Source: Ceratodon purpureus (lineage: Eukaryota; Streptophyta; Bryopsida; Pseudoditrichales; Ditrichaceae). From it: a DNA stretch of 64,000 nucleotides. Of this stretch, positions 1 through 64,000 are shown in pieces. The position numbers were made by a program, and so were the translations under genes. The notes under the pieces were generated by a model. That model searched no databases. It saw only the letters and a program-made list of their open reading frames with translations, and was not told where the DNA came from. How positions within the stretch are numbered: position 1 is the first letter of the stretch; each line of letters begins with the position of its first letter. The DNA lies in assembly GCA_014871385.1 (NCBI GenBank), contig CM026428.1:14910476-14974475 (forward strand), read 5' to 3'.

Positions 1-1653
1 CCCCAGGCTGTATGACAGCACCGAAGACACCAACTCTGCGGCGCCATGGATATGGGTACTTGAGTCATTCACGAATTGTTGTGACTCAGTCATTCATGAT
101 TAATTGCTGTGACAACTAACAAGTCATCTACAAATTGTTATCACAAGCCGTTCACTTGCGAGCATTGAGGGCATGAGTATGAAACAGACACAAAACAATT
201 TCTTTTCCATCCACACTTTTGGTAACACAAGTCGTTCAGGAATCTTAGGTGGATAAAGGATCATTCCTTATTCTGGTTAATGGAACATTGCTATCAGAAG
301 TTGGGTATTGACGTGACAATAATCCAGCATTGTTGCATGAATTGTGCGATAGTTCCTGTAGCAACAGTTTTCTTCTTAATTTTTATAAGGTGGTAGAAGG
401 TAATATGCTTCAGTGACTTCGAAACTTCTGATGTAGTGATAAAACATTCTTGGTGGTTGAAGTGGCATTTCAGAGAAGAAAGCCGATGAAGCTTGCTGTG
501 CAGTAACTTGTGCTATGATCCGAAGTACAATTCTTTGAAGAAGTGCGCTGCAGTTTTTTGACCTTTTAAATGTTAGTTGATATCATCTTTATGTAGTAGT
601 ATGCTGTTCATACTTCAAGTAATACTTACTTTTTTCCATTGGAAAAAAAATGGAGGCATACAGAGGCCTTTCAGTGAAGCAGAGTAGGTGAAATCATGCC
701 AAAAAATGGCAACTGTATTTTACAAAAAGTTGTCAATTTTTAGCAACTTTACACCTCAATATAAAAGATTCTATCATAATGACCCATTCATAAAATTTAG
801 TCACCTAGCTGACCACCACGTAAGCACCTTCTTTCATCTACAAGAAATCATTGAAATGATTTCAATTTCTTTTGGAGGGCTCCTTTCAGACTCCATATTT
901 TTCAATGGCACAACGAAGAATCACAAAGTTGCCTGTCACCTTGCAGTCGACGGCCGAGAGAGAAAAGAAAAATCAAGATGGGTGTGCAGCAGTTGAAACT
1001 GACTAACTTAGCACCACTTCAGTATTTAAATCCAATTCACTTTGAAGTGAAATAAGCCAACTTGTTACATTTTATTGAACAGGCGAGAAACACTGCTGTT
1101 GGCTGTGTAAGAGCTGGATCCGGATTCTCAGTATTGTACAATGGCTGATTCTTCATGACAAAGTGGGATCAATCCCCAAGAGATTGTATCCTGTTTTAAA
1201 ATTAATCAAGATAAATAGCAGCTGCTAGAAAATCGGGCATGGCTGTTTTTGTTTTTTGTATTTTGTTTTTCTTTTGTTTTTTTTTTAATTTTTTTTTAAA
1301 ATTTTTTTTTTTGGAGATTTTTTATCTTTTTAAAAAAAGTTTTTACACAAGCAAAGGTATGGCCATTTCGAAGTGAGCCTTTGGTATGTCTCGAAGTAAG
1401 AAATTAAATTCCTTCTCTCTGGTCTTCTGTCAGCAAAGCTGATTTTATTTCACTACTGTTTTATTAGCCTACATTAAAAATCAGGAATAAAAAGTTATAA
1501 CTCTAATCTTTTTAGATCAAATAAAAAAATATTATCTCAACCACACGTACCTACATTCTAAAAATTCACCTCTTAAAATTTATTCAAAAAATAGTGTTAT
1601 TTTGGAAAATGTTCCAAAAACATATACATTATCAATGGTGCAACAATATACTA
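1..1653. other. Intergenic, no gene recognised
   Basis: Only short open frames without recognisable motifs are present. A 102-codon frame at 688-996 has no family signature and AT-rich codon use unlike the real exons downstream. A T-rich tract lies at about 1244-1330. The start of the window could be the end of a gene lying to the left, but I see no coding signal there. Confidence 0.5.
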
Positions 1654-1792
1654 AAGGTCATATTCATTAAAATGGCCAATCCTGATTATATTGGCCGCAC
1701 AAATAGTGTGAATTCAGTTCATTTTCTCTCCTTATTTGAATAGTGTGGCGGCCAATATAATCGGGAGTGGCCATTTTAATGAATATGCCCTT
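1654..1792. mobile_element. Small fold-back MITE, 139 bp, with 4-bp target duplication
   Basis: The two ends are inverted copies of each other over about 45 bp with a few mismatches. The left end begins AAGGTCATATTCATTAAAAT and the right end, read on the other strand, begins AAGGGCATATTCATTAAAAT. The flanks are ACTA at 1650-1653 and ACTA at 1793-1796, which reads as a 4-bp target duplication. Only about 45 bp separates the arms, so the element would fold into a long hairpin. It has no coding capacity. Superfamily not assigned. Confidence 0.8.
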
Positions 1793-2823
1793 ACTACTTC
1801 TCTTATGCAAATTGCAATCAAGCTTTAAAATTTTCTAAAAAACAAAATTCACACCATTGATAAAAGTTACACTTCCAAAACATAAATATACAATGCATAT
1901 GTATTCTCCAAAACACTAGATGTTCACATGAAACCATAAATATCCAATGCATATTTGTTTCCCACGACACTCAATACTCACAAAAATCATTCCAAATTTC
2001 CTTTGAAAAAGATCCAAAAGGTTAAAATATGACAATGCATGCATTCGCAATGCATACACCCACCACGTGTTCACCAACCTTTCCTTAAAGGTTTACACAA
2101 CCACTCTTATATAAAAGATTTGAAAGCTTGCGTCATTGCAAGGGAACCCTTCCATTTATCAAGTGCAGGACAAGGAAATCCATGGTCACCTATCGCTGAC
2201 GGACAGGGTCGCCCAGGCTCATAAATTTGCTGTGACGGACGCTTTGTTTTCAGTGACAGTCTCCAAGTGGAAAACGTTACAATGGACCACTGCCTCCATC
2301 CTTGTCATGTGTCATGAAGTACTACATCACAACCTGGGCTCACTTCTACTGCACCTTGCATCTCATGATCAGGCATATTGTTGTGAAGAAAATTGTTGTT
2401 TTAGGACGACACATTCGAATATCAAATTGTGGTCTTAGTTTTATGGTATTAGCCCACCTCATGGTTTTACTGTTTTAGACTAGCTTTGCCTACTTAGACT
2501 TGAGTTTGAATCGATTCGGGAGTTTTTGTCTGTATGTATAGGTTGCATATATTAGGCATGATGCTAGTGATTTATGATATGGGCATGTGTAGGTTGTAAT
2601 TGTTTTTGGATGGATCGGAGCGGAATTAGTGTGTCAAGGGAGAGTTTCGGAGAGGATGTGATTGGCTACATTTGAGCATTTAATTCTGTCGCTAATTATT
2701 ATGCCTGTTTGAAATTCAGGAAATGGTGTGAGATCCAGATTCATCTCTTGCTAACAGCTCCCGGGATTTCTCTCAAGCCAGGAGTAAGGAGGGAGGTACT
2801 CACTTACTTCGACGTTTGTTGTA

Positions 2824-5501
2824 ATGGCACCCAGGACAGATGATTCGAGCTCACACAAGATGGGGAGTATTCTTGTGAAATTGAAGTCGAACGATCGGAA
2901 CGTCATGAGCTTACTCACCTTAGTTGGGAAGCCGGCAGGTGCCATCCTTCCTGATTTCTTGTCCAGAAAGTACGAAGTGAACATGAAGTACGTGAAGCTG
3001 GGGTATCACTACCTCATTACCCACGCCATGAAGCTGATGCTCATTCCCCTGTTCGTCATTGCACTGGCGGAGACCTGGTTCAGAATTGACAGGGGTGACA
3101 TACTGCAGCTCTGGGAGAATCTTCGCTTCAACCTCGTAAGTTCCATAACCACATGATGATGATCACCACCAGTTTGAAATACTTCTGATGTTGGAACATG
3201 GTTAAGATTGAAAAATTCTTCAAAATTTGAGCTAGGGATCAGCGAGCTTTGGAGCTGCATTGCAAAATTTCTGCTTCGGTGGCATGAGTTTTTTCGGAAT
3301 GCTAAGTTGTGGTTGTACAGGTGAGCGCAATAGTGTGCTCGGGGTTGATAGTCTTCGGCGCCACTATGTACATAACGGGGCGTCCACGACCAGTCTACCT
3401 CGTGGATTTCGCATGCTACAAACCCGAAGAAGAGAGAAAATGCTCCATAGAGAAATTCATGTACTGCACAACGACAACTGGATCCTTCACCGAAGAAAAT
3501 TTGACATTCCAAAGAAAAATCTATGCCCGCTCAGGACTAGGAGACGCCACCTACTTCCCCATCTCTGTCATCAACGAGAAAGGAATGAGGGGCCCGATCA
3601 ACATGCATCAAGCGCGAACGGAAGCCGAGCAGGTCATGTTCGGCGCCCTCGACGAGCTCTTCGAGAAAACAAGCCTCAAGCCCAAAGACATCGGCATCCT
3701 CGTTGTAAACTGCAGCCTCTTCAACCCCACACCCTCTCTGGCGTCCATGATCATCAATCACTACAAAATGCGAGGCAACATCAAAAGCGTCAACCTCGGT
3801 GGTATGGGGTGCAGCGCGGGCCTAATCTCCATCGACCTCGCACGTGATCTCCTTCAGGTAATACCAAATCATTAATTTCCTCCCACAACTTTCAATCCCG
3901 ATGTATCTTCACTTAATCCTAATCCTAAACCCAAATTCCAGGTGCATCGAAACACATACGCCGTGGTCGTGAGCACGGAGAACATAACCTTAAACTGGTA
4001 CCTAGGCAACGAGAAATCCATGCTGCTCCCCAACTGCATCTTCCGCATGGGCGGCGCGGCGATACTGCTCTCGAACAGGGGACGCGAGCGGTGGCGGTCG
4101 AAGTACGAGCTCATGCACACGGTGCGCACACACAAAGGCGCAGATGACAACTGCTACGGCTGCGTCTACCAACGCGAGGACGAGAAGGGGATCGTGGGCG
4201 TGGCGCTTTCCAAAGACCTGATGGCTGTTGCAGGCGACGCGCTCAAAACGAACATCACCACGCTGGGCCCTCTCATTCTGCCCCTCTCCGAACAGCTCCT
4301 GTTCTTCGCCAACCTCATCATGAGGAGGTTCCTGCAGTGGAAGGTGAAGGTTTACATCCCCGACTTCAAGCTCGCATGCGAGCATTTTTGTATCCATGCT
4401 GGTGGGAGAGCTGTGCTGGACGAAATCGAGAAGAATTTGGACCTCTCCGAGTGGCATATGGAGCCGTCGCGCATGACTCTTCACAGGTAATATCATTCTG
4501 CCTGAGTATCATTTAAATTATCACCGAGGAAAATAATTCTCAAATCCCAACTCGATCTCTATTCTCCAATGTTGAACTCTCTCCTCACCCAAAGACAGAT
4601 CCAGACTATTGGAAAATTATTGGCTTGCTGTACAAGATTGGGGTGTCAGAGTTCGTGATACAACTCACTGTAATGTAGCAAAATTCTTTATCGTAACTCT
4701 TTAGCATAACTCTACTTGTGGAGGAGAGCTACAAGGTGAGTTATCATGCCAACTCTTTAATTAGGTGAAATGGGCGAAATTCTCTCCCCTCTCTCCATAA
4801 CACATACTATCACACCCCTTAATATTATATACACATGATAACTTGATACATTCATATGGCCGGTAGCAATTTGACTGCTTACGTTGCAAGTGGACTCAAG
4901 ATTTTGGACTATTGACTACCAAAAAAGTGTCAAATTTCTCTTGGATGGCATTTATCCAATCCCTAAAAAATATCATAAAATTCAATGGTTGCTAGTACCC
5001 TGTCACGGTACACAAGAATATTGTATGCCCAGATATAACTCGATGCAATCACACAGTCGGTAGAAATTTAAAAGTGGAGAGACTGATGGCATCAGACCTT
5101 AAAGGTTTCTTCACATTGAAAATCAAGATACTGTACTTTGCAGCATGAGGCTGATGACATGTTGTTAGTTAGTACTCGTTCGCAATGAAATAAAATTTTC
5201 ATTTGTATCCAATTTGTTTTTAATTTAAAGGAGAGAGTACTGAGCTCACAACTGGGGTGCTTGTGACGTCCGCAGGTTTGGCAACACTTCGAGCAGCTCC
5301 CCGTGGTACGAGCTGGCATACATGGAGGCCAAGGAGCGGGTGAAACGCGGCGACCGCGTGTGGCAGATTGCATTTGGGTCGGGGTTCAAGTGCAACAGCG
5401 CGGTGTGGCGCGCGCTGCGGACTGTGAAGCGGCCGTCGAGGAGCCCATGGCTGGACTGCATCGATCAGTACCCTGTTCGCAATCCCAACCGAAGTTTGTG
5501 A
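2824..5501 (+). CDS. KCS: 3-ketoacyl-CoA synthase (fatty acid elongase condensing enzyme)
   Basis: Four exons: 2824-3135, 3321-3857, 3942-4486 and 5276-5501, joining in frame to 539 residues. The enzyme condenses malonyl-CoA with long-chain acyl-CoA in the ER, the first step of very-long-chain fatty acid elongation for wax, cutin and sphingolipids. Two hydrophobic segments precede the catalytic part (around residues 60-80 and 105-125), as expected for plant KCS. The FAE1/CUT1-type domain follows with the active-site Cys in [10 protein letters not shown] (about residue 268), a His in CIHAGGRAV (about 435) and an Asn in RFGNTSSSS (about 468). These match the Cys-His-Asn triad of the family. The N-terminus is somewhat longer than in FAE1. 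The ATG at 2824 is the first one before the conserved hydrophobic region. The next gene on the same strand is an O-methyltransferase. Confidence 0.95.
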
Positions 5502-6848
5502 TTCCACAGGCTGATCACCCATTTCAGCAGTGCTCGAAGTTAGATAAGAATTTCTTGTCTCTGCGTCTCTTGGGCCGGCGGTGTGTTCGATTACAATTTA
5601 AGAGTATTGATCTGTTGTTTTCTAATTCCATGTCTGAACGGAATTATGTAGAGTATACGTTTACAAAGTAAGGTGGGTCGCATGGAACGTGGACTCTGTC
5701 CATTTGGATTTGTGTTATGTAGATAGTTTGTTTCTTTGTACAGTTATTGTATTCTAGAAGGTGTGCTGACTAGGTTGCGTACAATTTTGCGATTCTGGTT
5801 ACGAGTTGTAACTCAAAATATACTTATCCTTGAAATATTGGAGTTGTTTGGGAACTTGTTTTGTTTGTGTTAGAAACTGGGTGAGTGATCAAAGATGGTT
5901 GTAGTGTGAAAATATGTATTTGAGTGAAGTAGGTTTAATGTTTCATTCATAAACACGAATAAAACAAAGGTGAAGTATATTGGATATACAGTAACACTCT
6001 AAATCACATGAAAAGTCTGAACAGATAACCATGAACTGGTCTAGATTTGATAGCAGTAATAGGCACCCTTGGCAGTTTGTTGGCATATTTTGGTCGATCC
6101 CTTCGTGTCATGGCCAAGTCGTGATGACATGAGTTCTCTACCCAGGCTACGTCATATTCAAGATTCCATCTGTTTTTTAAGAATTTAACGTGAAAAAGGA
6201 GGCCTCTAGACACGTAGCAACTTGACACATGATTCCAATACAGACGTCATGCATCATATAAGTACACTGCATCACTCGTCATGTGACGGGGCAATAATTT
6301 CAATTTTCTTGTTATGCTTCCGTTGTAGTTGCATACCAATCACACTGTTGCAGTAGCTTCAGGTAGCTACAGATCAGATCAACTTCCAACTTCTTCCTTG
6401 GCTCCTTACTGCTCAGCTGTTTCTACTAATGCATATAAGACCAACAAGAAAGCCAGAATGTCGTCCACTTTTCCTGTGCACATGATTTATCCCTTCCGGG
6501 TTTGGATTTGGAATCATCATGGCTCTGTCTCAGCTTTGAGAAGAATCTGAGTACAACTGAGACTGGGCATATAGACCGAAAATTTTCCGTCGTCTAGACA
6601 TGAAAATCCTGTTTCTTCAGAAATGATTCTCCACTTGCCCCGGAATTATCCCTTTTTAAAAAAATGCTATTTGGATCCTTTCTCTATGAACAGTGTGGAG
6701 TGGACATTCATGTCTGACTGCATAAATTTCATTTCAGGCTTAACTCTGGTGATTTAATCCTGAGTTCTGATACTAGTTACAAGTGAACTGTGAATCTAGT
6801 GTGGATTTTGATCAATATTGAGTAGTCGGATACATATCGCAGGGTTGG
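5502..6848. other. KCS 3' UTR and intergenic spacer
   Basis: 1.35 kb between KCS and OMT. The first few hundred bases are presumably the KCS 3' UTR. I see no further gene, tRNA or clear repeat. The OMT promoter should lie in the right part; no convincing TATA box stands out. Confidence 0.5.
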
Positions 6849-8761
6849 ATGGCGGCGATGGATCATCCTAATGGTTCAGCGACCACCGCGTCGGTGAAGC
6901 CAACGCGGCACATCGACTTTGCGAGGACAACTGCATATGAGATGGCGGTTGGGAATGTACTCAACAAGACGACTATGGCGCTGATCGAGCTAGGCGTGTT
7001 CGATGCACTCGCCAGGGCAGGCAAGAAGCAGCTCACCGTGCAGGAGATCGTGGAGTCTGCGATGCCCAACAAGGTTGTGAATGTGAAGAATCTTGAGAGG
7101 ATGCTGCGCTTGATGGTCGCTTATCGCATCATCATCGAGACCGTAGATCAAAACGGTACTGCGCCTGCTCAACGTTTGTACGAGTTGAGTCCCGTGGGGC
7201 AGTTCTTTGCGAAGAACGAGGATGATGAAGATGTTGGCTCGTTCGCGTGGACGGTCCAGTTTTGCGAAAGTCTAGCTCTGCACGCTTTTACTGATGCTCG
7301 GAGACCTCTCCCGAGTTTCGTCCTGGAAGAGAAGAGTAGCTCCAGTTCTACAAGTCACCCGATGTTTTCTGAGTTATTTGTGCAGAATCCTGCCCTGGGG
7401 AAGCTCTTCGACCAGGTTAATCATGCGAACTCGAAGGACAATAATCCCCGCATTTTGGAATCATACCACGGCTTTGAGGGTGTGAGTGTGTTGGTTGATG
7501 TTGGAGGCGGCTATGGCGCCTCCCTCAAGGCCATCATTGCTCGGTACCCACACATCAAGGGCATCAATTTCGACTTGCCTCCGGTCATTGCCGAGTGCCC
7601 TGCACTGCCAGGTAATTCCTTGTCGAGCACTCCATAGCTGATACTTCGTTCGGTGCTTGCAACAGATTTTCATTACTCTAAATTGCATTGCAGCTGGGTA
7701 CCAAGTTAGGTTTCAACTGGCTCTAAAGAAGTCCTTAGTTGGAATTCATAGAAGGAAACCAATCGTGAGCGGATAGACTGCCCAAGTACTTGCAGCTCAT
7801 GTGAAAGCCTTCTCACAACTTCTGAACTTGTCAAGCTTGAATGTAGTTGGGACAGGGTGAAATCACTCTAGGTCCTGAAAGTACAACCCACTTTCATTGG
7901 CACTAACTTCTACTGATTGCTTCCAGCACTGTGAAAATTAGCTGAACAGTTTTGCAATTGCTGACATGATTTGGATGTCGATTATTAGTTGGAAGGAATA
8001 TTGACTCAACCTACCGGTGGTATACGTTTCGGAGATCGGACTCTTGGACCAGTCCAGCATGAGATTTAACATAGTTTTTTCTTGCAGGTGTGGAGCACGT
8101 CAGTGGTGACATGCTCAAGAGTATTCCCTCAGGTGGCGATGCCATCTTTATGAAGGTGAATCTCACTAATTGTCAAAATGTTTCTTATGCCTTAGTTTTC
8201 ATGAACTTGCGCTATATCTCTGGTTACTGAACATTATCTTAGGCAATGTAACAAGCAACATGATGATCGCGTAGAGTAGCACACTTGATAAATAAAAATA
8301 GAAGCAAGATTGGAACTTTTATTTCACTAAATTGGGAATCTACGTGAATTACCACAGTGTAAGCTAAGCTTGCACTGCCAGGCGCTAAGTATGCGCTCTA
8401 AGGAAGAAGTTGGTGATTCTAATTCTGATCAAAATTCCAATTTCTTGTGCTGCACCAACAGTGGATATTGCACAACTTTGACGACGAATGCAACCTGAAG
8501 GTGTTGAAGAATTGCTGGGCAGCTCTGCCCACTGGAGGCAAAGTGATTGTTGTGGAAATGGTGCTTCCCGACGTCGTCGACCCCGACAACTGCGACCGGA
8601 CTATGTTCCTATTTGACATAATCACGATGCAAAATTCAGGTTCACGTGAGCGGACAGAGAGAGAGTTTCGCGAGCTGGGGCTGGCTGCTGGTTTTGCTCA
8701 TGTCAATGTGGTTTGCCAGATGCATTCTGTTGGCACCATATTTGAGATGCTCAAAGCTTGA
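6849..8761 (+). CDS. SAM-dependent O-methyltransferase, COMT-like class II plant family
   Basis: Three exons (6849-7611, 8088-8155, 8462-8761) join in frame to 376 residues, close to the usual 350-375 of the family. The N-terminal part is the helical dimerisation domain, starting near ARTTAYEMAVGNVLNK and including ELGVFDAL. The Rossmann-fold SAM site is VDVGGGYG at about residues 216-223. The motif KWILHNF carries the expected catalytic His at about residue 281. The family methylates hydroxyl groups of phenolics such as caffeic acid, flavonoids and orsellinic-type rings, but substrate cannot be read from sequence. The start ATG at 6849 is followed by a second in-frame ATG four codons downstream. 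It sits between KCS and a P450 on the same strand. Confidence 0.93.
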
Positions 8762-10309
8762 AGCTGTTTTGCACTCACATTCCAAGATGCACCCATAATC
8801 TAGTCACAGCTTGCCATGGTCTTTGATGTTTGGGTCGAGAAAAATTGGGGAATCTGAGGGGAGATTGTCCTTTGTAAACAATTTGTAGACTTGTGATTAC
8901 AAAATAAAGTTTCAGATATCAATCCAATTCTAAGCACTGCACTTTGGCAGAAATCACCACACCCATGACAAAGCCTGAGTTGCATTCAGAACTGTCTCTC
9001 ATAAGCATGTAATGTATATGGAGCTCCCCATCAACAGCAACTCTTTGACTTGCATCCTTCGCAGCCATCTTCTCCGCCATGTCTGTCCTGTTATTGTGGT
9101 TCAGCACTTGCCACAACTGCAGCCGTGAGATGAGAAGTCGATACCTTGACTAATTGTTGTCGAATACAACGCTTAAATTTTTCCTTCAAAGTTTTATATA
9201 GGTCGCAGTCGAGGATAAATACAAGTTTGAAAATTAAAGAAAGTTCATCAATACAACGGTTCTAGTAATCCTTTCGGAACCTAAGAATCTCTTCTCAAAG
9301 TTTTGATCTCTCATTTTTGTTAAATCCTGCACTTAGTCAAAGTATACTATGGTAGTAATACCTGTGTTCACTGGGAAGGATCTAGTCCTCAGTCTACTTT
9401 TTTTTGCTTTTTTTGAAGTAGGAGAATCAAAATCGTTTCCTTGGCAACCTTGCGTGACTCAAGTTGTAAAGGTTTGTTAGTTCCTTTTTCATATTAAACT
9501 ATGGTGATTCAGAATCAAAACAGTTCTGCCACTATTCAAAGTTTGGGCAGTTTCTGCATACAAACTGTGCTACCTAATTTATCGAATCAACCAGGACCCA
9601 GTAGCCTGGTCCTCAGATGATGCACATTTCTAAATCATATGTCACGACATAAACAATCCGACCTGCAGGGCATACTTCGCTGCTTTGATAGTACGGACTC
9701 ACGCCAGCATTACGTGATATATCACCAACATTACGTCATATATCACCAGCTTTTGAGTGAACTGATGCACGAAATCCTCTTCGCAAATTGATAAAATACA
9801 ATCTTACAAACAATCATGTCAATACGACACCAGTGAAATAATTTGCGACCGTGTAAATGTTATTCACGATCTACATTCTACCATTCAAGCAAGGTGTCAT
9901 TCTGGATAAAAATCTAAATCAAATCATGTCCTTGCTGAGTAGACTCATTGGAAACTCTCAAAGCTTCCAATTCTATGTATCATCGTTGTAAGAAACAAAA
10001 ACTCCTGGATTTCGCGATGCTTGAAGTTCTTGTAAAAACACAGTTTTCTTGGGGCCATTAGAACTAGACATCGACTTGGAATACTGAGTATTCTTCGAGA
10101 TTACGGAACTTCTCTGATCTCAAAGTGATCGCTCTTCTCTGCTGTTGTGACGATGATTCTGCCATCTGCTTCCACTTCTGGACTATGGAGTGTATGCTTC
10201 GTTTCCCAGCTACCTGGATTGTTCTCTCTTTGTTAGTCAAAATTGTTTACGGCTTTCTAAAACTTTAATGACTAAGCTTCATACTCCAGTACACTAGAGC
10301 TATCAATTT
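8762..10309. other. Intergenic spacer with a short direct repeat
   Basis: No gene recognised. A 21-bp unit (CATTACGTGATATATCACCA and a one-base variant) is repeated in tandem at about 9708-9749. The region should include the OMT 3' UTR and the P450 promoter. Confidence 0.5.
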
Positions 10310-12447
10310 GTGACATGGTCGGTGGTTGATGCTGTGCAGGTTGTTACAGCAGTGGTGCTTGGCATCCTTTTTCTCAAGTTGCTCACAAGCAGACGCAAGA
10401 ACTTGCCTCCAGGCCCTCGCGGTCTTCCCATCATCGGAGCCTTGCACCTCTTGGGCAAGTATCCAGCTCAGGACATGGCAAAACTGGCGAAGACATATGG
10501 ACCGGTGATGTCACTATGGTTCGGGCAACAACTCACTGTGGTAGCTTCCACCCCTGCTGCCGCGGAGGAGATTCTCAAGACTCAGGGCGCCAATTTCTCA
10601 GGGCGAGTCAAAAACAGTTATTCACAAATTATTTTCCCCGAAGGTACTCATCATCACTTTGCCCTCTTCTAGAAGGTACCTTCAAGTTTTCTCACGCTGC
10701 TATTTAATGAAGTATCGGAGATCTCATTCAGTTCCTGACAATGATTATTGCATTGCTCCCATATGACAGAGGCAGAGTTTTCCTTGATCTCATCCTTGTG
10801 AGGAATTGATCGAGATTTTTTTTGTGTGAGGAGCCAGAGCGATTCTTTCAGAGTAGTGATTTTGAATTATAAGGACGTTTTGTATTGAGTTTTGAACACA
10901 TGCCTAGTTGCAGTGAATAGAACTAAGACATGGGAACTCTCAGGTTAATTGATTAGGCCATTTTCAGGGTCCATGGTTGATGACACAGAAATGATATGTC
11001 TAAATTCGAGATATATTTTGTTTCAGATGTAACGTTTCAGTGTGACACGCCTGCAAGGCTGCACTTGAAGAAGATTTTACACATACAGCTCAACACCGCC
11101 AAACAGCTTAAAAATACCGCAAGTCTACGAGCTGTAGAGATTGCACATATGCTTCGCATGATCCCCCAGGATGGTAAAACAGCAGTTTCAGTGAGGAACT
11201 ACGTCGATGTCGTGGTGACAAACATCTTATCCTTCATGATTCTGAAGAAGCGTTTCATGGCAGTTGGAGCGCTACATGCTGGCCAGGGAGATGAACTAGC
11301 CGAGCTTGAGCAAGTGAGACAATTCAGATTGTTGATGGAAGGAATCGCAAAATTTTCTCTCGAAAATGATTACGGGGACTTCATTCCGATCTTCAAGTTA
11401 ATTGACATTCAAGGCATCAGAAGTCGTATGTGGAGTATCAGGGAGCAAATGGATGCTTTTGCGTCCAAGATCGTCTTTGAGCATCTTGAGCAGCGGAAGA
11501 GCTGTTCATTGCATGAGAAAGATATGGTTCATGTGCTTTTGGATCAAATGGAGGATGACACGCTAGGCTTTAAGATCACCAATCAAATGGTCTCTAGTGC
11601 CGTATGGGTAAGGACAAACTTCCCACTTTTTATGCTACAGCATCAACTGTTGTTAAAATTATCATTTCCAATTCACACTCTTATCTAAATGATGTCCATT
11701 CTTTGTTAATCCTTGGTCTTGAAGCAATCCTAAACGAGAATTTCTGTAGCAATGAGCCGAAATCAGATTTTTGCTCATTATTCGTTCTTTCTCTTTTGAA
11801 ACTAGAATGCTTTTTCAGCCGGCACAGATACAGCTGTCCATGCAGTGGAGTGGGCAATATCTGAGTGCATGCACAATCCCAACGTGATGAGCAAAGCTCA
11901 AGCAGAACTTGATGCAGTCGTGGGCAAGTCTCGGAGAGTGGAAGAATCTGACATTCCAAACCTCAAGTACCTACACGCCATTTGCAAAGAAGTGTTCCGG
12001 CTTCACCCAGCATCCCCAATACTGTTTCCTCATTGGAACAAAAATGCTTGCATGCTCTTCGGGTATGATATTCCCGCAGGGACGTCAGTGATTGTGAATG
12101 TGGGAGCCATTGCCCGAGATCCAGGCATTTGGGAGGATCCTTTAGTGTTCAAGCCTGAAAGATTTCTTGAGGGGATGCCACATGCGAACACTGATGTTCA
12201 AGGACATCATTTTGAACTGCTGCCGTTTGGAACTGGGCGCCGACAGTGCCCAGGCATTGGATTAAGCCTTGCAATGGTGCACATCTTAACTGCAACTTTG
12301 TTGCAAGGCTTTGATTGGTCTCTTCCAAAGGACTTGCGACCTGAGGACCTGAATATGGCCGAAGCTGAAGGGATATTATCTGTACGAGCTGAGCCTTTGA
12401 GGGCCATTCTTAAGCCTCGCTTGTCCATTCCTCCGATAGTGAACTGA
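10310..12447 (+). pseudogene. Cytochrome P450 (CYP71-clan-like), apparent start-codon loss
   Basis: Three exons (10310-10643, 11027-11607, 11806-12447) join in frame to about 518 residues. Hallmarks in order are an N-terminal membrane anchor, the proline-rich hinge NLPPGPRGLPIIG, the I-helix AGTDT, the K-helix KEVFR, the PERF region KPERFLEG, and the haem-binding loop FGTGRRQCPG with Cys near residue 453. A full open frame over three exons suggests a recently functional enzyme anchored in the ER. The odd point is the start. The natural N-terminus reads VTWSVVDAVQ from GTG at 10310; an in-frame TAG lies five codons upstream and the first in-frame ATG falls only after the hinge. The nearby ATG at 10315 is in another frame and stops after four codons. 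The C-helix W-x-x-x-R motif is also altered (ARLHLKK). It may be a start-loss allele, a non-AUG start, or a gene with an unrecognised upstream exon. Confidence 0.75.
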
Positions 12448-13398
12448 TGTTCCATAGGGCAATCAAATAAAAGAATGTTCACGTCTTCATTCCTGGGCAA
12501 TTCGTTTTGTGGGAATTCATTCAACAAATCTCACTTTCTTCAATAAGAAATTGATCATGTTATATACAAGAAAGTGACATTGCTTCAAAACAAATTGTGC
12601 CAAAGAAATTCAATTTGTATTCGATCCTTCATTGGATTTCAATATGCATTTGCATTTTTCTAAAGCTCCCATAGCTTTTTCGAGACGTTAGCTGGGGCTA
12701 ACGCAGTGTAAGTTAGCCCCCTGATTAGCCCCTTTACACAGGCGGCAAAAAATCTGAGATTTCTATTAGCTTCGGACTTTAGCCTTCAAAATAGTCCTAT
12801 TGTCGGGGTTAATCTTTCCCGAACTAGAAGGAAGGGCACATTTAGCTGGGGTTAAAGTGCCAAGGATTAGCCCCCCTTGCGGTGTAGCCCTGGGGGCTAA
12901 CCGCTCCAAAACTTCTTCTATAGATTCAATTTGCACCTGATTGCCTCTTATGGTTGTGATGTAAGTAGTGCAGATTGCTCGCTTTCTAAATTCCCAAATC
13001 CATTGAGGGTGTCCTTGTGCTACCCCTCCCCAATTTCCAAGATCAGTTTGACAATCTTGAAATATGCTGCTAGTTTCCAGAATGGGATAGAGTGTACTTA
13101 GTTTCACCATTAGCTAGTTAAACAGCATCGTTAATTATGATGAGATACAATTGGTGGCAAAATGGGGTGAGCAAAATCCTTTGTGAACACTAGTATAGAT
13201 CGTGTCATTCTTCATTCCGGGATTAAGGAAAGTGTCGCTTTCCACTTCTGCGAGGGATTATGGAAGGCCCCCCCGCAGGTTCCGCTGACCGTTGTGGGTG
13301 TTTGGCGAATCCGTATCTCTCGCGCCGCGAGCAATGTGACGCACTCGTTGCGTTCTCACCTCTATGAAGAATTTCACCTTATTTTGCCTATTTACTTT
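12448..13398. other. Intergenic, with a TTAGCCCC-rich imperfect inverted repeat
   Basis: Between about 12683 and 12910 the motifs TTAGCCCC and GGGGCTAA recur on both strands and the two ends are weakly inverted copies, which suggests an old degraded MITE. A GC-richer patch at 13200-13370 gives an open frame of 114 codons with no recognisable domain. Nothing else can be supported. Confidence 0.4.
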
Positions 13399-14222
13399 TT
13401 AACCCCTAAAGAAAAAAGCAACCACTTTTGGGTTGCGCCAAAAATTGAAAACCCCGTAAAATGCCCTAAAAGGGTCGGATTTGAGTGTTTTTTGTTCCTA
13501 ACCTCTTTAGAATCAAGTTGGCAATAAGAATATGCTAAAATTTTGGTGAAAAGGTGAAACCCTAATTTCAGAAAAAAGAAAGAACATGAGTCGGTCCTAT
13601 GTTTCTACAGTGAAGTTAGCGTTTCTACAGTGAAAATGTTTCAACCAAACTTTGAGCACATTGAAAGCTGAAATGAAGATCTCTCCCTTGTGGATTTATT
13701 TTTTTAGCATTTTTTTATTGGGAAATGCTTGTATGACCACTCTTTTATGGCTTCACCGTTTTGGATTTATCATAAACCCTTTTGAATTTTGCAGAAAGTG
13801 CCATGTTGAAAAAAATAAAATTTAGAGTGACACTTATGTTAAACCCATTTTCTCCAAATTGGTAATTCGAAAAAATCTAAAAAAAATTGTGCATGTTTCT
13901 AACATATTAGAAGAGAGAATTAGCTTTAATTGCCAAGTTTTTATAAATTTTTGAATTAACAATTTTTAGTCAAAATCAGAAACTCACTGTTAATATTTCA
14001 GAAATTCACTAATTTTCCAAACTTCACATATTATTATCTTCCAATCCGTTGGTTCTCCAAACCCAAAATTCGGTACAGATTTTAGTAACCCACTACTTTC
14101 AAAGATCCTACGGTTAAATTGTTTATGGTGATTTTCAAATTTGTCTTACTTTGGAAAATGCAAGAATGACGCTGTAGGTACTGAAAAACTGTAGAAATAC
14201 CCCTTCGTCCTTTAGGGGTTAA
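13399..14222. mobile_element. TTAA-flanked inverted-repeat element, copy A
   Basis: The ends are TTAA-CCCCTAAAG on the left and CTTTAGGGG-TTAA on the right. This is a short perfect terminal inverted repeat bounded by TTAA on both sides. The interior (about 0.8 kb) is AT-rich, non-coding and different from copies B and C elsewhere in the window. TTAA on both sides is what piggyBac-type insertion leaves; a TA duplication with a one-base-longer repeat cannot be excluded. Confidence 0.6.
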
Positions 14223-14861
14223 ATTACTCATTGTATTTAGAGACATTTAGTATAGTATGTTGTCTAATATTGTAACTTTAAAGAATATATAATATATTCA
14301 AATTTTCAATTTGAAAAAATTTAATATTTTTATATATATCTATACATAAATAATTGGATGACATGGTAGTTATTTAAATACAATATGTATCCATTTATAA
14401 CAATTTTATTTCACTTATACTAGGCACTTAAACTATAGTCAATTTCTATTAAAAAAATGATTTAAATAATAAATGTTGTCTAAGAGCATACTAGAACTGT
14501 AAATCTAATATAATAGAAATATTTTAAAAATTCTCTTCAATTGCATATCATTAATTGAAATTTACTTTAAAGAGAACTTAAAAATCCGGAGAAAAGTTAT
14601 GAACTTTGTAAATTTTACTATGTCAAATACATATTGAAAATTCATATAATATGAGAATTTACTCTTACTGTAGAAAACAAAAACTATATATTTATAAAAT
14701 GCAATATGTTTAAAGAATAATGTATGTAAAAAAGAATACTATTATACATATGCAATTGAAGGTTTATAGTCCAAATACAAATCCAAATTTATATAGAGAA
14801 AACAAAATATTCAATATTGTGCATTTCTCCATACACAAAGAAAAGGGAAAAGAAATAAAAT

Positions 14862-16341
14862 CTAAATAGCACCATAAAATTCCTCAGAAGCTAGCCAACT
14901 CTTAGTAAGACGGTCATTAATACCATCACGTAGTTTCTGCTCCAATACATGATAACCTAGAAAAAATGTAGACTTCTGAAACAACGCAATATCCAGTTGT
15001 CCAGTTGATCCAGTAGTCTTTGAACAATGAACTATATCATTGCTCTTGTACAGAAGAATATGTCTGATAGCATGATCAAAATAGTAACCAAGAGTTGTAA
15101 AATAAAACCTCGTTTCATTTCCAGCATCATCTTTAGTACCTACATTCAAAAAATACAATTACAATTAATTTATTTATTTTTAAATTAAAAATTAAAAATT
15201 ATAAAAATTATAAAATTTTAAGGATTACCGAGTATTTACCATTGGCTCTCAACCATATAAAAAAGCTGTAGTTCAGATCTTCATCGTCTGTATGAGGGTT
15301 ACATGAATAATCCTTGGTAACACTTATTGCTCTGAAAGGAGATTCACCAACTCTCCCAACATCTGCTAGTAAATTCTCTTAGCCAAAATCATTTCTGACT
15401 GCTCCAAGACTGTTAAAAATAATGACTTCAAATGGTTGTAAAGCATAGAAGCTAGTTTTTCACCATAAGAGTAACAGAGAGGTTCATCCTGCTTAAATCT
15501 GCAAAAATATTAACAAAAAAATAACATTTATGTAAAAATAATTATAAAGACTTAAACTATAAATAAACTAAAAAAATAATTAAAAAAAATATAAAAGTAC
15601 TATTTGTATAATGGAACTTACCTTCCAATATAGCCGTGGCTATGGCAAAAACCGTGGCACATCACTCTCGTGCCACCTTTTATTCCTTCATTCTTTTCAT
15701 CCTTTCTTATAGAATTACCATTTTTTGCAAGGTATAGTCCCAAAGTAGTCATCTCTTTAAAATCATTTCCATTGAATTGTCCATTAACAATTTGAAGGAC
15801 ATATTCATTTGTACCATTGGATAGGATAGTGGTTGGACCTGTCAGCTTCTCATAATCTTCAAGTTTTCAACCGCTGCAGGTAAATCAAAATTCTTCTAAA
15901 ACTTTTTGGTCTGCTTTGTTCCTTGGTTGCCATAAATAACCTATGGTACGTGAGAACCTCTTTAAGCTAATGGTGATGTAGCAGATAAACATGTCGAAAG
16001 ATAAACAAGTGTTTTTTGAACACATAAAGTTCAAGTTGTTCATAATTTGCCGGCAAATTCTCCCTCTAACAGCACTCCTTGTCGCACTTGAAACTCTTTC
16101 TCTCTTCCATCCACCTTAGATCAAGTTTCAAGAGAAAATGGTAGAATAACTCCAAATTTTTTATATTCTTGTGAATTATTTCCTTAGAATGATCATCAAG
16201 TCCTTGGCAAACAACTATTTTAGAAGATGAAGAACAAAAGAAATCTTCATCTTCTCTCAATATCAAATCTAGACCACTTGGTGAAGTAATATTCTCCCGA
16301 GGCTGTTTAGATGATTTTTTTCCTCTTCTTTCACTTGCCAT
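14862..16341 (-). pseudogene. Broken TET/JBP-like 2OG-Fe(II) dioxygenase gene, copy 1
   Basis: Reading the minus strand, coding-like exons appear at 16341-16066 (begins MASERRGKKSSKQ), about 15880-15623, about 15490-15240 and 15142-14862. The third carries GRVGESPFRAI followed by NPHTDDEDLNYSFFIWL, an H-x-D iron-binding signature. The last carries FYFTTLGYYFDHA and, further on, IVHCSKTTG at the position of the second iron-binding His. This order matches the double-stranded beta-helix of TET/JBP-type dioxygenases. The second exon has a Cys/His-rich motif (VMCHGFCHSHG). At least one frameshift near 15870 and a frameshift plus an in-frame stop near 15390-15420 break the frame. A second degraded copy lies at 19405-20140. 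Family assignment rests on motif order only. Confidence 0.5.
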
Positions 16342-18636
16342 CCTATATGAAACAAATAAAAAAATTCATTAAAATTAAAACTAAATTTTAAACTTTTCTA
16401 AGAGAAAACTATCATTCAAGTAATATAATAAATTTAACTTTAAATTTTAGTTTTTTACTCTTGAAATTTCCTTAATATGTCAAATCTTTTGGAAAAAAGA
16501 TAACATCTATTGTATACATTAATTAAAATTTTATTAGATTTTTTAAGTTGAAAATAACATAAAAAATCCGGACAGTCAACCTTCTTGAGAAGACAATTCA
16601 CTAAACTAGTTTTCACATAAAGAGATCAAATAATATTTTATGATTTTTTTAAGGAACATTTAGAATCCAACTTATCAACCTTTTTTGGAAGATAGGCCAC
16701 TAACCGAGTTCTCAATAACATTTTAGATTTTATTAAAAAAGGAATTAAATAGAATATCAACAATCCGAAGAGTCAGTCCTTTTGGGAAGACAATCCACCA
16801 AGCGAGTTCTCATATAAATTTAAAACGATATTTTATAATTTTTTAGAAAACATCAGGATTTGACTTATCAACCTTTTTAGGAAAATAAACCACCAACTAA
16901 GTCCTTGAATGTAATTTGATAAATTACAAAGTTTATATTAAAATAAAAAATACATTTATTTTTAAATAATTAGTTATATCACTTCAAATTTGAAAAACAT
17001 GTTAGAATTCAAGATTTAATGTAGCCAGTGCATTTCATTGAAGAAAAGAAAACATTAAAACCTTAGAAATGCAATCACAACAACTAAAAGAATCAACTTG
17101 AATAAAAGAAACAACAACAATACCTAATACCCTCGGGCCTCGATGAAGGTCGTAGTGCAGAGCAAAGGGTGTCAATTGCATCAGGATGACAATACAATTT
17201 GTTATGTCTATACACCTTCACTGCATCAAATTAACAAGCAAATTAAAGTTCCAACTGTTTGTACATTCTTGGCAGGTTACGAACTTTGGAACCACAAGCA
17301 AATTATGACCAAAACAAAAGTTCCAACTTTTTAAATACAACTGGAGTAAACTATCTTGATAGAAAAGCATGTCATATACCAGACGAAGAACCTTGTCGCA
17401 TGTTGGGTTGCCCTGTTATATCCAAAGCTGGGGTTAAACTGAATGGATTGCTCGTGATCGCCTGTACCGAGGCACCAGTATGGACATGTTAATATTTCTA
17501 ATTCTAAAAGAACCATCTCAATAGATGAGGTTTTACCTAGATTGTCATGTCAAGATTCATAATATGATTGTTGTAAAAAGTGGCCCAAGCAACTCACCTA
17601 CTCATCAAGCTCCTGCCAAGTCATATTGATGATTCAAAAGCCCCTGACTATTCCGTTTCCTCTGGTGGTTGACGTTCTAAGGTGCTGAAATCTGAGATAA
17701 ATCTCAGGACATGACAATTCACGAGCTGACTGCAATTTTCCATCAATCAACTACACTTGACCAACGAAACTCCATTAATACTACAATTTTATTATCACTT
17801 CAGAAACCATTACATCATTATGCTGTTTTTCTATATCTCTCTACGGTACTCTTATATCCCCTCAGTCCGTTCTTGGCATGCCTTGCAGCAACCAATCTTC
17901 AACGGCAGTTATTTCCTTTTTTGGCTAAGTGACTATCAACCTCCTAGAGCATAATCACCATCCAAATTTCTGACGTGGTCGCAACCTGCATCCAGCTGGA
18001 CTCCTTCAGCATTGCTCTCTCGAATGTATTGATCGGAAAATATTTCGTTCAACAGTGCCCATCCATGATGTTTCAGAAGTTGCAACAATAAATTGGTCAG
18101 ATTCTTGCCATTTTTACTTTGTGACGTTTTTATTTGAAATGGAATTGGATTGAATCCCTTGAAAATTACAAAAAGGCACGATTGAAAAGTCACGTTTTGA
18201 AGAGTCACGGCTGATTTTGAAAAGTTGCACTTCATTTTCAAAAGGTGAAAGGTCACATAAATTAGTCAAAGAAGTAATTAATTTAAAAAACATACAGAAC
18301 ATTAAAAACTAAAAAGACATAAAATGAAAAGGTACTAATTAATGTGACCTTTCAAAAATGAGCCGAACCTTTTCACCCATGAAGAGATACTAAGAACAAT
18401 TTAAATAGTTTTGTCAAAGCGTATTTACACTCTCATTGATTTGTTTGTAAATTCGTTTGTTTAACATTTGTTTAATTAAAAATTAATTTTCAAATATATT
18501 CTCAAGGTCTACAGATTTCGAATTCACTAGAAGACTTATATCAAGAATTTTATTTTTTTTGTTTTGTTCAAGACTTATTTTCATTTTGAGGAAATATTAG
18601 TTACTTCAAGGTATATTGATTCTTGGATTTACAGAG
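16342..18636. other. AT-rich intergenic DNA
   Basis: No gene can be supported. Between about 16560 and 16910 a phrase of roughly 100 bp recurs three or four times in degenerate form: each has a bit like CAACCTTTTTGGAAGA, then a segment like CCACTAACCGAGTTCTCA. This points to an old tandem array. Short open frames at 17143-17500 and 17711-18256 have no recognisable features. Confidence 0.4.
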
Positions 18637-19046
18637 ATGGCTCCAACTCATAAATTTGACAAAGTATGTGACTTATGTGAAACAAAGCACATCGATGATT
18701 CATCTTGGAAAGCACATATTCAAGGAAAAAAACATCGATTGAATATGAATTTACAAAAGTCATCAACAGAGGAACAAATTCTACAACAACCATCATCTTC
18801 AAACTTCCATTCTAGTAAGACTTGTACAATCCATTCTTGCAAAATTTGTATGCCATATTTCGCATCCATAGTGTTTGTTTTAATTATCTGTATTGATTGA
18901 TTTCAGTCATGATATCGCGTCTAGTTATCAATTTGTTTTTTATGTTGCTAGAATCTTTTCCAACCACGCATGATGAACTTGTGAAAAAACCTAGCTCTAT
19001 AGAAAGCCTTCGTGCGAATGGCATTTCTATTCCTGGCACCAAATGA
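18637..19046 (+). CDS. Small U1/matrin-type C2H2 zinc-finger protein
   Basis: Two exons, 18637-18814 and 18952-19046, join in frame to 90 residues. The finger is VCDLCETKHIDDSSWKAHI followed by QGKKH, with C-x2-C and H-x5-H spacing as in zinc fingers of dsRNA-binding and splicing proteins (zf-met, U1 type). The rest is low-complexity Ser/Gln then SIESLRANGISIPGTK. The splice sites are GTAAGA and TTGCTAG. Coding-like sequence continues past the stop to about 19325 in shifted frames, so this may be the intact front part of a larger decayed gene. It stands head to head with dioxygenase-like copy 2 on the other strand. Confidence 0.45.
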
Positions 19047-19339
19047 ATGAGGTGATGAATCGCACTTTTTTTTCTCGACCCTCTAGCACTTTGGACATCA
19101 CAGGATATAAAGAAATATTGAACTCATGCGTCTTGATGGACAGAGAGGAAATCATTGGAATATTGTGTCATAACTATATTCCATAAGAAGAAAGACAAGA
19201 CTGTTTTAGAACTCTCATTTCTCTTTATGAGGAAGGGGGGTTGTGCCTAGAGGAAAAGCTAGGGCTTGTAGAAACATGATCATGTGTGGTTGGCACCATG
19301 ACAAAGTTCTCCACAAGCCACGCATGTGAGTTACTTTTG

Positions 19340-19340
<1 letters not shown>

Positions 19341-19372
<32 letters not shown>
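19341..19372. repeat. (ATT)n microsatellite
   Basis: About ten uninterrupted ATT/TTA triplets, flanked on both sides by the phrase TTACTTTTGTTTATTATT, so the repeat seems to have expanded inside a short duplication. Confidence 0.9.
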
Positions 19373-19374
<2 letters not shown>

Positions 19375-19404
19375 TTTTGTTTATTATTTTGACCATTTTT
19401 ATTA

Positions 19405-20140
19405 CTACATAAATTTCCTTTTTCTGGATTCTTTTGGATTATTTACAAGCAAAGCATCCAATTTAGAGCTAATTTCAAAGTTTGCAACTGAATCACTAAT
19501 TTTTTGTAATTTATGCATGTGTTTTCTACATTGATTAAGAATAGAAACTTTTGTTGCGAGAGCACAACCCATTTGAATGAATCCCTTGTTCTTCAACGTG
19601 CCGTGTCTCATTTTGGCTGAATCTAGCAGTAAAAATTTCCATTACGTGGCTTGATGTATACGCCATAGTCTGGTAAAACAAATTCACCGCCCCTTCTTGT
19701 ATGATTGTTTTCATTTTCAGCATCTGTGATACATCAGAATTACAAAAAACGTTTTATACACATAAATAGATGCATGAACTATGAAGTTCTTATGTATTTT
19801 TACTTTTTGTAAGATTGTATGCATTAAAATGTTTGTTTACCTTCATGAAACCAAAATATAAATCCCATGCCAGAATCATTGGAATCATTATAGGCATCTC
19901 TAAAGTAATTTCTTGAAATTCCCATCGTTGTAAATGGAGTACGTCCAATTCTTCCCCATTTCTATAGAATCCACTTTGATCGCATTCCCTCCAACAGTTT
20001 GAGCCAAGATTTAAAATCTTTCTTCATATGGGTCATCACTTTGTTGCAAAAACTTCCACTTCTTTTATGCATAAGAATAGCATCTGCCTTTTTTGCTTTG
20101 TTATTGCCTCTAGACTGGGCATATCTGGAAATAAGTATAT
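19405..20140 (-). pseudogene. Broken TET/JBP-like 2OG-Fe(II) dioxygenase gene, copy 2
   Basis: On the minus strand, about 20130-19845 reads through ADAILMHKRSGSF and then GRIGRTPFTTMGISRNYF, which aligns with GRVGESPFRAISVTKDYS of copy 1. After an intron, about 19720-19535 reads GGEFVLPDYGVYIKPRNGN and, after a one-base frame change, LLLDSAKMRHGTLKNKGF. The HGT motif and the preceding LPDYGVYI strand are typical of TET/JBP dioxygenase domains. The first iron-binding His of copy 1 (in NPHTDD) is Tyr here (DAYNDS). A stop at about 19975 and the frameshift near 19632 make it a pseudogene. It is a paralogue of copy 1, 4 kb away on the same strand. Confidence 0.55.
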
Positions 20141-20708
20141 ATATAAAATTTAAAGAACTTTTGAAATATCAATTTTTGTTATAATAGCTTTTATATGTTG
20201 CTTATATATTCCATATCATTATTTTAAAAACAAAGTACAAAACAATTAATTTTTAAGACAAATCTTGATCTAAATCGATCTCAAAATAATCAAAGGACTA
20301 GATGGAAATTTAACGGATTATATGTCATTTCAGCAAAATTAGTCTGCTATGTAACAGGTATAAACGCAGGCTGGCTGTAGTTTTTGTGTAATGTCCAATA
20401 GCTACATAAGGTGGATTTAAAAGTTGCAATGTTAAACAGACATTGCCTATATCTAGTAGCCTGAAACCCTTGCAATAAACTTGTCAGTTGTGTTTGACAA
20501 GAGAATCCCGAGCGCGTTATGTGGATAACACATTCTGTGAGAAATTGGCTCAGAATTGGCTCACATAGAAGCAATTGGCAATGTTTTTCGATCAGAAGGA
20601 AACTTATAAGTAGATGTGTACTTCAATTACTTTGAAACCTTAGTTGGAGGGATCCGGAATGCAGCTGTGAAACTGCTTGTAACTCTAATGCTTTAATTTG
20701 TATTTTAT

Positions 20709-21490
20709 TTGACTCCCCTCTCTCAGATGGCCTCTGCACGCCTTGGAGTTCCCATGTTCAATACTGGACAAGGCAACAACTCCAATAGTTTGCGGCGAGG
20801 AGCCGGAGTAAGCATCTGTGGTGGCATGTGGCAAGATGTCAACGGCACACAACGGAGCAACAAGCGTTCCGCCATAATTGATCCAAACGCCGAGACTCAT
20901 GAAGAGTCAAATATGCCTAATCCATGCATGCGGAGCCAATGTTCACCAGCTGTACAAGATTTTGCTCCAACATTTCGCCCATTGCCATCAAGAAGACATG
21001 ATGTACCATTGCTACAACATCAGGAGCATCAACATAAAGCCAAGAGCAATTTCAGAGGCAGTATGGATAGGTGGATATCATGCAACGAGCAGCAATAGTG
21101 CAGGCATTTCAAAGTCGAGTTAAAGCGATGTGTCGTGTACATTTGCGAGATTGCCATGAGTCATGGATTGTGCAGAAGCATGGTGCAGGAGTGGACGCCA
21201 TTCTGGAGGGTTTGTTGGCTAGTTTCAAAAACTATCCTCATTAGGATTGAAGGAAGGTAGTGCGAGAAATTGACATCCGACAACAAAGGCGAAGGAACCG
21301 TTATTGTTCTCATGCTGTAAAGCGAGGGGTCATTAAGCCTGGAACTTGCACTCGTGCTTCTTGGGAGTTTTTTGTAGCAGACGCCACAGAGCATCAGGTG
21401 GATCCAAATTGGAACGCAAGACAGATGAATGCACTTTGTCATCGCCGTCATGTGCCAAATAGGCTGGGAAGTCCTTCATGTGCCAAATAG
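20709..21490 (+). pseudogene. Degenerate coding-like stretch, possibly ankyrin/IQ-type remnant
   Basis: Several overlapping frames have protein-like composition but none stays open. DPNAETHEE in one frame is followed in the next by ACGANVHQLYKILLQHF, which resembles an ankyrin repeat split by a frameshift. Further on RAAIVQAFQSRVKAM looks like an IQ-type helix, then a stop at about 21243. The tail at 21260-21490 (AVKRGVIKPGTC, then NALCHRRHV) has Cys and His spaced as in a zinc ribbon. I regard this as a gene remnant of uncertain family. Confidence 0.25.
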
Positions 21491-22479
21491 GCAAAGAGTC
21501 CTTCATCAATGAATTTGTGAGTATGTTTTGCACATGCTATTATTTATTGACACTAGGGCAGAGATGCGTCAAAAATGACGTAAATCCACACTACCCTGAA
21601 TTAGTGTGGAAAAAATATCCAATTTAACATGGCGCGCGTCAAGCGTTTTAACGTGAAAAAATCACCAATAACGTCACTGCGTCAAAGAGGATATGGGTGA
21701 AACGCGAATAGAATTTATACGTTCAAAATAACGGCATCACGTTAAATTAAACGGACACATTCCTATTGGACAATAACTTTTTCACCTACTTTTTTACCTC
21801 AAGGAACTTTATATATGACTAAATATAGTAAGTCTCCATGTCAGCACGTTTTTTATAACAGGGAGGACGTTTATCTTAACAGGTGCTACGTTAAAATGTG
21901 TTAAAAAAAACGTAACACATTGACTGACGTGTAATGAGTGCGCTGACGTGGAATGCTTGAAGAGTCAATGGCTGACGTGGAAGGTAGTTTTGACTATGGT
22001 TGACCATAGTAGTATCTAGAGCAGCGCGTTTCTTATAACATTGAGGCGTTATAGGTAACAGGCGCCACGTTCAAGTATGTTAAAAAAAACGTACTCAGAA
22101 GTCTGACGTGGAATGAATGTGCTGACGTGGAAGGTTTAGGGTTTGACCGGTCAAGCAATGTTTGAGAGCCCAAAGGGGCTGTCAACATTGACGCGCGCGT
22201 TTCTTGTGATAGAAAGTGCGTTAAGATGTGTTACAAAAAACATACGAACATATCTGACGTGGAATGCGTGCGCTCACGTGGAACGTGTGCATGGAGCAAT
22301 TTGGTGACGTGGAATGTAAGATTTGACTTGCAATATTTTATTTGGGAGTCTAGGAGGTTGTCAACAGTGATGCACACGTTTCTTGGGTCAGAAAGTGCGT
22401 TCCTTGTAACGGGAAGTGCGTTTCTTGTAACATAAAGTGCGTTCAAATGTATTACAAAAAATGAAGGCAGCTAAGGTTG

Positions 22480-22526
22480 GCGGCTAGGGTTTGACGGCTA
22501 GGGTTTGGCGGCTAGGTTTTGGAGGG
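22480..22526. repeat. Triplicated GGCTAGGGTTTG-like motif
   Basis: Three successive units of about 15 bp (GGCGGCTAGGGTTTG type) inside the CACTA element. They resemble plant telomere-like TAGGGTTT motifs, but the unit length is wrong for true telomere repeats. Confidence 0.6.
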
Positions 22527-22586
22527 GATTTTGGATTGAGGATTGACTCTTTTATTCTCTATCTGGATGTTTCAGCTGGAGCTAGG

Positions 22587-22743
22587 AGTGTGTGTGTGTG
22601 TGTGTGAGTATGGAGCAAGGAGTGTGTGTGTGTGTGTGAGTATGGAGCAAGGAGTGTGTGTGAGTATGGAGCTAAGAGTGTGTGTGTGTGTGTGTGTGTG
22701 AGTGTGGAGCTAGGAATGTGTGTGTGTGTGTGTGTGTGTGTGA
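22587..22743. repeat. (GT)n microsatellite nested in a minisatellite
   Basis: Runs of GT alternate with the phrase GAGTATGGAGCAAGGA or variants, giving four to five units of roughly 30-40 bp. The array sits in the centre of the CACTA element. Confidence 0.85.
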
Positions 22744-23959
22744 GCGTAGAAGTTGAATATTACTTTTCTAAGGCCATTACTTTCCTTTATCCTAATGATG
22801 ACGCAATTGTGTATATAGGAAGAAGTTGGGGGTTTGGAGAAATTGCTGGGATAAAATGCAATAGTGCTTGTGAAAACCTTTAAACGGGTAAGAGCTTCAT
22901 GATACTAAATCTTCAGATGGGATTGTTTGGCTGATTTGTTGCTGTGACCTCACTGTTGGCTTGATCACGTGGGCTATCTAGATTAAGAAGAATCTAGCCT
23001 GAGCCCCTGGAATGTACGCACCATTTGCGTCCTCTACATGCCAATCGCATCTCCAAGAAGTGGACGAGTTCTTTTTGGTAGAAAGTTGTATGCTATCGCA
23101 ATGTAGAGGTAGACTTTATGTATTTTGTATTTGAATGACAGAACATTGTATCAAAATGTTACAGCGTGTATAATTGTGTTTTAAATGACGCTTTGTTTGC
23201 GTTTTGAATGACGATCTCTTGCGTTGCAGCTTACGCTTAATAGTGTTTGTATGTGTCATAATGATCATGAGCTATGCGTCCGGATAAACATTAAATTGCG
23301 TTTCAATGAACACCCAAAATCCACTTTGATGTTACTATGAGTTGACGCTGCGAGCGTCAACTTCCGTCTAAATGCGTTTTTCAAAACGCATTCAAATACG
23401 TGACACATGCGTTTATTAGCATCCAAACACGTTATAATGAACGTCCACACTACGTTTACGTAAACATACAAAACATGTCACACTACGTTTACGTAAATAC
23501 ACAAAAATCGTCAACATAAACCGTTTTTGTAAACATTCAAAACCCGACACCATAAATGCATCCGCGAATATTCTCCAATCCATGATCATGACACGTGTCA
23601 CCATCTCGACCATTGAAATCAAGTGCCACGTCAACTGCCACGCAATATCTGACGTGGAATGGACAATGGAGGAAAACATCCACGTAAACTCCAACGTGGA
23701 ATGAAAAACAGCGGGAAATGCTCATGTGGCAAAAAGTAACTCCCTTGATTTACTGACCCCAGGTAACTTCTGGCTATTCCAAGTAACGTGGTTTAAAAGA
23801 GATGACGTGGGCACGTTAAACCATTTTAACGTGCCATGACGCGCCGCGTCATAATCAAAAGACCTATGTGACAGGGCGCGTCACTTTGGACTAGTCAAAA
23901 AATCCACGTTAAACCGCATTAAACGGCGTTATCTTTGACGCATCTCTGCCCTAGTGTGA

Positions 23960-26209
23960 AGTGATTTGAATTAATGATGAATTTTTTTTTAATCTATGTG
24001 CAATCCGATTGATAATTGTTTTGGCTAGATTGGTCAATACCATAAGTATCCTCAACTCGAATTCACAAGGATAGCTAATGAAGTTGGATCTAAGGCGTTT
24101 TTTGAAGAATACAAGACTTGTTTTTGGTCCCCTATGCATGGATCAGATGGCTCATCGTTTGAGGGTAATTCTTAAATGTAATAGGTTTGTTTTGAGTTTA
24201 GCAAATAAAGAGATATTTAGCAATGGCTATGTCAAGATAACGCATGGGCATTGTGCATGCTAATTGTACGTAGATGGCCATTGTAAGTAGATTTACAAAT
24301 ACGTAGATTATCTGGAATGTACAAATGAGTGTTGTAAATCTATGGATTTGAAACACCGCAATTTCTATGGAAATTGTGATTCTATACTATAGAATCTATA
24401 TGTGTTTTACATTACGTTATATCAAAATCTAAAACTGTGTAGATGAGTATGTGAAACAAAGATATACTCAGTATATACATGTTGGACTCTCGATCTACAA
24501 ATGGAATAATGCCGGACATCAACAGATTCAGAAGTATTTTTTGATGAATATCTACTCTCGGGTGGGAGTTTATCACATGCAAATGTTTAACCTAGATAAT
24601 TTGTAGATATAAATGTGAATGAAAAGTGTTATAAAGGCGTTTGAAGTTCGTAGGCAGTACGTTCCAAAAATCCTATTTGTAACACTTCCCAGATGAATCC
24701 ATAGAAGATACATTTGTATCACATTTGTAACACTTTTGTGCGGATACTTGCAACAGGTTTGGTACCAGAGATATTTAGATTTCTGTTACAAATCTGACGC
24801 AAGGAAGTTATAAAGTTGTAACCAAAAGGTTGCTCTGTTGCACTGTATGAGGGACATTGTCCCTCACGATATTAATCTATTTTTTTTCTCAAGTGCGGGT
24901 CCATTCGGCAGCTTGCTGCTCGGACCCACGCGGGTTGCCTTAGTATTGCACTACCTCCTCGGCTGGCGCAGCCCTCTTCCCTTTCTAGAAGACCAATTCA
25001 ATACTAAACTGTGTACTCGTCCTCATTCTTATTTTTGTAACGGCTAGTACTCATTCTGCTCTCAAAAAAATTGTGCTATAGCTTCTGCTACAGCTTGATC
25101 TGCTCTCAAATATGCATACAACTTGAATTGGTCTTCAAAGTTTTTGTTCAAATACCATCTGAGGAGCATGCAAGTGGGCATGGAAGCATTGAAACATGGA
25201 GGTTTCTCTGAAGACGCAAACCGTACAACCTCTCAAACAACATCATCACAAGGAGTGATGAAAACTGGAGTTGCCATCAGATAACATCATACAATAGGAT
25301 GAACTAGCAAACAACTTATTGCAATGCAACAGATGAAAGTGCAAGAATTGGATTGTTCATTGGGAAAATGAGAATCACTTGAAAACATGAAGGAACATAG
25401 GAACCTTTGAGAACAGAATGGAACTGCAGATGAAAAGTATAGATGTAATATTGGATGATTTTGTGACATGGTATTGTGACGGATATCAAGAAGGGTAGTG
25501 ACATGGTATTGTGACAATGTTTTTTTAATAAAATAGATAACTAATTATAGTGCTAGTCTCTAGAGTAGGCAATGAATTGCACCCCAAAGGTGCAAAAACT
25601 CACTTGATTTTACTTTGAACCTTTAGCGTTTCATTAATTGAAAATGTGGAAAAAGTGATTTTTTCTTGTATGTTGCTACCATTTTGACTCACCAAGTCTC
25701 TTTTTGCTCATAATAATAAATGGGAAGCAACCGATTTGCTAATAGTTGGAGGATTTTCTTTGGGGTTAAGAATAAAGTTAATCAAAATTTAAGTTTGCAG
25801 AATATCTAGTCAAAGTTAATGCTCTATAATTGTATTCGGCAATAATTCTATTGAGTGCTCTATAGCAAAACATTACTTGAGGATGCTGGAAGATAGTGGT
25901 TATATTGGCCAATTCTTCTTATTTTGGCCACTTGATATAGTATGCCCACAAGTACAAGAATTGCAAAATTTACAAAAGAAAATATTTATAAACAATGAAG
26001 TTTATCCAATTTTTTTTATTCTTTCATAAATATGTAGCAACTTCATGAGGTGATATCCATAGATATCGTCATGGTATCACCTCAATATTCCAAAGATATT
26101 CCACGGTATTGTAGAATTACCGTGAATAATATATGCATTAGGTAGCAAAAGTAGTTACCAATTATGTGGGTGGCGCTAGTCTCTTTTGCTAAATTTCATA
26201 AAGCGGTTC
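23960..26209. other. Intergenic, no gene recognised
   Basis: Only short frames without domain features. A GC-rich patch at 24890-24990 contains GCGGGTCC and GGACCCACGC, which can pair across about 25 bp. Nothing supports an RNA gene there. The rest is AT-rich. Confidence 0.45.
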
Positions 26210-26212
26210 TAA

Positions 26213-26520
26213 AGCCCACTTTATACACAGTCTGGGGCTGGGCGGAGGGTAGGGTGAATTGAACATTTTTTTCAACCTCCAACGTGGCCCTAAGTTTGGG
26301 CCCAATTTGAAGATTTGGGCAAAGTGAAACCTTGTCTTAATTGCATCAAACTAGTCCAAACATTTTGGTGCCAAAACAATGCCATGTAGGATAAAATGAA
26401 GTTCGGGTCCAACCCTAGTAGAAAGTGCTTGGGCCCGATTTGAAAAAATCAAGTAATTCTATTGGTTAAATTTGAAGAGTTTGGACCGGCCTTCAACCAG
26501 CCCCAAGTATCAACTGGCCC
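26213..26520. mobile_element. MITE family H, copy 1 (308 bp, 3-bp TAA duplication)
   Basis: Terminal inverted repeats: AGCCCACTTTATACACAG at the left, and at the right, read in reverse, GGGCCAGTTGATACTTGG. TAA lies at 26210-26212 and again at 26521-26523. The interior is homologous in reverse orientation to 29882-30203: both contain a phrase like AAACATTTTGGCGCCAAAAC. Three-base duplications and a GGGC-type end suggest a PIF/Harbinger (Tourist-like) MITE. Confidence 0.75.
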
Positions 26521-27220
26521 TAAGATCCTTGTACCCAACAAGTGACTCAAAAACTCATGAAATTTAGCTCAATCACCAACAAATGAAAGTCTCCCATTAA
26601 AAACACACTGGTATCAAAATATTAACATAAAAAACTGCTTCTAAAATCTACCACATCAGAACTATTTTTGAGCCATTTTAGCAAATCATGCTGATTTGTA
26701 AAAATCACTCACTCAGGGTCCAGGGATCACTGCCCTCCCTCCCTCTCTCCAACGAAGCCCCATCCCGGGCCCTCATCCCAAAAAAATACATCCAAAACAT
26801 TCATCCAGCAAAGAGCTCCTGTTCGCAAGGTCCCAGTTTCAGGCTTAGAGTCCAGTTTCGGCACACCATGAAACAGGGAGTCTCGCAATCAATCAATCAC
26901 TCACTCCAACATCTCAAGTGATGAATTTTATGAGCGCCCATGATTCACACAACGTGTGCAGCACCATGGAGAGAAGCTTCACACATCCTATAATCTCTTC
27001 TGCTGCAACTCATGTGCTACCATATCACAGTTTAATATCATTATTTTCATAGTTGCTGGGAGCCTCCTACTCCTATTTCACCTCCACAGAAGTACTACAT
27101 TTTCTTACTGCAAGGAGCTAGCTCAAGAGTGTGTTGGTTGGAACTTGGTTGTGTTGAGGATTTTCGGAGGGACTGGACTTGTGGCTGCTTTCTGTGTGTG
27201 AGAAATCAGGAGGAGCCAAC

Positions 27221-29723
27221 ATGGTGCGTAAGGCGGGTGTGATTGCGCTCTTTGATGTGGATGGAACCCTCACGCCTGCTAGAAAGGTATGTATGGCGTT
27301 TAATTGCTGCTCTGTTTTGTAATTGTTCTGTGTGAAGATTATTGCTTTGTTGTGATCGGGGTAGTTCAGATGGGTGGTGGTGTCGACCGTGGGGTTTGCT
27401 AGATCAGGTCTCGGCTGTGAGTGGAGCGGATTTTTTTTGTATTTTTTTTTTGGGGTACGGTTTGTGGTGATCTGAGTTGTGCTCTTTTCCTACTTTGCCC
27501 TTGAATGTGTAGATTTGGAATGTGGGGAGTAGAATTGATTTGAAGTGTTGATTGAGATGCGGCATGTTTGATCTTTGTTTTGTTGAAAATTTCGTTTTAG
27601 ATCTGAAATGTTGTTTAGATGTTTGGGAGGTTTTCGGAATGGGTGTTTGTTGTGAGTTGTAATTGACGTCTTTTAGGATTTGGTTTATCAATATTGATCA
27701 ATGTGTATGCAAAATCACATCTCCCTTGGTCACAATGGAGTCTGGTATTCATGGTGCATAATGTGTAATTTGGGTATTACAATGGTGATATATGATGGGG
27801 TAAGTTGGGATTGTGATCTCATAGCTGGCAGCTGATCGCTCTGTCTTTATGATATAACCCCATGTATAGAGCCGTCAAGTATTTGCAATTCACAGTTCTT
27901 CAGTGTCCATTTGATTCCTGATGCTTTCGTTTGGGGTTCACAGAATGTATCTGCTAAGATGCTGCAGTTTCTTCAGGAGCTGCGTAAGGTATGCGGCGCT
28001 GCCTAGATCTCTCAAAACAAAAATCTAGTTTATGGTTGCAAATCCTTGGCACTGCACACTATGGTAACATAACATGCTGAATCTTTGAATTCGTGGTTTT
28101 CGTGCAGGTGGTTGCCGTAGGTGTTGTGGGTGGTTCAGATCTTATCAAGATCTCAGAACAGCTTGGCCAAACTGGTATGGTTATTTTCTAATTTTTTTCT
28201 TAATGTAGTTGTATTAAGCACTCTACGTGAGAATTTTCTCTTGGTGTAAATTTATTCTACAATTAGCATGGTGCACAGTGAACACCCTCAAGTTCTGATG
28301 GTCTAGGTTAAATTTATAAATGCCCGAGACTTCGACTTAAAAGTACAAACCCATTTCTTTGTATGCAGCTATTTTCGACTATGATTACTTGTTTTCTGAG
28401 AACGGTTTGGTTGCTCACAAGGAGGGAGAGCTCATTGGAAGCCAGGTGTGTAAGATTTGATTTTCTGTTAACCTCTTCACTTACAGCTGAAATTGTTAGT
28501 TTTGCTTTGAAACTTTTTAATTTGAGTCCATGGGAAAACTCCTAAGTGGTGTCGATGCTACGGACGTGGGGATGCAGAGTATGAAGGCGCACTTGGGTGA
28601 AGAGAAGCTGAAGACATTGATTAACTTCGTGCTCCATTACATTGCCGATTTGGACATCCCCATCAAGAGGTGAGCAGGAGTTACTTTGCAGCTTCTTTGA
28701 AAGCATCTATTTGTAAATGCAATGAGGTATACTCATTGTATGCGCCCATTTCATGACATGAAGGTATTTGTTTTCAAGCTTCTTGTCTTGATGTGAAAGT
28801 AGAGGTTATAACATCTCAAGTGTTTGCTTTGCCAGAGGGACATTTGTTGAGTTTCGCATGGGAATGCTCAACGTTTCCCCAATTGGCCGGAACTGCAGCC
28901 AGGAAGAGCGTGACGAGTTTGAGCGTTATGACAAGGTAACAGCCCTAGAGATGTTGCGTATATATCTTGGTCTTGGAAATGTAGATTCGCATCTGCAATT
29001 TGCTCTTTCATTGAAACCAGTCAATGTGGACCGGTTTGGCTCATTTGTTGGACCTGACGTATTCAATGACTTATGCTATGTTGTATGCAGATACACAATG
29101 TGAGGAAAGCATTCGTGGAAGTCCTCAAGGAGAAGTTTGGGGACTACAGCCTCACATTCTCCATTGGTGGTCAAATCAGCTTTGATGTAAGTGGAATTAT
29201 GATGCACCTAGTGTATTTCTGTTAAACAGTGTAGAATAATAAGTTTTTGATCTAAGAGAATTGCGATCATTAAGCTGATGGATCCTTGAATTGAGAAGTG
29301 GAACATACCACACTAATCAACCACAACAGGTTTGCACATATTCCTCACATTCACTTAGAGCTTTCCCAAACATGATTCAATCATTTCTGATGGATTATTT
29401 GTGCCACCAGGTGTTTCCTCGGGGATGGGACAAGACATTCTGCTTGCAGTACGTCGAGAACGAATTTTCAGAGATCCATTTCTTTGGCGACAAAACCTAT
29501 CCGGTACCCGCATCCTCTTCAAAACTCATTGCCTTTCTGGAATCCCCTCTCGCTGTTCTAGATGCTGTTTCAAGTGTGACTTACTATTGTCTTCATCGCT
29601 TTGCAGGGCGGCAACGACCATGAAATTTTTGAATCTGAGAAGACAATAGGCCATACAGTGACAAGCCCTGAGGACACCATCAAGCAGTGTGCTGAGATTT
29701 TTGGGGTAGCAGTCAAGCACTAA
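27221..29723 (+). CDS. PMM: Phosphomannomutase
   Basis: Nine exons: 27221-27286, 27944-27988, 28108-28174, 28369-28445, 28578-28669, 28836-28935, 29091-29186, 29411-29503 and 29607-29723. They sum to 753 bases and 250 residues, the usual size of eukaryotic PMM. The enzyme converts mannose-6-phosphate to mannose-1-phosphate in the cytosol, feeding GDP-mannose for ascorbate, N-glycans, GPI anchors and mannosyl transfer. It opens with [18 protein letters not shown], where D12 and D14 are the HAD-type nucleophile and acid/base. Other family motifs are [55 protein letters not shown] and [16 protein letters not shown]. No key residue is missing. Two copies of one MITE family flank the gene in opposite orientation. 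The mannosylglycerate synthase gene 13 kb downstream uses the end product GDP-mannose. Confidence 0.97.
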
Positions 29724-29881
29724 CTTTGGAGATGAGTAAGATACATGTGAGGAGGTGTTTCATATTAAAAGGGGAAGTGGTAGACAGAGAGTTCTTACAC
29801 TTCTTCATGCAATTATGTTGACTGGTATGTATCTTGGTCTCCATGAAATGAAAACATCTGGGTTCATGAAAGTGGGACTCA

Positions 29882-30203
29882 GGGTCAGTTTATACTTTGG
29901 GCCGGATGAAGGGCCGGACCAAACTCTTCGAATGTCAACTAATAGGATCGTTCAATTCTTTCAAATCAGGTCAAAGGGTTTTATACTAGGGCCTGACCAG
30001 AATTTCAATTTATCCTATGTAGCATTCTATGTGGTACTGTTTTGGCGCCAAAATGTTTGAGCCTTAGTGATACAATGAGGACAAGGATTCTCCTTGCCCA
30101 AACTCCCAACTTGGGCCCGAACTCTAGACCAGAGTAGAGGCTGGGAAAAATGTTGAATCCAGCCCATCCTCCGGCCAGCCCTTGCTTGTGTATAAAGTGG
30201 GAC
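29882..30203. mobile_element. MITE family H, copy 2 (322 bp, 3-bp TCA duplication)
   Basis: Ends are GGGTCAGTTTATACTTTG at the left and, reversed, GTCCCACTTTATACACAAG at the right, with TCA at 29879-29881 and 30204-30206. It is an inverted copy of 26213-26520 with clear similarity along most of its length. It sits about 160 bp past the PMM stop codon, so it may be transcribed as part of the PMM 3' UTR. Confidence 0.75.
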
Positions 30204-30206
30204 TCA

Positions 30207-32247
30207 GTCAGGACACTAATAATCTACAAAGAAATGCTTTGTTTTCAGCTGTGGTCCTTCAATTGCAGAGATCAATCGTGGCCAGAGTCAAGGGATGTAT
30301 TTCCAAGACCATAACATATACACGACTTCCCTATGAAGTGGAAGGGTCATTTGCTTGGAATAAGGCATTTTTGTAGTCGTAGTGGGGCTTGCTTTGTTCC
30401 TGGTCGTACAATGGGCTGCTGGGATGGGATGATGAGCCTGAACGTGTCAAAATGTAGAGCACAAGTGGTGTAACACGTCACGAGTCAATGTAACTTTGAA
30501 GACTTTGCAATGCTTTTCAAATTTTCTATCTGCTGTGGAATGCAGCAGATCCAATACCATGAGGACATTTTTCCATCAGAAAGTCAAGTATATGTATTAG
30601 AAATATTACAAAGGGCAGCATGCCAAAGCATGCTGATGTGGAAGTTAATATATATCTATTGTCACATGAGTGTTTCTATGTCATCACAGAGAGATTGGTG
30701 AGGATTTCATAGCATGATAAAATTTAAATTTCACTTGCATTCCTCGTGCTATGGATGGGGAATGGCACTCATAACCAAAGTTACCCATGAGTGATTTTTG
30801 TTTCTATAGCTTTGAAATGTATGTTTTTACACTGCTAGAGAAAGAAAGAAGAACCGTGGTCCTTTTTTGAAGGTTGTTGTGAATTAAATGTTTGTTTGTC
30901 AAATATTCATATATTATCGACATGATAAAAATCAAGTAGACAAAATTATTTGTCATCTCAAAAAAGATGAACAGTATTAATCTATATTTGTCATATGAAT
31001 GGAACCCTACCTTTTTAAGTCAAGAAAGTGATGTCCTTTTATTTCAATTTTTGGAAAAATTTACTTTCAAGCAAAAAAAATTCTCAAAGTGTATTAAACC
31101 TTCATTCTTCTTTTTTCATACATTGATCTTCATTTTTCAAAACCAAATTTGCTTATGTCATTTATTTATTTATTTTTCAATTGAAACATCATTACAATAA
31201 AATAACAAAATGTTATACTAATCCTCAAAGGCCCATGTGAAGACTTTCATACAAGAAAATTGTTTGGCAAGAGATCTAAAATTTATAGATTTTTATCCTA
31301 CATCTTGATTCCAAAAATAATATAGTCAATGATTTAATCCGTAAATAACCAAGTTTATTTGGCATAACTTAGATGTATTATATTATGTGATTTCTTCAAC
31401 TTGAATGTGATTCATCTTGGGAAAAAATTGTGAATCATGATGATTGAAAATCTGCCATATGATTAAAATTTCAAAACTCTTATCAAACCATTTGTCAAAT
31501 AATTCAATAGTGATTTTATTTTTTTCAAATCCACCAAAAATTCAATCTCTATTTTTGATATTTGAATTATTTTGTGATTAGTAAAATTACAGGTTGAGTA
31601 TGTAGAAGAAGCAAAGTGGGAAGGATAATATTTAGAACATCATTATCTTCCTAAAATGTATTTTACAAAATAGAATCCTCAAAATTATTATAAAATAAGA
31701 AGCGTTCAACTTCAAGCACAGTATGCAAATTTAGACTTCAAAAATTCCTCCTTAAATCAATTTTAAGTATTTTGAACTATTTTTTGTTGATTTGTCTTAT
31801 TCAGAATATAGAAAGACAAAAGAAACTCATGGTATCTTCACCTCAGTTTTCAAATATTTCGGTTGTGTTTACAATGAGTCAAAGGCTATGTTTCTGACAA
31901 GGTAGCACACATTCTCATGACTCTGAAGTTAACTTGAATTCAAATTTTTCTTACAATGATGTCATGGTGTGTGCCAGCAACTCCTCAGTCCAAGTGATCC
32001 CTGACACTGTTTGTTTGTTGGTTTGCTTAGGATACATCACCACAGAGCAAATAAATCCAAGTCTGGCATTTCCACCTACATCTGACTTACCGCTCCAGGG
32101 CTGAACAATAGAAGCTCATGTATGTGTTACGGAGAGATGCCACTACCTTACTGTATCCTTTTTATATGTGTACTTAGTGAGGGCCGCATTACTTGGAGCA
32201 ATCTACATTATTTATAAATCCCTTTACTAATATTGGCCACTTCAATT
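30207..32247. other. AT-rich intergenic DNA
   Basis: No gene recognised. Short frames (for example 30510-30701 and 30967-31200) are Phe/Leu-rich translations of AT-rich DNA without domain features. Confidence 0.5.
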
Positions 32248-33116
32248 TTAACCCCTAAAGTTCTGAGGGTATTTTTCATCAAAACTGCCTCAAAACAGCC
32301 CCTCTTCAAAACAAGGTGGCTTTTGCAAACTTGGGGTCTTTTTTAGAACATCTAACCGTAAGATCTTGTAGCTAACTTCTATGTCTACATGTCCACCAAA
32401 TCTCACACACTCATTCTTCACCAATTGCAAGATCGTAACGTTCAAAGTAGAAAAACAAGTTTTTTTTTCCTGTGCAAAAAGGGGACGATAGAGTTTTGAA
32501 GGCCCAAAAAACCATTTTTTTGCATTACGGATTTTGGGGGTTTTGATGCAAGTCAAAGAAGACTGAGTTAGCTAATTGTATTAAGAAAATCATACTAAAA
32601 AAAGTTGTGGAAAGCTGCCAAAAAAATCATTTTCCGCTAGGGGGTATACTGAAATTCACAAAAAATGGCCGTTTTTGGACAATAAAAATAGCATATGGAA
32701 AAAAATTGGATTGAAAATCCGAACGGTGGGAACATGCTCTACTGCCTTCTCTATACATAGAAATTTTTATTTTTGAAAAATATCAAAATCTCAATTTTTG
32801 GTGGAATTTCAAAATTTCGTCTTTAGGCAGATTTAGGCAGTTTTGGGCAGTTTTGGGCAGTTTTGGGCAGAATTTGCTGCATTCACAGTGGCTTAGAAAA
32901 TTTCAGCAGCTGCCCAACGAGCAGCGTTTGACACTTAAACCTTCATAACTTTTGATCCCGATGTCGGAATTGAAAAATAAAAATACCCACACGAAGATCT
33001 CCAAACGGCCTACCTTCAATAAAAATTTCAGAAAATCCCGATGTAAATTGCATTCATAGGTACATGCCCAAATTCCAAAAAAGCCCAAATGTGGCAGATT
33101 GTCCTTTAGGGGTTAA
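32248..33116. mobile_element. TTAA-flanked inverted-repeat element, copy B
   Basis: Bounded by TTAA-CCCCTAAAG and CTTTAGGGG-TTAA. The interior is homologous along most of its length to copy C at 55999-56877: both have a phrase like CCGTAAGATCTTGTA near the left, AAATAGCATATG in the middle, then several GGGCAGTTTT units and CTGCATTCACAGTGGCT. No coding capacity. The heptamer-like TTTTGGGCAG repeat occurs three times in a row at about 32837-32870. Confidence 0.8.
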
Positions 33117-35900
33117 AAAAACCACATTATTTGATCTATGCTAACTCCTATGATTGAAAAACCTCAAATCTGGAAAAAAACAAAAAAAGTTTAATTTTTG
33201 GTGAATTTTTGAAAACCTTAATTTTTGGTGAATTTTTGAAGTTTCTATGATCTAATTAGTTTAGGCAGATTTTGTGGATAAATGAGTATATGCTGTAGTT
33301 TTGGGCAGATTTCATCATTCCCTAATAGTGTTTTCAAAATTTGAGAGTAAATATCTTCTAAAATATGAGGAATTTTGAAGCATGAAAGGTCTTGTTGGAA
33401 AGGGATGGGAAAACTCTTACAATTCACACGGTCTACATTTAGTAACTCTGAACTTCAATCTTATGGATTTCGACTTTTGGGTTAAGAACTACACTATCTT
33501 TGTTTTCGAACATGCTCTAGCACATCATGAATTACAATGCATGACTATGATAGCTTCATGATAGTATCTGATACTCAAGTTTTGTTTTTAGAACTTTGAA
33601 TTTTGAATGTTTATTGTGTCCATATTCTCTATGATTGCCTTTTGCGAATTCTTTTCACACCATCCGTGCCATTCAACCAGAAAGGCTTGGAAAGGGGTAT
33701 TTCTAATGCTGCTACCTTAACAATAGTTGACTTCAACTGGAATAATTCCTAGGCCTCAATGTTGTGGTAGAGAAAGAGTAACACAACCACAGGAAAGTAT
33801 AGAACAGTGAAGGAGGCCTCAATGGGCATGGAATGTGCTCTCCACTGACAAGTGGGGCACATATTACAGACATAATCATACGACATCAGACATAACATGG
33901 CACCTGAACTACATTGATTTATGAAGTTTAGACTAAGGCATCGCAATCAAGTCAAATACACTTGAATTTGCTCAAGTTGAAACATGCGGCATTTATCACT
34001 GGTTTGCTAGCAGTCACTTTTCCCAGCACAATGAGGACAATTTTTTTTATGGTACAGTTGAGATACAGTGACACCTTGTTCATTATCACTTTTGTTTTAC
34101 CAACAACCTACCTTGTCTTCCTCAATTCCTTCCCCACCAAGGTCATAATGTGGACCTAGAAGCCACATAGGGTGGATGGGTGATGGGTTGCTTCAACGAT
34201 GAACTTGTGATATCAATGAACCCCGGAATGATATCAAGTACTATTATCATTAAGAATGACAACCTCGGGCCCATAGGACATGAGTCTAGCGTGTCATTTC
34301 AGGAAATAATATAAATTAAGCAAACAAAGTTTTGTACAGTGGACAAAAGCTCAATGTGGGCCATTGGACACCGGCTTGTACCATGTGGCATCATGTTGAG
34401 CTTGTGTTGGCAGAAAGCCAAGTTTCACTTCGAAGTGGACCACTTGCTTTGAATTTGAACTTACTCTACAGCCATTGGTTTCATGAAGTTGAAGCAGGCT
34501 TGGAGCTACAGGTTTGCTTTTGTAATTTTATACTATTTTTCAAATGTGAGCAGGACACTTGCCTACCAAATGAAGAAGCTACAGAATTTAGTCCATTGTA
34601 CCACATCTGGAATTACATGTTATTTGGGCTTAAAAGTGTAAGGTTGAAGCAACAGATTCCATCACTTTTGGAGCCTCTAGGCTGGAATTTGGGTAAGAAA
34701 TCTTGGATTAAATATTCAAAATCTAACAAATAGGGAGAATGATGACGAGAAAAAAGCACAATCATCCTACTTGTATTTGATTTTGTATGAATTTTAGAAG
34801 GATAATATTGGCATGGAATAGTAAGCAAAATTAAGAGGCTATTAAAACCATGAGCAAGTGAATCAAAAACCAAGAAGGGTCTTATTCATTTAAGCTACTT
34901 CAAGTTGATTTATGCAACTCTTAATTATTAGTGCACATAAGCTCACCAATTGGTTTTTTCCATTTATTGTTATTTTTATATTTTGTAAAGTAGGACCTTC
35001 AAAAATTGTATACTTTTATAAAATTTAACCAATTCATTTCTATTTGGTACATCCATGAGGTTTTTTGTTCAAGGGGTTTGTATAGCCCTAAGTGGAAACT
35101 CTATCCCTCCTACTCCAATTTGGCATCCTTGTCTTTGGACCTGAGTTGATATCTTGTCGCTTTTTCCCTTAATTGATCACCTTCTATTCCCAAAAAAATA
35201 ACTAAAAAAATAATATCTCTTCTCTAATTTTTTTTTGAAAACGGATAAAAATACACCAATTCTTCTTGAATATTATTCATCCAAAAAATAGAACTCTTGT
35301 GTTCATCCTCCTCCTTCACTCTGCAACAAAATCCTTGACGATAAGCCAACATAAAATATCAGAAACCCAGAAAAAAACAATTAAAAAAGAAAACCCCACC
35401 CACCGAAAATCAGAGTCAGAATTCCCACGCCAAAGACAAGTGCATGGCCTTCTGACCGATCACCGCAGACGTCCCAACAGTCCCCTGTCCCCGCCACACC
35501 CCCCCGGGCCCCACCACCCTCCCTCCAAAACCAGCACCACACTCCCCCACCGTCCGATCCTCCCCCGCCCGTCCGATCCACCCCCCCAACGTGGCAGGTG
35601 AATGCCCGTGCAACGATACGTAGGCGCACGCCCACCATCCGATGGGCCCCACTCCCTATCCCCTCCGTCCATCTCGAAGAATCCATTATATTCGTCCGAT
35701 CCACTCACCGAGAATCGTGGCCGTCGGTGGCTAAAGAAAAGTCGTAGAAAGAAAAAGCTAAAGTAGATCAAAGAAGAGCTCTGTAGAAAGATGTGGAAAG
35801 AAAAGTAAGTATAATAAAAAGAAAAGTAAGAAGGGGAAAGAAAAGGAAGTGGGGGCGGGGAGAGAGGAGAGAGGAGAAGAGAGGTTTGTCGTCGACGCTG
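33117..35900. other. Intergenic DNA and probable promoter of the glutaredoxin-like gene
   Basis: No gene recognised in 33.1-35.4 kb. From about 35460 to 35600 the plus strand is strongly C-rich and from 35790 to 35890 purine-rich (GGAAAGAAAAGGAAG type). Such tracts are common just upstream of plant transcription starts, so the start of transcription for the next gene is likely near 35900. Confidence 0.4.
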
Positions 35901-36318
35901 GAGCGAGGCTCGGCTCATAAAGGCGGGGCTGCGCTCGCACGGCGGGGCTCTTGTGGCGATGATTTGGGCCAGGATTTGTGTAAGTTCGCGTGCCATCTGC
36001 GCCTCCACGCCGTTGCGCCCAAACGGACGTTGCGCCTCCGGAGAGCCATTCGCACGCCTCGCCTGACTGAATCATTGCACGGGACCACTGGACCAGCTGT
36101 TTTGAACGTTGTGGAGGGAGGAGTACTCCAGCTTGAATCACGTACTCGCGGTGCAGGTGCAGGTGGAGGCATGGCGGTTTGTGTCGTTGGACGGTGCGGC
36201 GTTCGGTGGAGCTTTCGTGGAGCGCAGCTGGTTGTCGCTGAGGGGAGAGCTGCGTAGGAGTGTGTGTCTCATTTGGTGCGATCGAGGGAGGGAGTTGCGC
36301 TTTGGCGATGCGTTTGAG

Positions 36319-37848
36319 GTATTTGATCCGTGTGTGTGTGTGTGTGATTTTTTGGTTGAGAGTTGGCGCTTGATGTTCTGGTAGTTTTTTTCAGCGTCTT
36401 GTGATTTTTGTCGTCGTTGTTGGTGGCGTTTGGTTGTTTCTGGTTCTTTTGAATGTGACTGGGAGTGAGTGCTGTTGCGTTCTCATGGCGTGCGGAGTCT
36501 GTAGGTAGGTTGGAAGTGAATTGTTCTTCGACAGGGCGGAGTTCTACGTTTTAGTTTTGTTCGGGTTAGGATTTCGGGGTGGACATTGCTGGGAGCGCGT
36601 TTAATGAGATATTTTCTCTTGAAGGTTGGTCGGTTCTTAGTGGTCGATTTTCACATTCTGTGTAGTTGGTGTCGTTTTAGGCGCCATTGCGATTTGTTGA
36701 AGTTTGTCGAAGGACAGGAAGTTTTGGAAACCGATCGTGTCGTCCTGTTCTGGCTATGTTTACCGCTGTATGAAATTATCCACTGCTACTGTGTTTGATT
36801 ATTTTCTGGAGCTTCCGTTGCGATAGTACTGTTAGCTGTGTAGTGTATCTTTCGAAGGTTTGAATCGGCATTTTTGTCGTTTAGTGCTGATCGTCTCTTA
36901 ATCTGCTGAGCGCTGGGGTAAGTTTTAGCGACCTTGGGCCTCAGAGAGACGTGTTAAGTCGTCCCATAGCCGCTGCGAGGGGTGTTCTCGTATTGTTTGG
37001 ATGGTGCGGGAACCGTGATATTCTCATCGAGCCGTTTGTAAGTAGGATATGTTCTTGCTCAAATCAAATAGGCCAGAGGATACTCGTGAGGAATTTCTCC
37101 CCCAAGAAGCTGTTGAAGTTGCAAATAAGTCATGTACGTAAATAGTTCTGTTCCAAGTAGTTTTCAAGCAACAATAAAGGCCGTGATAGTTGCATTATTT
37201 TCTAAAGTTCATATTCCTCTGCGCTTGCGTTCCTAGATCCAGCGGTCAAATCAACTTAAGTCTTGCTAGCAGAGTGTTATTGTTTCTGGATGCTCAAGAG
37301 TGTGCGAAGTTTTTTAATGGATCGTAACTCGTGAAACCTTTTTTATTCGATTTCCTGATGGATGTTGTAGGCATCATCAAGTTCATGTTTCAGTGAGGTA
37401 TATGGAGGGTATTGTAACTTCGCGGTTGGTGAATCTGTTCTCGTATTATTCTTCATTTGAACCGTAATCCCATGATTTGCAAGTTTGCTGGTGTCGATTG
37501 CTTTGGTAAAGGAAGGGATTCTAAGCTATGTTGATAGGCTGCATAGAGATTAGCGTGTATAATATGTGTTTACCATAATAGTTGTGTGAATAGTGCAAGC
37601 GTGGATACACAGAGCGCAATCGTCTTCCTCGAAAACATCATTTGCTTGTGGAAGCTGTAGGAAAATATTAGTGTTATTCTTACTTGAATCTTCTGAAAGT
37701 AATTTCTCATAATCATCTTTTGTAAAATGTATAACATATGCAAAATTAGTATTTACCAAACTAGTCACTCTTCCAATTTCCTCAGCTATTTATCTATTAT
37801 TGGATTGAATGATGATCTTAGTGGCCTAACACAGTTCTTGTGCTTCAG
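36319..37848 (+). other. Probable 5' UTR intron of the glutaredoxin-like gene
   Basis: A good donor (GAG|GTATTT at 36319) and a good acceptor (TGCTTCAG ending at 37848) bracket T-rich sequence without coding signal. The stretch between would be a leader intron of 1.5 kb. The spliced leader after 37848 has several upstream ATGs, including an 11-codon frame at 37858-37893. Inferred from splice signals only. Confidence 0.4.
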
Positions 37849-38048
37849 GTGTCTTGGATGCTCGATGTTATGAATCAAAAATTGAATTACTGAGGAAGCA
37901 TGGATTGAAGGCTCAAGTTGAAAGAGATGTTTGCAGGCCCTTGTGAGGAGGCGTGTTATGTAAACGTGATATTCTCTCTTATATGTTAGCGGATGCCTCT
38001 CATGCGTTAGCTATATGAGATCTCCTCATTAAGGCTCGAATATTAGCA

Positions 38049-40959
38049 ATGGGGTGCAAAGTGTCCAAAAGCGGACCAGAGCCTTGTGCAAGCAAAATCC
38101 TGGGTTGTAACAAACTCGCACGAAGCTACTCGTCTCCTATTCAGTTGGCAGATGTACAAAATTCCTTACAGAACCCCAAATGTGAGAGTTTTCACTTAGT
38201 ATCTCTTACATCAAGTACCTATGGTTCTTTATCTACGCCGCCTTTGAAAGAAGAACAGGGCCGAGCTGCCAATGATAATCTGGAGCATGGGAGTTTTGAA
38301 AGAATCAAGAATGATAGAAACATACATGCTGTAACAGTTCCTTATTCTTGGTCTCATGAAGCCGATCCAGGAATGATTGCTCCTAGTCAAAATGCAAAGA
38401 TTGAGGGTGTGAATCCTCGAAATGCCGCAGATTACAAGGAGGAGCAAACCGTGAATATGTGGGAGCTTATGGAGAGCCTTGAAGATAAGAAAGCAGCACT
38501 TCAGATGTTACGAGGCTTGATGGATAAATCAAGGGATGGAAAGTCATCACCCCGCATGTCCACGACAATTCACACAGTTGAAGAACTGGATAGTGTTTTG
38601 GATGTTCGAAGATCTTTTCCAACAAACCATCGCATTCAAAGGAGATTTTCGATGGAGCCAGTGATACCTGTCCGTGACTCGCACAAGTTCGAATCGGATT
38701 CCAAGAAGATGCGAGAAACACCTTTCTCCATGCAGCTGAATCATCTTTCTTTGACAATGCAGAAGAATCAAGAAGCGAAAGAGTTTGATTCTGTGAGAAA
38801 GAAGGATTTTAGTTGGAGCCAAGAACTCAATTCTACAGAGAGGAGCAGTCTTTCCCACCGACAGGACTTGGATTCCATAAGGAGAAGTAATCTGACCCGG
38901 AGTCAGGAGTTTGACACTCTCAGGAGGTCTATTCTTTCTCGGGATCAGGGAGTTGATTTCACGAGGAGGAATAATCTCTCCCAGAGTCAGGAGTTTGTTA
39001 GACCTCCTTTAGCTAAGCCCAAGGAAGCTGTTGCACCTCGTCAAAGTCTTTCTGGAGTTCCTACAGCTGTTTGCATTAGTGATTATGAGAGGAAGGTTGC
39101 TACATCTCAACCAGACCCTGTGTTAAGAAGCCCTATGTTAATAGGATTGAGCGGACAGGAGAGGCTGAGAGTTCGCCCTGGTCAACAGTCACCTATGTCA
39201 AGTTTGGCTAGCCCAAAACTTTCTGGTTCACAACAAACTACCTTCTCTTTAGATGAAGCACCCGTTTTAGACTCCTATACTACTGTAAACCGGAGGAGAT
39301 CTGCATCTGAAGCTGTTACACCAGCAACTAGTCGGAGAAGTGCAGAGGTTTCTTCTTCAAGAGATAGGAACTCTAAAGATACGAGTGTCCATGTGGCTAT
39401 GCAACCTCCGATGTCAAAGTATCTTAATGTGTCAAGGCCGATTGATGATACTCAAGGTGTAAATACAAAGACAAACTACAATGTCTCCAAGATTCCTCCA
39501 CATGGTTTTGTTGCTGCTAGCAATGACAAGACGAATGTGATTGTACCTCAAGAATCTACCCAAGATGTAGCAAACCTCTCAACCGTAAAGCACTCTGGTC
39601 GGAGTTCTTCTGCCTCAAAGGAATCTACCTTTTCCAAATCTTCCTCGTCAACGGCTTGGAGTTCTTCTGCATCAAAAGAGTCTACTTCTTCCACAACTTC
39701 CTCGTCGACTGCTACATCGTCTGCACCTGAGAAGACACGGTCTCGAGGTATGCTCAATGACTCTTGAGAAGGGATCATCTTGATGTATTTAGCCTTTCCA
39801 ATGCCTGATTCACCATAATATTGAGTTTCGTTTCATAGTTCTTCAGGTATGCCAATTTATGTTTTTTGTTTCGCTGTCATCTTCTACACTTTACAGCAAT
39901 GTCCCACTCTTTTAGTATCATATTGCCACAAACACTTAATGTTTTTTTCCCGATACAGGAGGGCGAGAAAGTGAAATGGGTGATTCTATAAGTTCAGGTT
40001 ACGAGGTCGTCCCCAATACTGAATTATTAGATCAAGAAGGTCGAAGACCGAGTGGGTCTTTTCCAACGAAGCAACCAAGTCAGAGTGCGACTGTTTTATT
40101 AAGTGATACAAATTGTGGCAAAAACACAGTCTGGTCAGCGGACTTAGACCGTCCTAATAGTTTACCACTTGATCCAGAATTGCTAGCTTCATTCGAAGAA
40201 GCCCTGGAGCTGTTTTGCGCAGATGACTGGTGTACGGTTCGACTTGGAGAAAGTGAACCACCTGCGACTTCTGGAAGCAACTCAGAGTTGGACAGGCCAT
40301 CTTGGCAGAGTGAGACAACAAATCCTCGCAGTAATCTTGCCGGGGAATCCAAGTTAAACCGATGTGAGATCTTGGAAGACCATGTAGAGAAGTCCGTTTC
40401 TCAGCCAGGAGTTCTGAAGAAAGCAGCGTCCTCGAAGATTGTGCCCTTAGAAATTGGAGAGCAGAGAAAGAACTCAGATCCCCTGGAAAATTTTGAGAAG
40501 AAGTGCCCTCCAGGCGGTGAAGAGCGATGTGTTCTTTACACTACAAGCTTGCGTGGCATACGGAAAACTTTTGATGACTGCAGCCAGACAAGAGCCATCC
40601 TTCAAAGTTCAAATGTTCTGATTGACGAAAGGGATATCGCAATGCACGCAGAATTTCGTCAAGAAATGATATCTCTAGCTGGAAAGCCAGCTTCTGTCCC
40701 AAGGTTGTTTATTAAAGGAAGGCATATCGGAGGCGGGGAAGAAGTTTGTCAATTACACGAGAAAGGAATACTGAGTAAGCTGCTCCAGGGTCTACCCAGG
40801 CAAGTTTCGCAGACCGTTTGTGATGGTTGCGGTGGAGTGAGATTTATCCCATGCAGAACTTGTTCTGGAAGTTGTAAGGTGATCACACAAGAAGGTGGTG
40901 TTACTTGCTGCACTGTGTGTAACGAAAATGGTCTTAGCAGATGCCCCGTTTGCCTATGA
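38049..40959 (+). CDS. Glutaredoxin-domain protein with Cys-rich C-terminus, long disordered N-terminal region
   Basis: Two exons, 38049-39747 and 39959-40959, join in frame to 899 residues. The start MGCKVSKS is a fit for N-myristoylation with a nearby palmitoylatable Cys, so plasma membrane attachment is likely. Residues up to about 750 are Ser-rich and charged, probably disordered, with five tandem 14-residue units at about 245-314. From about residue 756 comes a glutaredoxin-like fold (VLYTTSLRGIRKTFDDC, then DERDIAMHAEF, SVPRLFIKGRHIGGGEEV), followed by four C-x2-C pairs ending CPVCL. This is the plant family typified by Arabidopsis At5g39865-like proteins, in which the classic active-site C-x2-C is absent. 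The length is well above the 400-600 usual for the family because of the N-terminal extension. Biochemical role unknown. Confidence 0.9.
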
Positions 40960-41216
40960 TCATCACTTAGAACTTACGGCTTGTGCTGTACCGCCATGTA
41001 CAAAAATTGTATAGTATCTCAAAGTTTTTCGTAGAGCTGTGGTTCTTCTTCATCATTAGTGTGTTCTATGTATGAATCAAGGATGAGAACTTAGTTACAG
41101 CACAATTGCTATTCACTCAGTAGCAGACGGCTCAGTAGTCATCAAATCTAACATGTTTTAATAAGACATATTTTATGATCCACTCGACATTCCTTGATGG
41201 ATTCGGTAGTGTGTTA

Positions 41217-41475
41217 CTCCCTCTGTTTCCAAAAGAAACCATGGTTTCCTTTTCGGGCCAGGATTAAGCACAGTGATGTCGCCTTTAATTTTGCTTATTT
41301 TAATTGAAAGTGTCATTTGGCTTAACACGGATTTCAAGTGCCATAATGCCATTTGGCTTAACACAGTTTTCAATATGTATATTGATGGTTGACTTCCTGG
41401 TAATAATGAAACAATGGTTTCTTTGTGAAACAAAGACTTTGTGGAAACCATGGTTTCTTTTGGAAACAGAAGGAG
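41217..41475. mobile_element. Stowaway-like MITE, 259 bp
   Basis: Ends are CTCCCTCTGTTTCCAAAAGA and the inverse of CTCCTTCTGTTTCCAAAAGA, flanked by TA at 41215-41216 and 41476-41477. The CTCCCT(C/T)TGTTTC terminus and TA duplication are the Stowaway (Tc1/mariner) signature. The inverted repeat continues through AAACCATGGTTTC, a palindrome present at both ends. It sits about 260 bp past the stop of the glutaredoxin-like gene. Confidence 0.88.
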
Positions 41476-41477
41476 TA

Positions 41478-42628
41478 CTTCATATGTTGATCACTACCTG
41501 TCCGCTAAATACATTTCGGTTTCAGACATTACAGTTGGAAAGGCCAGGTTTACACCGTCAAAAAGCTATTGTACTCTCAAAAGATTGCATTAAACACTAT
41601 ATCAGCATACTTGTTGAGGCTTCACCACTGTCAAAAGAATGATCGGTGCTTTTTAAGTACCTGAGAACCGGAAGGAGAATGACTGTTGAGTAATCAGTTG
41701 AACACGTAGAACAGAAACGCCACATCTACAGAACAGGTGTTAGAAGGACTTCACTCTCTCGTTTTGATAAATTTTGTAGACATTCTCGTGGCTGACAAAA
41801 CGAAAAGGAAACCCTGGTGCGTACTGGTAAAGAAGCTGAATGAACATCTCAATAACAACCAGAAACTACTACTTCATGTGCACAACCACCATGACTACAT
41901 TGTAACATCGTCATTAACCAAATCCATCTCTGCCCAACTCGTAACCCATTACAAACTAAATTCAATTATTTCAGTGTAAATCCAATGCAACCACCTGAAA
42001 CTATTGAACATGTCAAAATCACTCCTCTACTAACAAAACCTAGGAAGAAACCATAAAAAAAATAAAAAAATTCCAATCAGTTCTCATGTTCGCAAAATAA
42101 ATCCATATTTGCATTGCTGCAGTTGATATGACAATTTAATGGAATATGACAATTCGGTAGGTGTTAACATATTCCTGGTGGTACTGCCTTTCTAAAAGTG
42201 ACAGGTAGAGGAAGTTTCTATCTTTCAGCTACACACGGATGTTGATTGTAAGCAATTTTTCTGAATCATAATGTAACCAATTTGGACCAAATATCATTTA
42301 CACATAGAAAATTAATGCTAGAAATTGTCAAAAAGAGAATACCTCTCAATACCAATCGTGTTTATTACAGCAGGTTCACAAAACGGTGCTTAACATCTGC
42401 ATTGCCGCTACTTTGCCAGGGATGGTCCAAAGCGAGGACGACAATTCCCACCGGCACGACATGGCAAACTCTCACTTCCAGATCACTCACCTAAAATCCT
42501 GACCTTGCTATGAGATTATGTCAACCATGATGATCATGGTCTGCAAGACATCAGCCTCTATAGTACAGAAAATGCTACCAATCACTTGACTAGCATTTAT
42601 ATTCCAAATCGGTGCATTCAACCTCACA
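41478..42628. other. Spacer between convergent genes
   Basis: Lies between the tail of the glutaredoxin-like gene (plus) and mannosylglycerate synthase (minus). The right part must hold the 3' UTR of the latter. No other feature recognised. Confidence 0.5.
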
Positions 42629-43915
42629 TTACTGCTGTACTGTACACATGTTCTCAATTTCGAACTTCGGTTTCTTGCGGAAAGATTTGCCTCGAGTAAC
42701 CAGACCTTCAGCTGGAGAATGCCCGGAAACGATGGCATGCTTGGTAATTGGGTTCGTCTTCAGCTGAAGAGAGAACTGGTGGCGAGTGTCCCACACCAAG
42801 TCACGGAGAGCACCCAATGCGACATCGTAACCACGCATGACATTCTTGAAAGTGTGGTTCAGCACTCTGGCCACCCAGACCTTGAACAGAAGCTCCTCCC
42901 AGTCGTCATCACCCTTCTCGAAATGGTCTAGGAACTTGAGATATGCACTCGTCCAGGCATCCTCATCGGCGAAGCTCCAGCATGGCCACTCGACAGCGTT
43001 GAGGAGGCCCTTGACGAGAGCAGAGTCGAAGTGCTGGTGGAGAAGCTCCTGCTGCCGGGGAGTCCAGTTGCTTTTGATGAGCTTCAGAGTTTTCTCGATG
43101 TCGTAACCGACTTTCTGCTTGATTAGATCTGGGACTGGCCTAGCAGGTTCGATGCAGTGCCCTCCGGCGTCTTCGCTGGGGAGGGTCTCCTTCTTCAGAG
43201 ATTGTACAGCTGAGAAACACTCCACTAGCATGGTGCGGAGGTCGCGAAGGCCGCCGTAGAGGGCGTGGACCTTACCCTCTGGGATGTACACCTCTGCGAG
43301 GCGTAGACCTGCCTGGGCGCTCACGAACGTGTAGAGAGTGTCGATTCCCCAGTCGCTCTGTGAGCGGACGCGCTGGTCGCCGTACAGAACCTCAGCTGCT
43401 CTCCGTGTGAGGAGAAGCTCCCCGCCCAGGGGTTGTTCGATGAAGGGGAGGGTGGAGTTGGGCCATAGCATGGCGAACCCTAGTTTGGTTACGAGCCATG
43501 TGATCATGGCGTCGGTGCTAGAGCGCGGGAAGTAGTGGCGGACGACGTCATAGTCGAGGTCGGCCTGCTTCTCGGCCTTGCTGATCCACTCGCCTGAGAA
43601 GGAGACGATGTCAGCATCGTAGAAGTGGATGCGTGGGAAGTCTTTCTCCAGGAAGAACGAGAGGGCCGTGTTCATGCCATCGCCCTTGCCGCCTCGGAGA
43701 GTGACGCCGATGCGGCGCTGGAGGACTAGGAAGATTTCCTTGCCAGTTGCACGTTCGATGCGCGCCTTGGCGTTTTCAATCGCGTGCCAGGTCTCGCCTT
43801 GGCTGTAGCCCACACAGAGAATGGCGGCCACCCGGGGATGCGACGCTGCGCACTCTATATTGCGTACCACCACGGTGACATCTTCTTCCTTGAATGGGAA
43901 GCACACTAAAGACAT
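42629..43915 (-). CDS. MGS: Mannosylglycerate synthase (GT78 retaining glycosyltransferase)
   Basis: A single coding exon of 428 residues. The enzyme transfers mannose from GDP-mannose to D-glycerate in one step, giving the compatible solute mannosylglycerate; some homologues also accept GDP-glucose. The protein aligns from the first residue with the Rhodothermus marinus enzyme (about 397 residues): MSLVCFPFKEE at the start, GGKGDGMNTAL, HFYDADI with the D-A-D metal site at 100-102, RHYFPRSSTDAMITW, EQPLGGELL, SDWGIDTLYTF with D192, and EGKVHALYGGLRDLRTM with H217. Positions of D-A-D, D192 and H217 fall on the same numbers as I recall for the bacterial protein. The C-terminal 30 residues are extra. 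The start ATG is preceded by a splice acceptor (TTTCTTGCAG), so the leader has an intron. Plant homologues are known from Selaginella and moss. Confidence 0.95.
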   Translation of the reverse strand: MSLVCFPFKEEDVTVVVRNIECAASHPRVAAILCVGYSQGETWHAIENAKARIERATGKEIFLVLQRRIGVTLRGGKGDGMNTALSFFLEKDFPRIHFYDADIVSFSGEWISKAEKQADLDYDVVRHYFPRSSTDAMITWLVTKLGFAMLWPNSTLPFIEQPLGGELLLTRRAAEVLYGDQRVRSQSDWGIDTLYTFVSAQAGLRLAEVYIPEGKVHALYGGLRDLRTMLVECFSAVQSLKKETLPSEDAGGHCIEPARPVPDLIKQKVGYDIEKTLKLIKSNWTPRQQELLHQHFDSALVKGLLNAVEWPCWSFADEDAWTSAYLKFLDHFEKGDDDWEELLFKVWVARVLNHTFKNVMRGYDVALGALRDLVWDTRHQFSLQLKTNPITKHAIVSGHSPAEGLVTRGKSFRKKPKFEIENMCTVQQ

Positions 43916-43952
43916 ACTCCGTCACGCCCTTTCTTAAGGGCCTTGCACCACC

Positions 43953-45356
43953 TGCAAGAAACCCAAATAATTCATCAGCTCATGCCTCCAATTAGAGATC
44001 TAAGAACTTCCAAGCGGATTTCATCCTATTCTCTCCTACAAATTAGTTACAACTAATCCCCTGTTCTGCTCTTCTCTTAAAAATTACTGTAGTTAAGAAT
44101 TTTCAGCCTCTCTGCTATTAAAAGTTGTGCAAATATTGCGAGGTTTTGGAGACAGGCAACAGGAACACGGCGTTAGCTTGGATGTTTGCACATCCTGACA
44201 ACATACTCACATCTTCCCCACATACAAAGAAGCCCAGACAGAAGACGGTGCCTCGAATTGGCTTGCAAACACCATTCCCCACACCCGGTCATCATCATGA
44301 TCAGATCTAGATCCCCAGATACTACTAGAATCTTCTCCACAGCTCCTGCGCACAAGTTTCATAACACACCCACGATCAATCGAGACAACGAAACGCATAC
44401 ATTCAGAAGGCACAGGTGTGATATCCTTGCCGACGGCTTGTGAGAGCAGTCTCTCCTGTCGATATTCCACGGGCCCACATGCAGCGTTTCGAGAAGCATC
44501 CACCAACCAGCGATACACATAAAAAAGTACTAATATGAACCAATTATAGTCCGTAAAAACTGCAGCAAATCGGTGTGTAGTATTAAGTCGCCCAATACGA
44601 CATGTCTACATGGTATGGCGATTCTAGAGTGCAGTGAAGGGCGACCTAAGACCAGTGGGAATGGACTAAAAAGCAGTGCAGACGAGAGATATCATGACAA
44701 TATGTCACGGGAAAAAGCTCTAAACTAGATTGTCAAGTGAAAACTCACCCAAACCGTAAAAACAGAGAAAAAAATAGGTCTAACTGTTCACGTAGCAACG
44801 CACTTCACAGAAAAACTGCGCGCCGAGTTATGTGCAGCAGCAGTAATGGCCACAGACAACTTTCAAGAGATTCTGTCAACAAACAGAATGCTGACGCCCT
44901 CTAACACAGAAAAAGGGACAAATTCCATCTAAGATGATTGAGACAGACAATCTGTTACACTTTCACATTTTCTAGAGGAGTCGGCTGTTCCATACGCAAG
45001 AGGAAAATATACAACGAGACACTATAAGAAAAAGCACGACAAACAGCAAACCGACGTGCAAAACAGAGAACTTCACAAACCAGGTGCCTCCAGGCATGGC
45101 AATGCCCAATCCCAAACCAAAGTAGAAACAACCCCACCTCCTTCCACCGAACTTCCCGACTGCTAACCCGTTGAGACTCAACGAAAAAGGAATTAATCCA
45201 CCCACACCCGAGTTAGGCACACGACCACGGTACAATTGTGCAAAGTCCCGACAGCATGAGCGCCAAGGAACCGACTACCGACGGAAAAATTGTACCAAAC
45301 ATCAAGACTGGTAACGTTACAGTTACACCGAGTAAGATCAGCCCCAGGAGACGTAC
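43953..45356 (-). other. Probable 5' UTR intron of mannosylglycerate synthase
   Basis: On the minus strand a donor TTTGAG|GTACGT at 45356 and an acceptor TTTCTTGCAG| ending at about 43953 bracket non-coding sequence. The acceptor lies some 37 bases upstream of the ATG. The donor is the best candidate I see, but others are possible. The leader exon would then run from about 45357 to about 45740, where a TATA-like GCATAAATT precedes it. Confidence 0.4.
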
Positions 45357-45567
45357 CTCAAACCCAAAAGAGAAAAGGAATATTGCTAGGGTGGGTGCAG
45401 GAATTACCCGAGGGAGAGGAAGAACCGGGAGAAGAACCTGAGTGCGTGGAGGTGGTGGTCCAAAGCTGGAGCAAGGATTCACTGCAGCAGTAGTAGTAAT
45501 TCCACCAGATTCAACGACTTGGAAGTGTAGGTGATCAGATGCAGAGCAGCTGAGATGTCACCGAACA

Positions 45568-45609
45568 AGCTTCTAACACAAGCGCTGGCTAGCACTAGTG
45601 TTAGAAGCT
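45568..45609. other. 12-bp inverted repeat in the probable MGS leader
   Basis: AGCTTCTAACAC and GTGTTAGAAGCT are exact inverse copies separated by 18 bp. In the transcript of the minus strand they would form a stable stem within the presumed 5' UTR. Function unknown. Confidence 0.6.
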
Positions 45610-45740
45610 GTTGAAGTAGCGGAGCGTAGTGATCAAGCTAGATCGGGATCGATGAGAGAGCTGTGGGCTGTGAACTGGGAGAGAAGGAAGAGATGGAGGA
45701 GGTGGGAGCTGGAGGTGTGCGAGTGAGTGCAGGGAGACCA

Positions 45741-46118
45741 GAGGGCTTCAATTTATGCAACTTCAGGCGGCTGTGGGCAAATTATTCAATTGTTATAATT
45801 TCACATTATTCCGCATAATTGGCAAGTTCAGCCAGTTTCCCATTGATGTTGCTCCAAACTTGCGTCTAACACGGTCTACCTGGCACTTATATTAGCAATG
45901 TTGCTCCCTCACCATTCGCACTACCACTGCAGTCCCCTCCACAACCGTCCTCACTCCTCGTGCAGGATCCGCCTGCATGGACGGTCAGAACACGGCCGAT
46001 GCAGTTTGGCAGCATGATTCTCTGCACTGCAGCCCATTGCTTGTCTCAGTACCTACCAGGCTGCCAACCCCCATTTTCCTTTTCTTCTTCTGGTTTTTTG
46101 GTATTTCTTTTTCACTTC
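45741..46118. other. Upstream region of mannosylglycerate synthase
   Basis: Probable promoter area of the minus-strand gene. No further gene recognised and no operator-like repeat apparent. Confidence 0.3.
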
Positions 46119-46409
46119 GACAGGACATCCCCAGGCTGGGACTTACCAAGTGCTACGAGCGTTTTTCGGAGGGGCAGGGTTGATGAGCCCTTAGTTTTTG
46201 GTTTTTTATTTTAAAATTCCTAAGGGTGTCCCTCAAGAGTAATTTGGGGCCGCAGGCACCATTTTTGAATTCAAAATTACCAAAAATGGCCTTTGGGGGG
46301 GTCCAAATTGAAAATTTTCAGAGTTTTGGAAGAAAAAAGCCAACCAATGGGAGTGGCTCCTAAAAATGCTCGTAGCACTAGGTAAGTCCTAGCCTGGGAA
46401 TGTCCTGTC
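46119..46409. mobile_element. MITE with about 45-bp terminal inverted repeats, 291 bp
   Basis: The left end reads GACAGGACATCCCCAGGCTG and then through CTTACC and GTGCTACGAGC. The right end is its inverse with about four mismatches, finishing AATGTCCTGTC. No clear target duplication was found. Long terminal repeats could indicate a Mutator-like element, but the class is open. No coding capacity. Confidence 0.75.
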
Positions 46410-49400
46410 CACGCCTTTCTTTTTGCAGTAACTGAACAGTAATATTACCTGTAGGTTTCCTAAGTTTTCTTTTTCTTCAGGTTGGGTCATGTGAATGGAT
46501 TGCTAAGAGCATCCCTAGTAGTCCCCTAACTCTAAGCCCCTAAAAGTCCTTTGGCGGACAATTACATCACAATTACAGGTTGATTGGAATTTTGGTCATC
46601 CCTTAAAGGTGGCATGTAAACGGTTTCTTTACTTAGTTGTTGTGAAACTCTTTAATAAGTTGCAAAAACAATCCAAACCCAAGTGTAGTGGAAAGAAGAT
46701 AGGAAGATGAGATCTTCTATTTCCGGCGATTTTAGGGTGACATGTCATGTGATTTTTTCTGTAATCAATTAGCTATACTCTCCATGCCACTTGGTTATTT
46801 TCTCTTTGAAATACTATACATTAATAGCAAGTTTGTTCACCCTGGAATGAATATTTACTTTTTTGGAAAAATAAGTTTCACCTTCCAAAAATTGAGATTG
46901 TGAACACAGTCTACCATTTATTTTTTTAGCACCCAGCCCGACCAAAAACACCCATGCTTTTTTCTGTCCGTCGTTACATTACTTGATTTACTGCCCTCGC
47001 CGATAGCTAAGACAGTACTGTACCAACTCTCAACTCTGCTAGAAACCACATCAATAAGTACCTAAAACCGTGGTACACAATTCAACTAGTATTTTATGAT
47101 GCTCACAGTTGTCCCAACGAATTGTCCACGAGTATGGCGCAGTCATCCTTTTGGTCTCTTCCACTTTAGAATATTCAATTAGAGTGGTAATAAAAAGACA
47201 TTTCGGAGTCTCTTCCTATAGGCTCCTGAGATGCTGTTTTTAATTTATACGAATGCAGACTGGATTTGTTGTAACAGGAACATCGAGATGAAATGGGTGG
47301 TGGAGATGGTCGGCTGATCCACCTCTAGACTGTAAGTTAATCTTGCCAAACAATAAAACTTTGTTTCCTTGATGATAAAAAATGTCCTGAAGTCACAAGT
47401 GCACTGTAAATTTTTTGGTAAAAACTTGCTATGATTTCTTCCATTCTAGAATTGGTCCCATCAAACAACGAAACAGTACCTACTCCACTCCACCGCATCA
47501 GAAAATGCCAGAAGATGCATTATGATACTCAATGCGGAACAACCTATACTGTATCGACACAATGGCGATGCATCAACTTCGATGGCGATATGTCTCTTAC
47601 TTCTTACATCGATCATGAATCATGGCTCCTATTACGTGATCTGCAGAATCTCGTCAGTACGTGAATGCGGAACTCTACAGTGATTGTTGCACAGAATGAA
47701 TCAAGTTTCCTGCAGCGCTGTACAATTAGGTACTGCGTGATCCATTTGCTCCGTCCACACTCCACAGCACCGATCTGAAGCGAATGGATCACACAGCTGT
47801 GGAGTGCGGACTTTAGGTGGGGCTACGGAGCAGCAAATGGACCACACATGGCATATGGCAATTGTGGGTGGAGCTACCCCATGGAATAGTGACACCTATG
47901 GCATACGGTAACATTGGCAGCCCAAAAGCACCGGAACCTAGAATTTGTTCAAGAATGATTCGGGGCCTTTCCTGTTCCTAGCTGCTGGATTGTTAACGAG
48001 ATTCCGAACCATGGCAAAGATAGCGGAGTTCTCATTCGCCCTCCCACTCTGGGGGGAACATCCATCGCTAATTCACAGGAGCATATTCACATGCCTGTCT
48101 TTGTTCGTTGATTCTCCGGCTTATGTTTCAAATCTGTAATCAACATCTCACTTACCTGCACACGTTGTTTTTCGACACACAAGTGGTAGTTTACTTCATT
48201 TTTTGCAAATGAGTCTATACTAGAATTTATGGATTATAATTACTACGGGTAAGTGAATAAGGTGTTCTGTCTGTGCGTACAATACAATAGCATGCGTGTG
48301 GGTTTGTTGCACTTTTGAAAAGTCTGTGATGAAATAGTGTGTCGTTTTGTTTTCTAAATCCAAAAATGAAAATAGAAACTGAAGATGCAAAATCTATGGT
48401 GTTACAGGTACCAGCAGTGGGCCATGTGCCATTGCCACCGCTCGTAAAAGGACCATGCACCACACATTGGTGACAAGGAGGTGGTGAATCATAATGAACG
48501 CAACGGAAAAGCCTACTCTCTGCCACCAAATCAGTATATTCTACGCATATACCCATGCCGGGAGGTCACAGTGTACTGTTTTTTTCTGCAGAGCTGTGGT
48601 CCTTCTGCTTTGAATCCAGAATCTCAAGAATCCACAATTTGAATTTGCCGTCTTACTGTGCATTCCAACACCAGACGCATGAGTTTTAACTCGTTCTCTA
48701 AGTGCAGGACTGGGTCTAATTTTCATGAATTCTAGCACATGATTCATGTCGCTCATGATTCGGTTGTGAAGATTCATCAAACATTTAATTTAGCATTTGT
48801 TTGCACTCTGTCTTTTGCCTTTTGGTCAGCCAGAGTCTACAACTTTATGAGGGCTGAAACCTTTAAGTGGTACCGTGTACACAGTTCCGTGCAAACACTG
48901 TACCCACATGAATTTTGGAGCCTCTCTTGTCTGGAGTGAATTCATCAACATTCTGGAATTAATTTACGTATGTTGCAATTCGCAGCGATTGTTTTTTTTT
49001 CACCCAATACTTCAATCCAGATTTTACCCAATTTTTTTTTTGACCCTACTGTAACTGCATCTGACTACTAACTGCAATAGTTATGTACTGGGCATGGAAC
49101 TGCCACTCCAATATACCTCTTCCATTGCTAGGTCTGGATTCCCTTCTAAAGGCTGACAGCATCTTCGTCCCTTTACTTGGAGTGACAGAGGATGCGGATC
49201 GTTGATTTATGGAGGATGCTTCTAGTTCTATGGTAGGATGGAAGTCGAGGAGGAAGCTGGTGGCAATTGACTGATTCCTGAAACCAAACTCAAGAGCCCC
49301 ACTGTTTCTTTTCAACTTCGTTGAGATTTAGATCCATCATTTGGAAAGGTGATTCCATGGCCCATAGGATATTAGGATCACGGAATCGTAGAATGGATTT

Positions 49401-49852
49401 TGGATGCCCAGTCTTTCATCGAAGAAAAGGCCCGTCTATGATGACAATGAGAGGATTGTTCTACGATATTCACCTTAGATTGCGGTATGTACATTGCACC
49501 GTTGGTTTTGCGGCTACTTCCAGATCTACAGCATCCAGAAAGTAGAGTTTGTCTTCTGTGCTAGGAACCGTCGACTTAGTAGTTATGTTCCTTAGTGATA
49601 GCTCTCTCTATCCAGTCCCAAAAGGTTCAGTTCCGACAAAGAATTCCAAAACGTTATGTACTGTTTTCAGATACTGTTACAAGGTGTCTACGATGATCTA
49701 CTATGGGTAAACATTCTATAAAATGTTGTTGAGGGCAATGCGAGTCACACAATAGATGATCAGCAAACATGTGATCAACGGCTCAGTATCGAATGTAGCC
49801 TGAGCCAACTAACTTGGTATTTCACTGCAGAATCTCGAGACTTCATAGTACT
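46410..49852. other. Intergenic DNA, no gene recognised
   Basis: About 3.4 kb. At 47738-47845 an imperfect palindrome contains CCATTTGCTCCGT and CACTCCACAG with their inverse copies, likely another degraded MITE. Open frames (for example 47431-47664 and 49046-49315) lack any family feature. The right edge holds the GLE1 3' UTR. Confidence 0.45.
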
Positions 49853-52800
49853 TTACGCTTTCAGAGTGGATGACACATCCGTAGCAGGCATTTTCCTACC
49901 GTCAGGCTCTTGCAAATACTTTTGCAGGTGCAAGTATGTCTCCAACCGCGAAACAACAGCTCTGGCATCTGCGTCGCCATTTATCTTGAGTTTTTCAATG
50001 AACTCCGTGACAATAGCTTGCATCACCCTCATGAATGGCTTTGGATACACTTGATAGAGTCTAAATCCTGCCATCTACACAAGCCCCCGAACAGTTGTAT
50101 CAGTTTGCTTAGTTGTTGGTGACAATAGAACCAAAATTGATCATTACCAAGATATACAAAGTAAACTGAAGCTGTTAACAAGGGAACTAGACAATTGGTT
50201 GACCGGAAATGCTCTGGAACAGAAAGAGACAGTTCAATTTGAATATCATACCTTCAAAAATGCCTCTAAAGCTACAGCAGTATTTCGATCTGCCGGAATG
50301 TTATTTAACAAACGCGCACACCATGCCCATCCAGCTGCTAACCCATGTGGATTTTGTCCTCCTGCCACCTCAGTCTGTAAAGAAAACCAACTCAGGCCTC
50401 AATAGGAGAACATCCAAATCAAGCTTTTACCCACTTGTCATCAACAACGTCTTGGCCTCTTATTCATCCTGGATACTCCGCATTACAAAAATCTAATACC
50501 TGAATCATGGCGCCATAAAATGCCATGTATGCAGCCATGCGTGCAACGTAATCATCTGTACTTTCCAACTTCCCATCTTCTTCTCGATACCCTAATGCTT
50601 TATAATAAGCAGCATCACTTTCAAATTGGTCCTGCACGTATTAACCAGAACAAGTACATGAATTGAGTTGAAAACAAAGCTGTGTGACAACGGTTATATT
50701 ATTCTAAAAAATATAAAATAAAGTAGTTGTATCATACCTTAGTGAAAAGATAGTACTTGGGGACGGTGTAGATACAGACTTCGTGCAGTTTTGCAAGCAC
50801 AATGTCCATCACTTGCGGTACCTGTCACATCAGAACTTCCCAATGCTCAATTCCAGAAATAAATTCTTCCTAGATAACGCTGGAGAGTTTCAGAGCAATT
50901 CTTAAAGGGCTCCTGAAAATGAGAATAAGGATCTTGAAACCAAAGGGAATGCCTAACAAAAATAATCCTACTGATTACTGTCTTACAAATAATAGTAATA
51001 TGTAGAGTGTTGTCAAAGTAAAGCACTCATCAAATTAAGGATGTCGTGAATTAAAAGTATTCCGCCGATGTGATTTGAAGTGCAGCTCGATGATAAACTG
51101 TAGGATCTCCATCCATACAAACTTTGGATCACAAGAACTAAATTATTCTCATTACATGAAGTAATAGCATTGAAGCCAAAATCTTACCTGGGAGGCCACG
51201 TTGACAATAACTTGTGCTAATGCAAAGGCAAAGGAAGGGAGCTTCATAACCTGCACCTCGCACTGTGAAAGAAGCTGCTCACAAGCAGCAGCAACAACAG
51301 AAACAGAAATCAGTTTCCTTCAAAAAACTGAGTATTAAATAAATTCCGTGCTCGTTAAACTCAAAACCAATCCAAGGTATAAAATTAGTCAAATAACATA
51401 GCGTACAGAGATTCAAAACGACATTATAGTAGAAATCAATATCGACGTATCAAAGCTGAACCGAGAGACAAGGTAAGTCACCTTCGTTCCCAAAGTAACA
51501 AGTAGGAACTGAGTAGGGACCCGAGTATCATTGAGAAGCTGAAGCAAGTCCCTTGACTTAATCCTGTAAAACATATATTGATCACCATGAGTTATTTTAC
51601 TGCCAAATCATTGACCAAGAAGATGTCATCAATTCATATCTATTGTCTCCTATATTCACACTATATATGTAGACGGAGATCCAAAGAAACGTAGATATCT
51701 GGATGTGGAATGTCAAAAAGGTGAAGGGATGATAACTCACTTCACTTGTTCTTGAGTGGCAGCAATTTGCTGTAGATACTTGATAATCTGCCTTTCGTAG
51801 GTTTTTAACTCCTGTAGATTTGAAACACAATATCAGATTCTTGCAATTGAGTCATTAATATTATAATTCTAATGCTTCTCGCTTCTCATCATGGAAGGCT
51901 ACTTAGCTTCCGTTTCTGACCCACCTTTTGATGAGCTGGATTAGCTCGTAACGGTGCATATACCTCTTGGAATGCCTGCAAATTTTTGAATCGCGACTCC
52001 TCTAATTGGGCTGCTGTAGGTGCCACTTTTGGCTTCAACCCTGAAGTGAAATCAATTCAATCAGTATGCGGTAGAGACCATTTACAAACTGAATAGAAAA
52101 AAATGATTTACAAAGAAATACATCCTTGCATAAGATCTAGAGGGAGTGCTGTTATGACCTGTCGGAGTCTTAATAGTGGGTTCCTTTTTTATAGCATTTT
52201 TCTGTAAGGATTCCTTCTCCTTTGCACTCTGGTCCTCCTTTGATTTTCGATCGTCTTCAGCACGCTTTGAAGCGGCTGCAGCTGCGGCATCCGCTTGCGC
52301 CTTCCTCTTGGCTGCTTCAGCTTCAGCTTTATCCTTTTCAGCCTGAATCCTGGCCTTGATCTGTCGTTCTCTTTCTTCCTTTGCAGCAATTTCTTGCCGA
52401 CGAGCTTCCTCTTCAGCAGCTTCTTTCCTGATCTGACGTGCTTCAAATTGTGATCGTAGTTCATGATCCCTTTGGAGTGCGGAAAGATGTTCATCTCGCA
52501 ATTCAGCACTGGACACAACAATTCACAGCACCCACAGTCACCAAGTTCAGAACTTAGCTCTAATCTGTCAGTAAGTGAGCAGGCAAGATTATCTTTAGTC
52601 CATCAAAAGCCCACATCAACCAACTTAATTTACGGAGTAAACAAATAAATATTCAGTCTCGTTTAAATTATCAATTTTGATGTGTCAAGAATTCAACAAG
52701 GGGATTAATAAGCAAATTGACTGACTAGAAGTAGAATATTTTACGAGTTGGGACAAAAATAGATCACTTACATTTGCCTTTGATCTTGCTTATCAGAACG

Positions 52801-54230
52801 TCTCGCCAACTCACACTTGGCCTCTTTTTCTTTCTCAACGCGTGCCAGCAAGGCTGCCTCTCTTTGAACTTCCTCTTTCAAGGCATTGTCAAGAGCAAAC
52901 CGCCTCTTCCGAAACTCCTCCTGAAATGTTTTCGGTAGAACTTAGCAAGTGAGAATAAGAAACTAATTGAGCTAAACTTTTCTTCCCAGTTACGCTTGAT
53001 GCGGTGCTTACTCCCGTTTCGAAGTAATATTCACAATTCCAAATATGTGGATGCTATTGCCAATGTGTGGATAGTGATATTCCCACTTCCGGTGATAAGT
53101 TCTCAAGACTTGACCATGCGTTAATAGACTTGGTTATAGAAGAACCATTTCCTTGTGCACAATAGTAGCAACTGCATCCGCATATTTTTTGAATACTCAC
53201 CTGTACTCTGTGATGACGTTCTCGCTCTAGCTCTATCAAAGCAGATTCCACATATCCAGTCCGTCCAAGGAGAGGGCTCCTTTCCCATTCCTCCTTCGCA
53301 ACAGCAGGTGTTACTTCCGAATCCCTGAAGCAAAGTCGATACGCGGTGTTTAAATGAGTGCATTGAAAATTTCTGGAAGCAACCACTACCTCAACACGAG
53401 AAAACATGCTCATGCGATAAACATTACTTTCCAGGTCCTAGGCGAGAATTCGAGACCAATGTCTACAACAACTCCATCCTCAGGAATGCTTGATACGCTC
53501 ATCAGCATAAACTGGAATTTACAAGCACGCATTCTACCTTGAGGTTGCCTTTCGACTCTGATCATCGTTCCCAGCATCCACACGGTCAGTGGGCGTTGGC
53601 GCAGGAGAATCGTCTTCTTCATCACTAGACTCTGTTTCAGAGTCAGTGTCAAACGCACTCATTCGAAACGGACCACTCTTCCTGCCGAAGTCTGCTGTGA
53701 CGGACAACTCCCGCCATGATATTCTGCAAACATAATCTGTATTAGAACGCTTCTTCAGCCTTCAAGCTTCTCCGAACTGAAACCCTAAAGTAGATCCACT
53801 CTCTCATTCCAATGCTGAACCACCGTAGATATCCACAGCTGAACAAACTGGCCATACACAGCAATGCAGTCTTCAATGCTACAACGAAACAAACCTTAAT
53901 GAAAAGCCAATCACAAACTTACCCTCGTGCCGTTGAAGGAGGAGGCGTATTATCCAAGGACACGGTAGAAGTGTACCGACTCGCAATCACATCCAACTCC
54001 GATTGCAAGTCTTGTAAAGACCAATCCGGACTGGGATCCACAAACTTCTCAATGACAGGCGCCGCTTTCGACGCGTAAGGACTCTTGACAGTAAGCTGTA
54101 AGCGACCGCCGGGACTAATCCCAGGGCTACTGATCCCAGGACTCTCCTCAGCCGGTGCTCGCGTCTTGGAAGCATAGGGAGGTGACCGGTGCAATGAAAC
54201 GCCATCCGGCGAACCGGACACGGAGAACAT
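49853..54230 (-). CDS. GLE1: GLE1-like mRNA export factor
   Basis: Thirteen exons on the minus strand: 54230-53923, 53723-53538, 53324-53201, 52920-52772, 52508-52159, 52040-51925, 51811-51741, 51563-51482, 51262-51188, 50821-50738, 50631-50500, 50374-50252 and 50074-49853. They sum to 2022 bases, 673 residues, near plant GLE1 size. GLE1 sits at the cytoplasmic side of the nuclear pore and, with inositol hexakisphosphate, activates the DEAD-box ATPase DBP5/LOS4 to release exported mRNA. The N-terminal region is Ser/Pro-rich with an acidic stretch (SETESSDEEDD). The middle is a long Lys/Glu/Ala-rich coiled coil. The GLE1 fold follows with PSFAFALAQVIVNVASQVPQ, YTVPKYYLF, YMAFYGAMIQ, GLAAGWAWCARLLN and GFRLYQVYPKPFMRVM. 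The exon 5 donor (GTCATA) is weak but needed for frame. The upstream region holds degenerate tandem repeats. Confidence 0.93.
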
Positions 54231-54267
54231 CTTGATGAATTAGGTCGCTCCTCTGGCTAGGCAAACC

Positions 54268-55290
54268 TTGAACCCGCTCAAGAGCAACAAAATAAGCCCG
54301 ACATTGCGTGGATTGCTATGTGGAAACGGAACAACCTTACAACAGAACAGCAAAAGCGAGAGAGTTAATAATTGCAGCCATTTTAGCTCCTAAACTGAAA
54401 CTTCAGCCAATTGTTAAATCCCCGCTGTCACATGTATTGGTTTCTACTGATTGCGCAAGTGCGATTCTAGAGATCTGGTGGACTGTGCCGCTCCTCTAGC
54501 TATGCAAACTCCAAGGATCGGTCAAAAGGAGGAAATTGAGGCCAGCATTGCAAGATTCACTGTGCGCAAACGCGACAAAGACTAAGACAGAGCACTACAG
54601 AATTCAAGAAACGAAGCCTGCGGAGATTTAAGCCTGTGAAGTAAAACCTGAACCATTCGGAAATACCGCTATATTTCTCCTGATTCACTTCTACTAATAC
54701 CGCAAATTGCAAGTGATATGTCGCATCAATAAAAACCCTAGATTCGCTCAAAATCAACAAAACTAGCTAGCATATTGTCCGGAAAGGCAATAAAACCTAA
54801 ATCAGAGCAGCCAAAGAAAGAGAGAGACAGGAAGAATGCGATCGTTTCGGCTCCCGAAGTGAAACTTATATCAAAAACTGGATGCTCAATCAAACACATA
54901 CGTCCCCACTGATTGCGCAAGTGCGATTCTATCAATGGCGCAATCGCCGAGACCGAGACTCCTCACCTCTGTCTACAGAAACCCTAAAATCACTCTCAAA
55001 AACCGAGACCACCATTCCACGGATTATCGATCCACAAAAGCCATAAACCCTAGAACAGAGCAACAAAAGAGAGAAAATGTAGCCAATCCTACCACTAATT
55101 TTGACGCCCGCTCTCCAAAATCCGATGCAGGATCCTCCTAATCGCGCAACCAATGCCCGAGCGATACCTCGGGGAGCAAAAATCCCCCCTAGACACGCGC
55201 AAGCACAAGAAATCAAGACCAGCATCACCTAAATCGTCGTTATGCTCCAAACCTTAAACCCCAGAACAGAGCAGCCAACGAGAGAACGAG
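54268..55290. repeat. Degenerate tandem duplications upstream of GLE1
   Basis: A phrase like CAGAGCAGCCAAAGAGAGAG recurs near 54347, 54803, 55053 and 55266, each time preceded by a CCCTAAA-type segment. An exact 24-bp segment beginning ACTGATTGCGCAAGTGCGAT occurs at 54446 and again at 54908. The unit appears to be about 210-250 bp. This lies in the presumed promoter and leader region of the minus-strand GLE1 gene. Confidence 0.6.
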
Positions 55291-55998
55291 TGAAGTGAAG
55301 CGAGTAGCGTACGCGTAGTTTCGGACGCCCGCTTCTCCTCGCTGCGCCAGTGCAGTGGCCGCGTCGTAGCTTCAAAAACTGGGGCGTCTTTGCAGGTGTA
55401 GACACTTACCCTGGCCCCGCTCCAACCAAGGCCTGCATTGCATCGATTCTGATCCTGTGTGCTGGTCTTGCGTAGTGCGTGCTTGTTGGCGAGTTCTCCT
55501 ACCATACGGATTGCGCAACTAGTTGTCGCAGTTGTAGAAAATTTGGTGGAAAATCTTCAGCTCGGTGACTCTTCCATGATGCGCGTCACCAAAAGGTTTA
55601 TCGTAACTTACTTCTTTTTAATATTGCAAAATCAATAGGGGTGTTCAGAGCACATTTGAGGACCACTTGAAAGACCACTAGTTCTCATCGCCGGGACCAC
55701 CATACTTAGAGGACCCCACATGAGGGCCCCAAACTCACTTGAATTTTAATGAGTTGGCAAGAGGAGAGTGGACGCTAGAAACAAGATGAGAGTGGACGCT
55801 TTCATTCTTCAAAATGTTATCATATGATTATTAAAGAATTGGTTAATTTTGAATTTTAAAATATCAAAGAACCATCAAAACCAAGTTCTCCAATGGTTTC
55901 AAGTGTTGAAGATCTACACCTATGGAATTAAATTCTTTATATTTAACTTTCAAGGACAACAATTGATCGAAATTTGCTTCAAAGACTTTAAAACATGT
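55291..55998. other. Intergenic
   Basis: A GC-rich patch at 55320-55450 followed by AT-rich DNA. It may contain the distal GLE1 promoter. No gene recognised. Confidence 0.4.
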
Positions 55999-56877
55999 TT
56001 AACCCCTAATTGACCAAGGATGTTTTTGCTCAAAATTGCCACCAAATAGTCCTTTTTGAAAGCAAGCTGGATAGTGCAAAATTGAAACCAACTTTGGTAT
56101 TTCCAACCGTATTTCCAACCGTAAGATCTTGTATCTAACTACTATGTCTATGTGCATGTCAAATCTCACAATCTCATTCCTTACCATTAGAGAGATTATA
56201 ACATTCAAAGTTGAAAAAAAAGTTTTATTTACCCTGCAAAAAGAGGGCAGCAGTATTTTGGGTCCAAAAAAATGGTTTTTTTGAGTAGATTTGGATGGCG
56301 TCTCTCTAGATTCTTGTTCCTGGGTGAGTTAGGTACATGTCCACAAAATCTCATACCCATACAAGGTGTAGAACCTTGAGAAAATCATCAATTTCCACAA
56401 GGGGGTATGCTGAAATTCACATACAAAGGCCGTTTTTTTACAATAAAAATAGCATATGAAAAATTCTTGGATTAAAAATCCAAACGGTGGAAACATGCTC
56501 TAGTGGCTTTTCTACATATAAAAATTTTTATTTTTGGAAAAAACTAAAATCTTGATTTTTGTTGGAATTTCAAAGTTTTGTCTTTAGACAGATTTGGGCA
56601 GATTTCGTCAGTTTTGGGCAGTTTTGGGCAATTTCGGGCAGAAATTGCTGCATTCACAGTGGCTGAGAGCCTGCCCGTGGAAGGGCGTTTTATGCTCAGA
56701 GGAGCATAATTGTTGCTCACTTCATCCAAAATAAATAAAAAAAATATCCCCATAAACCTTTTGAAAAAACCTTTCTCCACAAAAAAATTCAAAAAATTTC
56801 AAGTAAATTTGAATTTTTAGGAACCTGCCCAAATTTCAAAAACGCCCATTCTAGGACTTTGGTCAATTAGGGGTTAA
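55999..56877. mobile_element. TTAA-flanked inverted-repeat element, copy C
   Basis: Bounded by TTAA-CCCCTAATTGACCAA and its exact inverse, a 15-bp perfect terminal repeat. The interior matches copy B (32248-33116) in the same orientation, including GGTGGAAACATGCTCTA versus GGTGGGAACATGCTCTA and the GGGCAGTTTT cluster. No coding capacity. Confidence 0.82.
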
Positions 56878-57214
56878 ATAATTCTTCACTTCATTAAGAT
56901 AAATTTTAAAAGTCTAAATTCAATTTCACAATTCTTTATTACAATCTGAACCCAATGGAAAGTTTGAAATGCACCAACAAGATGATCCATATAGCAATTT
57001 CACATACAGTGGAAGTGTACTCAACATGTGAAAAGGTATCACAACCACAATGAAGTGTAAAAATTATGTAAGCTTCAAGAATCTACATTAGATCCAGAAT
57101 TTACAACAATGGAATGGCCTTCCGAATACGGCAGGGACCCTGGCAACTGTTACACCGAACTGCTTACGACACTATCACATAGGCTCAAATTTGTACAACA
57201 CAGGAGCAAGTTAA

Positions 57215-57361
57215 GGCCCCTCACACACTAGAGGCAACTTGGACGAACGGCAATGAGTTGGAGGAATAGCATTGGTTTTTATTGAGCATTTGAACCAATG
57301 CTATTCGTCCAACTCACTGCCGTTGCCGTTGGTCCAAGTTGCCTCCCGTGTGGGTTAGACC
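57215..57361. mobile_element. Tourist-like fold-back MITE, 147 bp
   Basis: Nearly the whole element is an imperfect hairpin: GAGGCAACTTGGACGAACGG near the left has its inverse near the right, and ACCAATGCTATT occurs inverted in the middle. TAA flanks it at 57212-57214 and 57362-57364, as in PIF/Harbinger MITEs. It lies about 120 bp beyond the stop codon of the RHD3-like gene. Confidence 0.85.
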
Positions 57362-57482
57362 TAAGTCCTGCGTAGACTTGAGCACAACTTCAGCAAACAT
57401 ACTCCTCATAAGAGTCATTATATTCCAACCTTGTCATTTCTTGTCGCTCGCAGTAATCGCCGTCTCTTTCCCTGATCCTGCT

Positions 57483-60153
57483 TTAAATTGCAGCAGCTAT
57501 CACTGCACCGCCAGTTGCTGCAACTGCACCAACTCCTAGTGCGGCACCCGTGACAACTAATTTGTGACGATCACTTTTTGCAGCTCTGTTTTCTGTTCTG
57601 ACCCTGCCGATAGGACCCTGGATTTGATTTTCGAACGATTCCCATATGGCCTTGAACTGGGCAGGCGTGATGAGGGTGTTGGTGTCGGAGACATTGTGCC
57701 ATGATGACTTTGTGGAGAGCAAACGCAGAGCTTCATCACGCATTTCTTTGGGTTTTTTGGTACCATTCCAATGTCTCAAAATCCTTCCAATAATAGGGCT
57801 CTCCGGGACGACCACCAGATTGCTCAGACAGCCAGACTCGATATCAATGCCATTACTGTGGTCGGCATCGTCAACCTCTTCGTCAGTACTGGAAGCCTGG
57901 AAGTTGTCGCTGTCTGTGTCCTCGTTAGAACTAAAAACTTGTCGGTTGTCACCTTCAATCACTTCATCACTGTCGATCTCTTCATCACTATCAATCTCTT
58001 CGCCCAATCTGACAGCAACCAACGAGCAAAGAAGCTCCAAGGAAGATGATTTCCCTTCACGAGTGATAGCACCGATGTCATGACACTTCGTCGCCCATTG
58101 CCTAGGTGATCTGTCATCTTCAAGCGTTAAAATCTCATTGAACCTCGTCATCATCAAGTCGGGTGCACGGTTGGCTTCAGCTTTGGCCTTCTTCACGACG
58201 CAATATCGTCCATACTTTGCGATTGATTTTTGCATCTCGTTTGTCTCTTCTGGCGTTAGATCATAGCCAAGAAGTTTAGCCTTGAACTGGGTTTGAGCTT
58301 TCGCAACTTCTTCGTTTAAAACACTCCGGATGTCTGACCATATAACAGAAGTAGATTTTGAACTAGATTTCCCCGCCTCAGCTAGGAGATTAGCTGTGCG
58401 TACTCCAAGGCCAGCTTCTAGATTCTTCTCCATCAAAGATTTCACCGCAGCATATCTCGCCTTACGCTTCTCCTGCCAAGAGGCCTCCATATTGCGCAAT
58501 AGCTCCTTCCACTGCGCTGATGAATCCCAATTTGAGAGTGCGACTTTTGCATCTGCGAACATTTAACATTTTAAACTCACCGTCACAAACTCACAATGCA
58601 AATCAATAAACCTCAGCAATCTTCGACTAAGATACAAAAGTTGATGTTTAATACACTCATGTAATCAAATTACAACTCCAATCCTGTAGGATTCTAGGAC
58701 CCTACTTAGACTCACATGCAATCGAAATCTCATGTGCTGATGTTCAATCTACATCATTCTTTCCAAAACTAAAACTTCTGGACAATTCTACAAAATATTA
58801 GATTCCCTCGAACTTCCAGGAACTATCAGAACGCACAAGCAAATATTCTTAATTTAATAAATACACAAGGGACAAAAGTAAAAGGGGAAATCTCCACTAC
58901 GCACCGTCACATCCACGCTCGAATATGTTCAACGCTTCTAGCTTTACATTGGTGTAAAAATTCTTCGTATCACGATTCAACTCAATTTTAGAACACAAGC
59001 TCTTCTCGAACTGGTCCTGGACCTGGGCTTGATGATGTTCAATTTGTTTCAAATAAAAAGGCTTCAAAATACTAAAAATTTCAGAAGTCAAATTTTTTAG
59101 CTTGGATTCCGTGATGTCCTTTCTAAACCAGGTGGTATCCTTACGATACCCGTCCAAGTACCTCTTGACCAGATTATTCACAGTAATCCCGAATCCTTTC
59201 ACAATTCCCGTCTGCGCCCCTTTCGTCACAGATAGCCACTCCTTGTCCTCCTTCAACTCTTGGAGCTTCTCTTTCACAATTTGATCACATCGCACGGTGG
59301 CCACCATGACCGCTTGCGCGGGTAAATCTAGATCCTTGTTCTCTTTGATCTTCTGCCAGATATCCTTGATATATTGCAAGAACGACTCGCCAGGTACGGT
59401 GTCATTGCGATGACCTGCAAGTCCTCGTGGTGCAGTCGAGTTCTGGAATTGCTCCCTGAGCTCCGCAACCTGCTCCTCGAATTCCGGTCTCCTGTGTTCG
59501 AAGTTCGGCAGGGATACCACGACCACAGTGAAGAAGTAGTCCATGGAAGCCTCCTTGTACTCCGGGGGCTTAGGTACCTTTCCCCAAATATCTTTGAGAC
59601 TATCCCGCAGTTGATTCTCCACCGTTACTAGGGGCGTAATCGGCGACTCGTCACGAATCACCAACATGAGCGTTGTCTTTCGCAGGGAACACTTCACGCG
59701 CATCATCACCTCAAAAATAGTCTTGAACAGCGGCAGGTTAGCCGCCTTCTCGCGTCCAATGTCATGGAACCAGATGTTGATCATCAAAACATCGGACACG
59801 ACCAGTGCAAACAGCGCACTCTGCCTCTCAAATACTGTATCATCCTCTCCTCTCTCCGCACCGTCTGTGCCCTCGAGGTCCACAACCAATGTTAACGGCG
59901 TCAGACCCTTCGCCTTCGCCAACCACACTCCCTGCGTAGTCTGCTGCCGCCCTTTTAACGCGTCCATCTCCGCGAAGCTCGTGCTGAACAAGCGATTTAG
60001 CAATGTGCTCTTCCCACTGCTCTGCGGACCTATGATGGCGACCACCACATACGAAGATCCACATCTCTTCAACTGAACAGTCTGAAGAAATCTCTCTAGC
60101 TCTTTGTCTTTGAAAGTACCATCGCTATCCACCAACTGCAGTGTGCAAGCCAT
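57483..60153 (-). CDS. RHD3/Sey1/atlastin-like dynamin-family GTPase, divergent C-terminus
   Basis: Two exons, 60153-58905 and 58552-57483, join in frame to 772 residues. RHD3 proteins fuse ER tubules. GTPase motifs are GPQSSGKST (42-50), QQTTQGVW, DLEGTDGAERGEDDTVFERQ in part, and the RD-type motif VIRDESPITPL. The start follows RHD3 practice (MACTLQLVDSDGTF); an upstream in-frame TTG at 60168 is not needed. The middle helical domain is recognisable up to TLITPAQFKAIWESF. Beyond that, canonical RHD3 has two membrane helices forming the ER hairpin. Here they are missing, and the protein ends in a Gly/Ala-rich tail of about 25 residues (VVTGAALGVGAVAATGGAVI). An acidic Asp/Ser-rich insert with a repeated EEIDSD unit lies at about residues 610-650. 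It may be a soluble or tail-anchored paralogue. Confidence 0.87.
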
Positions 60154-60210
60154 CGCCAAACAACTCAAAAAAAAACTTAGTGACTCTCATATCATGAGTA
60201 TAGACGTGGT

Positions 60211-60700
60211 TCGGCGTTAAATATAAGAGCAGTTGGTAAAGACTAGTCAAACCTCAATAAGTGTTACCTTGATAAGTGTTAAAATACTATATGTGTTTTG
60301 GAGATTTTCGCTCCCTAAAATAGTGAACTACCTCGATAAGTGTTATGTAAAATAATGTCACCTCGATATGTGATGTTCGGCGTTAATTATGAGGGGAATA
60401 TGTGCCACAAACTTGCAGTTGGTAAAGACTAGTCACACCTCAATAAGTGTTACCTCGATAAGTGTTAAAATACTATATGTATTATGGAGATTTTTGCTCC
60501 CTAAAATAGTGTTACCTCGATAAGTGTTATGTAAAATAGTGTCACCTCAATAAGTGATATATAAAATAGTGTTACCTCGATAAGTGTTTTCGTGGTGTTG
60601 TGGTGGTGTTATATAAAATACTACTTCTCTCTTCACCGCTTTGGTGGTATTTTTGCTTCCCACTTGCAACACAGTTCTCGGTATTTGTGTTACCTCGATA
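60211..60700. repeat. Array of CCTCGATAAGTGTTA motifs upstream of the RHD3-like gene
   Basis: About ten copies of CCTC(G/A)ATAAGTGTTA or close variants occur between 60252 and 60706, inside a larger duplication (the phrase CAGTTGGTAAAGACTAGTCA appears at about 60229 and 60416). Such motifs are typical of the ends of pogo/Tigger-type elements. The array begins within 100 bp of the start codon, so it lies in the promoter or leader. Confidence 0.65.
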
Positions 60701-60808
60701 AGTGTTTCGGTGGTGTTTTGGTGGTGTTATATAAAATACTACTTCTCTCTTCACCGCTTTGGTGGTGTTTTTGCTTCCCACTTGCAACACAGTTCTCGGT
60801 ATTTGTGT
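60584..60808. repeat. Two-copy tandem duplication, unit about 118 bp
   Basis: The segment from GTGGTGGTGTTATATAAAAT through CTCGGTATTTGTGT is present twice in tandem with only a few differences. Near-identity indicates a recent duplication. Confidence 0.88.
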
Positions 60809-60861
60809 CAAAAGAAAATTTAGAAAAAACTAAAACGATGAGAGTCGAGATCCTACTTTAG

Positions 60862-62222
60862 CTTGGATGAAGACCAGCTTGTGGGGCTTAAGTGAATTTA
60901 TGGAGGATGCTATTTTGCAGAATTAATGACCTAATGGCTTCTTGTGTGGTTGTTGAAAAATATACACCAATTGATTATCATCTTTTCATTTTAAATTTAA
61001 AATAAAATGGAATAGAATTTTGGTGTGAATAATAACCACCAATTAGTGTAAATAACACCAAATTCATTGATTTAACATTCGTTGAATACGTGTGTATTCA
61101 AAAGTTCCTTAACACATGCAGTTTAAACACAATTTTGACTATCGTGAAGATCTTTTTTTGCATTTGAGGTAAACCAATGACATATAGCTTGACAAATCTA
61201 TTTTCTATTCTAGATTAAAATTTTGAAAAATACCTAAAATTGATTGATTTATAGCTGGTATAAGATGAAAGTATATAACCGTGGCTACTACTTGATTTTC
61301 CATGGTTTTAGGTTTTTTCATTATATTTTGAACTAAAAGATAATTTTTTAGCACGGTAATTAGTACAAGGTTTTTTGTTGTTATATGCATCTATGGTAAA
61401 TATTTTGTAATTTTTTAGTATAACCTATATTTGATATGCATTTTTTTATATTCAAAAATATATATTAATTATACAATGAAACCATTAATTTTGATAAAAT
61501 TATTGCTTGTAGATAACATGTGTATTTAGCTAAGAAAAATTAAAACTTCATATTTTACATTATTTATAATAGCAATATAGAGTATCCAAATAAAAAGTCT
61601 ATTTTTGTGGTCATAGGCTCCAGCATTTGAAGGTTTTCAAACACAATTCAAAATAAAAAACCTCAATACTTGCCCTTTTAAAGAATATTAGGTGGATAAA
61701 GGTATAAAATGATGGTGAACCCTAAATCACTAATTTGGTTGATATAAAATTCAATAAAATCAATCCCAATGGTAAGAGTGTTGTAAGATTTAATTGTAAT
61801 TTTATTTTAATTTTTTTTTTTTGTTACTTAAAAATTGATGAAATTGAATTCAAAATGGCACTTCAAAGTTTTTTTGTTAAGATATTTGGCAAGTACAAAA
61901 CATGGCTTTTTGTATCATTTGCTTTACTTATCAAAATATTACAATAAAGATTTAAAAAGAAACATCTATCTCCAATGTATATATCAAGGATAAAAAATAT
62001 CATAATTTAAAAATGATTTAAGATTTTGTTGTGAAATTTTAAAAATCTCATAACTTCTTTAATATTTATAAAAAATTGATGATATTTTTTTTTGTTTAAA
62101 AGGTATTCTAAATGTCTACCTTCACCAAAAAATAAATTTAAAGAAGATTTTTTTTTATTGCAATTATAGATATCTGCCCAAAATCCGGTGACGCCATTTT
62201 GATCCTCTCAGTCCTTTAGGGG
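60862..62222. other. AT-rich intergenic DNA
   Basis: Very AT-rich with many A and T runs. No gene recognised. Confidence 0.5.
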
Positions 62223-62226
62223 TTAA
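62212..62226. mobile_element. Solo right end of a TTAA-flanked element, copy D
   Basis: GTCCTTTAGGGG-TTAA matches the right ends of copies A and B exactly over the last 12 bases. I found no matching left end upstream, so this is a truncated copy. Confidence 0.5.
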
Positions 62227-62805
62227 ACTTCCAAATTTGGAAATTATAAACTATCTTGACAAAAGAACATAAAAGGAATTGTACCCTTCGATTGAAAAGT
62301 TTTGAAAGTTAACTCGTTTTGAAACAAATTTAAAAATACATTAATTTGAAACAAATTTTGAACCGTTTTGTTGCAAGTGCATTAGATTGGGTGTTTGCCT
62401 ACACACATCAGCAATAGCTCTCCTCATTTCTAACCCTAATTCGACTACTGTCCACCTTTCTCTCCAATCTCATGCCCAGTAAAGGACCTGCAAAATGAAA
62501 TAACTCCGGAGGATCTCTACTACACATAAAAACCTCCCCAAAACTTCCCCTTTCAGCAAATGAAGATGAAAACACAAAATTGAAGATCGCAAGCTGGTGA
62601 TTCAAGTTATTGACCTGTTGACATCAGATTATGCATCCATGATCCATAGTTCTGTGGATTGGTTCCCACTAAATTCTCAGTTTTGGTGTAACAACGTTTC
62701 TTTTTACTCCATCTAAATTTAGCACATGAATAGTTCTAAAAATAAAAAAATTACCGCATATCATTTTCTGATTTAATTGAATTGGAAATCTAAACATCGA
62801 GTTGT

Positions 62806-62915
62806 AATTATTGTCTGCATATATTGTCTGCATATATTGTCTGCAAATATTGTTGTCAGTAAACATTGTTGTCAGTAAATATTGTTGTCTGCAATAATTG
62901 TCTGCAAATATTATC
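62806..62915. repeat. Short tandem array, TATTGTCTGCA type
   Basis: About seven units of 14-16 bp alternate between ATATTGTCTGCA and ATATTGTTGTCAGTAA forms. Confidence 0.8.
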
Positions 62916-63042
62916 GCTAATTTTCAAGGAAAGAGACAACAACAAGTTGGTGTGCATAATACATATGTCGATTACCAAGTAGAAGATTCGTGTTCCCATT
63001 AGACGGTGCAGTTGAATAAAAATAACAAATCTAACGTTCTAC

Positions 63043-63984
63043 TTAACCTTTAGTGCCCGGCCTGTTTTGAGGGGAAAGTGGTTTTTGCTGACCCCGTCAC
63101 CTGAATCAGCTGGTGGCATCGGCCACAGAAGCAATTTTTCAGATCTGATCGTTGGAAATGGATACCAACTCGGTGATTTGTAATGTGCTTGAGAAAGTTG
63201 GGAGTGTATGTTGCAATGATGAGAGAGATTGACGTGTATTTGGGCACAAAATGGATGGCAAAAAGAGGCAAATGGTTTAGGGACCGAGCTTGAATGCTAT
63301 GAGGCAGATGTTGAAAAAAATCCCAAAAACATGCATTGCCTTGAACAGGCAAGCTAACACCTAGAAGGATACTATGAGAAAATCCTCTGAGGAAAAATGT
63401 TTTTTGTGTAATTGATATTTAATTGTTAGAGTTGGAAATAGGGAGAGCGCACGGTCCAGAGCAGAATTTCAGAGACTGAAATGGGTGGGCTACAGAGTTA
63501 TTTTCGAAAATCCGAACGGCTACAATCAGACCATGCAAACACAAACTGCTATGATCTGGAAAAAAAATTCCTAAAAATCACTCCAATCTCCTCAAAATCA
63601 AGCAAAATACGTTTCCCAAGCAGTACGTGTGCTTCACAGTGTACATTTCTTTCATAGTGGACACTCCTCGACTCATGTACAGACATGTGGCTATTCTTTC
63701 CTCACTAACTGAAACTGAATGTGTATGTTCCAGTCTCTGTGTACGTAACCTTATCATCTTTTTCCCCGGGAACATGATTTCTTTTCTACAGTCCCACCGT
63801 ATTTTATGGTATTTGAAGACCTTCTGATGGTCCGATTTAGGATTTTTTCATCATCATGAAGCCTGATCAGCAGCCCCAATCCGTCCCAATTTGGCCTCCA
63901 CCCTCCGAGTAACACAGCGTACGCCATTTCGAATATAGATGCCCCAACGACCAGAAACTCGTCGCTTGGGCACTAAAGGGTTAA
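63043..63984. mobile_element. TTAA-flanked inverted-repeat element E
   Basis: The left end TTAA-CCTTTAGTGCCC and right end GGGCACTAAAGGG-TTAA are inverse copies with one base of difference. Length with the TTAA sites is 942 bp. The interior is unrelated to copies A to C, and no transposase frame is present. The end resembles CCCCTAAAG of copies A and B only in having a C-run next to TTAA. Confidence 0.6.
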
Positions 63985-64000
63985 CCTCAAGGACAGCATT

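Follow-up and report, generated by a model that had tools for sequence, protein, structure and literature searches.

Background

Among solved structures, the closest match to the protein studied here is the mannosylglycerate synthase (MgS) of Rhodothermus marinus, PDB entry 2bo4 (PMC2581804). Among the residues which that paper names in the enzyme are E11, K76, D100, D102, L163, W189, D192, H217 and M229. The breakdown of the product is represented by the Thermus mannosylglycerate hydrolase (2z07/4wva), for which PMC6608630 lists Y36, W40, W42, D43, Y88, Q115, D182 and E419 as active-site residues. Plant relatives of the synthase have been described as well. A list published in 2005 assigns mannosylglycerate synthase to a Physcomitrella EST transcript as bacterial homologue (PMC1079823), and GT78 members were reported in 2012 from Selaginella, Physcomitrella and Coleochaete (PMC3342304), the one from Selaginella also appearing in PMC3390603. 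For Selaginella moellendorffii, Nobre et al. (2013, Planta) reported the enzymes MgS and MgH, covering synthesis and hydrolysis.

A moss GT78 synthase is not new as a kind of gene, and its presence in a plant had been anticipated by the reports of 2005 and 2012 (PMC1079823, PMC3342304). New here are a second synthase copy with a coding intron and a D-S-D motif and two hydrolase-type GH63 loci, all in the same genome. A literature search that left subscription journals mostly outside its reach yielded no work on Ceratodon and mannosylglycerate.

Results and discussion

Synthase gene and active site

The DNA analysed (the window) comprises 64,000 nucleotides of Ceratodon purpureus and carries on its minus strand a frame of 428 codons that runs uninterrupted from ATG to stop. 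In agreement with the initial annotation, the coding sequence consists of one exon. Its features are as follows.

42629..43915, minus strand: mannosylglycerate synthase (GT78) coding sequence, one exon, 428 aa (ORF, PDB and Pfam matches)
43199..43912, minus strand: GT-A catalytic domain, Pfam MGS_GT (PF21969), residues 2-239 (476.7 bits, cut-off 27)
42794..43123, minus strand: C-terminal domain, Pfam MGS_C (PF21967), residues 265-374 (183.8 bits, cut-off 27)
42629..42739, minus strand: C-terminal tail beyond the 2bo4 match (residues 393-428 plus stop), without domain match (PDB and Pfam)
43685..43687, minus strand: K77, counterpart of bacterial K76
43610..43618, minus strand: D100-A101-D102, metal/nucleotide motif
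43340..43342, minus strand: D192, donor-sugar contact (by alignment; role from PMC2581804)
43265..43267, minus strand: H217, metal ligand (by alignment; role from PMC2581804)

The best structure match of the protein is 2bo4 (residues 1-392, E 3.3e-136), and all three distinct PDB chain sequences matched at E values up to 0.001 are named mannosylglycerate synthase. Both Pfam domains and the match to 2bo4, colinear from the first residue on, bear out the earlier assignment of this plant nuclear gene to GT78. A scan of the protein with NCBIfam models returned nothing over cut-off; the model for GT81 glucosyl-3-phosphoglycerate synthase (NF010496) reached only 11.9 bits against a cut-off of 262, and the domain of the two-step GT55 synthase (PF09488) had no match in the protein.

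All nine residues named for the Rhodothermus enzyme are kept (E11, K77, D100, D102, L163, W189, D192, H217 and M229), as had been claimed for the catalytic positions. The same sites are invariant across 36 bacterial rows of the alignment, except for L163, present in 35 of them; these rows derive from 47 loci, of which one had no frame, one was dropped as a fragment and nine were duplicates. Before position 100, one residue is inserted and one is lost relative to the bacterial sequences, so that bacterial K76 corresponds to K77; the identity of residue numbers put forward earlier thus holds for 100-102, 192 and 217 but not for this lysine. Judged from these matches, the enzyme very probably makes mannosylglycerate.

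The genome harbours a second GT78 gene, which is referred to below as the C13 copy.

About C13:1230342-1231840 (locus L002, 1495-2993): second GT78 gene, 396 aa versus 428 in the window copy

The two products share 63.8% identity over 392 aligned residues, and the C13 copy stops about 30 residues before the end of the window copy. It contains a single coding intron (308 nt, GTAATT...CTACAG), which the window copy lacks. Between the copies, the NG86 estimates are dN 0.29 and dS 1.49, the latter near saturation, values that fit long purifying selection.

Distribution and origin

Over cut-off, PF21969 occurs in 31 of the 100 genomes that share a phylum with Acetothermia genome G001, and 19 of these reach 340 bits or more. 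In the phylum that includes Rhodothermus genome G004 it was detected in 6 of 296 sampled genomes, in the class that includes Acidimicrobiia genome G007 in 33 of 395 sampled genomes, and in none of the 14 control genomes. Maximum-likelihood trees of 38 and 43 rows were calculated from GT78-like sequences throughout, rather than with another GT family as outgroup; the two Ceratodon copies are the only plant rows, and the others are bacterial, with no targeted sampling of cyanobacteria. Both trees place the plant copies within the GT78 core as a single clade (100/100), so that among the sampled rows they share one origin. This clade attaches at an unresolved fork beside rows from Gemmatimonadetes, the Acidimicrobiia class, the Rhodothermus group and the Bipolaricaulota group. 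Grouping the plant copies with any of these was not rejected at 0.05, the p-AU values being 0.403 for the Gemmatimonadetes row, 0.308 for the 19 core Bipolaricaulota-group rows, 0.184 for the Acidimicrobiia-class rows L011 and L012 and 0.071, nearest to rejection of the four, for the six Rhodothermus-group rows. The addition of five rows from the class of G007 gave no donor resolution. The highest bacterial family score belongs to G770 (434 bits), yet its sequence shares only 44.7% identity with the window protein. It groups with L020 and L023, two outlying rows in a part of the tree where long branches come together. The C13 copy, too, was flagged as a long branch.

The initial annotation had proposed an ancient transfer, followed by a putative capture of a plant promoter. 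One plant clade deep among bacterial GT78 would agree with a transfer, but the AU tests reject none of the four candidate groups and leave it without a donor. The supporting argument, the lack of a coding intron, falls away: since the sister copy on C13 has one, the plant members of the family differ in intron content, and the absence of a coding intron says nothing by itself about transfer.

Nearly as good as even is the chance that the gene instead goes back to an early archaeplastid ancestor and disappeared from most lineages, seed plants among them, with no later transfer into land plants. Such a history would accommodate GT78 in a red alga (partial), Coleochaete, Physcomitrella and Selaginella, together with the statement in PMC3342304 that orthologues were not reported from higher plants, and the plant branch does lie deep and outside every sampled bacterial group in the trees. 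The distribution is, however, patchy, the trees draw on bacterial rows and the two Ceratodon copies alone, and, as the AU tests indicate, the plant rows may still belong with any of the four bacterial groups.

Proposed function and hydrolase partner

With high confidence, we regard the window gene as a nuclear gene of a plant, very probably a moss, for a GT78 mannosylglycerate synthase that would act in the cytosol, transfer mannose from GDP-mannose to D-glycerate in one step and form a cycle with a GH63 hydrolase. The transfer would proceed with retention of configuration to yield 2-O-alpha-mannosylglycerate, with the metal bound by D102 and H217 and the sugar held by D100, K77 and D192. The protein is probably cytosolic, because its very first residue already aligns with the bacterial enzyme, which leaves no room for a targeting peptide. 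Mannose and glycerate would be released again by the hydrolase, whose gene lies elsewhere in the genome, so that both enzymes together may build up and degrade a compatible solute in a cycle. Activity, donor and acceptor choice, location, cycle and a role under stress are all predictions. A putative role of the gene in desiccation is plausible and the idea a reasonable one, because PMC13120521 describes Ceratodon purpureus as desiccation-tolerant.

Since GT78 enzymes can be donor-promiscuous, the product might mainly be glucosylglycerate, or both solutes might be formed. The close similarity between the sugar pockets of MgS and the glucosyl enzyme GpgS, pointed out in PMC2581804, lends this some credit, but mannosylglycerate synthase supplies the best matches as well as both domains, and the nine named sites follow MgS, which makes a mainly glucosylated product or a mixture unlikely, if not strongly so.

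The MGH1-like hydrolase domain PF22422 (GH63) is matched over cut-off at two places in the genome, one on C2 and one on C7.

L065, 1924-4446, minus strand: multi-exon GH63 locus, close to bacterial mannosylglycerate hydrolase
L064, about 868-3763, plus strand: multi-exon GH63 locus, close to bacterial mannosylglycerate hydrolase

The manually spliced gene model on C2 comprises seven exons with GT-AG borders and codes for 521 aa. Its best PDB match is the Thermus hydrolase 2z07/4wva (E 8e-135), and the active-site residues checked against the list for that enzyme are all kept, six by position and D182 and E419 by motif only. The site check refers to the C2 product alone; the C7 locus is known from its domain match rather than from a full protein. 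The C2 product also matches the mycobacterial hydrolase 6g3n (E 2e-70), and mannosylglycerate is for this reason only a putative substrate of the hydrolase loci.

Among the 19 bacterial genomes that carry 19 of 20 GT78 loci (L009 left out), three have any match to the plant hydrolase, a low count that weighs little as these are metagenome bins. The Rhodothermus genome G004 provides the sole strong match (E 3e-91), the other two having E values of 2e-11 and 8e-9. The GH63 hydrolase of G004 (L068, C100:13610-14881) is 42% identical to the plant hydrolase.

The two-step (GT55) route was rejected on the absence of PF09488 from both the window protein and the plant genome; the same search found this synthase family in 1 of the 14 control genomes.

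Probable leader intron and relation of the two synthase copies

Upstream of the coding sequence, a leader with one intron is proposed, with the following elements.

43916..43951, minus strand: proposed second leader exon, 36 nt, ATG-free (splice-site scoring)
43952..45356, minus strand: proposed leader intron, GTACGT...TTGCAG, 1405 nt, 26 ATGs (splice-site scoring and ATG counts)
45357..45750, minus strand: proposed first leader exon, ATG-free, 5' start provisional (ATG counts)
45751-45756: TATA-like ATAAAT, beside the proposed first leader exon

Scored with approximate splice-site weights, the intron pairs the best acceptor (first exon base 43951) with the donor ranked second (first intron base 45356) among 2285 upstream bases. 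The leader flanks are free of ATG over 36 nt after the intron and up to 444 nt before it, where 4.2 ATGs would be expected. The presence of 26 ATGs within the 1405 bases and of none in the flanks therefore supports a leader intron. Such an intron had been part of the initial annotation and is likely, as far as top-ranked splice sites and ATG distribution in the DNA can tell.

The window copy might have arisen by retrocopying from a synthase gene that contained an intron and have gained its leader and leader intron later, a course of events that we consider rather unlikely. It would account for the missing 308-nt coding intron, and two neighbour genes of the window copy are without copies near C13:1.23 Mb among the matches listed. 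Bacterial GT78 genes are, however, intron-free, so that a gain of the intron in the C13 copy is equally simple, and the comparison of flanking genes rests on two markers only. A duplication of a block shared by C8 and C13 was rejected, as the glutaredoxin-like and RHD3 genes of the window are unmatched near C13:1.23 Mb among the matches listed, which is weak evidence from those two markers.

The C13 copy also deviates in two places. At the active site, the common bacterial D-A-D is replaced by D-S-D, a variant found in one of the 36 bacterial rows (L099). Q66, invariant in all 36 bacterial rows and in all 41 after rows were added, is not conserved; the residue in its place depends on the alignment, since the two multiple alignments put K there and the pairwise alignment puts E. 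The copies could conceivably divide the work, with the window D-A-D copy making mannosylglycerate and the C13 copy (D-S-D, no Q66) shifted to another donor such as glucose, in a complete synthase and hydrolase cycle in which the hydrolases would recycle both solutes on rewetting; this extension of the preferred reading is speculative and improbable.

Genomic surroundings

The window belongs to contig C8 of 17.97 Mb, in a genome of 362.5 Mb that is assembled into 151 contigs and has plant telomere repeats (TTTAGGG). Its neighbouring frames are of plant type and code for an FAE1-type synthase, an O-methyltransferase, a P450, a glutaredoxin whose C-terminal domain is of the GRXCR1-2_C type and an RHD3/Sey1 GTPase. 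No tRNA gene was detected in the window by ARAGORN, and no Rfam match there reached the gathering score. Bacterial contamination of the assembly as the source of the synthase gene is ruled out: its coding sequence has a GC content of 0.567, above that of three neighbouring frames (0.446-0.490), but the gene lies within a 17.97-Mb contig with plant-type genes on either side, the C13 copy has a similar GC content (0.59) and a GT-AG coding intron, and in the tree both copies group with each other, separate from the bacterial rows.

Further elements were observed in the window.

38019-40959, plus strand: 582-aa frame without Pfam match, immediately upstream of the glutaredoxin-like frame, with which it possibly forms one gene
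41215-41477: 263 bases within 35-nt inverted arms (97% complementary), between the glutaredoxin-like and synthase genes, which looks like a small non-autonomous mobile element
57483-60186, minus strand: RHD3/Sey1 GTPase, as two long frames
60569-60808: 118-base unit in two tandem copies (96% matching), adjoining repeats of 15 and 30 bases, upstream of RHD3

Frames related to the glutaredoxin-like one occur on C11, C4 and C6. Relatives of RHD3/Sey1 comprise two on C12, one on C9 and a C40 locus with an internal stop, besides short matches on C4 and C2.

Comparison with known systems

Ceratodon purpureus, a stress-tolerant moss, possesses a synthase and hydrolase-type gene set for a protective solute of microbial type in one genome, and a possible contribution of mannosylglycerate to drying tolerance in land plants would become directly testable in this species. 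Compared with the Rhodothermus marinus enzyme, the moss protein has the same two domains, colinearity from residue 1 and all nine named site residues; it is longer (428 versus 397 residues) and about 53% identical to five Rhodothermus-like rows. Unlike the R. marinus gene, the moss gene is nuclear and has a probable leader intron. Relative to the hydrolase of Thermus thermophilus (4wva, identical in sequence to 2z07), the moss C2 protein has about 80 additional N-terminal residues, and its gene is modelled with seven exons. Among plants, likened here by description rather than by sequence, the Physcomitrella patens homologue is likewise a moss relative of the bacterial synthase. Selaginella moellendorffii, by the account of Nobre et al. 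(2013), resembles the moss in having the enzymes of synthesis and hydrolysis in one genome; it represents another lineage, and the moss stands apart from it, again by description and not by sequence, with two synthase genes and two hydrolase-type loci.
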